Source: Lachnospiraceae bacterium (lineage in GTDB: Bacteria > Bacillota > Clostridia > Lachnospirales > Lachnospiraceae). Taken from it: a DNA stretch of 64,000 nucleotides. The stretch is from NCBI GenBank assembly GCA_022799175.1, contig JAAWNY010000003.1, positions 1 through 64,000 on the forward strand, given 5' to 3'. Positions 1 through 64,000 of this stretch are shown here, piece after piece; the first letter of the stretch is position 1, and each line of letters opens with the position of its first letter. The translations under genes and the position numbers were made by a program. A model generated the notes under the pieces. The model was not told the origin of the DNA and ran no database searches. It saw only the letters and a program-made list of their open reading frames with translations.

Positions 1-536
1 GACATCACAAAAAGTGTAAAATCGACAGATATTTTTTACATATCTTATTCTTATCAGGAAGTCTTAAATTCCATAGACACAAGATTTTTTACAGCCTCAA
101 ATCGTCTGTTCCTTTTTCCGGTTTCGAGATTAAGAATTCCTAAAAACCCCTGACTTTTGCTAAAAACGAAACGAAAATATACAAACTCGCTTCGCTCGGA
201 CAGTGTATATTTTCGTTTCAACGCCAAATTCAGGGCTTTAAGGACTTCTAAATCTCTGCAAAGTCAAAATATTACAGACGATTTCTCATTGATTTTCGCC
301 CCTCTTCCTTGGCTGATTTTCTCGTTTCTTTATCTAAATAACATCGATTTCGAAGGGTTGGAATTTTAGAGGTTGGTAATCACTGGGCAAGAATCCATAG
401 AAAAAATGATTAAGATTCTTGAAAATTTGACGATATTATGTTAGAGTAAATTGTTATTGATGGTTGTGATACCATTCCTCAAAAGTATAGGAAATGAAGT
501 GCTTTTTATGATTCAGGTATTGGAGAATCACGTACA
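1..536. other. Non-coding left edge, 536 bp
   Basis: No convincing gene is present before the first CDS. The 70-codon ORF at 157-369 lies mostly inside a palindromic repeat element (listed separately) and has no ribosome binding site or recognisable protein character. The stretch is AT-rich. A TTGACG hexamer at 427-432 could be a -35 box for the island, but I see no good -10 at the right distance. Confidence 0.6.
99..284. repeat. Palindromic element, copy 1 (related to 46377-46570)
   Basis: The outer arms aaatcgtctgt (99-109) and acagacgattt (274-284) are perfect 11-bp inverted repeats. An inner pair, gaaacgaaaatatac (168-182) and gtatattttcgtttc (205-219), is a perfect 15-bp hairpin stem. 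The core, with gattaagaa, ttttgctaaaaac and aaacgaaaata followed later by ttctaaatc and ctgcaaa, matches the core of the element at 46377-46570 at roughly 80% by eye. The inner hairpin is extra to this copy. It encodes no protein, so it is either a small non-autonomous mobile element or a structured intergenic repeat. Confidence 0.7.
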
Positions 537-1940
537 ATGAGAATGGTGAACAAGCAAGGAGAGCAGAAGACGATGAAGAAGGCGCAGAAAGAACAGGCAG
601 AAAAGATTATCCAATTGTTAGGCAATGTTCATAGTGGAATCAAGAGGGCCGTTGAGAACGGACAACAGGACAGTGCAAGGGAGTTATTGTCTCAGTGTCA
701 GGAAAGCGCCATTGAATTGGGGGAAACGATCGAGGCTATCGAGGGAGAAGGCTTTATCACTGTGTCATTTCTAGAAAATTATTGTGAAGTGGTCTATCAG
801 GCATATACTCTCATTGGCCAGATTTCAGGTGCCAATGCCAGAAGGATTTATAAAAACCTGAAAAAAGCATTGATACAAGTGGAAAACAGTGTAAAAAATG
901 ATATTCAGATCCGAACAGAAGCAGTATTTCTTCCTTACAAAGCGTCTATGTGGGATTCTCTCGAAAGCATATGGAAAGCGGCAGATGAAGATCCAGACTG
1001 TGACGCTTATGTAATTCCGATTCCTTATTATGATAAGAATCCAGATGGAAGCTTTAAGGAGATGCATTACGAAGGGGATCAATATCCGAAGTATGTGCCG
1101 GTGACATGGTATGAAGATTATGATTTTGCAGAACACCAGCCAGATATGATATATATCCATAATCCGTATGATGAATGTAACTATGTCACAAGTGTACATC
1201 CTTTTTTTTATTCGAAGAATTTAAAGCAGTTTACAGAAAAGTTAGTATATATACCTTATTTTATATTAGAAGAGATAGATCCGGATGATAAAGAGGCAGT
1301 GAAAAAGATGGCCCATTTTTGTACGGTTCCGGGGGTGATCTATGCCGACCAAGTGATTGTACAGTCGGAATCTATGCGGCGGATCTACATTGAGGTGATG
1401 ACGGAGTTCTCGGCAAAAGGTTCGGAAATCAATATAGCGGCGAATCGCAAATACTGGGAAGGAAAGATTCAGGGGTCTGGGTCACCAAAAGTAAAGAAGG
1501 TTATGAGTACCAAGAAAGAAGGCTTGGAGATTCCGGAAGAATGGTTGAAGGTGATTCGCAAAGAGGATGGAAGCTGGAAAAAAATCATTTTTTATAACAC
1601 AAGTGTGACAGCGCTATTGCAACATGGAGAAAAGATGTTGACAAAGATACAGAACGTGTTTGAAGTGTTTGCAGAGAATTCGAACGAAGTTGCGTTGTTG
1701 TGGCGGCCACATCCACTGATTAAGGCTACGATTGAGAGTATGCGACCGGAATTATGGGCGGAGTATGAAAAACTTGTGCAGCGATATCGTGAAGCAGGGA
1801 TAGGTATCTATGATGACACAGCAGATATGGATCGGGCGGTTGTATTGAGTGATGCTTATTATGGAGACAGGAGTAGTATTGTACCGTTATATCAGAAAAT
1901 AGGAAAGCCTGCGATGATACAAATGGTAGATATGCCATAA
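537..1940 (+). CDS. CDP-glycerol glycerophosphotransferase-like protein
   Basis: The protein has 467 residues. Residues 1-115 are helical and charged. The rest resembles the GT-B-type TagB/SpsB/CDP-glycerol glycerophosphotransferase superfamily, with the late motif WRPHP followed by a GIYDDTADM...SDAYYGDRSS stretch, where such enzymes carry a donor-binding HP and an Asp/Ser-rich loop. No membrane segment or signal peptide is visible, so it should act in the cytoplasm or at its inner face. By family it would transfer a glycerol-phosphate-like or sugar unit; the substrate cannot be read. The start is uncertain: ATG 537 has a weak GGAG, while ATG 573 follows AAGGAG with an 11-base gap and gives a 455-residue protein. 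It is the first gene of the glycan island and faces the same way as all that follow. Confidence 0.6.
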   Translation: MRMVNKQGEQKTMKKAQKEQAEKIIQLLGNVHSGIKRAVENGQQDSARELLSQCQESAIELGETIEAIEGEGFITVSFLENYCEVVYQAYTLIGQISGANARRIYKNLKKALIQVENSVKNDIQIRTEAVFLPYKASMWDSLESIWKAADEDPDCDAYVIPIPYYDKNPDGSFKEMHYEGDQYPKYVPVTWYEDYDFAEHQPDMIYIHNPYDECNYVTSVHPFFYSKNLKQFTEKLVYIPYFILEEIDPDDKEAVKKMAHFCTVPGVIYADQVIVQSESMRRIYIEVMTEFSAKGSEINIAANRKYWEGKIQGSGSPKVKKVMSTKKEGLEIPEEWLKVIRKEDGSWKKIIFYNTSVTALLQHGEKMLTKIQNVFEVFAENSNEVALLWRPHPLIKATIESMRPELWAEYEKLVQRYREAGIGIYDDTADMDRAVVLSDAYYGDRSSIVPLYQKIGKPAMIQMVDMP

Positions 1941-2000
1941 GATTAAGAGGGCGTTTGCTTTGGACGAATTGGATTTATGAAAATGATAAGAGGATGAACG

Positions 2001-3158
2001 ATGTATAAGGACTTATGTGTATATTCTGGATTTACAAATGACGAGAAATACATTTGGTATATTGGATTAAATAACCAAATTATGCAAATAGATATACAGA
2101 CAGGTAAAGGAATTTGCTTAGGAATCATTCCTGGTATGTATGGAAGGGAATATGCGTATAGAACATTAGTTTATTTGGATAATGTAATTTATCTAATTCC
2201 TTATTATGCAGACAAATTGTGTACTTATGATTTGACAACGCGAAAATTTGAATTTATAGAATTTCCTATCGGTATATTTGCGTCTTCCGAGGTGAATAAG
2301 AAAATTTTTGGATGCATCGTACATGAAGATGATTTAGTGCTCTATGGGATAAATCCTGTTGTGATATTGTTTAATATAAAAACTTACAAATTCAGAAGTT
2401 TTTATATTAACATGGAGGAAGCAAAAAGATATGGCGTTGAAAATATTAACTTTTGGAGAGATGGATTTGCGGTAAACGATTTATTAGTGATACCGTTGGA
2501 TTATTCCAATTGTTTTTTTGAAATTAATTTGCAGAAAAATCAAGCAAGATTAATGATGCTTGGAGATAAGTACATAAAAACGCCTTTCCAATTGATTAAA
2601 AAGTCGGAACGATATATTTGCAGAATGATATCGGATGAAGAATGGAATGTACAGATATTTATAATAGATAAAGAATGTCAGGAGAAACAAACGGAATTAT
2701 GTCGATTCTATGTGGAACATGATGGGATTCCTCAGAAAGAACAAGTGCCTTTTTTGTGGGGAGAAATTATAAAAGATAAATTGGTTTTACTTCCAGCATA
2801 TCAGGAGAAAACCTATGTAATCGAACTACAAACAGGAAAAGTAAGCTGTTTTGCGGGACAAACCATTCAAAATAATACGAAATCGAAAAAAGCCAATCCG
2901 CCAATCAGAAATTATTTTGCGGGAGTATGTGTGAATGAAAATACATTAGTTACAATACATGAGGAATATAAAAAATTAGTATTAATTTTCGGAGAGGATC
3001 CGCAGCAAGAGAAAAGCATCGATTTAACATTCGATGATTTTTCTTCGCTAGATTATCACAAAATAGTGTTTGCAGAAATTCTGAAAACGACGAATCGCGT
3101 ATATGAGCAAGAAAGTTTTTCTTTAGTAGACTATTTGAAGTGTATAGAAAATAACTGA
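2001..3158 (+). CDS. Uncharacterised propeller-like protein
   Basis: The protein has 385 residues and is rich in aromatic residues and short beta-type repeats of the form 'YxDNVIYLIP...LCTYDLTTRKFE...', as seen in WD/Kelch-like beta-propellers. I do not recognise a specific family. No signal peptide, membrane segment or catalytic motif is evident. An AAGAGGA sequence sits 7 bases before ATG 2001. It lies 60 bp downstream of the CDP-glycerol-transferase-like gene and 60 bp before the legB-like gene, so it is probably co-transcribed and could be a scaffold or glycan-recognition partner. That role is inference from position only. Confidence 0.5.
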   Translation: MYKDLCVYSGFTNDEKYIWYIGLNNQIMQIDIQTGKGICLGIIPGMYGREYAYRTLVYLDNVIYLIPYYADKLCTYDLTTRKFEFIEFPIGIFASSEVNKKIFGCIVHEDDLVLYGINPVVILFNIKTYKFRSFYINMEEAKRYGVENINFWRDGFAVNDLLVIPLDYSNCFFEINLQKNQARLMMLGDKYIKTPFQLIKKSERYICRMISDEEWNVQIFIIDKECQEKQTELCRFYVEHDGIPQKEQVPFLWGEIIKDKLVLLPAYQEKTYVIELQTGKVSCFAGQTIQNNTKSKKANPPIRNYFAGVCVNENTLVTIHEEYKKLVLIFGEDPQQEKSIDLTFDDFSSLDYHKIVFAEILKTTNRVYEQESFSLVDYLKCIENN

Positions 3159-3218
3159 AAATATTTCGGGAAGAGCGCCAAGACTTGAGCGAAAACAATG
3201 ATGAGGTATGGATAAAAT

Positions 3219-4424
3219 ATGATAAATCTCAACGATTTTGTTTGCAAATATATAACAGGACGTTCTGAGAGTTTAATCTCAGAAGACATAAAAAATCATT
3301 TTACTGATTTACAAGAGAGTATAGAGGGAAAATCGGTTTTGGTTATAGGGGGAGCAGGGAGTATTGGCAGTTCTTTTATTAAAGCATTATTGCATTTTCA
3401 ACCCCGAAAATTGGTGGTCGTGGATATCAATGAAAATGGACTGGCAGAATTGACAAGAGAATTAAGAAGTTCAAAAAAATGGAATCTTCCTCAAGAGTAT
3501 ACGACATACCCGATTGATTATTCATCTGTGATTTTTGAGAAAATGTTTCGCAAAAGCAGAGGCTTTCAAATAGTGGCTAATTTTTCAGCACATAAACATG
3601 TAAGAAGCGAGAAGGATATCTATTCGATAGAGGCTTTGTTAAGAAATAATGTATTGAACACCAAAAAATTTTTGGAATTATTGGCAGAGATGCCGCCAGA
3701 TGTGTATTTTTGTGTGTCAACAGATAAGGCAGCAAATCCGGCAAATATTATGGGGGCGAGCAAACGAATCATGGAAGACATGATTTTTTCATATTCTGAT
3801 AAATTTCCGGTTAAGACTGCGCGCTTCGCCAATGTAGCCTTCTCGAATGGCTCCTTATTGGAAGGTTTTTTAAAGAGAATGGAGAAAAAACAACCAATCA
3901 GTGCACCTTCTGATATTAAAAGATATTTTGTGTCGTTGGAAGAAAGCGGTCAGCTTTGTTTAGTTGCTTGTATGTTGGGAAATAATAGGGAAATTGTTTA
4001 CCCGAAACTGGCGAGTGAACAGATGATTTCCTTTGATGCCATAGCTGAGAATTTAATTAGAGAGAGCGGGTTTGATCTTTTATATTGCAAAAGCGAAAAA
4101 GAAGCCATCGATAGCACGGAAAAAATAGAAAAATTCAATCAATATCCAGTTTATTTTTCTGTATCTGACACATCAGGAGAGAAAAAATATGAAGAGTTTT
4201 ATACAGAAGATGAATGGATAGATGAAATGAGATATTTAAGGTTAGGGGTGATTGGTAATAAAAAAGCGCCCGAGAAAGCAAGAATAGACGAGCTGTGTCA
4301 GATGTTGGAAAAAGCGTTTCTCAAATTCGATCTATCAAAAGAGGAAGTTGTTGCCCTTTTGAAAAAATATTTAACTAATTTTGAACACATTGAAACAGGG
4401 AAATCATTAGAACAAAAAATGTGA
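3219..4424 (+). CDS. legB: UDP-GlcNAc 4,6-dehydratase, LegB-like
   Basis: The protein has 401 residues and is an extended short-chain dehydrogenase of the CapD/FlaA1/WbpM class. Near residue 43 it has GGAGSIGSS for NAD(P) binding, and later STDKAANPANIMGASK, the active-site stretch. The usual YxxxK is MxxxK here, the SMK-type triad known from WbpM-like dehydratases, so this is not evidence of inactivity. The expected reaction is removal of water from a UDP-HexNAc to give the 4-keto-6-deoxy sugar, first step of the legionaminic (bacillosamine-like) branch. The next gene is the matching aminotransferase. The ribosome binding site before ATG 3219 is weak. The alternative is a dehydratase for another 2,4-diamino-6-deoxy sugar. 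Confidence 0.75.
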   Translation: MINLNDFVCKYITGRSESLISEDIKNHFTDLQESIEGKSVLVIGGAGSIGSSFIKALLHFQPRKLVVVDINENGLAELTRELRSSKKWNLPQEYTTYPIDYSSVIFEKMFRKSRGFQIVANFSAHKHVRSEKDIYSIEALLRNNVLNTKKFLELLAEMPPDVYFCVSTDKAANPANIMGASKRIMEDMIFSYSDKFPVKTARFANVAFSNGSLLEGFLKRMEKKQPISAPSDIKRYFVSLEESGQLCLVACMLGNNREIVYPKLASEQMISFDAIAENLIRESGFDLLYCKSEKEAIDSTEKIEKFNQYPVYFSVSDTSGEKKYEEFYTEDEWIDEMRYLRLGVIGNKKAPEKARIDELCQMLEKAFLKFDLSKEEVVALLKKYLTNFEHIETGKSLEQKM

Positions 4425-4437
4425 GATGGGAGAAAAA

Positions 4438-5598
4438 ATGATACCATTATCTGTCCCTAATTTTATAGGTCGAGAATTAGATTATGTGACAAACGCAATA
4501 AAAACAGAATGGGTTTCTACCGGTGGTTCCTATATTGATTTGTTTGAGAAAAAAATAGCAGAATATGTTGGGACAATAGGAGCGGTATCTTGCCAGAATG
4601 GAACAGCAGGGATTCATATGGCATTAATGTTAATGGGAGTAACGAGAGAACAATTCGTGATAGTACCGACATTGACCTTTATTGCAGCAGTGAATCCGGT
4701 ACGATATCTGGGGGCAGAGCCGATTTTTTTGGATTGTGATGATTCTCTTTGCTTAGATCCATTCAAATTAGAAAAGTTTTGTAAAGAAGAATGCAAAGTG
4801 GAGAATGATAAATTGATCCATAAAGCTTCCCAAAAGGAAATTCCATGTATAGTGGTGGTGCATGTATTTGGAAATATGGCTGATATGGAATCGATTATGG
4901 ATATCGCGTCAACCTATCATTTAAAGGTAGTGGAAGATGCGACAGAAGCATTAGGGACTTATTATACGCAGGGAAAGTATCAGGGGAAATTTGCAGGTAC
5001 GATTGGCGATATTGGGATCTATTCATTTAATGGGAATAAAATTATTACTACGGGCGGCGGCGGAATGTTGGTGTCAGATGAAAAAGAAATTTTAAAAAAA
5101 GCAAAACATATGACAACGCAGGCCAAGAGCGATGAGCTATATTATGAACATGACGAAGTGGGATATAATTATAGAATGACAAATATTCAAGCGGCGTTAG
5201 GCGTGGCCCAGTTGGAGAATTTGGAAAGATTTATTCAGATCAAACGAGATAATTTCAATTATTATAGAAAACAAATGGCAGATAACAAAAATTATGAATT
5301 CTTGTCATTTTCAGATAAAGTGAGGCCAAATTATTGGTTTTATTCCTTGTATTTAAAGGATATCACGAATGATAACAGAGATCGATTTATTCAATATTTA
5401 TTGGAAAAGGGGATTCAAGTAAGGCCAATATGGGGACTGATCCATGAGCAAAAACCATACTTGAATTCTCTTGAGTATCAAATAGAAAAGGCGTCAGAAT
5501 ATAGAAAAAGAATCATAAATATACCATGTAGTACAAAGCTTACCGAGAAAGAGATTGATATAATTATAAATGTGATAAATGAATATCGAGGAGGATGA
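4438..5598 (+). CDS. legC: PLP sugar aminotransferase, LegC-like
   Basis: DegT/DnrJ/EryC1/StrS-fold PLP aminotransferase of about 386 residues. The cofactor Asp lies in VVEDATEALG and the Schiff-base Lys in SFNGNKIITTGGGG. It should aminate C4 of the 4-keto sugar made by the preceding dehydratase. I chose ATG 4438 (MIPLSVP) over the track start at 4426, because GGGAG at 4428-4432 then lies 5 bases upstream and the family normally begins in this way. It follows legB by 13 bases and precedes a methyltransferase by 3 bases, so the genes are tightly coupled. The VVEDATEALG wording is typical of LegC-type enzymes rather than PseC. Confidence 0.75.
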   Translation: MIPLSVPNFIGRELDYVTNAIKTEWVSTGGSYIDLFEKKIAEYVGTIGAVSCQNGTAGIHMALMLMGVTREQFVIVPTLTFIAAVNPVRYLGAEPIFLDCDDSLCLDPFKLEKFCKEECKVENDKLIHKASQKEIPCIVVVHVFGNMADMESIMDIASTYHLKVVEDATEALGTYYTQGKYQGKFAGTIGDIGIYSFNGNKIITTGGGGMLVSDEKEILKKAKHMTTQAKSDELYYEHDEVGYNYRMTNIQAALGVAQLENLERFIQIKRDNFNYYRKQMADNKNYEFLSFSDKVRPNYWFYSLYLKDITNDNRDRFIQYLLEKGIQVRPIWGLIHEQKPYLNSLEYQIEKASEYRKRIINIPCSTKLTEKEIDIIINVINEYRGG

Positions 5599-5601
5599 AA
5601 A

Positions 5602-6264
5602 ATGAAATCTTTTGACGAAAATTGGGAGAAGATACATGCGACAAGAGAATGGGGACAATATCCGGCTGAGCATGTGATCCGATTTGTGGCAAGAAATTTT
5701 TATGATAAAGACAGAAAAAAAGTAAAGATTTTAGATTTTGGCTGTGGCGGTGGGGCGCACACATGGTTTTTGGCAAGAGAAGGATTTGACACATATGCGT
5801 TTGACGGCTCTGCTTCTGCAATAAAAAGAGTAGAAGAAAAAATGAGAAAAGAAGGTTTAGCTGCGGATTTAAGGGTATTAGATGGAACGGAAATCGATTA
5901 TCCAGATGATTTTTTTGATGGAATTATTGATAACATAGCGATATGTGCGAATCGATATGAAGCGATTCAATGGATGTATAAAAACTGTTACAGAATTTTA
6001 AAATCTGGCGGAAAAATATTTACCAGTTGCATTACGCCAAAGACCGATGGTTGTGGAACGGGTGAGAAGATTGACGATAATACCTTTCGCAGTGAGTTAG
6101 CGGGAGTGGCAAAAGGTCAAGGGGTTATGCATTATTTTACAGAAAAGGAACTGAAGAATTGTCTGGAAACCATAGGTTTTATAAATATCGGGATCGATGA
6201 GCTGTTTTACACGGATAACGGAATAAAAGTAGATATGCTGATTGCTAAAGCAGAAAAAAGATGA
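5602..6264 (+). CDS. Class I SAM-dependent methyltransferase
   Basis: The protein has 220 residues. A glycine-rich SAM-binding motif I, ILDFGCGGGAHTWFLA, appears near residue 35, followed by an acidic residue in YAFDGSASAI and a LKSGG post-motif region. It is soluble. It sits 3 bases after the legC-like gene and about 35 bases before the legI-like gene, inside the nonulosonate set. It may therefore methylate a nonulosonate precursor or the finished sugar; O- or N-methylated legionaminic acids exist in other bacteria, but the substrate here is inferred from context. AGGAGGATG just before the start gives a good ribosome binding site. Confidence 0.7.
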   Translation: MKSFDENWEKIHATREWGQYPAEHVIRFVARNFYDKDRKKVKILDFGCGGGAHTWFLAREGFDTYAFDGSASAIKRVEEKMRKEGLAADLRVLDGTEIDYPDDFFDGIIDNIAICANRYEAIQWMYKNCYRILKSGGKIFTSCITPKTDGCGTGEKIDDNTFRSELAGVAKGQGVMHYFTEKELKNCLETIGFINIGIDELFYTDNGIKVDMLIAKAEKR

Positions 6265-6299
6265 GGAATTGAACAATAAACAGATAAGGTGTGGACGAT

Positions 6300-7304
6300 A
6301 TGGGAGTGCTCATTATTGCAGAGGTAGGTATCAACCATAACGGCGATTTGGCGATTGCGAAAGAGATGGTTCATGAAGCAAAGATGGCAGGGGCAGATAT
6401 TGTGAAATTTCAGACGTTTGTACCGGAACAAGAGTTATCTCAATATACGCCATTGACGGACTATCAACGAAAGAATACCAGAGATCAGGATTTTCAATAT
6501 CAGATAGACATGATAAAAAAGTACGAATTAAGTACAGATGAATTTCGACAAATTAAAGAATATTGTGAAAAAGAAAAGATTATGTTTTTGTCGACAGCAT
6601 CTGAATTAGTAAGTATCGAGACGCTGAATCGTATGAATCCGCAATTGTGGAAAGTACCGTCGAATGAAATTACAGATTATCCCTATTTAAAGCGTATTGG
6701 TCAGTTTCATAAGCCAGTAATTATGTCGACAGGAATTAGCACCTTGGAAGAAATCGGCGCCGCTATGAAAGTTTTGAAAGAGAATGGAGCGGGAAAAATA
6801 ACCTTACTTCATTGCACATCCGAATATCCTGCGCCATATGAGGAAGTCAACTTGCAGGCGATGCAGACATTGAAAAACGAATTTGGATGCGAAGTAGGAT
6901 ACTCCGATCACACACCAGGAATAGAAATATCGTTGGCGGCAGTTGCGCTAGGAGCTACCGTGATTGAAAAGCATTTTACCTTAGATAAAAATATGAGCGG
7001 TCCGGATCACAAGGCAAGTATTGATATCAGTGAACTGAGGCAATTGGTAAAGTCGATACGAAATATAGAAAGCGCTTTGGGAGATGGGATTAAGAGAGTG
7101 ACCGTATCGGAAGCAAAGAATAAAGAGATTATGAGAAAAAGTATTGTCGCACGGCGAAACATTAGCAAAGGAGAGATTTTATCCGAGAAGAATATAACGA
7201 CAAAGCGTCCTGGCAATGGGATTTCTCCGATGAATTGGGAAAAAATATTGGGAAGTGTGGCAAGCAGAGATTACAAAGAGGATGAAATGATATGCGAAGT
7301 ATAG
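6300..7304 (+). CDS. legI: Nonulosonic acid synthase (NeuB/LegI family)
   Basis: Sialic-acid-synthase family of about 334 residues. It has the early EVGINHNGD motif, KFQTF, a TGIST segment, LHCTSEYPAP, GYSDHTPG and EKHFTLD, all part of the PEP and metal site of the TIM barrel. The final ~60 residues, from RKSIVARRNISKGE, form the SAF/antifreeze-like domain that closes the neighbouring active site in the dimer. It condenses PEP with a 6-carbon sugar to give the 9-carbon acid. The track start at 6291 is GTG; ATG 6300 fits AAGGTG at 6284 better. It overlaps the next gene by 13 bases. Context (4,6-dehydratase, aminotransferase, hydrolysing epimerase) favours legionaminic over sialic acid. Confidence 0.85.
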   Translation: MGVLIIAEVGINHNGDLAIAKEMVHEAKMAGADIVKFQTFVPEQELSQYTPLTDYQRKNTRDQDFQYQIDMIKKYELSTDEFRQIKEYCEKEKIMFLSTASELVSIETLNRMNPQLWKVPSNEITDYPYLKRIGQFHKPVIMSTGISTLEEIGAAMKVLKENGAGKITLLHCTSEYPAPYEEVNLQAMQTLKNEFGCEVGYSDHTPGIEISLAAVALGATVIEKHFTLDKNMSGPDHKASIDISELRQLVKSIRNIESALGDGIKRVTVSEAKNKEIMRKSIVARRNISKGEILSEKNITTKRPGNGISPMNWEKILGSVASRDYKEDEMICEV

Positions 7305-8467
7305 CAATAATTACATCTACCCGAGCAGAATATGGACTCTTGAAACCTTTGATGGAACAGTTGCATCAAGATAAAGAGATAGAACTAAGGATTGTAGTGA
7401 CAGGGATGCATCTCTCCCATGCTTTTGGAAATACGATCGACGAGATACATGCAGATGGATTTTTGATCGATGAATGCATTGAAATTTTGTTTGATGGAGA
7501 TACCCCAAGTGCGATATCTAAAACTATGGGAATGGCAATTTTTGAATTTGCCAATTATTTTAACAGAAAAAAGCCAGACGCCGTTTTAGTATTGGGAGAT
7601 CGCTATGAAATTTTTGCAGTATGCATGAGCGCTATGAATTTTAAAATACCCATTATACATCTTTGTGGCGGAGAAGTGACAGAAGGCGCTATGGATGATG
7701 CGATCCGTCATGCGATTACCAAAATGAGTTTTTTACATTTTACAATAGCAGATGAGTACAAAAAAAGAGTGATTCAATTAGGAGAAAATCCCGACAGGGT
7801 TTATAACTTTGGTTCTTTAGGAAACGAGAATATTGCCAGAATACAATTGTTAAGTAAGGCTGAACTAGAAAGGGCGATCCATTTTCCTTTAGAACATCCG
7901 TATTCCGTAGTAACTTTTCATCCGGCTACGCGAAGTGAGCAATTATGTGAAGAACAGTTTGAAATTTTGCAAAATGCGTTAGTGCGTTTGGCAAATATGA
8001 ATTATATTATAACAAAAGCAAATGCGGATGCAGGAGGCAAACATATTAATAGGAGGATCGATATGTTTGCCTCGCAATATCCCGACAGAATTTATGCATG
8101 TGAATCTTTAGGAATGATAAAATATTTAAGCGCAATTAAATATAGCGAAATGGTTATTGGAAATTCCTCGAGTGGCATTGTAGAGGCGCCGGCATTTGGC
8201 GTTCCCACAATTAATATAGGAAATCGCCAAAAGGGGAGAATAGAGGCAGATTCGGTTATTACTTGCAGCGTGAATGAAGAAGAAATTTTAGATTCTATGA
8301 TGAAAGCCACAAAGGAAGCGTTTCGATCAAAGATCCGGACAATGAAAAATCCATATTATAAGGAAGATACTTCAAAAAATATGGCAGCTGTGATACATGA
8401 TTATTTATGTAACGATAAGATGAAAATAGAAAAAGAATTTTATGATGTAAAATTTCTGAATGGATAA
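7292..8467 (+). CDS. legG: Hydrolysing UDP-sugar 2-epimerase (NeuC/LegG family)
   Basis: The protein has 391 residues and begins with the family-typical TSTRAEYGLLKPL. It also carries VLGDRYEIF, HLCGGEVTEGAMDDAIRH and the C-terminal GNSSSGIVEAP donor-binding motif. The fold is GT-B-like. The expected reaction is hydrolysis with C2 inversion of a UDP-diacetamido-trideoxy sugar, giving the free 6-carbon sugar that the LegI-like enzyme condenses with PEP. The 13-base overlap with legI suggests translational coupling. NeuC (sialic acid) and LegG cannot be separated on motif alone; the dehydratase and aminotransferase upstream argue for LegG. Confidence 0.8.
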   Translation: MRSIAIITSTRAEYGLLKPLMEQLHQDKEIELRIVVTGMHLSHAFGNTIDEIHADGFLIDECIEILFDGDTPSAISKTMGMAIFEFANYFNRKKPDAVLVLGDRYEIFAVCMSAMNFKIPIIHLCGGEVTEGAMDDAIRHAITKMSFLHFTIADEYKKRVIQLGENPDRVYNFGSLGNENIARIQLLSKAELERAIHFPLEHPYSVVTFHPATRSEQLCEEQFEILQNALVRLANMNYIITKANADAGGKHINRRIDMFASQYPDRIYACESLGMIKYLSAIKYSEMVIGNSSSGIVEAPAFGVPTINIGNRQKGRIEADSVITCSVNEEEILDSMMKATKEAFRSKIRTMKNPYYKEDTSKNMAAVIHDYLCNDKMKIEKEFYDVKFLNG

Positions 8468-8505
8468 TAGAACATTATTTAAATTTCGTAAAGGATATAG
8501 GAAAG

Positions 8506-9444
8506 ATGATTGTAGAAAAGAAAGCGATACAAAAAGATAATTACTACAATAAATTGGCCTATTATGATAGCGCGAGACAAGGACTGGAAGCAATACTTGG
8601 AAAGCTAAAAGAAGAGGATTTTATCCTTTACTTGCCCGCATATATTGGCTGGTCATCAAGAGAAGGAAGCGGCATCTATGATCCCGTATTTTCTAGTAAA
8701 ATTCAACATGTCTTTTATGCTTTAGATAGACAGCTCAATATCCAGTTGGCGGATTTAGAAGAGCTGTTGAAGAAGGATAAGAGAAAAAAGGCGTTTTTGC
8801 TAGTAGATTACTTCGGGTTTATTGATAAAAATTACAATCAAATAATAGAACGATTAAAAGAATATGAGGTGCTGATTATCGAAGATGCTGCTCATGCCTT
8901 TTTTACTGATTATGTAGATCATAATTGTGGAAAAAGAACGGATATTGTATTGTATTCTTTACATAAAATGTTTCCATTCGCAAAAGGAGGTATGATAAAA
9001 ATAAATAATAAATATTGGAATAAAATTGCCTCTTTTGAAGGAAAATGCCCTATAAATCCATTCGAATATAAGCTGGATGAGATTGCTGATTGCAGAAAAA
9101 GAAATGCCATGGCAATTCAAAAAAAGTTGAGCCATAATCCATGCTTTACATTCATTCGTCCTATCGATCAATATTTGAATTGTACCCCACAGTCGGTTCC
9201 GATTATGATAAAGAACTATGATAAATCCAATTTATATTTTAGAATGAATGAATTAGGCTATGGTGTAGTTAGCCTATATCATACCATGATAGAACCGGTC
9301 AGAAAGAACTTTCCACAGGCGATAGAAATCGGAAATTGCATGTTGAATTTACCGGTTCATCAAGATATAGGTATCGATGAGATTGGAAAAATGTGTGAAG
9401 CATTAGAACAGCTCTGTTCTGACAATTCCCAATCTGTTAAATAA
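8506..9444 (+). CDS. Short DegT-family PLP aminotransferase-like protein
   Basis: The protein has 312 residues, shorter than the usual 360-400. It shows the DegT-family cofactor Asp in LIIEDAAHAFF and the likely Schiff-base Lys in SLHKMFPFAKGG. The N-terminal substrate part is reduced, since the first fold element starts directly at YYDSARQGLEAIL. It probably transfers an amino group to a keto sugar or acts on a related substrate; a second aminotransferase beside LegC would allow another amino sugar on the glycan. It lies 38 bases after the legG-like gene. Substrate unknown. Confidence 0.6.
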   Translation: MIVEKKAIQKDNYYNKLAYYDSARQGLEAILGKLKEEDFILYLPAYIGWSSREGSGIYDPVFSSKIQHVFYALDRQLNIQLADLEELLKKDKRKKAFLLVDYFGFIDKNYNQIIERLKEYEVLIIEDAAHAFFTDYVDHNCGKRTDIVLYSLHKMFPFAKGGMIKINNKYWNKIASFEGKCPINPFEYKLDEIADCRKRNAMAIQKKLSHNPCFTFIRPIDQYLNCTPQSVPIMIKNYDKSNLYFRMNELGYGVVSLYHTMIEPVRKNFPQAIEIGNCMLNLPVHQDIGIDEIGKMCEALEQLCSDNSQSVK

Positions 9445-9466
9445 GAATTATGGGAGGAAAGTGGCA

Positions 9467-10525
9467 ATGATGGATTATACGAAAAAGATAATCTTATATG
9501 GGTTATCTATGTTCAAAGATAATGTTATAGAAATGTTAAGTGAAAAATACGGTTCTTTTGAGAACGCTAAGGAACACATTCTCTTTTTTACGGGTTCCAA
9601 TGAAAAATATTGGGGAGATGTATACCGTGGAATAGATATTAAAGAGCCCTCCGAAATTTTTCATTATCCGGAACGCCGTTATTTGCATTTTATCTTATAA
9701 ATTTGATGCCATAGCCCAAAACTTAAGAGAAAAAGGAATAGAAAATGATATTTATATGTCGCCTTTTTTGGTATATCGAACCTATTATAATTTGGCTTAT
9801 GGAAAAGAGTATATCGAAAAGCATGAGTCTGAACTTTATCAGTTATATGAAAAAAAGTGATGCTTATACGATGGATTTATTAAAACATATTATAGAGGAA
9901 AGAAGAAGCGGAAAAGAAGAATTTCAAAAGGTAGAATGGTTTCGCGGTTTGTCAGAGGTGAATGAATATTTTTACGATGACAGTTTGAATTCGGGAGGCG
10001 ATAAAACCTGGATTGATGTGGGAGCGTATACGGGTGATACCATAGAATTGGCATATGATCGTTTTAAAGATTCGATAAAAAAATATTATGCATTGGAACC
10101 GAACGAAAAAATAGTAGCTGAGCTTAACAATACAATAAATAAATTGAACATTCACGATAAAACCGAAATACTAGAATATGGACTGGGAAATAGAGATCAG
10201 ATACTGTGCTTTGAAGAAAAAGGAGCGCTTTCTAGCATTAATTTAGCGGGGGGGCAAAAAGATAAAAATAAAGCAATGGGATCAATTGGGGCTGGATATC
10301 ATAGGCACTCCCTATGTAAAGATGGATATAGAAGGAGCAGAGATGTCAGCATTGGAAGGCATGAGAAATTTTATCATAGAAAAAAGGCCGTATCTGGCAA
10401 TTTGTTTATACCACAGAATCGAGGATATCTTAGAAGTGCCAGCTTATATTTACAGTCTTGATAGAAACTACAAATTTTATTTGAGGGCAGGTATGCATAC
10501 CGAATGTTATGCCATACCTGTTTGA
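9467..10525 (+). pseudogene. FkbM-type methyltransferase, three apparent frameshifts
   Basis: Three reading frames in order make one plausible protein. Frame 1 (9467-~9690) is a Rossmann-like N-terminal module (KIILYGLSMFKDNV...). Frame 2 (~9690-9850) reads LSYKFDAIAQNLREKG.... Frame 3 (~9856-10250) contains the methyltransferase motif TWIDVGAYTGDT. After the G7 tract, a further frame gives YVKMDIEGAEMSALEG and the FkbM C-terminus. The shifts map to cattttatc (~9684), A7 at 9850-9856 and G7 at 10248-10254; removing one base at each restores a single ~350-residue reading frame. The architecture matches the intact FkbM gene at 19213. Explanations are gene decay, phase variation at the G7, or homopolymer sequencing error. 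GGGAGG at 9452 sets the ATG 9467 start. Confidence 0.7.
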
Positions 10526-10570
10526 TGCTGAAAATAAGAAGTTTTGCAGAAGGCAGAGGTACCGTACATA

Positions 10571-11599
10571 ATGGGTGAATTTTGTATTTTAGATGTTGAA
10601 GAAGAAAAGGACTATTCCATTTGGAATTCTGTTATAAAACAATATTTTAAAAACGAGCCGATGTTAAAAGCGGATTATTATAAGCTTTTTTCAGATTCCG
10701 ATAATCGGGGAATGGCGGCCTTTTATCGTGATAATCAAGATATTATTATTTATCCGTTTATGAAAAGAGGAATACCAGATTTTCAACAATACTTTGATAT
10801 TATCTCGGCTTATGGATATGGAGGCCCCTATGCATCTTCAGGAATCCAACCCTATCATTGGAAAGATTTTTGGTTCATGTTTGATGCGTGGTGTCATGAG
10901 CACATGATTGTCTCCGAAGTTATAAAATTTGGTTTATTTGGGAATGATGCTTGTCATTATCCGGGAAAAATCAGGGGTGTCATGAATAATGTTGTCAGAA
11001 CATTGGAGATAAGCATTCCCGATTTATATAGAGATTACGAACATAAAGTAAGAAAAAATGTAAAACGTGCAGAAAAATATCAATTGTCATTTGCATTGGC
11101 TCATACAAAAGACCGTATAGATGATTTTTTGAAAATATATTATGGAACGATGGACAGAAGAAATGCGGAAAAGAAATATTACTTTGATAAAAAATTTTTT
11201 CAAGTTATTGATTTAAAAATGAAAGATAATAACCGTGTTTTTTTTGTCAGTTATGAGGGAAAACCTGTATCTACAGAATTGGTTTTGATTTCCGAAGAAA
11301 ATATATACTCCTATTTAGGGGGAACCAATCCTAATTATTTTGAAATGAGGCCAAACGATTTTCTGAAAGCAAAAATTATAGAGTGGGGCCATGAAAATGG
11401 TTATAAAAATTATATTCTTGGAGGGGGATATGGAAAAGAAGATGGAATATACCGATACAAAAAATCATTTGCTCCGGATGGCATAAAAGAATTTAAAATT
11501 GGAAGCAGAGTGTTAAACGAAGAAAAATATAGAGAGATTTGTATCCAAAAGGGAGTTGAAGTTAAGGATGATTTTATTCCCGCTTATAGAAGAAATTAA
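10571..11599 (+). CDS. FemAB/GNAT-like acyltransferase
   Basis: About 342 residues, starting at ATG 10571 with AGAGGT ten bases upstream; the track start at 10544 is TTG. The protein looks like a FemAB-type double GNAT fold of the Acetyltransf_6 kind. The middle has YEHKVRKNVKRAEKYQLSF and the later part has VFFVSYEGKPVSTELVLIS and YLGGTNPNYF, both typical of that fold. It would move an acyl or aminoacyl group onto an amine. No LegH-type acetyltransferase is visible in the set, so this could be the N-acyltransferase for the 4-amino sugar or for the finished nonulosonate. That is inference. No membrane segment. Confidence 0.6.
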   Translation: MGEFCILDVEEEKDYSIWNSVIKQYFKNEPMLKADYYKLFSDSDNRGMAAFYRDNQDIIIYPFMKRGIPDFQQYFDIISAYGYGGPYASSGIQPYHWKDFWFMFDAWCHEHMIVSEVIKFGLFGNDACHYPGKIRGVMNNVVRTLEISIPDLYRDYEHKVRKNVKRAEKYQLSFALAHTKDRIDDFLKIYYGTMDRRNAEKKYYFDKKFFQVIDLKMKDNNRVFFVSYEGKPVSTELVLISEENIYSYLGGTNPNYFEMRPNDFLKAKIIEWGHENGYKNYILGGGYGKEDGIYRYKKSFAPDGIKEFKIGSRVLNEEKYREICIQKGVEVKDDFIPAYRRN

Positions 11600-11612
11600 T
11601 TAGGAGATTTTG

Positions 11613-12314
11613 ATGAAGGTACTTGCAGTAATTCCAGCCAGGAGCGGATCCAAAGGATTGAAAGATAAAAATATAAAAAGTTTGAATGGCAAACCATTGC
11701 TGGCGCATACGATAGAGGCGGCATTGGAGGCGGATATCTTCGATATCGTTCATGTGTCGACAGACTCTGAGATATATGCAGAGATAGCTAAAGAATACGG
11801 CGCAGATGTTCCCTTTTTAAGAGACAGTAAATGGGCGGCAGACCACTCGACAACATGGGATGCGATGAAATATGTATTAATGGAGTATCGAAAAAGAGGA
11901 AGGGAATTTGATGTATTAGTAGTTTTGCAACCGACATCTCCTTTGAGAAATGCGAAAGATATACAAAAGGCGTGGGGATTTTTTAACAATAAAAAGGCAG
12001 ATATGGTATCTTCTGTATGTGAGATGGACCATTCGCCATTATGGAGTAATACATTGCCGAGTGATTTATCTTTAAAAGATTTTGAGGATGAAACGATCGT
12101 TTATATGCCACGACAAAGTTTACCGACTTATTATCGGGAAAATGGAGCGATATATATAGTGAAATGTGATGTTTTATTAACTAAGAGTAATATATATAAG
12201 CAAAATTCCTATGCGTTTATTATGGATAAACAGAATTCTGTAGACATCGATGATGAAATTGACTTTATCCTGGCAGAAATATTAATGAAAAAAAGATATG
12301 AAGGAGAGGCATGA
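11613..12314 (+). CDS. legF: CMP-nonulosonate cytidylyltransferase (NeuA/LegF-like)
   Basis: About 233 residues. The N-terminal VIPARSGSKGLKDKNIK is the CTP-binding signature of CMP-sialate/CMP-Kdo synthetases. It is followed by VHVSTDSEIYAEIA, VLQPTSPLRNAKDI and a late YRENGAIYIVK and VDIDDEIDF metal-binding stretch. It activates the 9-carbon acid with CTP, giving the CMP donor for glycosyltransfer. The track start at 11610 is TTG; ATG 11613 with TAGGAG six bases upstream is preferred. It ends one base before the next start, so the pair is coupled. Confidence 0.8.
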   Translation: MKVLAVIPARSGSKGLKDKNIKSLNGKPLLAHTIEAALEADIFDIVHVSTDSEIYAEIAKEYGADVPFLRDSKWAADHSTTWDAMKYVLMEYRKRGREFDVLVVLQPTSPLRNAKDIQKAWGFFNNKKADMVSSVCEMDHSPLWSNTLPSDLSLKDFEDETIVYMPRQSLPTYYRENGAIYIVKCDVLLTKSNIYKQNSYAFIMDKQNSVDIDDEIDFILAEILMKKRYEGEA

Positions 12315-12315
12315 A

Positions 12316-13368
12316 ATGCCACTGACAAACGAAAATTATGTCATTAGTAAAGAAATGACCATAAAAGAAGCCATGCATAGGATTGAGACGGGGTTACAAA
12401 AAACAGTTTTTTTGACAGAGGGTGGAAAACTGAAAGGATGTTTAACCGATGGCGACGTGCGCAGACATTTGCTAAATGGGGGAAGTATCAATGACAATGT
12501 ATGCCAAATAGTAAATTTCAATCCCCAATATTTCTATGAAGACGATGTGATTGATTATCATAATTATATGATTGCGCATATGATATCTTCCTTGCCGATT
12601 GTAGATTCCCAGATGCATCTTGTGAGAATTGAATTTTTAAGTAACAGAAGCACAGAACATCACCAGATCGAAGAAAATGTTCCAGTTGTAATGATGGCAG
12701 GCGGGCTTGGAACAAGGTTGAAACCTTATACAGAAATTATTCCTAAGCCATTGATTCCTATCGGTTCCAAAACGATTACCGAGCATATTTTTGATAAATT
12801 TGAAGCATCTGGATGTAATGATTTTTATATGATTGTCAATTATAAAAAAAGTTTAATTGAAGCATATTTTAAAGATATGGATCATTATATTAATTTGAAA
12901 TTTATAGAAGAACCCTTTTTTATGGGGACAGCAGGAGGAATTCAATTATTAAAACAAAGGATAACGAGCAATTTCTTTATTGTGAATTGTGATGTTTTAG
13001 TGGATTTTGATTATTATCAAATATGGAAAAAACATATGAGTAATCATAATATTTTGACCATAGTATCCGCCAAAAAAGTGATAACGATTCCTTATGGAAC
13101 GATTGCCTCTGATGAAAATGATATCGTGAGTGACTTGATTGAAAAGCCACAATTAACCTATCACATTAATACTGGAATGTATTTATGTGATTCTAAAATT
13201 ATCGAATATATAAAAGATGAGGAAAAAATAGATATGCCTGATTTGATAAAAAGGTGTATCTCTGCAGGGGAACGAGTGGGACAAGTAGTCATTGGGCAAC
13301 AGAATTGGTATGATATGGGACAACCGAAAGAATTAGAATTGATGAAAAAAAGATTACATATTACGTAA
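12316..13368 (+). CDS. ptmE: CBS-pair nucleotidyltransferase (PtmE-like)
   Basis: About 350 residues. Residues ~10-115 form two CBS domains (TIKEAMHRIE...LKGCLTDGDVRRHL), which usually sense adenosine nucleotides. Residues ~120-350 form a sugar-phosphate nucleotidyltransferase with MMAGGLGTRLKPYTE, IPKPLIPIG, NCDVLVDFD and a late WYDMGQP. This domain order matches PtmE, which makes the GDP-amino-sugar used by the Campylobacter legionaminic pathway. The start is ATG 12316 after AAGGAGAG at 12301; the track start at 12298 lies inside the previous gene. If the route is GDP-linked, an isomerising GlmS-like partner should exist, and I do not see one in this window. Confidence 0.75.
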   Translation: MPLTNENYVISKEMTIKEAMHRIETGLQKTVFLTEGGKLKGCLTDGDVRRHLLNGGSINDNVCQIVNFNPQYFYEDDVIDYHNYMIAHMISSLPIVDSQMHLVRIEFLSNRSTEHHQIEENVPVVMMAGGLGTRLKPYTEIIPKPLIPIGSKTITEHIFDKFEASGCNDFYMIVNYKKSLIEAYFKDMDHYINLKFIEEPFFMGTAGGIQLLKQRITSNFFIVNCDVLVDFDYYQIWKKHMSNHNILTIVSAKKVITIPYGTIASDENDIVSDLIEKPQLTYHINTGMYLCDSKIIEYIKDEEKIDMPDLIKRCISAGERVGQVVIGQQNWYDMGQPKELELMKKRLHIT

Positions 13369-13394
13369 ATAGAATAGAAAAAGAGGAAAATGAG

Positions 13395-14369
13395 ATGTTT
13401 AAAGTGGCACTGATTGGTTGTGGAAACTTGGGAAGCAGACATTTGCAGGCTCTTAAACTTACGAACAAAGAATTAGATATTACTGTCTGTGAGCCAGATG
13501 AGCAAGCTATAAAAATTGCACAGGAAAGATATAACCAAGTGGAAGGGAGTTCTTTTAGAAAAACCATAAGATTTATTTCAGATTATAGAGAATTATCTGA
13601 GGATATCGATTTGGTTATCGTTGCAACAACTTCAGCAAGTCGTTTTTCCATTGCCGAATGGGTGTTATTACATGTTAATATTAAATATATATTGCTTGAA
13701 AAAGTTGTTTTTCAAAGTTTGGATGAATTGGATCAATTTTCAGATTTGCTGAGAAACAGAGCGGTAAAAGTATGGGTCAACTGTCCTCGAAGAATGTTTG
13801 AATTTTATAAGAAACTGAAGAGTCAGATCTATGGAAAATCGGATATTAATATGACGATTCAGGGCGTGGAATGGGGCATGGCTTGCAATGCTATTCACAT
13901 ATTAGATTTATATAGATTTTTAACAGGATTTACTGTTTGTGAATATAATAATGAAAAAATGTTTCAAGGCTATTACGACAGTAAGAGAGAAGGATATCTG
14001 GAGTTTTATGGAAAAATTGAATTAACTACGGATAAAGGAAAACTTATCTTAGATTGTGACAAAGGTGATGTGGCAACGGATCGAATAATCATACAGATGC
14101 CGGAAGAATGGATTGAAATTGATGAAAGCACTAGAGAAGCAACCATCCATTCATATGAAAAAGAGGAGGTAACGGAGCGTTTATCAGTAGATATCAAATA
14201 TCAAAGTTTTCTTACCAATATAGTAGTCGAACAAATAATCAATAATGGGGAATGTGAGTTGAGTATTTATGAAGATTCTGCCTTATTACATAAAATTTTG
14301 TTATCTTGTTTTCTGAATCATATAAATAAGTACACGAATGTGGAGGTGAAAAAATGTCCGATAACATAA
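13395..14369 (+). CDS. Gfo/Idh/MocA-family oxidoreductase (1)
   Basis: The protein has 324 residues. The N-terminal Rossmann motif is ALIGCGNLGSRHLQAL, followed by VIVATTSASRFSIA and a YILLEKVVFQS segment. The family's conserved EKP, whose Lys contacts cofactor and substrate, reads EKV here. The C-terminal half has the expected substrate-domain order, including AIHILDLYRFL with the His-x-x-Asp typical of the catalytic helix. It probably oxidises or reduces a sugar or nucleotide sugar with NAD(P). The gene overlaps the next, related one by 16 bases, and tandem members often act on consecutive steps. Substrate unknown. Confidence 0.7.
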   Translation: MFKVALIGCGNLGSRHLQALKLTNKELDITVCEPDEQAIKIAQERYNQVEGSSFRKTIRFISDYRELSEDIDLVIVATTSASRFSIAEWVLLHVNIKYILLEKVVFQSLDELDQFSDLLRNRAVKVWVNCPRRMFEFYKKLKSQIYGKSDINMTIQGVEWGMACNAIHILDLYRFLTGFTVCEYNNEKMFQGYYDSKREGYLEFYGKIELTTDKGKLILDCDKGDVATDRIIIQMPEEWIEIDESTREATIHSYEKEEVTERLSVDIKYQSFLTNIVVEQIINNGECELSIYEDSALLHKILLSCFLNHINKYTNVEVKKCPIT

Positions 14370-15325
14370 AGGATCTTTTATTAGTGGGCACCGGAGCAAT
14401 GGCGATAGAATATATCAAAGTGTTGGATGGTTTGCAGAAAACGTATGATGTGGTAGGGAATAGCAATCGATCGGTAACTGCTTTTAAAGAACAAACAGGA
14501 GTCCATGCTTATTGTGGGGGAATCGAGAAGTATGTGACAGAAAATAGAGGACATTTATTTCCCAATTATGCCATTGTTGCCATTGATGGAGAAAAGCTTT
14601 GTGAAGCTTCGGAGATGCTGATAGAAAGTGGAGTGAAACATATACTGATTGAAAAGCCCGGAGCTATCACGCAGAGTCAGATGAAGCGTCTGGTGAAAAA
14701 AGCAGAAGAGAAAAAGGTGAATGTTTTTATTGGCTATAACAGAAGATTTTATGCATCTGTAGAAAAAGCAGAAGAAATCATAAAGAAAGATGGGGGCATT
14801 TTATCCTTAAATTTTGAATTTACGGAGTGGAGCCATGTGATTGAGAAAACTGCAAATAGTAAGGAAATAAAAGAAAAATGGTTTTTGATGAATTCCTCGC
14901 ATGTGGTTGATTTGGCATTTTATTTCATGGGAAATCCGAAAGTCATGCATACTCACATAAAAGGGGAAAAAGAGTGGCATCCCGCAGGTAGTATTTACTG
15001 CGGTTGCGGAGAGAGTGAGAAGGGGATTTTATTTACCTATCAGGCAAACTGGGGAGCGCCTGGCAGATGGGGGATTGAAATTTTGACAAAGAATCATCGT
15101 TTATATCTGAGACCAATGGAAAAGTTGAGCATTCAAGAAATTGGAAGTGTAGCGGTAAGAGAATGTGAGATAGATGATGAAATGGACTTGAAATATAAAG
15201 CGGGTCTGTTCAGAGAGGTAGAGGAATTATTCAATCATTCTGAAACAGTCACCAGATTATGTACCTTACAGGAACAAGAATATCATATGACCATTTATGA
15301 ACAAATTTCGGGGGAGTGTTACTAA
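14354..15325 (+). CDS. Gfo/Idh/MocA-family oxidoreductase (2)
   Basis: The protein has 323 residues. The Rossmann motif is LLVGTGAMAIEYIKVL. The canonical EKPGA cofactor/substrate motif and GYNRRFYASV follow, with a MNSSHVVDLAFYFMG helix carrying the His and Asp expected in the active site. It is a soluble NAD(P)-dependent sugar oxidoreductase by family. It overlaps the preceding paralogue by 16 bases, and its stop is one base before the next gene's ATG. Only about one third or less of the sequence looks shared with its neighbour, so this is an old duplication or two independently recruited members. Confidence 0.75.
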   Translation: MSDNIKDLLLVGTGAMAIEYIKVLDGLQKTYDVVGNSNRSVTAFKEQTGVHAYCGGIEKYVTENRGHLFPNYAIVAIDGEKLCEASEMLIESGVKHILIEKPGAITQSQMKRLVKKAEEKKVNVFIGYNRRFYASVEKAEEIIKKDGGILSLNFEFTEWSHVIEKTANSKEIKEKWFLMNSSHVVDLAFYFMGNPKVMHTHIKGEKEWHPAGSIYCGCGESEKGILFTYQANWGAPGRWGIEILTKNHRLYLRPMEKLSIQEIGSVAVRECEIDDEMDLKYKAGLFREVEELFNHSETVTRLCTLQEQEYHMTIYEQISGECY

Positions 15326-15326
15326 T

Positions 15327-16309
15327 ATGTCAGAATCAACGATGCGTCAACATATGAACGATAGATTTGGAAAGGTCTTTCATTACACAGAAAATCCGCC
15401 ATTACCTCGTTCGCTAAATATTGAATTGAATAGTAGCTGCAATCAATCTTGTATTTTTTGTCCGTTTCATGGGAAATATGCCATTAATCCACCGAAACCG
15501 TCGGTAATGGACTTTGAAACAGTAAAAAGAATACTAGACAGTGCGAAGAATCTGGGGGGGGTATGGGAGAAAAAGAGGTAGGCTTTTATCTGTCGGGAGA
15601 AGCTTTTCTCTATAAAAAATTAGCGGAGGTGATCGCATATGCCAAAAAAGTGGGTTATGAGTATACCTTTCTCACAACAAATGGCGCGTTGGCATTTCCG
15701 GAACAAATGAAAGCGGTGTTAGATGCGGGCTTGGACAGCATTCGTTTTTCGATCAACGCAGTAGACAGAGAGACATATAAAGAGATTCATGGTAAAGATG
15801 ATTTTGACGATGTTTTAAGTAATATTAAATTTATGCATCATTATATACAAGAAAAAAATTTGAAGGTGGCAACTTCGTTATCCTGCGTGATAACAAAGAA
15901 GACGCTGGGAATTCAAGACAAAGTGAAACGTATTTTTGGAGAATATGTAGAAGATATTCTTTTTATTCCCGTAATTGTTAATAGATTGTTGCCAGATAAG
16001 AAGTTTTTAGAGGAATATAGATTATTTGATGAAGGGGAAGATAAAATCAATAAAAATTATATTTGTCCGATGCTTTTTGATACGATGTATATCAATGCAG
16101 ATCTGAAGGTAATGCCATGTTGTGACGCCTATGATTCGAATACCTTTTTTTATGATTTGAATGAGGATTTTAATCTGGAACATGCATGGACGTCTGATTT
16201 ATATAAGCGATATAGGGACATTTTTTTGAAAAATGCGGATGATGAAGGAACAATATGTAAAGATTGTGTTTTGAGAAAGAAAGGAATGGAAAGCTGGTCT
16301 TTAGAGTAA
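15327..16309 (+). pseudogene. Radical SAM/SPASM-like protein split at a G8 tract
   Basis: The first part (15327-15581) has the radical SAM cluster motif CNQSCIFC. The second (from about 15563, next frame) begins MGEKEVGFYLSGEAF and ends with a cysteine-rich region (MPCCDAYDSN, CKDCVLRKKG) like a SPASM auxiliary-cluster domain. The two join at GGGGGGGG, 15554-15561. With nine (or six) Gs one protein of about 328 residues is read; with eight it stops at 15581. GGGGAG ten bases before ATG 15327 sets the start. The gene is otherwise undamaged, which favours slipped-strand ON/OFF switching or a sequencing miscount over decay. It would do radical chemistry on a sugar or peptide; substrate unknown. 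Confidence 0.75.
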
Positions 16310-16339
16310 TGATAGAAACAGAAATAAGGAGGAAATGTT

Positions 16340-18238
16340 TTGAAAGAAGAATATAAAAATTTTTTTTTGAATTCGGAACAAATAGGTAATATATGTAAAG
16401 AAAAAAAATTAATTCTTTTTGGTGCAGGGGCAGATGGGAGCAGATTTTATAGAAGAAATTATCATAGAGTAAGCGTATCCTATTTCGTGGATAACGGGGA
16501 TATCGAGGGCTATACGATATATGGGAAACGTATCGTTGACGGTTCCTATTTGCAAAACCATTATCAGAATGAAATTATTTTGATAACCTCCTTAAAATAT
16601 AAAAGTGAAATAGCAGAACAATTAGAAAACAATGGATTTCAACCAGGAATTCATTTTTGGATTTGGAATGGAAGAGATACGGCGGAGACCATTAATTTTG
16701 AGGATAATAATACAAAAGAATTTATTGAATTTAATAAGAGATTATGGAAAAAAGAGCAGAAAGAAAAATCAAAGAATAAGATATTAATGCCATACCGAAG
16801 GACGGTTGAAATTGTCTATGCCCCCTGGAGTTATGCGGCAAATTATCTTGCAGAAAAATATGATGCGGATATCTATTGTATAGGCGGCGTGGGGGATGTG
16901 GTAGAATCGGATCTCTGGGGGTTATATCAATCCTTTAACGTAGCAGGATTTATAGATGAAACACTAAATGAATCCATGAATGAAGAACGGGATAAGATTT
17001 TCCATACCGTTTGGAAAAACATTAAATGCGAAGAGGATATAAAAGAAATAGAAATATATGGGGAAAATTATGGCGTAGATATTTTACGAGATTATTTGCG
17101 ATTAGAGTTTCCACGACTGTATATGAATGATTGGAATTTAAAAAAGCAAGTGAAGCGAATGATCGGTTATGTGATTTTTTGGAGTAATTATATAAAAGAA
17201 AATGCAGGACAAATCAAGTCGATAATTGTTTGGGATGGATTATATTACCGGGAAGGGATCCTTCGCAAGATAGCTTATAGTTATGACATTCCCGTTTATT
17301 CTATTGTAAATACAACTTGCTTTAAATGGGAGTATGATTTGGATTACAGTTTTCCCTTTTACAAAAAGTTTTTTAATATGTTGAGTGAACAAGAAAAAAG
17401 AGATGGTATAAACTGGGCAAAAAGAAAACTGGAGAAACATCTTGCAGGGAATACCGACGATATGGTGATGTTTCATAAATCAGTATTTGAAGTAAAATGT
17501 GACGAGAATGTATTAGAAACAAACGATAAAATAAAAATTATGATATGTCCCCATTATACAGAAGATGATGCGTTTCCATATGGCGATATGTTTTTTACAG
17601 ATCCATGGGACTGGTTGGAATATTTAGGAGAGCTTTCAAACAACACGGATTATGATTGGTACTTAAAGCCCCATCCAATTGAGAAAGAATTGGGGGATAA
17701 ATTGATAGAAGAATATGTGGAAAGGTATCCCAATATAAAGTTGTTACCCAAATTTGTCTCACCCATTCAATTAAAAAAGGAAGGAATGAAATTTGCATTA
17801 ACGATTCATGGAAGCATCGGGTATGAATATCCGCTAATCGGCATCGACGTGATTAATGCCGGATATAATCCTCATATTGCATTTGATTTTGACTGGAATC
17901 CGAAAAGTAAAGAAGAATATGAACACATATTGATGAACCTGCAGACAGCTGAAAAAACAATAGATAAAGAAGAAATATATCAATTTTATTGTATTCATTT
18001 TGGGTATTATATTCCGCGGAGACAAGATTTGATGAATGTATTTTTCAAAGATTCGAGATTACAAGATGTAAGAGGATTAGTTGGCAGTAAAACAAAATAT
18101 ACTACGGATCTATTTAAATATTATATGGAGGAAACATCAGAAACCCGACATGAAGAATTGAAAAAAATATATGCGGATTTATTTAAAGATATGGATCAAT
18201 ACAAAGAAGGGGTTTTCTATAAACGTGGATTGATGTAA
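16340..18238 (+). CDS. Rossmann module + GT-B-like glycosyltransferase
   Basis: The protein has 632 residues. Residues ~23-120 are a nucleotide-binding-like module (LILFGAGADGSRFYRR, then YFVDNGD). The remainder resembles capsule/CDP-glycerol-type GT-B enzymes, with WYLKPHPIEKE and FALTIHGSIGYEYPLIGI near the C-terminus. No membrane segment. The start codon is TTG 16340: AAGGAGG at 16326-16332 lies seven bases upstream, an excellent spacing. A T9 run (16370-16378) and an A8 run (16401-16408) fall within the first 25 codons and are currently in frame. The donor sugar is unknown. Confidence 0.65.
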   Translation: MKEEYKNFFLNSEQIGNICKEKKLILFGAGADGSRFYRRNYHRVSVSYFVDNGDIEGYTIYGKRIVDGSYLQNHYQNEIILITSLKYKSEIAEQLENNGFQPGIHFWIWNGRDTAETINFEDNNTKEFIEFNKRLWKKEQKEKSKNKILMPYRRTVEIVYAPWSYAANYLAEKYDADIYCIGGVGDVVESDLWGLYQSFNVAGFIDETLNESMNEERDKIFHTVWKNIKCEEDIKEIEIYGENYGVDILRDYLRLEFPRLYMNDWNLKKQVKRMIGYVIFWSNYIKENAGQIKSIIVWDGLYYREGILRKIAYSYDIPVYSIVNTTCFKWEYDLDYSFPFYKKFFNMLSEQEKRDGINWAKRKLEKHLAGNTDDMVMFHKSVFEVKCDENVLETNDKIKIMICPHYTEDDAFPYGDMFFTDPWDWLEYLGELSNNTDYDWYLKPHPIEKELGDKLIEEYVERYPNIKLLPKFVSPIQLKKEGMKFALTIHGSIGYEYPLIGIDVINAGYNPHIAFDFDWNPKSKEEYEHILMNLQTAEKTIDKEEIYQFYCIHFGYYIPRRQDLMNVFFKDSRLQDVRGLVGSKTKYTTDLFKYYMEETSETRHEELKKIYADLFKDMDQYKEGVFYKRGLM

Positions 18239-18250
18239 GGAAGGATCGTT

Positions 18251-19195
18251 ATGCATAAATCATCATACTTAAGAATGGAATATTTGCTCCAGTATTACTC
18301 TTGTCTTTTAGAAGAACGCGAGAAACCAATCAAAGTATTAGATATAGGAAGTTACGATCAAAATGGTACCTATAAGGATTTGTTTCAAAAAGAAAGATAC
18401 AACTATCTGGGCTTGGATTTGAGTCCGGGACCGAATGTGGATATTGTGCCTGAAAACATTTACTCGTGGAAAGAATTAAACAGTGAAATGTTTGATTTGG
18501 TGATCAGCGGACAGGTATTTGAACATATCGCATATCCATGGCTGACGATGCAGGAGATTGGAAGAGTGCTGAAGCCTTCCGGCGTGGGAATTATTATAGC
18601 GCCGAATTCCGGGAGAGAACATAAAGCGCCCATGGATTGTTATCGATTTTTTGCAGATGGATTGAGAGCTTTGGCTGAATGGGCGGGTTTTTATGTATGG
18701 CATGCAGGCGTAGCAGGAGTACCTGACATACAAGGAACGGATGATTGGATCAGCGAATGGAATGATGCGACTTTGGTGATACAAAAGCCGCCCAAAAGTA
18801 TGAAAGCGATGAAAGAACCTTTTCCCTATGAAAGACGGTGCATGATAGATGGAACGGTAGCGGATAATTATAAAAATATGGAGATAGCTATTTTTGAAAA
18901 TAAAAGAAAGTTTTCCAAGGATAAGCAATTTATTATTTGGGGAGCGGGAAAAACGGGAAAAGATGCTTTCCGGATTATCGGAGAAAAGAATGTATATTGT
19001 TTTGCAGATAATGCAGCGGATAAATACGAAACAGATGTATGTGGAAAACGCGTGATTGATTATAACGAGTTTAAAAAGGTAAACAAAGATTATAACTGCC
19101 TGATTGCGGCAACGTATGAAGCTTCCGCAGAGATAGCGTCTCAGTTGCGAAAAGACGATATTGAATTTGGCACATTATATCCGACATTGATTTAG
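18251..19195 (+). CDS. SAM methyltransferase + C-terminal Rossmann module
   Basis: The protein has 314 residues. Residues 1-200 are a class I methyltransferase with VLDIGSYDQNGTY, GLDLSPGPNVD, FDLVISGQVFEHI and RVLKPSG. Residues ~220-314 form the module repeated across this island: FIIWGAGKTGKDAF, CFADNAADK, CGKRVIDYNEFKK, CLIAATYEASAEIASQL. The module sits at the C-terminus here but at the N-terminus in several neighbours, so it behaves as a portable unit. AAGGAAGGA upstream gives a ribosome binding site. It probably methylates a glycan component; the target is unknown. Confidence 0.7.
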   Translation: MHKSSYLRMEYLLQYYSCLLEEREKPIKVLDIGSYDQNGTYKDLFQKERYNYLGLDLSPGPNVDIVPENIYSWKELNSEMFDLVISGQVFEHIAYPWLTMQEIGRVLKPSGVGIIIAPNSGREHKAPMDCYRFFADGLRALAEWAGFYVWHAGVAGVPDIQGTDDWISEWNDATLVIQKPPKSMKAMKEPFPYERRCMIDGTVADNYKNMEIAIFENKRKFSKDKQFIIWGAGKTGKDAFRIIGEKNVYCFADNAADKYETDVCGKRVIDYNEFKKVNKDYNCLIAATYEASAEIASQLRKDDIEFGTLYPTLI

Positions 19196-19212
19196 AGAGT
19201 TTGGGAGAATAC

Positions 19213-20310
19213 ATGAAAAAAAGAGCTGTTATATGGGGAACGGGCGGTACAGCGGAGAATTTTTTGAAAAGGCAGGGGCTGTATGCAGATTATCAGTTGG
19301 TTGCTTTTCTTGATAATGATAGTTCTAAGTGGGGAGAAGTATTTGGGAATGGTCTGTCAGTAGTTGCCCCGGATGCGTTAAAGGATATCGAATACGATAC
19401 GATTATTATATGCTCAATTTATTATGAGAAAATTATAGAACAGCTGCAAAAGCTGGATGTGGATTTCACGAAAATCGTTACATACGAGAATCTTGAGCAT
19501 GTATTTTGCCAAAAATTTATTGATAAATATCAAGCATCTGAGGATACAGAGATCCAGGCGATATTAAAGCTTTTTCAGCAAGGGAAGATCAATGTGTTGG
19601 GAGCACATATTTTAGAGGAGAAGCTTTCGGAAGTTTATCGAGATGAGGAAGACTATCCTTATATCGATTTTTTCGGGAAAAAAATGTATTTTCCTAAGGA
19701 TTATTTGTTTGTTAAATACGGGAATAAGGAGTATGTACGAAACATCCTTGGCGAACAGGAGGATGGTTCTCCGCACAGATATCTCAAAGATACAGAACAG
19801 ATACCCCATGGTGCCGTCGTTGTAGATGCCGGGGTGTGTGAAGGGAATTTTGCTTTACAGTACATTGATAAAGTGAAAAAGATATATTTGATAGAAGCCG
19901 ATCCGAAGTGGATGGAAGTACTAAAAAGAACCTTTGCCGATTATCAGGATAAAGTCGTTTTTTGCGGTAAATTTTTATCAGGACGTGATAATGCATACGA
20001 AATCACTTTGGATTCTCTGGTGCCGGATTATGAAACTGTGGATTTTATAAAGATGGACATTGAGGGGGCAGAAGTGGATGCCCTTCTGGGTGCGAAGCGG
20101 GTTCTTGAGAACAGCGCTGCCAGATGCGCGATATGCAGTTATCACAGACAATATGATGAAAAATATATTTCATTTATTTTGAATGCTTATGGATATCAGA
20201 CCAGCTATTCTGAGGGATATATGTGTTTTCCTTATGACGAAAATATAAGTGATACGATAGACTTGCGTCATGGAGTAGTATATGCGAAAAAACAGGAGGA
20301 TTTTGAATGA
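19213..20310 (+). CDS. Rossmann module + FkbM-family methyltransferase
   Basis: About 365 residues. Residues 1-90 are the recurring module (AVIWGTGGTAENFL, VAFLDNDSSKWG, GLSVVAPDAL, TIIICSIYYEKIIEQL). The C-terminal ~180 residues are an FkbM methyltransferase with VVDAGVCEGNFAL, IEADPKWMEVL, VDFIKMDIEGAEVDAL and a CSYHRQYDEKY segment. FkbM enzymes O-methylate sugars. The track start at 19201 is TTG; ATG 19213 with GGGAG five to six bases upstream is preferred. It overlaps the next gene by four bases (ATGA). Its architecture matches the broken gene at 9467-10525. Confidence 0.75.
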   Translation: MKKRAVIWGTGGTAENFLKRQGLYADYQLVAFLDNDSSKWGEVFGNGLSVVAPDALKDIEYDTIIICSIYYEKIIEQLQKLDVDFTKIVTYENLEHVFCQKFIDKYQASEDTEIQAILKLFQQGKINVLGAHILEEKLSEVYRDEEDYPYIDFFGKKMYFPKDYLFVKYGNKEYVRNILGEQEDGSPHRYLKDTEQIPHGAVVVDAGVCEGNFALQYIDKVKKIYLIEADPKWMEVLKRTFADYQDKVVFCGKFLSGRDNAYEITLDSLVPDYETVDFIKMDIEGAEVDALLGAKRVLENSAARCAICSYHRQYDEKYISFILNAYGYQTSYSEGYMCFPYDENISDTIDLRHGVVYAKKQEDFE

Positions 20311-21485
20311 AACTTTTATCCGTAATTGTTCCTGTATATAATGCAGAATTATATATTCGACAATGTATAGAAAGTATTCTTAATCAGACATATAGTCTTT
20401 TGGAATTGATATTGGTGGATGACGGTTCTACGGATGATTCGGGAAATATCTGTGATATTTATGAAAAAAAAGACGATAGGGTATCGGTCATTCATCAGAA
20501 GAACGGCGGCCCGCTGAGCGCCCGTTTCCATGGTCTCGTTCAGGCGAAGGGAGATTATGTTACATTTGTTGATGCAGACGATTGGATAAAACCAGAAACC
20601 TATGAAAAAGTAATGAATTTTGAGGAAGAAGCAGATGTTATTTCTTTTGGAATTATTCGTTATTTTGATGAGGAACACTTTTATGAAGATCCCCGTCTGG
20701 AAAACCAAATCTATGATAAAAGTATGATGCAATCAAAAATAATTCCGATCATGTTATGGGACGGAAAGTTGAATACTTGTGGAATCGATTCGAGTCTGTG
20801 CACAAAAATATTCAAGAAAAAACTTGTACAAAAACATGTGGAGAAAGCAGAAAAACTGCATATTTATTTTGGGCAAGATGTGGCAGTTACGTATCCGCTT
20901 TTGCTGGAAACCGAACGACTGATCAATCACAGAGAGTGTTTTTATTATCATCGGCAACGGGAAAAGGGAGTGGAATGGCCCTATTTTTCAGATAAAGAAT
21001 TTTTTGACAAAGTATATCATTTGTATGTTTACTTGAAAGATGCTTTTCAGAAAAATGAACTTAGCAATGAACTACAGGAGCAATTAGATAAATATTACCG
21101 ATCTTCTGTGAGCAGAAAGCAAAATAGCTATGACAAGACGGAGAACTTCGGTGAGTATGTGTTTCCTTATTGGACGATGCCGCCATCTTCGAAGGTGATT
21201 TTGTACGGTGCCGGAAAAATGGGAAACGTGTATAAAGAGATCAATGCTCAATGGCATTTTTGTCAAATTGTGCTGTGGGTGGATAAAAAAAGTTGTCTGA
21301 CAGATGGAAGTGACAGTCCGCAGGCAGTCAGCAGCATTCATCATACGGAGTACGATTTTATACTAATAGCTGTGCAAAATCCTTTTCTTGCAGAAGAGAT
21401 TAAAACAGAGCTTCAGAATATGGGAGTGCCAGGGAAAAAAATCATCTGGAGAGCGGTTGATGTGATGGGGCTAAATAAGCGATAG
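20307..21485 (+). CDS. GT2 glycosyltransferase + C-terminal Rossmann module
   Basis: The protein has 392 residues. The N-terminal ~210 residues are a GT2 (GT-A fold) domain: SVIVPVYNAELYIRQC, LILVDDGSTDDSG, FVDADDWI. The last ~100 carry the island's module: SKVILYGAGKMGNVYKEI, VLWVDKKS, DFILIAVQNPFLAEEI. There are no transmembrane helices, unlike GT2 enzymes that build exported polymers, so it is a cytoplasmic transferase. The ATGA overlap with the FkbM gene indicates tight coupling. A very similar architecture recurs at 27077 and 28341, suggesting local duplication and divergence. Confidence 0.8.
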   Translation: MKLLSVIVPVYNAELYIRQCIESILNQTYSLLELILVDDGSTDDSGNICDIYEKKDDRVSVIHQKNGGPLSARFHGLVQAKGDYVTFVDADDWIKPETYEKVMNFEEEADVISFGIIRYFDEEHFYEDPRLENQIYDKSMMQSKIIPIMLWDGKLNTCGIDSSLCTKIFKKKLVQKHVEKAEKLHIYFGQDVAVTYPLLLETERLINHRECFYYHRQREKGVEWPYFSDKEFFDKVYHLYVYLKDAFQKNELSNELQEQLDKYYRSSVSRKQNSYDKTENFGEYVFPYWTMPPSSKVILYGAGKMGNVYKEINAQWHFCQIVLWVDKKSCLTDGSDSPQAVSSIHHTEYDFILIAVQNPFLAEEIKTELQNMGVPGKKIIWRAVDVMGLNKR

Positions 21486-21516
21486 GCAGGATTCTGTACA
21501 GAAAAAGGACGGTGGC

Positions 21517-22956
21517 ATGTTGAAAGACTTGATTCTTTTTGGTACCGGTGAAAAAGGGAAAAAATTATCGGCATTATTGGAACATTATGAAGTGGGAATC
21601 CAATATTGGCTGGATTCCGATTCGACAAAATGGAATAAGCTGTTAGATGGTAAAAAAATTTATCCACCGTGCAAAATCAGGGATGAAGATGACGCCAAAA
21701 TCTGCATTTCGGCGACGGATACCGAAGAGGAAATGTATCATGCCATTCTCGATTATGGAGTGTCTAAAGAACGTATCGTGCCATTCGGACAGATGATAGT
21801 GAATGGTGTTTCTGCTCATTATGTGTGGAATAAACAAAATATTTTTTCAGACAGTCCCACTATCATTTTCGATTGCTCCAAAGGAATGCTATTGGGAGGG
21901 GTTGAGGCATGGAGCAAGAGTCTGCTAAAGGAATTAAAGAAAAGAGGACAAAGAGCATATTTGCTTTCTCCATGCGGAAACTATCCGATTGAAAATGAGA
22001 TAAAACAAAACATGCTATGGGTAGATTCACAACCAAAAAATCTGTTTTCTTATGAGAATATAGAGAATATCATTACTGCGTTACAGCGAAAAATGCCGTG
22101 TGTCTTAATATCGAGTTTTCCGGGAGATATGTTGTTGGCCGCTTGCTGTTTGAAAAAAAGATATCCGGAATATGTAAGGATCTTTTCCGTGATTCATCAA
22201 GGAACTTCTGCGACTTGTAAGGAGCATGTAGAGCTGGAGCCATATATTGAAAAATATATAGCTGTGAGCAGGGATATTCAAGAAGAAATGGTGAAACGCG
22301 GGATTGAAAAGGATAAAGTGCTTCATATGACTTGTCCGGTGGATTGCATAGAACCTTATGTGAGAGATTATACTCGAGATAATAAAAAGGAACTAAGAAT
22401 AGGATATGCGGGAAGAATAGAAGTAGCGCAGAAGAGAATGGATCAATTGCTTTCCCTGATAAAAGAGCTAGAAGAGCTTCATACGAATTACCATATGGAA
22501 ATAGCTGGAAACGGAAGCTATCTAAGGCAACTAAAAGAACAAATAGAGCATAATGATTTGAGCCATAAGGTTACTTTGCTTGGAGAAATAAAAAGAAGGG
22601 AAATTGCTTCTTTTTGGTCAAAACAAGATGTTTGTGTGAATTTGTCGGATTTTGAGGGACGGAGCATTTCTATCATGGAAGCTATGAAGAATGGGGCAGT
22701 GCCTGTAGTAACCGCTACGTCCGGTGTGAAAGAGGACATTATACATGGGGAAAACGGGTATATGGTAGATATTGGAAACTATAAAGATATGGCAATGAAG
22801 ATAGATTATCTTGCTAATAACAGACAATTGCTTTCTCTATTTGGGAATAAAGCGCATGAGATAATAACACAAAAAAGCAATAAGGATGTTCATATGAATT
22901 TTTGGAATAAGATATTGCAGAAAACAGACGTAGGTGGAAACGATGAAATGGATTAA
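21517..22956 (+). CDS. Rossmann module + GT4 glycosyltransferase
   Basis: The protein has 479 residues. Residues ~4-95 are the module: LILFGTGEKGKKLSALL, YWLDSDSTKW, ICISATDTEEEM. Residues ~108-470 are a GT-B, GT4-type retaining glycosyltransferase, with the acceptor-side GGVEAWSKSLL, AVSRDIQEEMVKRGI, RIGYAGRIEVAQKR and the donor-binding EGRSISIMEAMKNGAVPVVT, which has the E-x7-E pattern. It is soluble. The 3' end overlaps the next gene by 14 bases when ATG 22943 is used. Sugar specificity cannot be read. Confidence 0.8.
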   Translation: MLKDLILFGTGEKGKKLSALLEHYEVGIQYWLDSDSTKWNKLLDGKKIYPPCKIRDEDDAKICISATDTEEEMYHAILDYGVSKERIVPFGQMIVNGVSAHYVWNKQNIFSDSPTIIFDCSKGMLLGGVEAWSKSLLKELKKRGQRAYLLSPCGNYPIENEIKQNMLWVDSQPKNLFSYENIENIITALQRKMPCVLISSFPGDMLLAACCLKKRYPEYVRIFSVIHQGTSATCKEHVELEPYIEKYIAVSRDIQEEMVKRGIEKDKVLHMTCPVDCIEPYVRDYTRDNKKELRIGYAGRIEVAQKRMDQLLSLIKELEELHTNYHMEIAGNGSYLRQLKEQIEHNDLSHKVTLLGEIKRREIASFWSKQDVCVNLSDFEGRSISIMEAMKNGAVPVVTATSGVKEDIIHGENGYMVDIGNYKDMAMKIDYLANNRQLLSLFGNKAHEIITQKSNKDVHMNFWNKILQKTDVGGNDEMD

Positions 22957-24115
22957 AAAAGAGCATGAGTTCGATGAATATGCCCAGGTGATAACAGAGG
23001 AATTCGTAAAAAGGGATAGAAAGATATATATATTTGGAGCAGGACTCATTGGGCTGGAAGTCAGAGCTGTACTCGAAAAATATCAATGTTTTGCCGCATT
23101 TATTGATAATGATTGTAATAAACAACAGACAGGGCTAAAAGGCTCGGACGTCATTTCACTCGATAATTATAAAAAAAGGAATGAGAGAGGTTGGATTGTT
23201 ATTGCCGCCGATACCAGTAATATACCGGCAATAGAAAAACAACTTTGTGAGTCTGGGTTAAAAAAGAGCGCAGATTTTTATGATTATCATGAGTTTTTGT
23301 ATCAGGTTTTACCGGTTTTATCGATATATGAGTTCTCTTTATTATATATGGATCTTGCGCAGATCTCTTTGACAGAGCGATGCAGTCTGAAATGCAAAAA
23401 TTGTGCCCATGGATGTTATGCCGTTGGTTCGGACAGCAAGGATATGGATATAGAGGCGGCTAAGAGAAGCGCAGATTGTTTGTTGCAAAAAGTAGATGTG
23501 ATGAGAGAATTTGTATTGATTGGGGGAGAACCATTTCTCTATCAGGAGATAGCTTCAATCATAACCTATATCGGGGAGAAATACCGGGATAAAATGGTGA
23601 TATTTTCCATAACAACAAACGGAACCATTATTCCGGGAAAACAAATAATCGATTTGTGTAGGAAATACAATGTTCTGATAAGGATTTCGAATTATTCTGC
23701 TCAATTAAGATATCTGGAAGCAAAATATGAAAAGCTTTGCGATATGTTAAGGCAAAATAAAGTATCCTATGTATTAGGTGAAAAAGAGTGGGAATGGAAG
23801 GATTATGGATTTGGAAAGGTAAACCGAAAGGGAACCGAAGATGAGTTGCGAAAGGTTTTTGACTGCTGCAATACCCAATGTAGAGAGGTACGAGAGAATC
23901 GGTTTTATTACTGCGTTATGGCAAGAAGTATATCGGAAAACTTGCAGTTAAATGTGGGAGAGAATGATTATTTGGATTTAAATACCTGTAACAAAAAACA
24001 GCTAATGGAATTTCAGTTAGGATATTCTGAAAAAGGGTATTTAGAGATGTGCAACTATTGTAATGGTGCGGATGCGGAAAACTATCCCATACCTCCGGCC
24101 GAGCAGATAGGATGA
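22943..24115 (+). CDS. Rossmann module + radical SAM protein
   Basis: About 390 residues, starting at ATG 22943 with TAGGTGG just upstream (the track start at 22934 is GTG). Residues ~25-120 are the recurring module (IYIFGAGLIGLEVRAVL, FIDNDCNKQQ, VIAADTSNIPAIEKQL). From about residue 147 there is a radical SAM domain with CSLKCKNC, VLIGGEPFLY and SITTNGT. Further Cys residues (CCNTQC, CNYCNGAD) near the end could hold an auxiliary cluster. It should perform SAM-radical chemistry, perhaps on a nucleotide sugar or the acceptor protein. It overlaps both neighbours. Confidence 0.75.
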   Translation: MKWIKKEHEFDEYAQVITEEFVKRDRKIYIFGAGLIGLEVRAVLEKYQCFAAFIDNDCNKQQTGLKGSDVISLDNYKKRNERGWIVIAADTSNIPAIEKQLCESGLKKSADFYDYHEFLYQVLPVLSIYEFSLLYMDLAQISLTERCSLKCKNCAHGCYAVGSDSKDMDIEAAKRSADCLLQKVDVMREFVLIGGEPFLYQEIASIITYIGEKYRDKMVIFSITTNGTIIPGKQIIDLCRKYNVLIRISNYSAQLRYLEAKYEKLCDMLRQNKVSYVLGEKEWEWKDYGFGKVNRKGTEDELRKVFDCCNTQCREVRENRFYYCVMARSISENLQLNVGENDYLDLNTCNKKQLMEFQLGYSEKGYLEMCNYCNGADAENYPIPPAEQIG

Positions 24116-26466
24116 GAGATAAAATGAAGACATGGATAGCCTTTGGTGTGGGAATAAATTTTTATTCCTTTATAGAACGTCTGGATCCCATTTGTCCCAT
24201 TGCGGCATTCAGTGATAATGACTGCCATAAATGGGGACAGTATTTGTTGGGTGATTCGAGAATCTGCATGAATCCGGAGATGCTCAAAACCTTGTCTCAT
24301 CCGTTTGTGATCATTACGGCGGAGCGTGAGAGTAGCATACGGGCAATAGAAAAACAGTGTGACGAGTATGGAGTTCCCCATCAGAGGATAAAGGATTTTC
24401 TTGAGGATATAAAATTACGGCCAGTAAAATGCTGCTGGCCTCAAAAGATTCAGCAGCGCAGGATTCATAAATTTATTGAGTTGCTGGTACACGGGACAAC
24501 CGAGTGCAATTTTCACTGTGAATATTGCTATGTCTGGAGAAAAAACGAATTTACTCCCGGAAAAGAGACGTCCGAGCATACGCCGAAAGAGATTCGGAGT
24601 GCATTATCTTTAAAAAAGCTGGGAGGTCCTTGTCATATAAACATTTGTGCCTTGGGAGAGACCTTGCTGTCAAAAGATATTGTCAGTCTGACCTATGAAT
24701 TGCTGGAGGAGGGGCATTATCTTTCGATCATTACCAATGGCACGATTACACCGAAAATTGATGAGATTCTCCGTTTTCCACAGGGATTTCTGGAACGTAT
24801 GTTTTTTAAACTTTCGTTTCACTATGCCGAGCTGAACCGGACGAGACTTTCAGCGGTTTTCTGGAAAAATGTGGAAAAGATCAAAAACTCTCCTTGCTCT
24901 TATTCGATAGAGATCACGCCCTGCGATAGCTTAATTCAGGAGATCGATCGCGTGAAAGAAGAATTTGAGGATAAAGCCGGCGGGGCTATGCCACATATTA
25001 CATTTACACGTGATGCCGAGAAAGAGGGTTTGGATCTATTGTCAGATCTTTCTTTGGAAGAGTACAAAAATACCTGGAGTGTGTTTCATTCCGATTTGTT
25101 TGCATTAAAATGTAGATTATATAAAAAGAAGATAGAGCAGTTTTGCTATGCAGGGAATTGGAGTTATCGAATCAATCTGGTAAATGGAAATCTGCAAAGC
25201 TGCTATCGGCAGGAATTACGGGGAACCATATTTGACCGTGAGCAGAAAGTGCTGCCGCTTCTTACGGTTGGACAGAGCTGCCGAATGGATTATTGTTTTA
25301 ATAATCATGCGTTTTTGGCGTGGGGAGATGTCCCTGAATTGCCTTGTGAAAATTATCTGAAAGTACGGGATCGGGTGTCTGAAAACGGATTTCATTGGGT
25401 GAAGGATTCCTATGCGGCGTTTATGGGCCAGAAATTGTATGACAACAATTTTGCCTATCGGGATCGATGGTCTGATTATGAGCGATTATTTGAAGTTGGC
25501 AGACGTCCCGCCTTTATTTTATTGAATAGCCCAGATTATGGGAATTTGGGAGATCATGCGATTGCTTATGCAGAAAGAAAATTGTTTGAAAGATTATTTC
25601 CGGATGTTGCATTGATTGAGATTTCCTGTGAGCAGTATATTCGGGAAAATCTGCTCCTCCAAAATGTCATACAGCAAGAGGATATTTTACTGGTAAATGG
25701 TGGTGGATATCTGGGATCGCTGTGGCTATGGCTGGAGGATATGACAAAAAATATCATAGAACAATATAAGGATAACCAGATTCTGATTTTTCCACAGACA
25801 ATATATTTTGAGGATTCCTGTTTGGGAGAAACTGAAAAACAATCGTTATCAGAAGTGTTAAACAGTCATAAGAATTTGACGATCATGCTGAGAGATCGTC
25901 GGTCTTTCCAGACAGCTCAAGAATTACTAAAAGATTCGGTGAGACGATTGCTAGTTCCCGATATTGTACTGTCATTAAGCAGGAAACAGAATTGTATGCG
26001 TACAGGAAGTCTGGTCTGTCTGAGACAGGACAAAGAATCGAAAGGCTTTGATTCGGCTGCGATAGAAGAGATTCTGCGCCAGAAGGGGCTGGAGCCGGAA
26101 TTTTTCAGCACGGTTTCAGAAGATGAAATTTATCTAGATAACCGGGAAATTTATCTCGGGCAATTATGGGATAAAATCAGCAGAGCCGAATTGATGGTGA
26201 CGGACCGTCTGCATGCGGTTATTTTTTGCGTGATTACCGATACCCCTTGTATCGCTTTGAATAATATATCAGGAAAGGTGTTTGAATTAAAACATTGGCT
26301 GAAAAACGATTCATTGGTGATTTTTTGTGAGCAAACAGAGCAGCTGGAAAACTATGTGGAAAGAATCCAAAACAATCGAATCGAGGAGATCACGGCAAAA
26401 AACGATGGTCTGGAAATGGCACTGAAAGAATTGGAACATTATTTGAAGGAAAATTGCTTTTTATGA
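24112..26466 (+). CDS. Three-domain protein: Rossmann module, radical SAM, pyruvyltransferase
   Basis: The protein has 784 residues. Residues ~5-100 are the module (TWIAFGVGINFYSFI, AAFSDNDCHKWGQ, FVIITAERESSIRAI). Residues ~120-430 are radical SAM, with CNFHCEYC at 132-139, SIITNGT and a Cys-rich tail (SCYRQE, CRMDYCFNNH). Residues ~463-780 are a CsaB/polysaccharide-pyruvyltransferase domain (DYGNLGDHAIAYAE, LVNGGGYLGSLW, MLRDRRSF, TDRLHAVIF). It could both modify a sugar by radical chemistry and cap it with pyruvate. It overlaps the upstream stop by four bases (ATG 24112; ATG 24124 is an alternative start) and the downstream ATG by four bases. I do not recall a characterised protein with this order. 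Confidence 0.75.
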   Translation: MRDKMKTWIAFGVGINFYSFIERLDPICPIAAFSDNDCHKWGQYLLGDSRICMNPEMLKTLSHPFVIITAERESSIRAIEKQCDEYGVPHQRIKDFLEDIKLRPVKCCWPQKIQQRRIHKFIELLVHGTTECNFHCEYCYVWRKNEFTPGKETSEHTPKEIRSALSLKKLGGPCHINICALGETLLSKDIVSLTYELLEEGHYLSIITNGTITPKIDEILRFPQGFLERMFFKLSFHYAELNRTRLSAVFWKNVEKIKNSPCSYSIEITPCDSLIQEIDRVKEEFEDKAGGAMPHITFTRDAEKEGLDLLSDLSLEEYKNTWSVFHSDLFALKCRLYKKKIEQFCYAGNWSYRINLVNGNLQSCYRQELRGTIFDREQKVLPLLTVGQSCRMDYCFNNHAFLAWGDVPELPCENYLKVRDRVSENGFHWVKDSYAAFMGQKLYDNNFAYRDRWSDYERLFEVGRRPAFILLNSPDYGNLGDHAIAYAERKLFERLFPDVALIEISCEQYIRENLLLQNVIQQEDILLVNGGGYLGSLWLWLEDMTKNIIEQYKDNQILIFPQTIYFEDSCLGETEKQSLSEVLNSHKNLTIMLRDRRSFQTAQELLKDSVRRLLVPDIVLSLSRKQNCMRTGSLVCLRQDKESKGFDSAAIEEILRQKGLEPEFFSTVSEDEIYLDNREIYLGQLWDKISRAELMVTDRLHAVIFCVITDTPCIALNNISGKVFELKHWLKNDSLVIFCEQTEQLENYVERIQNNRIEEITAKNDGLEMALKELEHYLKENCFL

Positions 26467-27053
26467 AAAATATATTATTACTCGGCGATTCCATTCGCCA
26501 GAATTATCAGGAATATGTAAAAACGAATTTATGTGAAAGGGCAAATGTCTATTATCCAAACGATAACGGGAGATTTTGCCAGTTTACCTTGAGGTATCTT
26601 CATGAGTGGGTGGGGGCTTTGTCGGAACATGGAAAAATAACCTTTGATGTCGTGCATTTTAATTGTGGATTATGGGATATTTTGCGCTTATCCAATGAAA
26701 ATGCACCATTTACAGATGAGAAACAGTATGCGGTTCTTTTGGAACGCATGGTAAACAGAATCCGATATCTGTGTCCGGGCGCCACGGTGGTTTTTGCATT
26801 GACAACGGAGGTAATAGAACCAGGCTTTGAGCCGGGAGTCGAGATAGGTGAAAGACGAAATACGGATATCAGGCGGTATAATGAGATAGCCAGGGAAGTT
26901 TTCGGCGGCTTGAATATTGAAATTAATGACTTATGGAGTGTTTCGAAAAATCTTCCGCCGGAAGCACATTCGGATATGGTGCATTTTGAAACACCAATGG
27001 GAATGCAGGCATTGGGAGATTGGGTTGTCAGGTGCCTGGAGAAATATTGTTGA
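26463..27053 (+). CDS. SGNH/GDSL-type hydrolase
   Basis: About 196 residues, starting at ATG 26463 in an ATGA overlap with the upstream stop (the track start at 26454 is TTG). It carries an N-terminal LLLGDSIRQNY block I with the nucleophilic Ser, a HFNCGLWDIL block with the Asn, and a late Asp/His pair in DMVHFETPMG. No signal peptide is seen, so it acts inside the cell, unlike many GDSL esterases. SGNH enzymes in glycan loci add or remove O-acetyl groups; here it could edit the acylation state of the glycan or precursor. The role is inference. Confidence 0.7.
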   Translation: MKNILLLGDSIRQNYQEYVKTNLCERANVYYPNDNGRFCQFTLRYLHEWVGALSEHGKITFDVVHFNCGLWDILRLSNENAPFTDEKQYAVLLERMVNRIRYLCPGATVVFALTTEVIEPGFEPGVEIGERRNTDIRRYNEIAREVFGGLNIEINDLWSVSKNLPPEAHSDMVHFETPMGMQALGDWVVRCLEKYC

Positions 27054-27076
27054 AAAATGAGAGGCAAGAAAATATT

Positions 27077-28306
27077 ATGGTGAAGGTATCGGTAATCGTA
27101 CCTGTATATAACACAGAACATATGCTAAAAGCATGTATAGACAGTTTGCTTCATCAGACATTACAAGAGATAGAGCTTATTTTTGTCGATGACGGTTCTA
27201 CCGATGGCTCCCTTGACATGTTACATCAATATCGACAAAAAGACAGGCGAATCCGGATCCTTTCTAACAAAAAAAATATGGGAGGAGCGATTGCCAGAAA
27301 CAAAGGATTATCTGTAGCTAGTGGAAAGTATATACAGTTTGTTGATTCGGATGATTATATAGAGCGGGATACGCTGGAAAGTTTGTACCGCATATCTGAG
27401 CAAAATCACGCAGAATTGTGTTATATGGGGATGCAATTTCATCTGGAAAAAGGAGTGGAGGAGTTAAAGGCACAAAACCGGATCCGGGGAAAGTATCCGG
27501 GGGTTTATGATGGAAAGGTATTGTTGGGAAAGTTTATAGAAAATAATGAATTTTTTTTGTATCTTTGTTCTGTTTTTTACAGGCGTTCTTTTTTGGAAGC
27601 GCATGAATTGAACTTTAGAAATCTTTTTGTGGGAGAAGGAGGAAATCTGATCCTACGTTCCTTGTGCCATGCCAAACGAGTGGTGGTTTGCCCAGAAAAA
27701 TATTATCATTATCGGATTCATGGAAAATCAGTAATGCATAGTGCAAATACAAAAAAAGAGTTGTTGACAGGGCAGATTGTTCAGTTTATTGATGTTTTGC
27801 ATTATTTTTCACAAGAAGAGAATGCCCCCAGTCTGGCCATTTTTTTAGAAAAATTGTGGAAGGAAGTAGCGGGAGGGATACAAAACTTATCGAAAACAGA
27901 GCGCTTAGAAATAGAGCATAGATTGGAGACGGGATTTGCCAAGTATATTTTTTATATGCTACAGCAAAAAAAACAGTCTTATGGAATTACATTTGACGAA
28001 AATGTGTTAAAACGCATTGAGAAGAAAGCGTCGGTTATTATCTATGGGGCCGGGTATGCGTCGCGGGAAATGTTGGAATTGCTAAATCAATATGACATTG
28101 CGATCGTTGGCTTTGCTGTTACAGAGCGTCGAACTGACCGGACAAGTCTGTATGGACATCCTATCTATGAGATTCAGGAATTGATCCAATATAAGGATTC
28201 AGCGATGGTATTGGTAGCAGCAAACATAATTTATAATCAGCAGATTCAAAGCACATTGGAACAATGGGGATTTCAGGATTATATCTTTTTAAATGTAGAG
28301 ATATAA
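27077..28306 (+). CDS. GT2 glycosyltransferase + C-terminal Rossmann module
   Basis: About 409 residues from ATG 27077 (MVKVSVIVPVYN); the longer track start lies inside the previous gene. The GT2 domain has LIFVDDGSTDGS, ARNKGLSVASGKY and FVDSDDYIERD. The C-terminal ~100 residues are the module: SVIIYGAGYASREML, MVLVAANIIYNQQI. No transmembrane helices. It is a paralogue in architecture of the genes at 20307 and 28341. The ribosome binding site (GAGG, 12 bases upstream) is weak, perhaps because translation is coupled to the gene before it. Confidence 0.75.
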   Translation: MVKVSVIVPVYNTEHMLKACIDSLLHQTLQEIELIFVDDGSTDGSLDMLHQYRQKDRRIRILSNKKNMGGAIARNKGLSVASGKYIQFVDSDDYIERDTLESLYRISEQNHAELCYMGMQFHLEKGVEELKAQNRIRGKYPGVYDGKVLLGKFIENNEFFLYLCSVFYRRSFLEAHELNFRNLFVGEGGNLILRSLCHAKRVVVCPEKYYHYRIHGKSVMHSANTKKELLTGQIVQFIDVLHYFSQEENAPSLAIFLEKLWKEVAGGIQNLSKTERLEIEHRLETGFAKYIFYMLQQKKQSYGITFDENVLKRIEKKASVIIYGAGYASREMLELLNQYDIAIVGFAVTERRTDRTSLYGHPIYEIQELIQYKDSAMVLVAANIIYNQQIQSTLEQWGFQDYIFLNVEI

Positions 28307-28340
28307 AATTATAATTCAAGATAACTCAGGAGAGGCGGAA

Positions 28341-29537
28341 ATGACAGGTGAGGCGGAGGTTTCTGTAATCGTTCCTATTTATAACATTGACCAATATATT
28401 GAGCAATGCATTTCAAGTATTATAATGCAGACTTATGACAAGTTGCAAATCGTCCTGGTGGACGATGGTTCTACAGATAGAAGTGGACAGATTTGTGATC
28501 AGTATCAAAAAAAGGATGTTCGTATTGTTGTTATTCACAAACAGAATGAAGGGTTGGTCCCGGCAAGAAAGACCGGTTTGCTGGCGGCAACAGGAAAATA
28601 TATCTGTTATGTGGATGGGGACGACTGGATAGAGCCAGATTTCATTGAACACCTGTTAGCAGGTATGGAACGGGCAGGAACCGAGCTGAGTGTAGCGGAT
28701 TATTTTTGTGATATGGAAGAATATTCCTGGAAAGTGCAAGAGCGACAACAGGCTGGGGTTTATGATACAAAAGAGCTGATTTCAACAATGTTATATACCG
28801 GAGAGTTCTACGAATTTGGGATCAGCCAGTTTGTTTGGGCAAAGCTATTTCGGAGAGACGTATTGTATGAGATTCAGATGCAGGTGGATGATCGGATTTT
28901 TTGTGGGGAAGACGTGGCCGTCACGTATCCTTATATTTTAAAAACGCGAAAGATATGTTTTTTAAGTTATGCAGGTTATCATTATCGACAACGAAGAGGC
29001 TCCATGACAAGCGGCTATGATGCGAACGAGCAAATGAGAAATCGGATTTTGATTCGGTATTTAGCTGATATCTTTCAAAGTTCTGCCTATGCGGATAATC
29101 TCTATAGACAGCTGAACCAATATGCAAAAAACTTGTTTCTGGCAAGACAAATCGATTGTTTTGACACACCAAAGGGGAGGGGACTTCTGACTCCGTATGG
29201 GGGATTGCCGGAAAATGCCCGTGTTGTCATCTATGGTGCGGGAAAACTAGGGCAGAGTATATATGGTTATCTAGAACGCCAGACATCCGTTACAATCATA
29301 GATTGGGTGGATAAAAATTATAAAAGATATCAAAAAGGTGACAGGAAAGTAAATAGTCCCGAAAACCTGAAACAATTCGATATATCTTCCTATGACTGGG
29401 TGATTATCGGGGTTTGTAGTGAGAAAACAGCGGAAAAGATTAAGGAATATTTGATAGAATTACATATAGATAAAGAAAAAATAAAGTGGTTAAGGAAAGC
29501 GTTTATACAAGAAAAAACATGGATATTGGACACATGA
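28341..29537 (+). CDS. GT2 glycosyltransferase + C-terminal Rossmann module
   Basis: The protein has 398 residues. The GT2 domain has SVIVPIYNIDQYIEQC, IVLVDDGSTDRSG and YVDGDDWIEPD. The C-terminal module has ARVVIYGAGKLGQSIY, IIDWVDKNYKRYQ and WVIIGVCSEKTAEKI. It is closest in layout and wording to the protein at 20307 (both have a FCGEDVAVTYP/FGQDVAVTYP segment), so the pair probably arose by duplication. It is soluble and cytoplasmic. GGAGAGGCGG upstream supports ATG 28341. Confidence 0.8.
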   Translation: MTGEAEVSVIVPIYNIDQYIEQCISSIIMQTYDKLQIVLVDDGSTDRSGQICDQYQKKDVRIVVIHKQNEGLVPARKTGLLAATGKYICYVDGDDWIEPDFIEHLLAGMERAGTELSVADYFCDMEEYSWKVQERQQAGVYDTKELISTMLYTGEFYEFGISQFVWAKLFRRDVLYEIQMQVDDRIFCGEDVAVTYPYILKTRKICFLSYAGYHYRQRRGSMTSGYDANEQMRNRILIRYLADIFQSSAYADNLYRQLNQYAKNLFLARQIDCFDTPKGRGLLTPYGGLPENARVVIYGAGKLGQSIYGYLERQTSVTIIDWVDKNYKRYQKGDRKVNSPENLKQFDISSYDWVIIGVCSEKTAEKIKEYLIELHIDKEKIKWLRKAFIQEKTWILDT

Positions 29538-29585
29538 AGATTGTTATAGCCAGACGTAGGATAGGTAAAGTGCAGAGGAAAGAAT

Positions 29586-30659
29586 ATGAAGAATCAAACG
29601 GAAAAGGTAGAGCAAGTGATTTATATTGTTGGAGCCCATTCCAGGGGGCGAACATTGGGAATGTATCTGACAAAATTATATCCAGATATAAAGATTGCCG
29701 CATATTTATATGATAATGATGAGCCAAATCAGGACGAAATAGATGGGATTCCGGTGATTCATTTTGATGAAAACACGAAATTTCCGTCTGACAGGCTGGT
29801 ATATCTTGGGACAAGAGGAATATATCATCAGAAATTGATTAAAAAATTGCACAATATGGGTATGGAGAAGATCATTCCGGTTACTCCCGAGTTCGATCGT
29901 AAGCTGCGCAATAGCTTTTTGGAACGCTATTTTGCGGAAAACGGCAGAGAATATTATAAGTTGGATGCAGCTGCAGATGCGGCGTGTATCTACATTGCAA
30001 GGTCTGTTTTTGACAAACCGTTGCAACAGGAGTATTCGTTGTCTGGATTTCAGAAAGAAATTCAAGTTGGCGCAGAACTGACGGATCAACGCATTTGTGA
30101 TCTGACAGATAATAAAGGGGAACATATATCAGAAAAAAACAAGCAGTTCTGTGAATTGACGGCGCTTTACTGGATCTGGAAAAATGCCAGGCAAGATGTC
30201 GTAGGTTTGGAGCATTACCGGAGACATTTTCTTTTGCAGGAAGGGTGGCTACAGGATATGAAGGAACGGTGTATTGATGTGATTTTACCGACCCCACTTT
30301 ATGTAGCGCCAAACATTGCACAGAATTATAAAGAAAGACATGTAGCCTCCGACTGGGACTTTATGATGGATTATATGAGGAAAATTTATCCTGCTGATTA
30401 TCGAAAGGCCGTTCGTTTTTTTGACATGAATTTATATTCTCCTTGCAATATGTTTATTATGAAAAGACAAGTGTTGCATGAATTATGTTCATGGCTTTTT
30501 CCTATTTTATTTATTTGTGCAGAGCACGGTGGGGAAAGGAAAGATGGTTACCAGAACCGGTATCCAGGATTTTTATCTGAAAGGCTGATGACTTTTTTCT
30601 TTGAAAAAAACCGAAATGAATATCGAATTGCCTATGCAGATAAAGATTTTCTAAATTGA
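29586..30659 (+). CDS. Rossmann module + DUF4422 glycosyltransferase-like domain
   Basis: The protein has 357 residues. The N-terminal ~115 residues are the module (VIYIVGAHSRGRTLGMYL, AYLYDNDEPNQDE, LVYLGTRGIYHQKLI). The remainder matches DUF4422, a family found in glycan clusters: DNKGEHISEKN, CELTALYWIWKN, VGLEHYRRHF and a YSPCNMFIMKR stretch. DUF4422 proteins are thought to be GT-A-like glycosyltransferases. AGAGGA six bases before ATG 29586 is a good ribosome binding site. It is the last transferase of the island, followed by the epimerase-like gene. Confidence 0.75.
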   Translation: MKNQTEKVEQVIYIVGAHSRGRTLGMYLTKLYPDIKIAAYLYDNDEPNQDEIDGIPVIHFDENTKFPSDRLVYLGTRGIYHQKLIKKLHNMGMEKIIPVTPEFDRKLRNSFLERYFAENGREYYKLDAAADAACIYIARSVFDKPLQQEYSLSGFQKEIQVGAELTDQRICDLTDNKGEHISEKNKQFCELTALYWIWKNARQDVVGLEHYRRHFLLQEGWLQDMKERCIDVILPTPLYVAPNIAQNYKERHVASDWDFMMDYMRKIYPADYRKAVRFFDMNLYSPCNMFIMKRQVLHELCSWLFPILFICAEHGGERKDGYQNRYPGFLSERLMTFFFEKNRNEYRIAYADKDFLN

Positions 30660-30694
30660 TTTATCGCAATTTATAAAGATGGGAGAGAACGGAA

Positions 30695-31357
30695 ATGGAC
30701 TTTGAATTGACAGCCTCTATGATGTGTGCCAACTATGGCAATCTGGAGAAGGAAGTGAGAGATTTGGATGAGGGAGGGATCGATTCCTTTCATATTGATA
30801 TTATGGACGGGCGATATGTGCCTAATTTTGCCATGTCTTTAAACGATATGCGTTACATAGCGAAAGCTTCAGAAAAACCTTTGGATGTACATCTGATGAT
30901 CGAGCATCCGAATAATTGTATCGGATTGTTTCTTTCTAGTTTGCGTAAAGGAGATACCGTATATATCCATCCAGAAGCGGAGTATCATCCATCTACCACT
31001 CTGCAGAGTATTATTAATGCGGGAATGATTCCGGGAATTGCCATCAATCCAGGGACTTCGGTAGAGACCGTGATGGAAATGCTGCGAATTGTCAAGAAAG
31101 TATTGGTCATGTCGGTAAATCCGGGCAATGCGGGACAGATGTATCTGCCTTATGTGGGAAAGAAAATTACGAAGCTTCTTGCGCTAAAAGAAGATATGGA
31201 TTTTGAGATCTATTGGGATGGGGCCTGCAGCGCAGATAAGATTCTGGAATATGCCCCGAAAGGTGTGAAGGGATTTGTTCTGGGAACAACATTGCTGTTT
31301 GGGAAGGGAAGACCCTATGGAGAGACCTTGCAGAATATTCGAGATTTGAAATTTTAA
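30695..31357 (+). CDS. Ribulose-phosphate 3-epimerase family protein
   Basis: The protein has 220 residues, the usual length for this TIM-barrel family. It carries FHIDIMDGRYVPNF and DVHLMIEHP, whose His and Asp residues bind metal and do catalysis, then INPGTSVE, VMSVNPGNAGQ and YWDGACSADK, where housekeeping enzymes have MTVNPGFGGQ and VDGGI. Catalytic Asp/His residues appear kept while the loop wording is diverged. It may epimerise a ketose phosphate that feeds a special sugar (for example a heptose or allulose phosphate), not the pentose pathway. It is followed by a terminator and closes the island. Confidence 0.75.
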   Translation: MDFELTASMMCANYGNLEKEVRDLDEGGIDSFHIDIMDGRYVPNFAMSLNDMRYIAKASEKPLDVHLMIEHPNNCIGLFLSSLRKGDTVYIHPEAEYHPSTTLQSIINAGMIPGIAINPGTSVETVMEMLRIVKKVLVMSVNPGNAGQMYLPYVGKKITKLLALKEDMDFEIYWDGACSADKILEYAPKGVKGFVLGTTLLFGKGRPYGETLQNIRDLKF

Positions 31358-31417
31358 TCGGTTGGGAAATTTTTTGTTTTTGCTGTAAAGTGAAAATATA
31401 AATGAGGATTTTGCTAT

Positions 31418-31455
31418 GCTTCGGTGAAGGGAGTTCTACTGGACCGAAGCTTTTT
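31418..31455 (+). terminator. Rho-independent terminator ending the glycan island
   Basis: gcttcggt (31418-31425) pairs perfectly with accgaagc (31443-31450) and is followed directly by TTTTT. It lies 61 bases after the epimerase-like gene and before the plsX promoter, separating the two transcription units. Confidence 0.75.
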
Positions 31456-31494
31456 GCTACGCAAATAGTTGTAATATAATGTGAGAAATTTCTG

Positions 31495-31523
31495 TTGATT
31501 TATAAAACATTATTTAGTATAGT
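31495..31523 (+). promoter_or_regulatory. Sigma-A-type promoter for plsX
   Basis: TTGATT (31495-31500), a 17-base spacer, then TATAGT (31518-31523). It lies between the island terminator and plsX. No obvious FapR-like palindrome is visible next to it. Confidence 0.6.
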
Positions 31524-31570
31524 AAGGAGGGAATGGAAAGACTGTTTTTAGAATGGGAGAGGAGAACGGT

Positions 31571-32575
31571 ATGATTAAAGTGGCAGTAGATGCGATGGGT
31601 GGCGATCATGCCCCTGGTGAGATTGTAAAGGGTGTGGTAGATGCGGTATCCCACAGAGCGGACATTCAGGTTCTATTGGTGGGGAAGGAGGATATGGTGA
31701 CGAAGGAACTTTCTCGGCATACATATCCAAAGAAACAGGTACTGCTGATTCCAGCATCGGAGGTGATTGAGACAGAAGAGCCACCCGTCAATGCCGTGCG
31801 CCGGAAGAAGGATTCGTCGATTGTAGTAGGGATGAATCTGGTAAAGGCCGGGGAAGCGGATGCCTTTGTGTCTGCTGGAAGCTCCGGGGCGATTCTGGTC
31901 GGCGGCCAGGTGATCGTTGGCCGTCTAAAAGGGGTGGAACGACCGCCTTTTGGGGCTCTGATTCCTACAGAAAAGGGAGTTTCTCTGCTGTTGGACAGCG
32001 GTGCAAATGTGGATGCCCGCCCTTCTCATCTGGTACAGTTTGCCCGAATGGGAGCGATCTATATGGAGCATGTGATTGGGATTCCCAAACCGCGCGTAGG
32101 GATTGTCAACATTGGCGCCGAGGAGGAGAAAGGCAATGCCTTGGTAAAAGAAACGTTTCCTCTGCTGAAAGAATGCCAGGATATCAACTTTACCGGCAGT
32201 ATTGAGGCCCGAGAGATCCCTCATGGAGGAGCTGATGTAATCGTGTGTGAGGCATTTACCGGTAATGTAATTTTAAAACTTTATGAAGGAACTGGGGCTA
32301 CTTTGATATCGATGGTGAAGAAGGGGATGATGAGCAGCCTTCGCAGTAAGTTGGGGGCATTGCTAGTGAAACCGGCCTTGAAGGAGACATTGAAAGCGTT
32401 CGATGCATCCCGGTACGGCGGGGCGCCGCTTCTGGGATTGAAGGGGCTGGTAGTGAAGACTCACGGCAGTGCGGGAGCTCGGGAAGTAAGCAATTCTATC
32501 ATCCAGTGCGTGACATTTAAGGAACAGAAAATTAACGAGAAAATTAAAGAAAGCCTGGAAATTGGAGAATCGTGA
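31571..32575 (+). CDS. plsX: Phosphate acyltransferase PlsX
   Basis: About 334 residues. It begins with IKVAVDAMGGDHAP, the family signature, and contains AFVSAGSSGAILVGG, LLLDSGANVDARP, GIVNIGAEEEKGN and CEAFTGNVILKLYEG. It makes acyl-phosphate from acyl-ACP for phosphatidic acid synthesis with PlsY, and is peripheral at the membrane. ATG 31571 with GAGAGGAG seven bases upstream is preferred to the track start at 31553. It precedes acpP, as in many Firmicutes. The rpmF/DUF177 genes that often precede plsX are not here; the glycan island takes that place. Confidence 0.95.
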   Translation: MIKVAVDAMGGDHAPGEIVKGVVDAVSHRADIQVLLVGKEDMVTKELSRHTYPKKQVLLIPASEVIETEEPPVNAVRRKKDSSIVVGMNLVKAGEADAFVSAGSSGAILVGGQVIVGRLKGVERPPFGALIPTEKGVSLLLDSGANVDARPSHLVQFARMGAIYMEHVIGIPKPRVGIVNIGAEEEKGNALVKETFPLLKECQDINFTGSIEAREIPHGGADVIVCEAFTGNVILKLYEGTGATLISMVKKGMMSSLRSKLGALLVKPALKETLKAFDASRYGGAPLLGLKGLVVKTHGSAGAREVSNSIIQCVTFKEQKINEKIKESLEIGES

Positions 32576-32579
32576 GTAA

Positions 32580-32598
32580 CAGTTCAATATTTGAACTG
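32580..32598. promoter_or_regulatory. Small perfect palindrome between plsX and acpP
   Basis: cagttcaa-tat-ttgaactg: 8-bp arms with a 3-base loop, starting four bases after the plsX stop. No T-run follows, so it is more likely an RNA hairpin affecting the plsX/acpP transcript ratio, or an operator, than a terminator. Confidence 0.4.
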
Positions 32599-32630
32599 CC
32601 ACAAAATTAAGAAAGAAAGGGGGGAAAAGG

Positions 32631-32861
32631 ATGGAATTTGAGAAGCTGCAGGGAATTATTGCCGAGGTGTTGAATGTGGAGACAGGAGAAATTACACTGG
32701 ACACCACATTTGTAGAAGATCTGGGTGCGGATTCACTGGACATTTTTCAGATTGTTATGGGAATCGAAGAGGAATTTGATATTGAGATACCCAGCGACGC
32801 GGCGGAACAGATCGTTACAGTGGGTGATGCAGTGGAACAGATTAAGAATGCACTAAACTAA
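32631..32861 (+). CDS. acpP: Acyl carrier protein
   Basis: The protein has 76 residues, the normal ACP length, and is acidic. The phosphopantetheine serine lies in the canonical GADSLDIFQ motif, followed by IVMGIEEEFDIEIPSDAAEQIVTVGDAV. It carries acyl chains in fatty acid synthesis and donates them to PlsX, encoded just upstream. The ribosome binding site is a purine-rich GGGGGGAAAAGG directly before ATG 32631. The neighbouring rnc gene is 132 bases downstream. Confidence 0.95.
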   Translation: MEFEKLQGIIAEVLNVETGEITLDTTFVEDLGADSLDIFQIVMGIEEEFDIEIPSDAAEQIVTVGDAVEQIKNALN

Positions 32862-32926
32862 TGGAGAAGTGGTTTGCTGACTTGCTAGTGAGCAATCATG
32901 GAAAAAGAGTGCATACCAAATAGAAA

Positions 32927-32970
32927 GGGGGAGGGCGCGTCGCAGGAGAGCCTGGGTAGCGCCCTCTCCT
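32927..32970 (+). promoter_or_regulatory. GC-rich hairpin before rnc
   Basis: A left arm containing ggagggcgc can pair with gcgccctctcc on the right, with 6-9 paired bases and a small bulge. It lies 24 bases before the rnc start and has no T-run, only TTG. RNase III often cleaves a stem in its own leader, so this may be an autoregulatory RNase III site; that is inference. Confidence 0.4.
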
Positions 32971-32993
32971 TGTAAGACGGAAAGGGAAAGTAT

Positions 32994-33692
32994 ATGAATC
33001 GAGATTTGAAAGAATTAGAGGTGAGGATTGGCTATACGTTTCGGCAGAAAAAGCTGTTGCGTCAGGCTATGATTCATAGCTCTTTTGCCAATGAGCATCA
33101 TATTGATAAGCTGAATTGTAATGAACGGCTAGAGTTTTTGGGGGATGCCGTTTTGGAGGTGGTATCCAGCGATTTTCTGTATTGGCAATATCCGGACAAG
33201 CCGGAAGGAGAGTTGACAAAGATTCGGGCCAGTCTGGTCTGCGAACCCACATTGGCCTATTGTGCATCAGAGATCGGATTGGGCGCTTATCTTTTCTTAG
33301 GAAAGGGGGAGGAAGCCACTGGCGGGAGAAGCCGGGATTCTGTAGTGTCGGATGCTATGGAGGCATTGATTGGGGCAATCTATCTGGATGGTGGTTTTGC
33401 TAATGCAAAAGAGTTCGTTCACCAGTTTGTGCTGAACGATTTAGAGCATAAGCAGCTCTTTTATGATAGCAAGACTATCCTGCAGGAAATCGTGCAGGCC
33501 GGGGAGGGCGGGCAACTTCTGGAATATGAGATACTAAAAGAAGATGGGCCCGATCATCGTAAGGTATTTGAAGTGATGGCTGTGCTCAATGGAGAGGAGA
33601 TCGGCAGAGGAAGTGGCAGGACCAAGAAAGCAGCAGAGCAGGTTGCCGCCTACCGGGGAATACTGAAACTGAAGGAGCATATATGTACTTAA
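32994..33692 (+). CDS. rnc: Ribonuclease III
   Basis: The protein has 232 residues. The endonuclease domain (1-~150) has the signature NERLEFLGDAVLEVV and a second acidic site in DAMEALIGAIYLDGG. The double-stranded RNA-binding domain (~155-230) has SKTILQEIVQA and GRTKKAAEQVAAYRGI. It processes rRNA precursors and structured mRNAs. It overlaps smc by 10 bases, a common rnc-smc coupling in Firmicutes. Confidence 0.95.
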   Translation: MNRDLKELEVRIGYTFRQKKLLRQAMIHSSFANEHHIDKLNCNERLEFLGDAVLEVVSSDFLYWQYPDKPEGELTKIRASLVCEPTLAYCASEIGLGAYLFLGKGEEATGGRSRDSVVSDAMEALIGAIYLDGGFANAKEFVHQFVLNDLEHKQLFYDSKTILQEIVQAGEGGQLLEYEILKEDGPDHRKVFEVMAVLNGEEIGRGSGRTKKAAEQVAAYRGILKLKEHICT

Positions 33693-36600
33693 AGAGTATC
33701 GAGATACAGGGGTTCAAATCCTTTGCCAACAAGATTACTTTTGAATTTCATAATGGCATTACCGGGATTGTGGGTCCGAATGGCAGCGGCAAAAGTAATG
33801 TGGCAGATGCGGTTCGCTGGGTTTTAGGAGAACAGCGCATCAAGCAGTTGCGGGGCGCCAGTATGCAGGATGTGATTTTTGCCGGCACGGAGCTGCGAAA
33901 GCCCCAGGGGTTTGCTTACGTGGCAATTACTTTGGATAATTCCGATCATCAACTGACCATCGACTATGATGAAGTAACGGTTGCTCGTCGCTTATACCGT
34001 TCCGGGGAGAGCGAATATCGGATTAATGGCAGTGCTTGCCGGCTGAAGGATATCAATGAGCTGTTTTATGATACCGGAATTGGCAAGGAGGGATACTCGA
34101 TCATCGGCCAGGGCCAGATTGATAAAATTCTCAGTGGAAAACCGGAGGAACGGCGGGAGTTGTTTGATGAGGCTGCCGGGATTGTCAAATTTAAGCGGCG
34201 CAAGCTGATAGCTCAGAAGAAGTTAGAGGATGAGAAGCAGAATCTGGTGCGGGTCAGCGATATTCTGGCGGAGTTGGAAAAACAGGTGGGTCCTCTGGCC
34301 AGACAATCCGAAGCCGCCCGGAAATATTTGAATCTGAAGGAGCAACTTAAGACTTATGATGTCAATCTTTTTTTGATGGAATCGGAGGGCATTCGGACTC
34401 AGTTAAGTGAAGTGGAGAAAAAAGAAACGATTGTGTCTCAGGATATGCGGGAAGCAGCTCAGCAAACGGAGGAGGAAAAAGCTACCTATGATCGGTTGGA
34501 ACAGGAACTGAGTCGGTTGGAAGAAGAAATCGGTGAAAAGCGAGAGCGGCTAGGCCAGGCAGAGATGGAGAAGGGAAATCTGGAAGGCCAGATTAATGTG
34601 CTTCACGAGCAGATTAATACAGAACGAATGAATGCCGATCACATCAATGCTCGCATAGAGTCTATTCAGAGAGAACGAGAGCAAAAAGAGCGGCAGGTTG
34701 TTGATTATGAAAAGGACAGTGCTGAGATTCGAAAGCAGGCGGCGCTCAGCAATCAGGAGCTTTTGCTGGCAGAGGAACGATTGCGTCAGGAAGATGAAAC
34801 GATTATGCTGTTAGATCAGCGGATTGAGGCGGGAAAAGGCAATATTATTGATAGTCTAAATGAAAAAGCATCCTTGACAGCCAGAGAACAGCGCTATGAA
34901 GCCATGTTAGAGCAGGTACAGGTGAGGCATTCTGAGGTATGCCAGCGACTTTTGCGCTACAAGAGCGACGAGTCAGTGCAGGAGGAACTGCAACAAAAGG
35001 AGCGACAGAAGCTGGAGATTTCCAGACAGCGGATGGAAGGATTACTGTCCGAACAGACCGATTGTGAAACGGAGATGGAGCGCTGTGAGCAGGAGGTGCG
35101 GCGGCTGACCCGAGGATTAAATGAAAAGCAGCAGGAGTACCAGAGAGCGACCACCCGCCTCGAATCTCTGCGGAATCTGGCGGAACGTTATGAGGGATAC
35201 GGCAATAGTATTCGCAAGGTGATGGAGGTGCGGGACCGGGTTCATGGCATTCATGGCGTGGTGGCAGATCTGATCACGACAGAGCGGCAATATGAGATGG
35301 CGATTGAGACGGCTTTGGGTGGCAGTATTCAAAATGTGGTGACCGATTCAGAGCAGACGGCGAAGCAACTGATTGAATATTTAAAGAAAAATAAATATGG
35401 CCGAGTGACTTTTCTGCCATTGACCAGCATCGGGCAGCGAGGAGATTTTTCCCAGCCAGAAGTGCTTCGGGAGCCAGGAGTGATTGGCCTGGCCAGCGAT
35501 CTGATTCAGGTTAAGCCACAATATCAGGTGTTGGCAAAATATCTTTTAGGCCGGGTGGTGGTGACGGCTACGATTGATCATGCCGTTGCTGTGGCCAGAA
35601 AATATAAATATTCTCTGCGGATTGTGACGTTGGAGGGCGAGCTGCTAAGCGCAGGGGGCTCGATGACGGGAGGTGCATTCAAAAATTCCAGTAATCTATT
35701 GGGAAGAAAACGGGAGCTAGAAGAATTGGATGGTATCTGCAAAAAGGTATTGTCTATAGCGGAGCGACTGCAAGAAGAGCTAAAGATGAATGAAGGAATG
35801 CTGGCAGAAAAAAGAGAAGAGTTGGGGAAGATTCGCGAAGCGTATCATCAGGAATCTCTGAATCAGAATACACTGGAGTTAAATGTTAGTCAATTGGAAG
35901 AAAAGAAGGAGGAAATTCAGGATTCTTCCCGGGATTTGGTACTGGAAAATCAACAATTGGAGGAACAGATTCGGGAGATTGAACAGAATCGTCAGCAGAT
36001 TGCCCGGGATTCGGAACAATTGCGCCAGCAGAATGAGCAGGCAAATCAGGAGGTGGAACAACTTTCCGGACAGATGGAGAAAACCAGGCAAGTGAGAGAA
36101 ACGCTAGCCCATGAGTTGGAAGAGATTCGTCTGCGGGCTGCCAGTTTAAAGCAACAGGTGGATTTCGTGATGGAGAATCTTCACCGAGTCAGGGAGGAGA
36201 TTCAAAAACAGGAGGAAGAACTGGTGGGTTTGAAAACCGGAACCGGAGATTCCAGGTTGGCAATTGAGGAAAAACAACGGCAGATCGGAGAGCTGAGGGA
36301 ACGCATTGAAGCGGCCATAGATCGTCGGGAACAGTTGACGAAAGCGTTAGAAGTGCTGGGAGCCGGAAAGGAGGAAAAGACCCGGGAACAAAAGAGTATT
36401 TTTCAGAAACGTGAAGAACTGACAGAGCGAATCAGTCATCTGGATAAAGATCTGTTCCGGCTGCAGAACCAGAAAGAGAAACTGGAGGAAAGGCTAGAGA
36501 ATCATGTAAACTATATGTGGAGCGAATATGAACTGACCTTCACTACAGCAGAGCCTTTGCGGGATCCAGAGCTAACTGTGATTTCCGAGGTACGAACCCA

Positions 36601-37243
36601 GATTGAAAAGTTAAAGGGGGATATCCGGGCACTGGGGAGTGTTAATGTCAATGCGATTGAGGATTATAAGGAGATCTCTGGCCGTTATGAATTTATGAAG
36701 ACCCAGCATGATGATTTGGTGGAGGCGGAACAGACTCTCTTGCAGATCATTGAAGAGTTGGATACCGGGATGAGGCGGCAGTTTGCAGAGAAGTTTAAGG
36801 AGATACGCAGCGAATTTGATCGGGTGTTTAAAGAATTGTTTGGCGGAGGACACGGAACGTTGGATCTGATGGAAGGTGAAGATATTCTGGAAGCAGGAAT
36901 ACAAATCATTGCCCAGCCGCCAGGAAAAAAACTGCAGAATATGATGCAGCTGTCCGGAGGAGAAAAGGCCCTGACAGCGATATCCTTATTGTTTGCAATA
37001 CAGAATCTGAAGCCATCCCCCTTTTGTTTGTTGGATGAGATTGAGGCAGCGTTAGATGATTCCAATGTCGAGAGGTTTGCAGGCTATCTGCATAAGCTGA
37101 TTAAAAATACCCAGTTCATTGTGATTACGCATCGGCGGGGAACGATGGTAGCTTCGGATCGGCTTTATGGGATTACCATGCAGGAAAAGGGGGTATCCAC
37201 ACTGGTATCAGTGAATTTGATAGAGGATCAGCTGGAAGGATAG
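33683..37243 (+). CDS. smc: Chromosome segregation protein SMC
   Basis: The protein has 1186 residues, the full family length. The N-terminal head has Walker [11 protein letters not shown]; coiled coil runs to about residue 500; the hinge (~515-630) includes GIHGVVADL and [11 protein letters not shown]; a return coiled coil follows; the C-terminal head has the ABC signature [10 protein letters not shown] and Walker [14 protein letters not shown]. It forms the condensin-like ring with ScpA and ScpB, neither encoded here. It starts inside the rnc 3' end, so is translationally coupled, and precedes ftsY by 90 bases. Confidence 0.97.
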
Positions 37244-37333
37244 AAGCTGACAAGAAAGCGTTTGAACAATTAGAGACCGGAGGCAAAAGCTGGGGTTTTT
37301 GTCTGTGAAATATCAAAAAGGAGCATATCGGAA

Positions 37334-38269
37334 ATGGAAGAGAAGAAAAGAGGATTTTTCAGCCGTCTGGTGGATGGACTAGCCAAGACCAGAGATAATA
37401 TTGTGTCCGGAATGGACTCCATCTTCAGTGGATTTTCAGCGATTGATGAGGATTTTTATGAAGAGCTGGAAGAGACTCTGATCATGGGGGATCTGGGAAT
37501 GAAGACCACCATGTCGATTATGGAGGATCTACGCAGACGGGTAAAGGAACAACACATTAAGGAGCCAGGAGAATGCCGTCAGTTGTTGATCGACTCCATC
37601 AAAGATCAGATGAATCTGGGAGAAAATGCCTACGAATTTGAGAACCGTACCTCGGTGGTGCTGGTAATTGGGGTCAATGGAGTGGGAAAGACCACTTCTG
37701 TGGGGAAGTTGGCGGGCCAGTTGAAAGATGACGGTAAGCGAGTGATTTTGGCAGCAGCAGATACCTTCCGGGCGGCGGCAATTGAGCAGCTGACGGAGTG
37801 GGCCAATCGGGCCGGGGTGGAGATTATCGCCCAACAGGAAGGATCGGATCCGGCGGCAGTGATTTATGACGCGGTGGCGGCGGCGAAGTCCCGAAAGGCG
37901 GATGTGCTGATCTGTGATACGGCGGGACGGCTTCATAATAAGAAGAATTTGATGGAGGAGTTAAGAAAAATTAACCGGATCATTGATAAGGAATATCCGG
38001 GCGCTTACCGGGAAACATTGGTGGTGTTAGATGGAACCACAGGACAAAATGCGCTTTCCCAAGCCAGACAATTTATGGAGGTGGCAGACATTACCGGAAT
38101 TATTTTAACAAAGCTGGATGGGACAGCGAAAGGCGGGATTGCGGTGGCGATTCAGTCGGAGTTAGGGATTCCAGTGAAATATGTGGGGGTTGGAGAAACG
38201 ATTGACGATCTGCAAAAGTTTAATTCGGGAGATTTTGTGAATGCATTGTTTCAAGTGAGAGAAAGTTGA
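37334..38269 (+). CDS. ftsY: Signal recognition particle receptor FtsY
   Basis: The protein has 311 residues, a compact Gram-positive form without the long acidic domain of enterobacteria. It has an NG-domain with the P-loop [40 protein letters not shown], the [10 protein letters not shown] specificity motif and a C-terminal [15 protein letters not shown]. It docks SRP-ribosome complexes at the membrane. AAAAGGAG precedes the start. The usual downstream ylxM-ffh pair is missing; ilvA follows instead. Confidence 0.95.
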
Positions 38270-38293
38270 TTTTATCAAAGGTTTTGCCATGAA

Positions 38294-38299
38294 TATAAT
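38294..38299 (+). promoter_or_regulatory. Possible -10 box for the threonine dehydratase gene
   Basis: TATAAT at 38294-38299 lies 22 bases before ATG 38321. The best -35 with a 17-base spacer is TTTATC, only three matches to consensus, so this promoter is tentative. Confidence 0.35.
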
Positions 38300-38320
38300 T
38301 TTAGAAAAGAGGAAACAAGG

Positions 38321-39541
38321 ATGGAAGAACTGACATTAGAGAAATTTGAGGAAGCTTCAGAGGAGGTACAAAAGGTTACTCAGGAGACCAAGCTGGTATA
38401 TAGTGAGTACTTTTCGGCCCAGACAGGAAACAAGATTTATTTTAAGCCGGAGAACATGCAATATACCGGAGCTTATAAGGTTCGGGGAGCTTTTTATAAG
38501 ATCAGCACTTTAAGTTTAGAGGAAAAAGAGCGGGGGCTGATCACTGCGTCGGCAGGGAATCATGCACAGGGGGTGGCTTATGCTGCGAAGTTAGCCGGGA
38601 TCCGGGCAGTGATTGTAATGCCTACGACTACACCGCTTATTAAAGTGAACCGTACGAAAAACTATGGAGCAGAGGTGGTTCTTTATGGAAATGATTTTGA
38701 TGAAGCCTGTTCCCATGCCTACCATTTAGCGGAGGAGCAAGGCTATACCTTTGTCCATCCTTTTGACGACCTTGACGTGGCGGCAGGCCAGGGCAGTATT
38801 GCCATGGAAATTATCAAAGAGTTGCCCACAGTAGATTATATTTTGGTGCCAGTGGGAGGAGGGGGCTTGTGTACCGGAGTGTCCACCTTGGCAAAACTGT
38901 TGAATCCCAAGATTAAAGTGATTGCAATAGAGCCATCGGGAGCCAATTGTTTGCAGGCATCTTTGAAGGCAGGAAAAGTAATGACGCTTCCCACGGTAAG
39001 TACAATCGCAGACGGTACAGCGGTACACCGTCCGGGGGAGAAGCTATTTCCCTATTTGCAGGAAAATGTGGATGATGTGATAACAATTGAGGATTCGGAG
39101 TTGATTGTGGCATTTTTGGATATGGTAGAAAACCATAAAATGATTGTGGAGAATTCGGGACTGCTGACGGTGGCAGCATTGAAACATATGGATGTGAAGA
39201 AGAAAAAAATCGTATCAATCTTGAGTGGCGGGAATATGGACGTGATTACTATGTCCTCCGTAGTGCAGCATGGGCTGATTCAACGGGATCGGATCTTTAC
39301 GGTGTCAGTTCTGCTGCCGGATAAGCCAGGAGAATTGGCGAAAGTTTCCTCTTTGCTGGCAGAGGAAAAGGGAAATGTTATCAAATTGGAGCATAACCAG
39401 TTTATTAGTATCAACCGGAATGCGGCAGTAGAATTACGAATTACCCTGGAAGCAGAGGGAACGATTCACAAAAATCAGATTGTTCAGCGGTTGAATGATG
39501 AGGGATACCGGCCCAAATTGGTAAAATCAAAGGGAATGTAA
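38321..39541 (+). CDS. ilvA: Threonine dehydratase (threonine ammonia-lyase)
   Basis: The protein has 406 residues. The PLP lysine lies in YTGAYKVRGAFYKI, ASAGNHAQGVAYAA follows, and the phosphate-binding glycine loop is PVGGGGLCTG. The last ~80 residues (FTVSVLLPDKPGELAKVSSLL) form one ACT-like regulatory domain. It converts threonine to 2-oxobutanoate and ammonia. One short ACT domain and ~400 residues fit the single-ACT class found in Firmicutes, which may be biosynthetic (isoleucine) or catabolic; no other ilv gene is nearby to decide. Confidence 0.9.
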   Translation: MEELTLEKFEEASEEVQKVTQETKLVYSEYFSAQTGNKIYFKPENMQYTGAYKVRGAFYKISTLSLEEKERGLITASAGNHAQGVAYAAKLAGIRAVIVMPTTTPLIKVNRTKNYGAEVVLYGNDFDEACSHAYHLAEEQGYTFVHPFDDLDVAAGQGSIAMEIIKELPTVDYILVPVGGGGLCTGVSTLAKLLNPKIKVIAIEPSGANCLQASLKAGKVMTLPTVSTIADGTAVHRPGEKLFPYLQENVDDVITIEDSELIVAFLDMVENHKMIVENSGLLTVAALKHMDVKKKKIVSILSGGNMDVITMSSVVQHGLIQRDRIFTVSVLLPDKPGELAKVSSLLAEEKGNVIKLEHNQFISINRNAAVELRITLEAEGTIHKNQIVQRLNDEGYRPKLVKSKGM

Positions 39542-39572
39542 AAACAAGAAATAAGGATCAGGGGAGGAACTT

Positions 39573-40889
39573 ATGCAAGAGGAATATGAGGAAGAGGAAC
39601 AGGTAAAGGAACAACACAAGCCTGGAGAACCTGGGCATACTGACTGGAGGAAGACGCCACTGGCAGATAATATCCATTATTTTATGAAGTGGACTTTCAT
39701 ATCTGTGATTATCGGTGTAACAGTGGGTGTGGTTGGCGCTGTATTTGGTCATGGGGTGATATTGGCTACAAGGCTGTGGCAACAATTTCATTGGACCGTT
39801 TTCTTTATGCCAGTGGCAGGATTGCTGATTGTGTGGCTCTATCAAATGGGACATGAAGAAAAGAATCGGGGAACGGATCTGATACTAGAGTCCGTATCGG
39901 CGCATCAGGAGATTCCGGTGATTACGGCACCTTTGATTTTTGTATCTTCCATTTTAAGTCATGCAGTCAGTGCGTCGGCAGGACGAGAAGGCGCGGCACT
40001 TCAGCTGGGCGGCGCTTTGGGGAATCTGACTGGAAAGATGATGCGGCTAGATGAAAGGGATCGGAAGATTGCGATTATGTGTGGGATGAGCGCCTGCTTT
40101 TCGGCTCTTTTTGGCACGCCGCTGGCCGCCGGGGTATTTTCCATGGAGGTGGTTAGTATCGGAATTATGTATTATGCGGCTTTGGTGCCTTGTTTATTTG
40201 CCTCCTTTATCGGTGCAGCAGTATCTGGAAGATTGGGACTGGTGGCGGAGCATTATGATATTGGTCTTGTGCCAGTTTTTGATTTTGAGGGAGCAGCATT
40301 GACGGTTCTTTTGGGAATTCTTTGTGCGATTGTAGGGATTTTTTTGTGTCAGGCTATGCACAAAAGCGGATCTTTATATCGGAAATATTTTCCCAGTCCT
40401 TATTGGCGGATATTGGCAGGAAGCGGAATCTTTATTGTTTTGACTATGATTTTCCGAAGTCGATTTTATAATGGGGGTGGTTTGCATCTGATCGAGCGCT
40501 GCTTTGAAGGGGAGACTGTGCCCTATTATGCGTTTGCGATCAAAATTCTGTTTACGGCTGTGGCATTGGGAGCTGGGTTTAAAGGTGGCGAAATTGTGCC
40601 GACACTTTGTGTGGGAGCTACCTTTGGCTATACGATGGCGGCGCTTTTGGGGATGCCTTCTGGACTTTGTACAGCAGTAGGAATGGCCTGTTTGTTCGTC
40701 AGTGTGACGAATTGTCCGGTTTCCACAATATTTATGGCATTTGAATTATTTGGTTTTGAAGGTATGCCTTTTTTTGCACTGGGAATTGCAATCAGCTTTA
40801 CATTGTCAGGATATTATGGACTATATCATAGCCAAAAATTTGTATATTCGAAAATTCGGACAGAGTATATTGATCGGAAGTCAAATTAA
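39573..40889 (+). CDS. CLC-family anion channel/antiporter
   Basis: The protein has 438 residues and about ten hydrophobic segments. It shows the CLC gating-glutamate motif as GREGAALQLGGALG (canonical GREGP), MCGMSACFSALFGTPLAAGVFSMEV, and FKGGEIVPTLCVGATFG. The GSGIP-type motif is replaced by NRGTDLILESV. The lack of Pro after the Glu and the altered first motif are more like the fluoride-exporting CLC-F branch than CLC-ec1, but I cannot settle this by eye. It lies 31 bases after ilvA and 62 bases before the amidohydrolase; its metabolic link to these is not clear. Confidence 0.8.
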   Translation: MQEEYEEEEQVKEQHKPGEPGHTDWRKTPLADNIHYFMKWTFISVIIGVTVGVVGAVFGHGVILATRLWQQFHWTVFFMPVAGLLIVWLYQMGHEEKNRGTDLILESVSAHQEIPVITAPLIFVSSILSHAVSASAGREGAALQLGGALGNLTGKMMRLDERDRKIAIMCGMSACFSALFGTPLAAGVFSMEVVSIGIMYYAALVPCLFASFIGAAVSGRLGLVAEHYDIGLVPVFDFEGAALTVLLGILCAIVGIFLCQAMHKSGSLYRKYFPSPYWRILAGSGIFIVLTMIFRSRFYNGGGLHLIERCFEGETVPYYAFAIKILFTAVALGAGFKGGEIVPTLCVGATFGYTMAALLGMPSGLCTAVGMACLFVSVTNCPVSTIFMAFELFGFEGMPFFALGIAISFTLSGYYGLYHSQKFVYSKIRTEYIDRKSN

Positions 40890-40951
40890 ATATAGTGATT
40901 TACAAAGAAAAAGGGAAGAGAAGGAAGAGGACAATCAGGGAGAACAAGAAT

Positions 40952-42268
40952 ATGAGAACATTGATTGAAAAGGCGGCTATAGTGACGATGGACGAAAATG
41001 AAAATATGTGGCCGGAAGGCTATGTCTTGTTTGACGAGGAAAGTATTCTGGCAGTGGGAGAGGGGAGCTGTAGCCAGGAGGCAGACTTGCGGATTGACGG
41101 AAAAGGCGGTATTTTAATGCCGGGGATGGTGAATGTCCACAGTCATATTTCCATGATGCCTTTTCGCTCGATGGGAGATGATTGCCCGGATCGTTTGCGG
41201 CGCTTTCTGTTCCCTCTTGAGTTGGCCGCCATGACTCCTGAGCTGGTGTATGCGGCGGCTCGCTATGCCGTTTGTGAACTCTTATTGTCCGGAGTGACCT
41301 CAGTGCTGGACATGTATTATTTTGAGGATCGGGTAGCCAGTGCCTGTGAAGAGATGGGGATTCGTGCCTGGGTGGGAGAGACTGTGATTGGTCAGGAAAC
41401 CTGCGACAGCAAAAAGCCTTATGGAGGATTGGCCTTGTGTGAGGAGCTGATTCGCAAATGGAAGGGACACGACCGGATTCATCCGCTGGTGGCGCCCCAT
41501 GCCACCAATACCAGCTCTCCCGAGATGCTGAAGGCTGCCTATGAATTGGCAGAAAAGTATCAGGTGCCTTATACGCTTCATGTCAGCGAAATGGATTATG
41601 AGATGCGTTATTTTGAAGAACAATATGGCAAGACGCCCGTGGCTTTTTTGCAGGAGCTGGGGGTACTGGGAAAAAGCACGATTGCGGTCCACTGTATTCA
41701 CACAACGGACACAGATATTCAGATATTTGCCAGAACGGGGACAAAGGTGGCTCATTGCCCAGGATCTAATACCAAGGCAGGAAAAGGGATCTGTCCGGTA
41801 TTGGACATGAGAGGAGCGGGCGTGAGCGTAGGTGTGGGGACGGATGGTCCATCTTCTGGAAATACGCTGGATTTGTTTACGCAATTGAAAATGATTGCCT
41901 GTTTTCAAAAAACAAAATATCGGGATCGCAGTGCATTTCCGGCAAAAGAGATTGTAGCGTTGGGGACCATGGAGGGAGCTCGGGTGTTAGGAGCGGAGAA
42001 AGAGATTGGCTCTATCGAGGTGGGAAAGCGGGCGGATCTGGTGCTTCTGGAAACACAATCGGCCAATATGTTTCCGGTTTATAATCCGTATTCGGTGATT
42101 GTATATTCTGCCAATGCATCGAATGTAGACAGCGTATGGGTACAAGGGCGACAACTGGTACGAGGACATCAGCTGGTGGAGGCAGATTTGACAGCGGAGA
42201 GACGACGTTTGTGGCTGGAAATGGCAGAATTTCAAAAACAGGCAAAACAATATCAGAATGAGATATGA
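40952..42268 (+). CDS. Metal-dependent amidohydrolase (MtaD/SsnA/AtzA group)
   Basis: About 438 residues, starting at ATG 40952 (MRTLIEKAAIVTMDENE); the track's longer start is inside the previous reading frame. Metal and substrate residues are visible: MPGMVNVHSHISMM (HxH), PHATNTSSPEM, LHVSEMDYE, AVHCIHTTDTD and GVGTDGPSSGNTLDLF. This set fits deaminases of the methylthioadenosine/S-adenosylhomocysteine or guanine type. It is followed by a promoter and a polyamine-type ABC transporter. Methylthioadenosine is the by-product of spermidine synthesis, so a link is possible but inferred. Confidence 0.8.
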   Translation: MRTLIEKAAIVTMDENENMWPEGYVLFDEESILAVGEGSCSQEADLRIDGKGGILMPGMVNVHSHISMMPFRSMGDDCPDRLRRFLFPLELAAMTPELVYAAARYAVCELLLSGVTSVLDMYYFEDRVASACEEMGIRAWVGETVIGQETCDSKKPYGGLALCEELIRKWKGHDRIHPLVAPHATNTSSPEMLKAAYELAEKYQVPYTLHVSEMDYEMRYFEEQYGKTPVAFLQELGVLGKSTIAVHCIHTTDTDIQIFARTGTKVAHCPGSNTKAGKGICPVLDMRGAGVSVGVGTDGPSSGNTLDLFTQLKMIACFQKTKYRDRSAFPAKEIVALGTMEGARVLGAEKEIGSIEVGKRADLVLLETQSANMFPVYNPYSVIVYSANASNVDSVWVQGRQLVRGHQLVEADLTAERRRLWLEMAEFQKQAKQYQNEI

Positions 42269-42277
42269 TAAAACCCG

Positions 42278-42306
42278 TTGACATTTTCTGACAGGAATGA
42301 TATTTT
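42278..42306 (+). promoter_or_regulatory. Promoter for the pot-type operon
   Basis: A perfect TTGACA (42278-42283), 17-base spacer, then TATTTT (42301-42306), 52 bases before the likely translation start. The -10 is weak against a perfect -35, so activation or dependence on the AT-rich flank is possible. Confidence 0.55.
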
Positions 42307-42357
42307 ATTTTTATAAAATTTCATTAAAAATGTATCAAAAGAAAGGTGGGAATCCCC

Positions 42358-43191
42358 TTGCTTGAGAAGAAAACCAATATTTACTGGCTGTTTATTCTGC
42401 CAGGCTGTCTGTTCCTAGCATTCTTTATGCTGATACCATTGTTTTCTTTGCTATTTAAATCCTTTGTGGATGAGGGCGGTGCGTTTTCTCTGGTGAATTA
42501 TCTAACGCTGATGGAGAGCACTTATTTTAAACAAGTATTCTGGCGAAGTATTCGCCTGAGCCTTATCAGTACCGCTGCCTGTGCCATATTAGGCTTTCCC
42601 ACAGCTTATTATATTTCCAAATATTCAAAAAACAAAGGAGTTTTGATGGCGCTGGCGGTATTCCCCATGTTTACCAGTCCGGTTATCCGTTCTTTCAGCT
42701 GGATGGTTCTGTTAGGAAAGAAAGGAATTGTCAATGAGCTGTTGGTAGAACTGGGAATTGTAGCAAAACCAATCAGTCTTTTGTATAATGAATTTTCTAT
42801 GGTAGTTGGTTTTATTCAGCTGTTTTTGCCTCTGATGATTTTATCATTGATTGGGGTGATGGATAATATTTCTGAGGATTTGAATCTGGCGGCGGGAAGT
42901 CTAGGGGCGTCCCGGATGGGGATTTTTCGTCATGTAGTTTTGCCTCTCAGTATTCCCGGTTTAGTGACGGGAAGCGTGTTGGTGTTTACCGGATGTCTGA
43001 CTGCCTATACGACGCCACAGCTTTTGGGAGGGACAGATACCCGCGTATTGGCAACGATGATTTATCAGCAGGCCATGTCTCTGGGAGATTGGACGCAGGC
43101 GTCTGTGGTGGCGGTAATTATGATTGTGGTGACAATTGCAGTATCTACGGTGATTAACAAGGTCAGCCGGAAACTGAATCCGACGATCTAA
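42358..43191 (+). CDS. potB: Polyamine-type ABC transporter permease PotB
   Basis: About 277 residues with six hydrophobic segments and the permease EAA-type loop in LNLAAGSLGASRMGIFRHVVLPLSIPG. It begins TNIYWLFILPGCLFLAFF, typical of PotB/PotH. I chose TTG 42358: AAAGGTGG lies eight bases upstream, so the track's GTG at 42346 is part of the Shine-Dalgarno site. Together with the following genes it makes a four-component importer for spermidine/putrescine or a related small substrate. The order here is B-A-D-C, not the usual A-B-C-D. Confidence 0.85.
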   Translation: MLEKKTNIYWLFILPGCLFLAFFMLIPLFSLLFKSFVDEGGAFSLVNYLTLMESTYFKQVFWRSIRLSLISTAACAILGFPTAYYISKYSKNKGVLMALAVFPMFTSPVIRSFSWMVLLGKKGIVNELLVELGIVAKPISLLYNEFSMVVGFIQLFLPLMILSLIGVMDNISEDLNLAAGSLGASRMGIFRHVVLPLSIPGLVTGSVLVFTGCLTAYTTPQLLGGTDTRVLATMIYQQAMSLGDWTQASVVAVIMIVVTIAVSTVINKVSRKLNPTI

Positions 43192-43205
43192 GGGAGGAAA
43201 AGGAT

Positions 43206-44243
43206 ATGGCGCTTTTGGAGTTGCAGGGCATTACTGCCGGATATGATAAGAATGTGATTTTGAAAGATCTGGACTTTCAGGTGGAGAAAGGGGAATTGGT
43301 ATCGCTGCTGGGATCGAGTGGCTGCGGGAAGACGACGACGCTGCGATTGATTGCGGGATTTTCCACCCCGATGTCGGGGAAGTTTATGTTTGGCGAGAAG
43401 GATTATACGCAGGTGCCTCTTAACAAGCGGAATTTTGGGTTTGTATTCCAAAGCTATGCACTATTCCCCCATATGACGGTATTTGATAATGTGGCTTTTG
43501 GACTTAAGATGCGTAAGTTGCCGGCAGAGCAGATCAAAAAAGAGGTTATGGAGATGTTAGAGACCGTGGATCTGGGAGGTTTTGAGAATCGGTTTCCCAA
43601 GGAAATGTCTGGTGGCCAGAGGCAACGAGTGGCGCTGGCCAGGGCTTTGGTGATCAAGCCAGATCTACTTTTATTGGACGAGCCCTTGAGTAATCTGGAT
43701 GCCAAATTGCGAGTCAAGATGCGGGTGGAGATTCGCCGTCTTCAGCAGAAGTTCGGCTTTACGGCGATCTACGTGACGCATGATCAGGAGGAGTGTTTTG
43801 CGATTTCGGACAAAGTGGCGATTATGAACCATGGGGTGATTGAACAGATGGACAGTCCTTCTGTGATCTACAACCATCCGAAAACAGAATTTATTGCCCG
43901 TTTTGTTGGATTTGAGAATTTTATGGATTTAAAACCAGGCAACAGTGATGGCATTTATGTATTGTCAGATGGGAGTTCGATTCAGGCAGAAGGAGGGAGA
44001 AGCGAGTCTTCTATTCGTGCATGTATTCGACCGGAAGATATCCTGATTGTGCCAGAGGGGACAGAAGCGGTGAACCCTTTAGCGGGTGAAGTTATGGTAA
44101 GCACATTTCTGGGCAAACGCAATCAGTATAATGTGCGCACAGCGATTGGCGAGTTTGAGGTAAGTACGGATCAGGAGAGTGTCTATCGGATTGGCGATTC
44201 CGTGACACTGTCGCTGACTCCGGGTAAGATCATTTTGTTGTAG
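43206..44243 (+). CDS. potA: Polyamine-type ABC transporter ATPase PotA
   Basis: The protein has 345 residues. Walker A is GSSGCGKTTTLRL, the signature is MSGGQRQRVALARAL, Walker B is LLLLDEPLSNLDAKLR and the switch His is in YVTHDQEE. The C-terminal ~100 residues form the TOBE-type regulatory domain (ACIRPEDILIV). It powers the PotB/PotC permease pair. GGAGGAAAAGG precedes ATG 43206. A 142-base gap with no visible terminator follows before potD. Confidence 0.9.
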   Translation: MALLELQGITAGYDKNVILKDLDFQVEKGELVSLLGSSGCGKTTTLRLIAGFSTPMSGKFMFGEKDYTQVPLNKRNFGFVFQSYALFPHMTVFDNVAFGLKMRKLPAEQIKKEVMEMLETVDLGGFENRFPKEMSGGQRQRVALARALVIKPDLLLLDEPLSNLDAKLRVKMRVEIRRLQQKFGFTAIYVTHDQEECFAISDKVAIMNHGVIEQMDSPSVIYNHPKTEFIARFVGFENFMDLKPGNSDGIYVLSDGSSIQAEGGRSESSIRACIRPEDILIVPEGTEAVNPLAGEVMVSTFLGKRNQYNVRTAIGEFEVSTDQESVYRIGDSVTLSLTPGKIILL

Positions 44244-44385
44244 CCAAGTTTGGATGACAGTTCCGGCTGCTTGAATGGTTGTAAGTCCGGGAAAGGAAGT
44301 GTTCCGGCGTATTTGGCAGATGGAATGAGAATTGTCTTTTACGAGGGAACTTTCTTATAGAAAAGAAAAAGGAGAAAAAAAGATT

Positions 44386-45543
44386 ATGAAAAAGAAATGG
44401 TTATGTGTTGGATTGGCGGCTGCCATGGTGTTTTCCCTGACAGCTTGCGGCGGTTCCGACAAAACAGAGACGACTGCTGCCACGACAGCTCCGGCAACAG
44501 AGACGAGTGAAGCAGAGACCAAGGCAGAGGGGGAAACGGATGCTTCCGAGGCGGCAGGCACAGAGATGCCTTCTTTTGAGGGGCAACAACTGAGGATTTC
44601 CACATTTTCCTTTAATGCAGAGTTGGTTCAGAAGAATATTTACGATCCTTTTATGGAAGCTACAGGCTGCGAGCTGATCGTGGATACGGGAAAGAACGCA
44701 GAGCGTGTGACCAAGATCAAGGAATCTCCGGAGAATTATGATATTGTGGTGATTGGAGATGCTTTTATCGCGGATCTGATTGATGCCGGATTGATCGATA
44801 CCATCGATACGGCCAGCTTGACCAATTTAGATGCTATTTATGACAACGCGAAGGCTCCTTTTGGTGAGGGCTATGGTCCAGCCTACAGCTTTAACCGCCT
44901 GGGCATTGTATATGACAAGTCTACCTGTCCAATTGAGATCACTTCTTGGGCGGATTTGTGGAATCCGGAGTTGGCAGATTCCATCGCAATTCCGGATATT
45001 ACTACTACTTCGGGTCCGCTGATGTATTATTCTGTGGCAAAGATGGCCGGACTGACTCCAGGAACGGATGATGAAGCAATCCTAGCAAAATTTGAGGAGT
45101 TAAAGCCCAATATTATGAAGACATATACCAGTGCCAACGACACCATCACCATGTTAAATCAGGGCGAGATTTCGGTTGCTGTATTGTTGGACTATTCCTA
45201 TACGGCGGCTCAGTCTGCTTCTGATGACTATGTATGGGTGGATCCGGCAGAGGGCGTGTACAGCGGTTTTAATGCAGTAAATATCATTAAGGGATGCCAG
45301 AACAAGGAATTGGCGCAGGCATTTGTTGATTTCTATATTTCTCAGGAAGTACAGCTGGCTGAGGCTTTAGATGGAGTGGATGCTCCGGTAAGAACAGATG
45401 TTGAGTTGACTCCGGAACAGGCTGCTAATTTTACTTATGGGAAAGAAATGATCGATAACCTGCTGATCCCTGACTGGTCTGTGATCAATGCCAATAAGGC
45501 AGACTGGATTTCTAAATGGAATGAATTGTTCTCGGTTCAATAG
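44386..45543 (+). CDS. potD: Polyamine-type ABC transporter binding lipoprotein PotD
   Basis: About 385 residues starting at ATG 44386 (MKKKWLCVGLAAAMV), with AAGGAG upstream; the track start at 44332 is too early. A lipoprotein signal peptide ends at the lipobox LTAC. A Thr/Glu/Ala-rich linker (residues ~25-55) follows, then a type-II periplasmic-binding fold (LRISTFSFNAELVQKNIYDPFMEATGC) with ANDTITMLNQGEISVAVLLDYSY. It delivers substrate to PotBC outside the membrane. The linker is long and acidic, a common spacer in Gram-positive binding proteins. Confidence 0.88.
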   Translation: MKKKWLCVGLAAAMVFSLTACGGSDKTETTAATTAPATETSEAETKAEGETDASEAAGTEMPSFEGQQLRISTFSFNAELVQKNIYDPFMEATGCELIVDTGKNAERVTKIKESPENYDIVVIGDAFIADLIDAGLIDTIDTASLTNLDAIYDNAKAPFGEGYGPAYSFNRLGIVYDKSTCPIEITSWADLWNPELADSIAIPDITTTSGPLMYYSVAKMAGLTPGTDDEAILAKFEELKPNIMKTYTSANDTITMLNQGEISVAVLLDYSYTAAQSASDDYVWVDPAEGVYSGFNAVNIIKGCQNKELAQAFVDFYISQEVQLAEALDGVDAPVRTDVELTPEQAANFTYGKEMIDNLLIPDWSVINANKADWISKWNELFSVQ

Positions 45544-45567
45544 GAGTCTCGTATAAAGGAGTTATCC

Positions 45568-46347
45568 ATGAGAAAAAGCAAATCTTTGTTTTTTGTGACA
45601 TTGCTGGTGTATGTGTTTTTGATAGGTCCGCTTTTGGTAATTATGGCGGCTTCCTTTAGCGATACCACATATCTGAAGTTTCCAGGAGAGGGATTTACCC
45701 TGCGTTGGTATCATCAGATCCTACAGGTAAAGAGTTTTGGAAGTGCGGCGAAAAATAGTATTATTATCGCTTTTGCGGGTACTTTTTTGGCGCTGCTTCT
45801 GGGGCTGCCGGCGGCGTATGCTTTGAATCGTTATCGTTTCAGGGGAAAGGAGCTGATCAAGAGTTTGTTTTTATCACCCGTATTGATTCCGGTGATTGTG
45901 TTAGGCTTTGTCATGCTCCGATATGTGGTGAATCGGTTTAAGTTGCCGGCGATGCCCAGCTTGCTGATCGGACATACGATCTTGTCCATTCCTTATGTGA
46001 TGCGGGTTGTGACTTCTAGTTTAGCAAATTTTGATTTTTCCATGGAAGAGGCGGCAAGGATTTTGGGGGCAGGCAATATTTATACTTTTTTTCATATTTT
46101 GCTTCCGAATATCAAGTCAGGAATTGTATCCGCCTGCATTATGGCAGTGATCAACTCCTTTAATAACGTGTCTCTTTCGGCATTTCTGACCCAGGCTGGG
46201 GTATCTATGTTGCCGATTGAGATGATGGCCTATGTAGAGTACCATTTTGATCCGACCATTGCGGCCTTGGCGACATTATTGATGGTCATTACCCTGGGGG
46301 TGATGCTGGTGATCGAGAAAACGTTAGGATTGAAGAGTGTAGTATAA
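45568..46347 (+). CDS. potC: Polyamine-type ABC transporter permease PotC
   Basis: The protein has 259 residues and six hydrophobic segments; the EAA loop is EEAARILGAGNIYTFFHILLPNIKSG. It is the partner permease of PotB. It starts 24 bases after potD with AAAGGAG upstream. It is the last gene of the operon, and a long palindromic element begins 29 bases after its stop, where it may end transcription. Confidence 0.88.
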   Translation: MRKSKSLFFVTLLVYVFLIGPLLVIMAASFSDTTYLKFPGEGFTLRWYHQILQVKSFGSAAKNSIIIAFAGTFLALLLGLPAAYALNRYRFRGKELIKSLFLSPVLIPVIVLGFVMLRYVVNRFKLPAMPSLLIGHTILSIPYVMRVVTSSLANFDFSMEEAARILGAGNIYTFFHILLPNIKSGIVSACIMAVINSFNNVSLSAFLTQAGVSMLPIEMMAYVEYHFDPTIAALATLLMVITLGVMLVIEKTLGLKSVV

Positions 46348-46376
46348 AATAAAGAAAGTGTGTTGGCAGAGGGTAC

Positions 46377-46570
46377 GCCCTGGAGGAAGGAGCCGGAGAG
46401 CGGTCTGTCGGACAGGAATTTTTTCCCGTTTCGGGATTAAGAAAACCTAAAGTTTTTGAATTTTGCTAAAAACAAAACGAAAATACCCAAAAGCTTAAGG
46501 TTTTCTAAATCCCTGCAAAAGTCAAAAGTTCCTGTCCGACAGACCGCCCTCCGGCCCCTTCCTCCAGGGC
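46377..46570. repeat. Palindromic element, copy 2, with 42-bp inverted repeats
   Basis: The left arm (46377-46418) begins gccctggaggaagg and the right arm (46529-46570) ends ccttcctccagggc. The arms are complementary over 42 bp with two mismatches, both of which would be G-U pairs in a minus-strand RNA. The core (46419-46528) matches that of the element at 99-284 in the same orientation. It lies between convergent potC and the sugar kinase gene and could form a very stable hairpin in either transcript. No transposase or clear target-site duplication was seen. The rest of the 46348-46693 gap holds nothing else that I recognise. Confidence 0.75.
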
Positions 46571-46693
46571 TGAATATTTTTAGAATTGCAGACCATTCCC
46601 CGCTGCTTCCCGCTCCTTGTTCCATGGCGTATCTTCTGAGAAAATGAATTAAATAACATTGGCCTTGGGGGAGGAAGCTTTATACTTTATGCT

Positions 46694-47611
46694 TTATGCC
46701 TTAAGATATTGAGATAAGGCAGCGGGAAGCTGTTCGGCGGAAATCGTGGCGCCTGAGGTTTCCACCACAGCAGCCGATACAAGATTGGCGCAGGAAATGG
46801 CTTTCCGGAGAGAATAACCTTTCGTCAACAGAGCAAGTATGGTTCCGATATGGGCATCGCCGGCCCCGATCGTATCGACGACATGTTTGGCGGGAACCGA
46901 AGGGATGAAAAAGGTTTTTCCATCTTGTTCTTTGCAATAAGTTCCCTGTGCTCCGAGCGTGATGATGACCGTATTTCGGGTCTGAGCATAAAGAACCTCG
47001 GCAGCATTTTGAAAAGCAGAACAGCCGCTTAATGCCAGAGCCTCTTGTTCATTAATATGGAGAAGGGGATGAAGAGATAACATTCGTTGGGCTTTTTCAG
47101 AAGATAGAATCGCTCCCCGGGGGCCTGGAGCATAGCAGACTTTCAGGCATGGGTGTTCCTCTAGGTATTCAATCAGCTGCATTCCTGTAGATTCCTCAAT
47201 TTCGAGGCCACAGATATAAACAAATTGATAGTCCTCAGCCGGATAAGAATCCATCCAGGATTTTTGAAATGTGTATTCTGCGCCGTGGACGGACAGAAAG
47301 GTGCGTTCTCCACCGGATTCCACCAGACAGTAACAGCAGCCATTTTCCTGATTCGGGACACGGACAGAAAGCGGAATCTGTAAAGCAGTAAGTTGATGAA
47401 TTACATAATCGCCATAGATTCCGGTACCAATGGGGGTGATGAAGGTGTGAGGCGCATGGAAAAGGCGCATCATATGGGCAACATTGTAGGCGCAGCCGCC
47501 TAATGCCATCGTTTGGGAAGTAGGATGCAGGTTTTCTTCTGTCTTGGGCAGATGGTCGATGTGAATGATAATATCCACGCAGGTGGAACCGATAATGAGA
47601 GCTGGTTTCAT
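46694..47611 (-). CDS. PfkB/ribokinase-family sugar kinase
   Basis: The protein has 305 residues. The N-terminal ALIIGSTCVDIIIHIDHLP and MALGGCAYNVAHMM are the first PfkB signature region. Near the C-terminus VVDTIGAGDAHIGTILALL is the second signature with the catalytic Asp; the usual TTGAGDAF reads TIGAGDAH. It phosphorylates a sugar or nucleoside with ATP; the substrate is not evident. It is convergent with potC and has its own promoter upstream. Confidence 0.85.
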   Translation of the reverse strand: MKPALIIGSTCVDIIIHIDHLPKTEENLHPTSQTMALGGCAYNVAHMMRLFHAPHTFITPIGTGIYGDYVIHQLTALQIPLSVRVPNQENGCCYCLVESGGERTFLSVHGAEYTFQKSWMDSYPAEDYQFVYICGLEIEESTGMQLIEYLEEHPCLKVCYAPGPRGAILSSEKAQRMLSLHPLLHINEQEALALSGCSAFQNAAEVLYAQTRNTVIITLGAQGTYCKEQDGKTFFIPSVPAKHVVDTIGAGDAHIGTILALLTKGYSLRKAISCANLVSAAVVETSGATISAEQLPAALSQYLKA

Positions 47612-47650
47612 GGAAATATCTCCTTTGTTTATGGAAGTATGATGGAAGAT

Positions 47651-47679
47651 ATTATACGATAGTTTTGCTGGTTATTCAA
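47651..47679 (-). promoter_or_regulatory. Promoter for the PfkB-family kinase
   Basis: On the minus strand TTGAAT, a 17-base spacer, then a perfect TATAAT. AAAGGAGAT lies just before the start codon at 47611, completing the signals. Confidence 0.7.
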
Positions 47680-47743
47680 TGGAAATGAGACAGTGAAATA
47701 TTCTTGCAGAGTCGGATAAAATATGCTATGCTGTTAAAGGAAG

Positions 47744-47971
47744 AACAGACAGAAACAACAGCAGTTTTATCAGCATTTACTTGAATGAATACAGACAGAA
47801 GAGGGCTGATCGGGCAGCGAGTCGCTGTCTGAAAATAGTGATGTTAGGAAAGCCCCCTTCCCGCTCCAAGGTACTTGGCACCTTTCGGTGCTTAGCGCCG
47901 CCTGCAACGGCGTGCTGTACCTTTGCGCGGGCAGGGGAATCCTTATATAAGTGCTGTTGTTTTTGACTGTT
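47744..47971. repeat. Cloverleaf-like palindromic element
   Basis: The outer arms, 47744-47766 (aacagacagaaacaacagca...) and 47949-47971, are inverted repeats of 23 bp with three mismatches. Inside, cccgc/gcggg and ccaaggtac/gtacctttg form nested stems enclosing two small hairpins, gcacc-tttc-ggtgc and cgccg-cctgcaa-cggcg. A further cagcga-g-tcgctg palindrome lies in the left part. The fold resembles a four-way junction. It has no coding potential and differs from the other palindromic elements in the window. It fills most of the 47612-48004 gap. Confidence 0.6.
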
Positions 47972-48004
47972 TTTTATAAAGGTCATTTTGTCTTTTGAGA
48001 AGAC

Positions 48005-49309
48005 TCAGGGAAAAGAAAATCGAGCGGGAAGAGTGACTGAGAAACAGCTTCCGCCGCCGGGATTGTCGGCAACCGTGATGGTTCCTCCATGAAGAATCGC
48101 TAATTCTTTGGCAATACTGAGTCCCAGGCCGAAGTGCTCTTTGCCACTGCGGGCCTTATCAGCACGATAGAAACGATCAAAGATGTAAGGCTGATTTTCT
48201 CTGGGGATACCGCAGCCTTGATCTTTCACTTGTATCACTAGATATCTGGAATGGTTGGCCAGGGAGACACAGATATGGATTGCTTTTTGGGCAGGGGTAT
48301 AGAAAAGCGCGTTATCTAACAAAATAGAAAGGATTTGGCGGATACGTTCGGGATCTATCCAGATGCAGGGAATAGATTCTTCTGGCAGATCCAGATACAA
48401 AGTGATTTGTTTTTCATGACAGACAGGGAGAAATGCTTCATAGGTTTCGATGAGCAGAGTATCCACGTCTGTTTTTTGTGGATAAATATTCCAGGTTTTA
48501 GCATCAGCAGAGGCTAAAAGAAGCATGTCGTCGATCAGCCGGGACATGCGTGAACATTCTAAGTCCATGGTATGAAGAAGGGCTTCTTTCCTTTCTGGCG
48601 CGGCAAAAATAGCCGGAATTGCGGAACGCAGGACCGCTAAGGGGGAACGCAGCTCATGGGAAGCGGCGGCAATAAATTCTGCTTGTTTTCGATGATTATT
48701 GGCAATTGGTTGGAGAGACCAACCTACAAAATGCCAACTTACCAGGAGCAATCCCAGGATACCAACAGCTTCTAGTCCACAAAGGAGAAACAGAGTTTCT
48801 TTCAGAGATTGCCAGACTGGAGGAAGGTACATAAGAAAACACAAGCTGCGCACGCCGTTTTTGTGAGCGAGAACCAAAACCATAGCGTAATATTGTTCTT
48901 GAAAGTCTCCCTCTATGGTAAACAGATCGCTGGTGAGGGAGGAGGAAGAAACAGGAGCAGAAAAACAGACAATCCCCTGTTTTTCTGCTTGATTTTTTGT
49001 ACGTTTAATCAGAGTCTGACGGCTAGTAGCAATATCCTGAGAACCTTGATAAAGAAAAGGGATACCATTTTCTTCAATGTGGATGATCGATTGCTGTTCC
49101 ACCTCCAACTGAGCAAGAAAACTTTGGGAAAGAATCGTGTCTGACTGCAGCCGGAGGGATAGCATATTCCATGTGGAATAAAACCGTTCTAACTGTTCTT
49201 GTTTTGTTTCGTGGATACGGAGCATAAGAAAACTTGTCATAGCAAGAGTCAGAATCAGACCGGCAGTGAAGGTATAAAGCCAGGTAAGACGCAATTGAAG
49301 ATGTTTCAT
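48005..49309 (-). CDS. Sensor histidine kinase (system 1)
   Basis: The protein has 434 residues. TM1 is at ~10-30, an extracytoplasmic sensor of ~130 residues follows, and TM2 is at ~170-195. The phosphoacceptor His lies in AAASHELRSPLAVLRS and the ATPase motifs are ILLDNALFYTP, VKDQGCGIP and HFGLGLSIAKELA. I see no clear HAMP domain; the dimerisation helix follows TM2 almost directly. It starts 10 bases after the response regulator gene, so they form one operon. The signal is unknown; it may control the divergent transport operon. Confidence 0.9.
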   Translation of the reverse strand: MKHLQLRLTWLYTFTAGLILTLAMTSFLMLRIHETKQEQLERFYSTWNMLSLRLQSDTILSQSFLAQLEVEQQSIIHIEENGIPFLYQGSQDIATSRQTLIKRTKNQAEKQGIVCFSAPVSSSSLTSDLFTIEGDFQEQYYAMVLVLAHKNGVRSLCFLMYLPPVWQSLKETLFLLCGLEAVGILGLLLVSWHFVGWSLQPIANNHRKQAEFIAAASHELRSPLAVLRSAIPAIFAAPERKEALLHTMDLECSRMSRLIDDMLLLASADAKTWNIYPQKTDVDTLLIETYEAFLPVCHEKQITLYLDLPEESIPCIWIDPERIRQILSILLDNALFYTPAQKAIHICVSLANHSRYLVIQVKDQGCGIPRENQPYIFDRFYRADKARSGKEHFGLGLSIAKELAILHGGTITVADNPGGGSCFSVTLPARFSFP

Positions 49310-49319
49310 GGTAAGTTCC

Positions 49320-50003
49320 TCATAATTTTTCCGTGACTTCTAAACGGTAGCCAATTCCATGGACAGTGGTAAGATGAACAGGCGCACCAATGGTTTTCAG
49401 ACGGCGGCGGAGAAAATGGATGTAGTTGTCTAGATTACCTTCTTCCACCTCAGAACAGGCGCCCCATACATAGGAAAGAATCTGACTGCGGGGCAGAGTT
49501 CGTTGAGGGTTGCGTAGAAAAAATTCTATCAGGGAAGATTCTCGCTTAGAAAGTGTGAGAGAATCTGTACCGTATGTTAATAGTCGCTGTTCGGGATCGA
49601 AAGACAGACCGGCCAGAGATGGCCGACGGGAAGGCAGCAGAGAATGGGAACGTCTGGTTACGGCCCGGATCCGAGCCATCAGCTCTTCTACCGCAAAGGG
49701 TTTCACCAGATAATCATCGGCACCGGCATCCAACCCATCGATTCGGTCATGAAGTCTGTCTAGAGCAGTAGCCAGGATGACAGGAGTTCGGATATTCTGA
49801 CGGCGCAAGGTCGCCAAAACACTCATACCATCCATTTCTGGCAGCATTCGATCCAGAATAATGGCATCATAGGGAGTGTTTTGTGCCAGAAAAAGGCCAT
49901 CCGATCCGGTGTAGCAGGTGTCTGTTTCATAACCAGATGCTTTAAGCATAAGAGAAATATTTTCACAAAGTTCTTTGTCATCTTCAATCATTAGGATTCG
50001 CAT
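49320..50003 (-). CDS. OmpR/PhoB-family response regulator (system 1)
   Basis: About 227 residues from ATG 50003, with GGAGG five bases upstream; the track's longer start is GTG. The receiver domain has the acidic pair in MIEDDKEL, phosphoacceptor Asp in AIILDRMLPEMDG and the switch region ending in the conserved Lys of YLVKPFAVEEL. The winged-helix DNA-binding domain (~130-225) has LTLSKRESSLIEFFLRNP and VHLTTVHGIGYRLE. It is cotranscribed with the kinase downstream and divergent from the binding-lipoprotein operon. Confidence 0.93.
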   Translation of the reverse strand: MRILMIEDDKELCENISLMLKASGYETDTCYTGSDGLFLAQNTPYDAIILDRMLPEMDGMSVLATLRRQNIRTPVILATALDRLHDRIDGLDAGADDYLVKPFAVEELMARIRAVTRRSHSLLPSRRPSLAGLSFDPEQRLLTYGTDSLTLSKRESSLIEFFLRNPQRTLPRSQILSYVWGACSEVEEGNLDNYIHFLRRRLKTIGAPVHLTTVHGIGYRLEVTEKL

Positions 50004-50074
50004 GCGTACCTCCACCACAAAACTTTTTTGATTTAGTGTAACACAAAATTCTCTAAAAATCTTGGAAATTTTAT

Positions 50075-50156
50075 TTTTAAGACGCGGTAAACGAAAGATT
50101 TTTATTATCGTTTATTAGCAATTTACTTTCTTTTTCAAGGCGTATCTTTTAAGACG
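50075..50156. promoter_or_regulatory. Repeated TTTTAAGACG in the divergent gap
   Basis: A ten-base direct repeat TTTTAAGACG occurs at 50075-50084 and 50147-50156, with a degenerate copy (ttttcaaggcg) near 50132. The 50019-50301 gap separates the regulator operon from the transport operon, so these are candidate sites for the regulator. No strong promoter core could be assigned on either strand. Confidence 0.4.
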
Positions 50157-50301
50157 ACACAACCGTCTGAACAATTACAAAAGTTTGCTTACCAAAATTT
50201 TAATACAAGAATTTATTTGACGATTTTTACTGATTTTCCAGTTCTTTTAGAGAATCAAGTGATAGGATAAAAGAAAAAACAGAGAGAAGAGGAGGATAAC
50301 G

Positions 50302-52614
50302 ATGAGAGAAAGCAAAATCAGGTATTTGGTATCCATCGGCATGGCAATACTGCTGATGGTAGGCGCCCTGGCAGGTTGTGTGAAGGACGAAAAAAGCAAT
50401 GAAATGGACATATCTACAGACGATGGAATCAGAGAGGAGCATTTGACAGACAAGGAGGATGAGTCAAAGACGGCTTTGGGGCGTTATGTAGAGCATGAGA
50501 TGAGTATTCCAGAGGGAACGGAGGAAGATTCGCTGGTTGCCTTCTTCCGGGGACAAGAAGGCATTCTGGAATTATATACCGCAGCAAGGAGAGAGACAGG
50601 AGAATTAAAAGACGCAAAACGCTTTTTGTGGAAAGATGAGGGCTGGCAACAGGATGAAGGCTGGTGGGAGCGGGTGAAGCCGCAGGATCTTGCCGTTACG
50701 ATTCGAAATGTGTTCTATGGACTGGATGGAAACTATTATTTTAGTGCCATGTCAGCAGAAGGCGATTATATTTATCATCTGTATCAAATTGGTTCAGATG
50801 GCAGTGGGGTAAGTGGCAACATCGTAGAACGGATACCGGAGGTTTTTACCCCTGATCCGAAAAAAGATTATGGGATCATTCCACCGAAGGTAGAGGTAGG
50901 TGTGGATGGAAACATTCTTATTCATGGCTTTGGCGATGCTGTTTGGTATCGTCCGGATGGTAAACGGATGTTTGCCATGGAAAAGTCGTGGGGAGGAATG
51001 TCAGAGTTTAGTACAGGGTATCTGACAGCAGAAGAATTTGTCACCACAACGGAGAAAGGAGTGATACGCTATCGTCTGGCGGACGGGCTTGCGATCGAGA
51101 CGATCCCCAGCGCTTATGAGGCTGGCAGTGAGAATGGGGATGAGGGAATGGTGCTGTTTGGCGACGGTAAAGGAGGAATCTATTCTGCAGATGAACATGG
51201 ATTGGCACATGTCAATGCCGGTGGGAGTCTGTGGGAGTTGGTGATTGATGGCAGTTTAAGCACATTGGGGATGCGAAATGTGTTTTTGCGAGAATTTCTG
51301 GCAGGAGACGACGAGGATTATTACGGTGCATTCTCAAAAAATGGTGGTAAAGGATTCTTGCTTTATCATTATGTCTATGACGCAAAAATGCCAGTTGCGC
51401 CACCGGTGAAATTGACGGTATATGGTCTGAGGGACAATTCGACAGTTCGTCAGACAGCAGCCTTATTCCAACAGGCACATCCTGAAGTATTGGTGGAGGT
51501 TTTGACGAGTGCGGATGCAAATGGAAATGTTTCAGAAGATATGATTCGGGCTTTGAATACAGAGCTTCTTGGTGGGACGGGCGCGGACGTGTTGATTTTA
51601 GATGATTTGCCGGTAAAATCTTATCAGGAGAAAGGCATTTTGCTGGACATGCGAGATATCTTTATCCGTCTGCAAAGGGAGAATCCTATGATGGAGCAGG
51701 TGCTGAAAAATTTCACCGAAGAGGACGGTGCGATCTATCAGATGCCTGCACGGATTGCGATGCCGCTGGCAATCGGTGAGGAATCGGCATTGCAGGCGCT
51801 GGCGGGGTTGGATGAGATGGCGGATTACCAGGAGCCGATACCACTTTTGGCAGTTGCTAATTATGAGAATTTGCTTCGTGAGGTGGCAAATCTACAGTAT
51901 CCGGAGCTATTTGGTAACGGAGAGACGGATTTGACAGAGACAACAGGAAAAAAATATTTAGAGACGGTCAAACTTCTTGGTGAAAGAAATGGCGCAAAGA
52001 GCATGTTTACGGAAGAGGAGATGGAACGTTTTGGCATCAGCAATCATGTGGTTCAGACAGGAATTCTGGGAAGTAATATTCATTTTGATCAGAATTTATC
52101 TGGGTGTGGAATCGAAGAATTGAGAGGATTGCATGATGCGATGGTATTGCTGGCAGTGCAAAAAAAGCATCCAGAGTCTTTGGTGACTACGGTAAAACAG
52201 CTCTATTTTCCAAGAGTACTGGCAGGCGTTAATCAGGCGACGAAGCATCCGGAACTGGCAAAAGAATTTGTAGCCAGCCTGTTTTCTACGGAAGTGCAGC
52301 AAGAGGAATTTTTAGATGGATTTCCAGTGAATCTGGCCGCGCAGCAGATCATCTGTGAGCGGGATAATGATAATTATTCGATCGGTATTGGATATGGAGA
52401 CTACCATATTTCGGCAAATTGGCCGAATCGGCAGGAGCGTGAGAAGATTTATGAACAGTTGCGGAAGGTTGAGACACCGGTTCAGATCGACGAGATCGTG
52501 ATGAGGATGATAGTAGATGGCGCTGAGAATTATCTGAATGGAAAAGAGACTGTTGATCAGGCGGTTCATGCGATTCACAGTCGGATTACTTTGTATCAGG
52601 CGGAACAGGAGTAA
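50302..52614 (+). CDS. Long two-part solute-binding lipoprotein
   Basis: The protein has 770 residues, about twice a normal sugar-binding protein. A lipoprotein signal peptide ends at LAGC (~residue 26). Residues ~50-370 look like a beta-propeller or other beta-rich sensor (GLDGNYYFSAMSAEGDY, VGVDGNILIHGFGD). From ~375 (KLTVYGLRDNSTVRQTAALFQQAHP) it is a type-I extracellular solute-binding protein with ADVLILDDLP and HPELAKEFVASLF. It feeds the two permeases that follow; no ATPase gene is present, so it probably shares an MsmK-like ATPase encoded elsewhere. GAAGAGGAGG precedes ATG 50302. Confidence 0.8.
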   Translation: MRESKIRYLVSIGMAILLMVGALAGCVKDEKSNEMDISTDDGIREEHLTDKEDESKTALGRYVEHEMSIPEGTEEDSLVAFFRGQEGILELYTAARRETGELKDAKRFLWKDEGWQQDEGWWERVKPQDLAVTIRNVFYGLDGNYYFSAMSAEGDYIYHLYQIGSDGSGVSGNIVERIPEVFTPDPKKDYGIIPPKVEVGVDGNILIHGFGDAVWYRPDGKRMFAMEKSWGGMSEFSTGYLTAEEFVTTTEKGVIRYRLADGLAIETIPSAYEAGSENGDEGMVLFGDGKGGIYSADEHGLAHVNAGGSLWELVIDGSLSTLGMRNVFLREFLAGDDEDYYGAFSKNGGKGFLLYHYVYDAKMPVAPPVKLTVYGLRDNSTVRQTAALFQQAHPEVLVEVLTSADANGNVSEDMIRALNTELLGGTGADVLILDDLPVKSYQEKGILLDMRDIFIRLQRENPMMEQVLKNFTEEDGAIYQMPARIAMPLAIGEESALQALAGLDEMADYQEPIPLLAVANYENLLREVANLQYPELFGNGETDLTETTGKKYLETVKLLGERNGAKSMFTEEEMERFGISNHVVQTGILGSNIHFDQNLSGCGIEELRGLHDAMVLLAVQKKHPESLVTTVKQLYFPRVLAGVNQATKHPELAKEFVASLFSTEVQQEEFLDGFPVNLAAQQIICERDNDNYSIGIGYGDYHISANWPNRQEREKIYEQLRKVETPVQIDEIVMRMIVDGAENYLNGKETVDQAVHAIHSRITLYQAEQE

Positions 52615-52624
52615 AGAAAAGAAA

Positions 52625-53482
52625 ATGGCGCAAAACAGAAAACGAATGTTGATAGGATTGTTTTTAGCACCCAGTCTGTGTGGCGTATTGGTGTTTCAAC
52701 TGTTGCCGTTTGTCGATGTCTGGCATCGTTCTTTTCTAGATGCCATGGGCCGATCTTTTGTGGGCATGGAAAATTACAAAATGGTGTGGGGAAACGAAGC
52801 TTTTCGAATGGCAACAAGAAATACATTACATTTTTTGGCGGTGGCTATTCCCATGTTGGTGGCTGGTTCTCTGGTGCTGGCTTTGCTGGTTTATCGGTCA
52901 AGAGCCGGACAGCATATTTTTAAATCCAGCCTGGTGTTGCCAATGGCGATTCCGGCGGCGGCCATGGTTTTGGTGTGGCGAATCCTGTTTTGTCCGGATG
53001 GTTTTTTGAATCAGATATTGACTCAGATGACTGGAGAGGTATGGGAGATTGACTGGGTGCATAAAACAACAGCGTTTCCTATCCTGGTGATTACCTATCT
53101 TTGGAAAAATTCTGGCTATAACATGATGTTATGGCTGGCAGGACTTAGCGCAATTCCGGAAAGTCTGTATGATGCAGCACAGGTGGATGGGGCAGGAGAA
53201 TTGACGCAGCTTTGTTATATCACTCTGCCGTGTTTGCGAGGAACGATGGGGTTGGTATTCGTGCTTTCGGTGGTGAATTGTTTCCGAGTGTATCGCGAGG
53301 CGTATCTTTTGGCTGGCAGTTATCCGGATCTATCTATTTATATGATTCCGCATCTGTTCAGCCACTGGTTTTTGACATTGGATATCCAGAAAATGAGCAC
53401 AACTGCTGTTTTTCTGGTACTGGCAGCGATAGCTGTGGGCGGTTTCCCAATGTACATGGGGCGGATTGGCAGACGGGAATGA
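52625..53482 (+). CDS. Sugar-type ABC permease (UgpA/MalF-like)
   Basis: About 285 residues with six hydrophobic segments, starting at ATG 52625 (MAQNRKRMLIGLFLAPSLCG); the longer track start overlaps the previous gene. The EAA-type loop reads ESLYDAAQVDGAGELTQLCYITLPCLRG. It pairs with the next permease to form the channel for the preceding lipoprotein. The sugar is unknown. The ribosome binding site is weak, suggesting coupling to the gene above. Confidence 0.88.
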   Translation: MAQNRKRMLIGLFLAPSLCGVLVFQLLPFVDVWHRSFLDAMGRSFVGMENYKMVWGNEAFRMATRNTLHFLAVAIPMLVAGSLVLALLVYRSRAGQHIFKSSLVLPMAIPAAAMVLVWRILFCPDGFLNQILTQMTGEVWEIDWVHKTTAFPILVITYLWKNSGYNMMLWLAGLSAIPESLYDAAQVDGAGELTQLCYITLPCLRGTMGLVFVLSVVNCFRVYREAYLLAGSYPDLSIYMIPHLFSHWFLTLDIQKMSTTAVFLVLAAIAVGGFPMYMGRIGRRE

Positions 53483-53521
53483 CTGTGAGAAAAAATAGGA
53501 GAGGAGCAAGAAAGGAAAGCG

Positions 53522-54370
53522 ATGGGAAGAAAAGCGAGAAAACGGGAGACCGTGATTTTGGTTTTGGTTAGTCTTTTGGTTTGGCTTCCGTTATTGTTGA
53601 TGTTGACAGCTTCTTTGATGCCAGAAGACGAGCTTTTATGGCGTTATTTGTCACCTTTAGGAATTGGCAAGGCTCCGGTTCGCGTGACACTGCTTCCTTC
53701 CTATCTATCTCTGGAGGCATTTATTGAGCTTTTATTTCGTTCGCCAGGTTTTTTTGTGATGTTCTGGAATTCATGCATACAGACTTTTCCGTTGCTGCTT
53801 GGACAGCTGCTGGTGGGAGCGCCGGCGGCCTGGGCTTTTGCCCGCTTTTCATTTCCCGGAAGGCGATGGCTGTTCGGTCTTTATATTTTGCTGATGGTGC
53901 TGCCGTTTCAAGTAATGCAGGTTTCTAATTATTTGGTACTGTATCGGTTGGGGCTTCTGGATTCTCATCTGGCGTTGATTTTGCCGGGAATCTGGTCAAC
54001 ATTTCCGGTGTTTATAATGACAAGATCCTTTGAGGCAGTTCCTAAAGCGTTTTTGGAGGCGGCATATCTGGATGGAGCAGGCGAATTAAAGGCTTTCTTT
54101 TTGGTAGGGATTCCTACCGGATATCCGGGAATTGTGACAGCGTTGGTGCTGGGATTCATTGATGCCTGGAATGCTTTGGAACAGCCGATTGCTTACTTAA
54201 AGGATATGAGACGGTGGCCATTATCATTATATTTACCAGATATTGTGCAGGATAAAGCGGCAGTGGCGTTTGTCGCCGGTATGGTGGTGATGATGCCGCC
54301 GGTGCTTTTATATCTGAATGGGGAGAGTGAGTTGGAGCAGGGAGTGGTGGCGTTTGGCGTGAAGGAATAA
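53522..54370 (+). CDS. Sugar-type ABC permease (UgpE/MalG-like)
   Basis: The protein has 282 residues and six hydrophobic segments. The EAA loop reads KAFLEAAYLDGAGELKAFFLVGIPTGYPG, and the C-terminus has the FIDAWNALEQPIAYL segment common in MalG-like permeases. It completes the importer with the upstream permease and lipoprotein. It ends 11 bases before the adaptor-like gene, so import and the adaptor are probably on one transcript, an unusual pairing. Confidence 0.88.
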   Translation: MGRKARKRETVILVLVSLLVWLPLLLMLTASLMPEDELLWRYLSPLGIGKAPVRVTLLPSYLSLEAFIELLFRSPGFFVMFWNSCIQTFPLLLGQLLVGAPAAWAFARFSFPGRRWLFGLYILLMVLPFQVMQVSNYLVLYRLGLLDSHLALILPGIWSTFPVFIMTRSFEAVPKAFLEAAYLDGAGELKAFFLVGIPTGYPGIVTALVLGFIDAWNALEQPIAYLKDMRRWPLSLYLPDIVQDKAAVAFVAGMVVMMPPVLLYLNGESELEQGVVAFGVKE

Positions 54371-54381
54371 GGAGGAACGAG

Positions 54382-56079
54382 ATGGGGAGGGCGAGGCCGG
54401 AAAGAGTTTGGAACTATCGGCGGATGCTGGCTGGCTTTTTTATATTAATGCTTTTTTGCACCATAGTTTCTCGCATTTATGACAGTGTTACTGTGCCAAA
54501 GGTGATAACCGGACGAGCAAAGGAAAAGACGGTGGAGACATTGGTGACAGGAACGGGAACCGTGCGGGAGCAAGAGGTGTTCTTTAGTCCGGTGATTCCG
54601 GGACTTCGGGTGTGGTCTGTGGTGGCAGAACCGGGGAAGCAAGTAAAAAAAGGGGAAGAACTATTTTGTTACGGGAAGGAATCGATGAGAGAACAGAAAG
54701 AAAAGTTGGAGCAAGAGCTGGAAAAGTTGCGTCTGGAGCTGGAAAAGGAGGAGATCTCCAGGGAAGAATATGATTCGGTCACAGAGAGTGAACTGGCATC
54801 TTGGGAGCTTGCGATGGCGAAACAAGAGTGGGCAAAGGGACAGCAGGAATGGCAAAAACAACAGCAGGAGGCAGCGGCAAAGCAAGAACAGTTGCAGCAG
54901 GATTATGAGCGAAAACGAACGATGGCGAAGGAAGAACTTTGGGAACAGCAGAACCAGGAGGAGGAAAATACAAGACAGGAATTGAGTTCGGCAAAAAATA
55001 CGCGGAATTCGGAGTTGAGAAAAGCGCAACGGATGGTGGCGGATCTGGAGATGGAGCTTGCAGAGCTGGCATCTCAGAATGCGGAAGAAAAGGAGATTGC
55101 TAAAAAGGAGCAAGAGCTGGCGCGCGCCAGAGAGGATAAGGAAGAATTGGAGGAAGAATGGGAGGATCGTATCAGCGATGTGGAAGTGCAATTGGATCTG
55201 ATAGATGACAGGAATGAACGAATCCGGTCGGGTTCCACCAGTTCTCAACTGGCGCTTTTAGAGGCGTATGAAGAAGAATTGAGACAGTTAAAGGAGAGGC
55301 AAAAGGAGGAGGAAAAAAAGCTGGAAGAATGGGAAAAACGAGTGGAACGGGCACAATGGGATCTGGAGGTTGCTCAGCGAAAAGATGAGTATGGTCGGCT
55401 GACAAGGGAACAGAAAAATCGGTTATCAAAACTGACAGAAGAAGGACTTTTGTTGGATATTCGGATAAAGGAACAAGAGCTGGAAAAGTTAGAAAAGCTT
55501 TTGGCAGCAGAGGGAAAAGTTCTGGCAGATCGGGATGGTACGGTGGTGAAAGTTGAACTTTTAGCGGGAAAGACGACGACGGGAGAGGAATGTTTGACCG
55601 TGGCATCAGGAGATTTTTGTTTTGAAGGGGAATTTGAGAAGGAAGAACAGAAGATGGCAGTGGGAGATCGATTGCAGCTGGCGTTTCCGGGAAGCAGTGA
55701 GAAACGAGAGGTCAAAATTGAGGAGATGAATCTCCTTGGAGAAGAGAAGGGGATATTTCGGGCTAGGCTTATGGGGGAAGAGTTTCCTTTGGGGATGGTG
55801 ACCAGTTATGAATGCCGAAAGCAGTCGGAGATATTCCGACAGGTGATTCCTTTGCAGGGATTACGCAAAGACATGAAAGGGTATCATTGCTTGGTGGTAA
55901 GGCCAAAGAGGGCGATCTTGGGAGAAGAATTTGTGGCAGAACGGGTGGAGGTTCGGGTATTGGAATTGGGGAATATGGAGGCGGCAGTGGAGGGAGCTTT
56001 GCAAAATTCGGATGAAATCATTGTGCGCAGCAATCAGGTGATTGGGGAAGGGATGCGGGTGCGTCCTGTGAATGAGTGA
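54382..56079 (+). CDS. HlyD/MacA-like adaptor with long coiled coil
   Basis: The protein has 565 residues. One membrane anchor lies at ~14-32 (MLAGFFILMLFCTIVS), then a lipoyl-like half motif (GTGTVREQEVFF...VKKGEELF), an exceptionally long Glu/Gln/Lys-rich coiled coil (~95-385), the second lipoyl half (VLADRDGTVVKVELLAGKTT) and a beta-barrel region. The hairpin is far longer than in most MacA-like adaptors. In a single-membrane cell it may reach through the wall and work with an ABC or RND exporter; no full exporter follows directly. The next gene has a MacB-like domain. Confidence 0.75.
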   Translation: MGRARPERVWNYRRMLAGFFILMLFCTIVSRIYDSVTVPKVITGRAKEKTVETLVTGTGTVREQEVFFSPVIPGLRVWSVVAEPGKQVKKGEELFCYGKESMREQKEKLEQELEKLRLELEKEEISREEYDSVTESELASWELAMAKQEWAKGQQEWQKQQQEAAAKQEQLQQDYERKRTMAKEELWEQQNQEEENTRQELSSAKNTRNSELRKAQRMVADLEMELAELASQNAEEKEIAKKEQELARAREDKEELEEEWEDRISDVEVQLDLIDDRNERIRSGSTSSQLALLEAYEEELRQLKERQKEEEKKLEEWEKRVERAQWDLEVAQRKDEYGRLTREQKNRLSKLTEEGLLLDIRIKEQELEKLEKLLAAEGKVLADRDGTVVKVELLAGKTTTGEECLTVASGDFCFEGEFEKEEQKMAVGDRLQLAFPGSSEKREVKIEEMNLLGEEKGIFRARLMGEEFPLGMVTSYECRKQSEIFRQVIPLQGLRKDMKGYHCLVVRPKRAILGEEFVAERVEVRVLELGNMEAAVEGALQNSDEIIVRSNQVIGEGMRVRPVNE

Positions 56080-56093
56080 GGAAAAAGATCGTG

Positions 56094-56678
56094 ATGAAAA
56101 AGATTGTATACGGGTTTCTTTTTGTGAATACGATGTTTTTATTGGTAACGGCAATGCGGCTGTACTGGCTTGTGATACCCTGTCGTTTGGAAGTAGATTG
56201 CCGGGGATATGGGGTGGATACGGAATGGTTGAAGCAGTGGGAGAGACAGGAGGAGAAGGAAGGCGAGGGGATTTTGGCTATGGCCGGGTGGCAGGAGGGA
56301 GTAAGAACGGAAATTGTGGCAGTCAGTACAAGGAGAAAAGAACAGGCCAAGATTTTGCGGGTATATGGCAGTATGGAGCAAGTCTTTTCAGCGGATCTGC
56401 TGGCGGGAAGTTGTGGACTGGTTGGACGGGAAGATGTCTGTGTGCTGAGTCAGGATCTGGCGGAAGCTTTGTTTGGCAGTATGGAAGTAGTGGGAGAACA
56501 AGTGCAATCGAATGGGGAGTTGCTGGAAGTGGCAGGAGTTTTGGCTCAGGAAGGGGAGTATCTTTTAGTTTTGATGACAGAAGGAGAGGTCGAGAGGATA
56601 GCAGTGCTTTTTGAGAGGCGGTTCCAGGCAAAAGAAAGAATGCAGGAGAGGTTTCCGTTTTTTGATTCAGACAAATAG
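56094..56678 (+). CDS. MacB-like extracytoplasmic domain protein, no FtsX core
   Basis: About 194 residues. One N-terminal membrane segment (VYGFLFVNTMFLLVTAM) is followed by a soluble part resembling the MacB/FtsX extracytoplasmic domain: CVLSQDLAEALFGSMEVVGEQVQ and LLEVAGVLAQEGEYLLV. The three C-terminal membrane helices of a normal MacB permease are absent, and the stop is followed by a promoter, so this is either a truncated permease or a stand-alone partner of the adaptor above. The start is uncertain: GTG 56076 (track) or ATG 56094. The overlapping 180-codon ORF at 56072 is a frame shadow. Confidence 0.6.
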   Translation: MKKIVYGFLFVNTMFLLVTAMRLYWLVIPCRLEVDCRGYGVDTEWLKQWERQEEKEGEGILAMAGWQEGVRTEIVAVSTRRKEQAKILRVYGSMEQVFSADLLAGSCGLVGREDVCVLSQDLAEALFGSMEVVGEQVQSNGELLEVAGVLAQEGEYLLVLMTEGEVERIAVLFERRFQAKERMQERFPFFDSDK

Positions 56679-56692
56679 GGGAAAGAAAACAA

Positions 56693-56721
56693 TTGAAAAG
56701 CTTCATCAAAAAAGGTACAAT
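56693..56721 (+). promoter_or_regulatory. Promoter for the alkyltransferase-like gene
   Basis: TTGAAA (56693-56698), 17-base spacer, TACAAT (56716-56721): five of six matches at the -10 and a good -35, in the gap between the MacB-like gene and the alkyltransferase-like gene. Confidence 0.65.
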
Positions 56722-56766
56722 GTCATAAAAATTGTCGGGAGATACAAAAGCGTGAAAAAAGAGAAC

Positions 56767-57171
56767 ATGGATATCTATGAGAGAATCGGGATCGTTTGTG
56801 GCAGGATACCAGAAGGAAAAGTGGCAACCTATGGACAAATTGCCCTGCTCTGCAAGAAACCGGGAAACTCTCGGCAGGTAGGATATGCGTTAAAGCATGG
56901 GTTAGCTGGAGAATCGGGGAAGGCGGCGGCTCACCGGGTAGTCAACAGCAAAGGTATCTTAAGTGGTGCGGCTAGCTTTGAAACCTTTGATAGGCAGAAG
57001 CTTTTGCTGGAACAGGAGGGAGTGGAAGTGGTTTGGACTGCGAAAGGATGGCAGGTGGATATCAAAAAATTTGGGTGGAAAAATACGCTGGCAGAGGCTT
57101 TGATTCTGGAAAAAAGCTTTGAGAATCCGGACTTTTCTGTAGATAATATAGAAGAGTCCGGGAAAATGTGA
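56767..57171 (+). CDS. Alkyltransferase-like protein (MGMT fold, no catalytic Cys)
   Basis: About 134 residues from ATG 56767 (MDIYERIGIVCGRIPEGK); GTG 56752 with GGGAG ten bases upstream is an alternative. It has the MGMT winged-helix DNA-binding stretch (VATYGQIALLCKKPGNSRQVGYAL), but the active-site PCHR motif reads AAHRVVN, so it cannot accept an alkyl group. This places it with alkyltransferase-like (ATL) proteins, which bind O6-alkylguanine and flag it for nucleotide excision repair. Most ATLs have PWHR; Ala variants are also known. The C-terminal 25 residues are an extension with no motif. Confidence 0.8.
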   Translation: MDIYERIGIVCGRIPEGKVATYGQIALLCKKPGNSRQVGYALKHGLAGESGKAAAHRVVNSKGILSGAASFETFDRQKLLLEQEGVEVVWTAKGWQVDIKKFGWKNTLAEALILEKSFENPDFSVDNIEESGKM

Positions 57172-57175
57172 GAGG

Positions 57176-58627
57176 TTATGCGTGAAAAGGTCCAGAATAG
57201 GAAAACCAGAAGCTAGTCATTCCGCTTTGACAATCCACACCGTAGATCATTTCATGAGCATCTAAGATAGTGCTGACGATGGAAAGTCCGATCCCCGTAC
57301 CAAGACGGCGTCCGCTTTGATGCTGGCTGCGCTGATATCGTTCCCAGATTTGTTGTCGTTCTTCTTCGGGGATGGGAGCGCCGGGATTGATGACAGCGAT
57401 CCAAATAGGATCGGAGGTATGCTGCATGGTGACGGTGATGGTCTCACCTTCATCCGTATGGTTGATAGCATTGTAAAGTAGATTACGGATGACCTGACTG
57501 ATCTTGAGTGCATCGACGTATAGCCAGATGTCTTTATCTTCACACACCAGATTTAAGGAAATCCGATGTTGGTCGGCAGCTGGTCGGCAAAAAGAAACCT
57601 CTGATTCCAGGATATCATATAAATGATACCAGTCTTTTTTCAGCTGGATATAGCCGGCCTGTAACTGCGAATAGTCGAGAATGTCCGTGACCATTTCACT
57701 CATTCGTCGGGTTTCGCTGATGATAAGATTTAAGTCTTCGTTACGTTGGATATCATGGTTCCAGGTGATGTCCCGCACCATTTCGGCATAGCCGCCGATA
57801 ACGGCGAGTGGGGAACGGAGCTCATGAGAGACATTGGCGATAACTTCTTTGCGCAAAAGGTCAACCTGTTGAAGTTTTTTGGCCAGTTTTTCCACCGAAT
57901 TCGAGAGTTGGCCCAATTCATCATTCCGCTTTAATTCTGGGCGGGCCAGAAAATCATTGTGCGTCAGCCGCTCTACGGCATCTTGGATCTGAAAAATGGG
58001 CTGAGTAAAATGGCGGGACAACAAAAGAGCGAGTACGGAGGCCGTGGCTGTCAGTAAAATACTCATCAGAATCAGCTGGCGACGATTTAAGTCCAGGATG
58101 GTTTTTAGTTTTACTACATTGTGAAGAATCACAACACATGGTTTTCCGCCATAGGTAACCGGAAATCCCAGCTCAAATCCGAAAATCCGATCCTGGTGCC
58201 GGTCTACGAGCTGGTAAGGTTTGCCAGCTAAAAGCTCCTGGAATTCTTTCCGTCTAGTGATAATATCCAGGACAATCCGTTCTTCCTGTTGTTGTTGAAC
58301 ATTGATTCGATGTCCGCTAGAATACATCAGAATCAACTGTCCTTGCGGATCCATCAAAATCAATTCTCCGCCTGCGATATGGCTCATAACGGGAAGAAGA
58401 TGTTCATCGTCAGCGAGATCCTGGGTACTTAAATCTTTCATGATAGGTTCCAGCCGTTTCTCGGTTTCTGTCAGTGCAGTTTTGACATAATTCTGCTCAA
58501 ATAAATAGATCTGCGCTATCCACATAAAGCCGATACCGAATAGCACTAGCAACATCATGATCGACCAAAGACGAAATACCATTCGGCTTTTTAGAGCAGA
58601 TATTCTAAATTTCTTCTGTGTATTCAA
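57176..58627 (-). CDS. Sensor histidine kinase (system 2)
   Basis: The protein has 483 residues. TM1 is at ~18-40, an extracytoplasmic sensor spans ~45-180, and TM2 is at ~185-205. A HAMP domain follows (SRHFTQPIFQIQDAVERLTHNDF), then His in ANVSHELRSPLAVIGG and ATPase motifs NLLYNAINHTDEGE and GTGIGLSIVSTIL. The start is TTG 58627, with GTAGGA about seven bases upstream, inside the 3' end of the response regulator gene (23-base overlap). Its stop is only four bases from the stop of the convergent ATL gene. Confidence 0.92.
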   Translation of the reverse strand: MNTQKKFRISALKSRMVFRLWSIMMLLVLFGIGFMWIAQIYLFEQNYVKTALTETEKRLEPIMKDLSTQDLADDEHLLPVMSHIAGGELILMDPQGQLILMYSSGHRINVQQQQEERIVLDIITRRKEFQELLAGKPYQLVDRHQDRIFGFELGFPVTYGGKPCVVILHNVVKLKTILDLNRRQLILMSILLTATASVLALLLSRHFTQPIFQIQDAVERLTHNDFLARPELKRNDELGQLSNSVEKLAKKLQQVDLLRKEVIANVSHELRSPLAVIGGYAEMVRDITWNHDIQRNEDLNLIISETRRMSEMVTDILDYSQLQAGYIQLKKDWYHLYDILESEVSFCRPAADQHRISLNLVCEDKDIWLYVDALKISQVIRNLLYNAINHTDEGETITVTMQHTSDPIWIAVINPGAPIPEEERQQIWERYQRSQHQSGRRLGTGIGLSIVSTILDAHEMIYGVDCQSGMTSFWFSYSGPFHA

Positions 58628-59279
58628 GTTTATATCCTACCCCCCAGACCGTATGAATTAATTTTCGATATACGCCTAAATGTTCGCGCAATGATTTGAT
58701 ATGGGTGTCAACTGTGCGGACATCGCCATAGTAATGATAACCCCAGACGGTCTGAAGCAACTTTTCCCGACTTAAGACTACCCGTTCATTCTGCGCCAGT
58801 TTCAGAAGAAGACTAAATTCTTTCGGAGGCAAATTCAATTTTTGGTCGTCGATAGTGACCGTACGGAACGCTTGGGAAATGGAAAGTCCGCCAAAGTGAA
58901 GCGTGTCGGTTTGCGTGTTTCCGGCGCGTCGCAGGACGGCTCTGATTCTTGCCATCAGTTCCTTGGGGCTAAAAGGTTTGGAAATATAGTCGTCTGCCCC
59001 CAGCTCAAAGCCTTTCAGCTTATCATATTCCTCGTCCCGGGCGGTTAGCATGATGACGGGGACTTGACTAGTGCGACGAATCTCTGTTAGTATCTCAAAA
59101 CCGTCTGTATCAGGCATCATTACATCAAGGACGATGATATCAAAGGAGGTCTTTTCGATAGCAGCAAGCGTTTGTTTTCCGGTCTCGGCTTCCTCGCAGC
59201 AAAAGCCTTCTTGTTCCCCGTAGGTTCGTACCAGTTTTCTTAGATGGTGGTCGTCGTCTGTGATTAATAGGTTGGGCAT
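58605..59279 (-). CDS. OmpR/PhoB-family response regulator (system 2)
   Basis: The protein has 224 residues. The receiver domain has TDDDHHLRKL, phosphoacceptor Asp in IIVLDVMMPDTDG, Thr in MLTARDEEYD and Lys in YISKPFSPKEL. The winged-helix domain has LPPKEFSLLLKLAQN, DVRTVDTHIKSLREHL and HTVWGVGYKLEY. It overlaps its kinase and is divergent from the RND efflux operon. The YTCACA repeats in between are its likely binding site. GGAGGA lies before the start. Confidence 0.95.
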   Translation of the reverse strand: MPNLLITDDDHHLRKLVRTYGEQEGFCCEEAETGKQTLAAIEKTSFDIIVLDVMMPDTDGFEILTEIRRTSQVPVIMLTARDEEYDKLKGFELGADDYISKPFSPKELMARIRAVLRRAGNTQTDTLHFGGLSISQAFRTVTIDDQKLNLPPKEFSLLLKLAQNERVVLSREKLLQTVWGYHYYGDVRTVDTHIKSLREHLGVYRKLIHTVWGVGYKLEYTEEI

Positions 59280-59312
59280 GATGGGTTCCTCCTGGTTCTT
59301 TTCAATGTAGTA

Positions 59313-59321
59313 AGTATATCA
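59313..59321 (-). promoter_or_regulatory. Extended -10 for the system 2 regulator
   Basis: On the minus strand TG-A-TATACT, an extended -10, lies about 34 bases before the start codon at 59279. The -35 region is poor, in keeping with an extended -10 promoter. Confidence 0.45.
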
Positions 59322-59347
59322 TATTCTTAAAATTTGGAATACCAGTC

Positions 59348-59396
59348 TTCACAAATTCTGCTGATTTTCTCACAGTTCGTTCACAAATTTCTCACA
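59348..59396. promoter_or_regulatory. Row of YTCACA hexamers, 11-bp period (regulator box)
   Basis: TTCACA at 59348 and 59380 and CTCACA at 59369 and 59391: steps of 21, 11 and 11 bp. PhoB/PhoP-type regulators bind such hexamers repeated every 11 bp. The array ends about where the -35 of the efflux operon would lie, with a CATATC-like -10 at 59404, as at promoters activated by these regulators. Confidence 0.6.
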
Positions 59397-59448
59397 AAAT
59401 TCCCATATCCTTGATTCAGGCAAGGAATCCAAGGAGGATTGAAAGAAC

Positions 59449-60657
59449 ATGACAAAGAAAAAAATTATTGCAGGCGTCTGCATGGTGGCGGTGGTTGCTG
59501 TGGCAGGCGGATACTTTCTGTTGGGAGGAAAAAAGAAGGATATAGGAAGCGGAGCGCGGGGAGTTGGTGGCCCGGGAGGTATGGCTCAGGAAGCTTCTGT
59601 GACTGTTGTGAAGGCAGCGGAGCCAGTCACGGGAGATCTCAGTCTGACGACGGGGCTGACTGGAACCGTGGAAGCAGCGGATGTCGTCTATGTCTATGCG
59701 AAGGCGTCCGGAGATGTGACGGCAGTCCATGTAAAGGCTGGGGATATCGTAACAGCTGGGCAGGTTTTGTGTGAGATTGACACCGAACAGGTGGATTCGG
59801 CGCGTAATTCGATGGAATCGGCGCGAGTGAATCTGACACAGGCACAAAACAATCTCAGCCGTATGCAAGTGCTGTATCAGGGAGGAGATCTGTCCGAACA
59901 GGAATACGAACAATATAGCAATTCAGTAAAATCTGCTCAACTTCAGTATGAATCTGCCAAAATGGCCTATGATAGACAGGTGGAATACAGTACTATTACA
60001 GCGCCGATTGGCGGCCGGATTGAGAGCTGTGATGTAGAGGTGTATGATCGAGTGAATCAATCGGGACAACTATGTGTCATTGCCGGAGAAGGGGAAAGTC
60101 GGATTACTTTTTATGTAACTCAGCGGATGATGAAAAACATTCGAGAGGGAGACGAGGTAGCAGTGGCAAAGAACGGCGAAATCTATCAGGGAAATGTCAG
60201 TGAAATCAGCAGTATGGTAGATGAAACTAGTGGCTTGTTTAAGGTGAAAGCCCAGCTACAGAATACGGAGGAGATTGCCATTGGCAGTACAGTAAAACTG
60301 AGTCTGGTGACCGAGCGTGCCGAAAATGCCATGCTGGTGCCAGTAGATGCCTTGTATTACAGTGGCGGAGATGGATATGTATATTTGTATGAGGACGGAA
60401 CTGCCAAAATGGCTCCGGTCGAGGTGGGGCTATATGATTCGGATTATGCCGAGATTCTGTCTGGTCTTACAGGGAAGGAGTTGGTGGTCAGCACTTGGAG
60501 TTCCAATCTGTACGAAGGGGCGAAGATTCGTCTGCGAGGAGAAACAGAGGAAGTGGTACCAGAGGAAACGGGAAACCAAAGACCAAAAGAAGCAGAAAGC
60601 AAGGAACCCAAAGGGACCGATGACAAAGCAGAAGGAAGAGGCCCGGCAGGGGCATAA
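59449..60657 (+). CDS. RND efflux adaptor (membrane fusion protein)
   Basis: The protein has 402 residues. One N-terminal anchor is at ~5-25, then a Gly-rich linker, the lipoyl halves (VYAKASGDVTAVHVKAGDIV and STITAPIGGRIES), a helical hairpin (~110-165), a beta-barrel (ITFYVTQRMMKNIREGDEV) and a membrane-proximal region (LVPVDALYYSGGDGYVYL). A ~45-residue Pro/Glu/Lys-rich tail follows. It links the RND pump to a TolC-like partner. AAGGAGGAT lies 13 bases before ATG 59449. Confidence 0.9.
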   Translation: MTKKKIIAGVCMVAVVAVAGGYFLLGGKKKDIGSGARGVGGPGGMAQEASVTVVKAAEPVTGDLSLTTGLTGTVEAADVVYVYAKASGDVTAVHVKAGDIVTAGQVLCEIDTEQVDSARNSMESARVNLTQAQNNLSRMQVLYQGGDLSEQEYEQYSNSVKSAQLQYESAKMAYDRQVEYSTITAPIGGRIESCDVEVYDRVNQSGQLCVIAGEGESRITFYVTQRMMKNIREGDEVAVAKNGEIYQGNVSEISSMVDETSGLFKVKAQLQNTEEIAIGSTVKLSLVTERAENAMLVPVDALYYSGGDGYVYLYEDGTAKMAPVEVGLYDSDYAEILSGLTGKELVVSTWSSNLYEGAKIRLRGETEEVVPEETGNQRPKEAESKEPKGTDDKAEGRGPAGA

Positions 60658-60675
60658 GCAGAGGAGGCAGAACGA

Positions 60676-63600
60676 ATGGGGATCACAAGATTTGTATTAA
60701 AGCGTCCAGTCACTGTGTTTATGGCGCTTCTGTGCCTGATCGTATTTGGTATTTCGTCTGTGTTTCGTGCAGATTTGGAGCAGATGCCAGATACGGATCA
60801 ACCAATGATGATTGTGATGGCGAATTACTCTGGAACTAGTCCAGAAGATATGGATGAGCTGGTGACCAGACCGATTGAGGATCAGGTCAGTACTTTAGAA
60901 GGAGTGAAAAGCATGACCTCCAATACCAGTGAAGGAAGAACTACCGTCATGCTGGAATATGATTATGATACCGATATGGATGAAGCTTATGAGAATTTAA
61001 AGCAGGGCTTGGATCGGATGCGTGGATTGCCGGAAGATGTGGAGCCGTCAGTCATGCGAATGAACAACAATGCCAATGCCAATCTTATGCTTTCGATTTC
61101 CCACAGTTCTCAGGAAAATCTCTACGATTATGTAGATCAGGTGGTGGTGCCGGAGTTTGAGAGGCTAACCACGGTGGCGGAAGTAAATACGATGGGCGGT
61201 TCTTCCGAATACATACGGGTTGAGTTGATGTCGGATATGATGGAACAGTACCATGTGACAATGAATGATATCACTTCAGCTATGAATGGCGCCAATCTCT
61301 CCTATCCGTCTGGGGATGCAGTAGCTGGTAATCTGGAACTTTCTGTTTCCACTATGGCTGAAAATAATACCTTAGAAGAGTTGTTGCGAGTGCCAATCCT
61401 TACTTCTGGTAACAAAATGGTTTATCTGGAAGATATTGCTCATGTATATTATAAAGAAGAACAAAAAGGGGGCGTGTCTCGGTATGACGGACAGGAAACG
61501 ATCTCTCTTTCCATCACCAAGCAGCAGAACAGCACGGCTATGGCGCTTTCTAAGGAAGTGAAAGCGGCGATTACGGCCTTAAAAAACAGCGATGGGGATT
61601 TGGATATCCGAGTCGTCAGAGATGAAGCAGATTCTATTTTGGAATCTTTACAGGATGTGGCGGTGACCATGGTTCTGGCTGTACTGATTTCCATGGTTAT
61701 TATCTTTGTGTTCTTTGGAGATTTTAAGGCTTCTCTGATAGTAGGAAGTTCGATTCCGACTTCGATTCTGATGTCTCTGATTGTGATGACACAGATGGGA
61801 TTTTCTTTAAATGTTATTACCATGAGCGGGCTGGTGTTAGGAGTCGGCATGATGGTGGATAATTCCATCGTTGTGTTGGAGAGCTGTTTTCGTGCCATGG
61901 ATAAGGCAGTTGACAAGGGAGTGCTAGGCTATGCGAAGGCAGCGCTGGAAGGAACGAATATTGTGATTCAGTCAATCATTGGTTCGACAGTTACTACGTG
62001 TGTGGTATTTATTCCATTGGTATTTCTAAATGGGATGAGTGGGCAGATGTTTGGCTCCATGGGCTATACGATTGTATACTGTATGTGTGCTTCTTTGTTG
62101 TCAGCCATGTCAGTGGTTCCGTTGACCTATATGCTTTATAAACCAAGAGAGCGGTATCAGGCGCCAATGTCCAAACCGGTACGATATTTGCAGGAGCTTT
62201 ACCGCAAAATCATGCCTTTTTTGTTGGCGCACAAGGTGATTGTCATGGGGCTTTCCATCATTCTCATTGTTGCTACGGTGGTGTTGGCCAGAGGCATGGA
62301 GACTGAGTTAATGACTGCGGATGATACGGGGACCATTTCGGTTAGCATTGAGACTCGGCCGGGACTTCTCAGTGAGCTGGCCAATGATATGCTAGAGCGA
62401 GCAGAATCGATAGTTGCGAATCATGAAGATGTGGAATCCTATATGCTTCGCTTCAACAATGATAGCGGCTCTATCACAGCATATCTAAAGGATGACCGGA
62501 AAATGAGCACCGATGAGATTGTGAGTCAGTGGGAAGAGGAGATGGTAGATATCGATAATTGTACCATTGAGGTGTCAGCATCCAGGTCTATGAGTTTTAT
62601 GGGAAAAGGACGGGGATATGAAGCAATTTTGCAGGGAACGCAATATGAGGAATTGCAGGAGGTTAGTAACCGGATTGTAGAAGAACTGACGAAGCGGGAT
62701 GATGTGATGAATGTTCATTCCAGTATTGAAAACACAGCGCCGGTAGTGGCAATCCGGGTGGATCCGGTGACGGCTGCCGCCGAGGGGTTGTCCGTCTCGC
62801 AGATTGGTTCTATGGTCAAACAGTATCTGGAGGGCCAGGAGATTGCCTCGTTAGATGTCGATGGCCAGGAACTTCAGGTACGGGCAGAATATCCGGAGGA
62901 GGAATATCGAACGGTTCCACAGATAGAGCAAATGATCCTAAAGAAGCAAGCGGGTGGTTCTGTGGCGCTGGTAGATGTGGCAGAGATCTATTTTCGGGAT
63001 AGCCCAGCTTCGATCCGGAAATCGGATAAGGCATATCAGGTGACAATCACTGCCGATTATATTCGTGGAAATGTTCAGTCGGCGCTAGATAATGAAGTCG
63101 TGAATCCCAATCTGACTGGAACGATCACCAGAGGGGTAAATTCCCGCAATCGGATGATGCAGGAAGAATTTTCTGGGCTGTATGAGGCCATTGCCATTGC
63201 CGTATTTTTGGTGTTTGTGGTGATGTCGGCCCAGTTTGAGTCGCCCAAATTTTCTTTTATGGTTATGACGACCATTCCCTTCAGTCTGGTGGGATCCTTT
63301 GGACTGTTGAAGGTGACTGGGGTAACGATCAGCATGACTTCGATTTTAGGCTTTTTGATTCTGGTGGGAACGGTGGTTAACAACGGAATTTTGTATGTGG
63401 ATACGGTGAACCAATACCGAATGGAGATGCCGCTGCAGAAGGCATTGATCGAGGCGGGAGCCACGCGTCTGCGACCGATCTTGATGACAAGTTTGACGAC
63501 GATCCTTTCCATGATTCCCATGGCGTTAGCGATTGGCAGCAGCGGGTCAACGACGCAAGGACTTGCCGTGGTGAACATTGGTGGTTTAACGGCAGGCGTG

Positions 63601-63678
63601 TTGGTAGCGCTGTTTATCCTTCCGGTTTATTATGCGTTGATAAACGGGAGAAAGAAGAGAACAGTGCTGGAGATTTAA
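60676..63678 (+). CDS. RND-family efflux pump (AcrB/SwrC-like)
   Basis: The protein has 1000 residues, normal for the family. TM1 follows FVLKRPVTVFMALL; the two large extracytoplasmic loops start at QMPDTDQPMMIV and ETELMTADDTGTISV; TM helices 2-6 and 8-12 are visible. The TM4 proton-relay acids are in GLVLGVGMMVDNSIVVLESC (family pattern GxxVDDAIVVVEN, here DN). It exports drugs, lipids or peptides with proton energy; the substrate is not readable. GAGGAGG before ATG 60676 gives a strong ribosome binding site, 18 bases after the adaptor. Confidence 0.92.
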   Translation: MGITRFVLKRPVTVFMALLCLIVFGISSVFRADLEQMPDTDQPMMIVMANYSGTSPEDMDELVTRPIEDQVSTLEGVKSMTSNTSEGRTTVMLEYDYDTDMDEAYENLKQGLDRMRGLPEDVEPSVMRMNNNANANLMLSISHSSQENLYDYVDQVVVPEFERLTTVAEVNTMGGSSEYIRVELMSDMMEQYHVTMNDITSAMNGANLSYPSGDAVAGNLELSVSTMAENNTLEELLRVPILTSGNKMVYLEDIAHVYYKEEQKGGVSRYDGQETISLSITKQQNSTAMALSKEVKAAITALKNSDGDLDIRVVRDEADSILESLQDVAVTMVLAVLISMVIIFVFFGDFKASLIVGSSIPTSILMSLIVMTQMGFSLNVITMSGLVLGVGMMVDNSIVVLESCFRAMDKAVDKGVLGYAKAALEGTNIVIQSIIGSTVTTCVVFIPLVFLNGMSGQMFGSMGYTIVYCMCASLLSAMSVVPLTYMLYKPRERYQAPMSKPVRYLQELYRKIMPFLLAHKVIVMGLSIILIVATVVLARGMETELMTADDTGTISVSIETRPGLLSELANDMLERAESIVANHEDVESYMLRFNNDSGSITAYLKDDRKMSTDEIVSQWEEEMVDIDNCTIEVSASRSMSFMGKGRGYEAILQGTQYEELQEVSNRIVEELTKRDDVMNVHSSIENTAPVVAIRVDPVTAAAEGLSVSQIGSMVKQYLEGQEIASLDVDGQELQVRAEYPEEEYRTVPQIEQMILKKQAGGSVALVDVAEIYFRDSPASIRKSDKAYQVTITADYIRGNVQSALDNEVVNPNLTGTITRGVNSRNRMMQEEFSGLYEAIAIAVFLVFVVMSAQFESPKFSFMVMTTIPFSLVGSFGLLKVTGVTISMTSILGFLILVGTVVNNGILYVDTVNQYRMEMPLQKALIEAGATRLRPILMTSLTTILSMIPMALAIGSSGSTTQGLAVVNIGGLTAGVLVALFILPVYYALINGRKKRTVLEI

Positions 63679-63731
63679 CAGGAATATTTAAGGAATCTTA
63701 AGCAAATTGGTACTTGCAGGAATTCTGTCCA

Positions 63732-63770
63732 TGTATTAGTATAGATATAATAGTTTAAGTGTATTAGTAT
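63732..63770 (+). promoter_or_regulatory. Direct repeats around a -10 before the TolC-like gene
   Basis: tgtattagtat occurs at 63732-63742 and 63760-63770 and brackets a perfect TATAAT at 63746-63751. The -35 is weak (TTCTGT). This layout suggests a regulated internal promoter in the 162-base gap after the RND pump gene. Confidence 0.5.
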
Positions 63771-63840
63771 GATTCATACGGTTGGGAAGAAGCGAAATGC
63801 TTGTTTCCAGATTCGGAATCAGAAAGGATGGAGATACAGG

Positions 63841-64000
63841 ATGACAGATGGAAGCAAAAAGAGGCAAAGGAGAAAGATTGCCAGTATTTTGGCAATGGCG
63901 GCAGGGATGACCTTGTTGCCGTTTCCAGCACAGGCGCAGCAGAGTCCGGAGTTTGCTTATTCGGCAGAAAAATGGGCTTCATTGCGGGATAACCGACTGG
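63841..64000 (+). CDS. TolC-like protein, N-terminal part only
   Basis: The reading frame from ATG 63841 is open to the window edge (53 codons) and is not in the ORF track. It has a basic N-terminus (MTDGSKKRQRRK), a hydrophobic stretch (IASILAMAAGMTLLPF) and a likely signal peptidase site at AQA, then a mature start containing YSAEKWASLRDN. That wording is familiar from TolC-family proteins next to RND pumps in Lachnospiraceae, and its place after adaptor and pump supports this. The track ORF 63801-63992 is a frame shadow. Confidence 0.6.
   Translation, partial: MTDGSKKRQRRKIASILAMAAGMTLLPFPAQAQQSPEFAYSAEKWASLRDNRL

Follow-up and report, generated by a model that had tools for sequence, protein, structure and literature searches.

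A G8 tract meets the junction of two halves of a radical SAM gene

A radical SAM gene of a Lachnospiraceae bacterium is divided into two reading frames at a run of eight Gs, which raises the question of whether this run is a phase-variation switch or the mark of a gene being lost. In the 64-kb stretch of DNA that we analyzed (the window), the tract GGGGGGGG (G8) occupies exactly 15554 to 15561 on the + strand. No other G run in the window is as long; the next are one G7 (10248 to 10254) and one G6 per strand. The first-pass annotation, made from the window alone, had placed the meeting point of two radical SAM/SPASM halves at this run, and the coordinates, the reading frames and the Pfam matches all agree with it.

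The upstream frame begins with a start codon (15327), runs open through 87 codons into the tract, and meets a stop codon at 15579 to 15581, at most 20 nt past the tract. The 5' half (15327 to 15581, + strand) carries the cluster motif CNQSCIFC and, with eight Gs, ends at about 84 residues. The second frame is open for 248 codons downstream of the tract, and this 3' half (15563 to 16309, + strand) encodes the remaining barrel and the SPASM domain, with the conserved cysteines kept. Both halves match the Radical_SAM family (PF04055) consecutively, at profile positions 5 to 41 and then 46 to 139, and the 3' half contributes the SPASM domain (PF13186). The gene shows the features of the radical SAM/SPASM class, namely a CxxxCxxC motif in the core (here CNQSCIFC) and C-terminal SPASM cysteines, with the invariant cysteines retained.

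A homopolymer capable of slipping (at least 7 Gs) is present inside the coding sequence, and the reading frame is set by its length, the two intact halves lying in different frames. The earlier statement that nine or six Gs would restore a single frame is correct, and the homologues described below are equivalent to three Gs. Run length says little here. Dinucleotide shuffles of the 64-kb window are expected to contain 2.2 G8 runs, so that one such run is not significant, and we dropped length by itself as an argument. More telling is that the tract coincides with the frame junction, that the gene has no other indels, that the expansion is specific to the lineage, and that a TA dinucleotide stands immediately 3' of the tract (15562 to 15563, + strand), a flank common to the long G runs of relatives.

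The split gene follows a legionaminate-type nonulosonate cluster

The radical SAM gene is placed after a legionaminate-type nonulosonate cluster, all on the + strand. The core gene set (4426 to 8467) comprises a LegC aminotransferase (4426 to 5598), a methyltransferase (5602 to 6264), NeuB/LegI (6291 to 7304) and NeuC/LegG (7292 to 8467); LegC, NeuB/LegI and NeuC/LegG scored above the NCBIfam cut-offs (TIGR04181, TIGR03569 and TIGR03568 for the nonulosonate core genes). Further downstream lie a PseF-like CMP-nonulosonate cytidylyltransferase (11610 to 12314; TIGR03584, below cut-off), a PtmE-like CBS/nucleotidyltransferase matching sugar nucleotidyltransferase families (12298 to 13368) and, directly upstream of the radical SAM gene, two Gfo/Idh/MocA oxidoreductase genes (13395 to 14369 and 14354 to 15325; PF01408). 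In three homologous loci (L012, L013 and L014), the radical SAM gene directly adjoins a gene for a CMP-nonulosonate transferase. The gene sits in a nonulosonate cluster beside a CMP-transferase both in the window and in the homologues, and may act on a surface structure. The PtmE-like gene of L014 bears a G8 of its own, within codons for Lys-Gly-Gly-Ala; it is in frame and has no sign of a switch, and we rejected it as one.

For function, the best sequence-profile match in the PDB was BtrN (4m7t; E = 8e-22), a radical SAM dehydrogenase of a cyclitol, and the best fold match was BlsE (7vob). Both share the core motif with the window enzyme and use sugar-like or nucleotide-sugar substrates, but at about 16% identity, the level seen with anything characterized, and a TM-score of about 0.5 to 0.6 they are too distant for a substrate or reaction to be carried over. 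Judging from the neighborhood and this remote structural similarity, the enzyme probably modifies the nonulosonate or its activated precursor.

The tract is an expansion in an otherwise undamaged gene

We compared the gene with homologues found by a scan of GTDB contigs, namely L012 (61% identity, from a rabbit-gut MAG), L013 (59%), L014 (57%) and L015 (45%). Each of the four is one intact ORF without a G run at the tract site. Against L012 to L014, the window gene aligned without gaps over 75 codons before the tract and 248 after it (323 in all), and the tract was the sole indel, which upholds the claim that the gene shows no other damage. At the tract site, the window has 11 nt (CTGGGGGGGGT) and L012 to L014 have 6 nt (two codons); the tract is therefore an expansion from three Gs to eight, with five extra. 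Homologues that lack the tract and carry many disabling mutations had been named as evidence against a switch: the tract is indeed lacking, whereas the homologues are intact.

The window gene retained 32 of the 33 residues invariant among 13 homologues, the exception being an Asp-to-Glu change. Purifying selection seems to act on both halves (dN/dS about 0.15 for the 3' half, at saturated synonymous sites). In a protein model of L012 (mean pLDDT 78; 83 to 95 in the blocks flanking the site), the tract site maps to a loop between the helix at 63 to 75 and the strand at 82 to 85, where the homologues vary in length. It is plausible from this model that added glycines are tolerated in the loop.

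The main rival is a frameshift fixed in a partly decaying cluster, that is, ordinary gene loss in which a slippage-prone G run took the first hit, the gene was recently inactivated and decay is to follow. Pairwise dN/dS involving the window gene was about 0.15 (3' half), against 0.06 to 0.10 among the homologues, with synonymous sites saturated. Within the same cluster, an FkbM-like methyltransferase gene (9467 to 10525) has three frame breaks, near a T5 (about 9660), an A7 (about 9850) and the G7 (10248 to 10254). We examined this G7 as a second switch and rejected it; with two further breaks and no TA flank, the gene was treated as a pseudogene, and its presence means that some decay is under way. 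Elsewhere in the host genome, an LrgB-like membrane protein gene (L003:3052-3719, minus strand, contig C18) is likewise cut at a G8; its flank is AT, not TA, and it probably carries a further internal deletion. Against gene loss, the 323 aligned codons hold no second lesion, although 127 codons of the gene are one step from a stop, and a single frameshift explains neither the growth from three Gs to eight nor the TA flank shared with relatives. We regard gene loss as unlikely.

A second alternative is an assembly or sequencing error, with a true run of fixed, in-frame length and an intact gene. The host assembly is a draft of 122 contigs, and G runs are prone to error in amplification and assembly, according to a study of Bifidobacterium breve (PMC9187656). 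However, the many A or T runs of 7 to 9 in the window (such as the T9 at 16360 to 16368) break no gene except at the A7 of the FkbM-like gene, so the assembly is not an error-prone one. Moreover, a one-base mistake leaves 7 or 9 Gs, still expanded over three; such an error would alter the ON/OFF state of the tract, not its nature. We consider this explanation improbable. The same T9, the longest T run in the window, is a possible second slippage site; it falls in frame close to the beginning of the following gene (16340 to 18238).

The host has few long G runs and intact mismatch repair

We counted G runs via G8, G9 and G10 words; the sequences examined in detail for comparison were stretches of genomes. 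In the 2.97 Mb of the host genome there are 6 runs of at least 8, 1 of at least 9 and 0 of at least 10; a general poly-G excess is absent. Only one of the 6 runs of at least 8, the window tract itself, is followed by TA. Two apparent splits at G7 in the host genome (L091 and L105) were set aside, since they appear to be gene ends. Intact mismatch repair usually lowers slippage. As mutS1 is intact in the host and present throughout the congeners, scoring below cut-off in a single incomplete genome, we rejected loss of mismatch repair as a cause of instability.

Relatives carry a class of long intragenic G tracts

The picture in relatives is different. Runs of at least 8 Gs numbered 52, 40 and 33 in three congeners (G010, G012 and G021) versus 6 in the host, and runs of at least 9 numbered 39, 31 and 23 versus 1. 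The genome (G195) of the closest homologue, L012, has 30 runs of at least 9, eight of them on one contig. Overall, congeners and other Lachnospiraceae hold up to about 50 clustered G8 to G14 tracts, with a plateau in run length. Most of the tracts belong to the coding strand of a long ORF, and the opposite strand held a longer ORF at none of 19 tracts in G012. We excluded, as potential artefacts, G runs at contig ends or longer than 15 in four genomes (G003, G006, G017 and G019). Among them, a 53-base C run at the end of a G019 contig (C82, bases 1 to 53) is probably a sequencing artefact, and such runs inflate raw poly-G counts.

Some of the relatives' tracts are in frame, and others split genes within one domain, as with Asn_synthase (profile positions 2 to 112, then 119 to 335) and GATase_7 (1 to 63, then 70 to 121). 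Where 50 or more codons were open on both sides, 25 of 56 long tracts split a gene, compared with 48 of 354 G5 to G6 runs at these loci (Fisher p = 3e-7). A homologous locus of three genomes in the genus (L062, L077 and L083) keeps a G11 to G12 at the same place, with flanks 75 to 88% identical, which indicates that some tracts are older than the species carrying them. The closest homologue's genome also has a retropepsin-like gene (L012:7417-8179) that seems to be split at a G6 (7698 to 7703).

The tract genes of the congeners belong to families of acyltransferases, methyltransferases, hexapeptide transferases, formyltransferases, MBOAT, glycosyltransferase 2 and GtrA. In other genera of Lachnospiraceae, including genomes with multi-megabase contigs, the tracts lie in SLH and LRR surface proteins, glycosyltransferases and acetyltransferases. 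In contrast to these surface-glycan and adhesin families, the ORFs of comparison regions from the same genomes were of the housekeeping kind (ABC transporters, oxidoreductases and regulators). That these regions have no G8 runs is not independent evidence, as they were picked at a distance from the listed tracts.

These tracts also bear on a third alternative, programmed recoding, in which the ribosome or RNA polymerase, by slipping on the G run, would produce the complete protein at a defined level despite the eight Gs. Transcription can slip on long homopolymers, and an ATG in the downstream frame stands directly after the tract. Nevertheless, the homologues are single intact ORFs without a slippery run, and the occurrence of the relatives' tracts both in and out of frame is unlike a conserved recoding site. 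We hold recoding to be very improbable.

Long G runs of Lachnospiraceae are often followed by TA

Long G runs were followed by TA in 58% of cases in G012, 85% in G010, 89% in G021 and 61% in G195, while TA followed mostly 5 to 8% of G3 to G6 runs (one bin, G5 in G195, reached 19%). Across 23 congeners, TA stood after 146 of 349 long runs (42%), versus AT before 41 of 349; after shorter runs the TA share was about 5%. In 198 further Lachnospiraceae genomes, G8TA occurred 343 times against 77 for the reversed control. The count was close to that of the control (223 versus 189) in 148 genomes from elsewhere in the phylum, and we rejected the flank as a general property of Bacillota. Viral contigs searched for a flank pattern gave no matches, and neither did plasmids searched by megablast. 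The TA preference is not predicted by simple slippage.

Taken together, the run-length plateau, the excess of splits, the TA flank and the gene families set the relatives' tracts apart from chance. As far as comparison of sequences can tell, this class bears the marks of contingency loci, and the window tract fits it in position, strand, flank and gene type.

A candidate poly-G switch and its relation to known systems

We infer that the G8 is a poly-G contingency (phase-variation) tract in a radical SAM/SPASM enzyme that probably modifies the nonulosonate of the cluster or its activated precursor, and we give this reading a probability of roughly 60%. Slipped-strand mispairing in replication would add or remove Gs at 15554 to 15561. 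Tract lengths in multiples of three would give a single enzyme of about 326 residues (ON), and the assembled G8 would end translation at about 84 residues (OFF). Nonulosonate modification would then differ between cell lineages. Both the variation of tract length in a living population and the action of the enzyme on the sugar are predicted from the DNA. Points against this contingency reading are the host's lack of a long-run excess, the tractless close homologues, the decaying neighbor and the intact mutS1. The proposal of a phase-variable locus stood in part: anatomy, homologues and relatives favor a switch tract, and the locus keeps the status of a candidate.

Campylobacter jejuni NCTC11168 has 29 poly-G tracts, and its poly-G contingency genes include cj1426 and wlaN (cj1139), the latter ON at G8 and OFF at G7 (PMC8437040). 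Because wlaN alternates between these lengths, G8 is long enough to switch. The likeness extends to the intragenic position, similar lengths and clustering in surface-glycan genes, with tens of tracts per genome in the rich Lachnospiraceae relatives. The poly-G contingency gene Cj1295 is reported to modify flagellin pseudaminic acid (PMC3068675), a switch on a nonulosonate-modifying gene, as proposed for the window. Unlike the C. jejuni system, the candidate switch is known from sequence, in a Gram-positive Lachnospiraceae host with an intact mutS1, a TA after the tract and a radical SAM enzyme. The pilus G-tracts of B. breve (bbr_0113 and bbr_1889), where a mixture of tract lengths decides expression (PMC9187656), resemble the window tract in that an intragenic G-tract parts two ORFs of one surface gene in a Gram-positive gut commensal. 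They differ in belonging to Actinobacteria, in length (G10 to G12), in lying in pilus genes, in numbering one or two loci per genome and in having been measured by deep sequencing.

Implications for Lachnospiraceae

Lachnospiraceae rank with the most abundant bacteria of the gut, and accounts of phase variation in gut commensals deal mostly with invertible DNA. Our literature search, which covered 5.4 million open papers but only a minority of subscription papers and preprints, turned up no description of poly-G phase variation for the family, in agreement with the first-pass annotation, which knew of no well-described cases in Lachnospiraceae nonulosonate loci. The tracts point to an on/off system of the Campylobacter kind that has so far gone undescribed. 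We see about even odds that Lachnospiraceae run poly-G phase variation of surface-glycan and adhesin genes on a Campylobacter scale with mismatch repair present, with a family-specific G(8+)TA signature which hints that the tracts arise or are maintained in a special way, and with the window gene as a member. If so, the surface glycans and adhesins of these bacteria would switch randomly in every host, and many annotated pseudogenes in Lachnospiraceae genomes would merely be OFF for now. Such a family-wide system would matter for how susceptible these bacteria are to phages, how antibodies recognize them and how their strains are typed.
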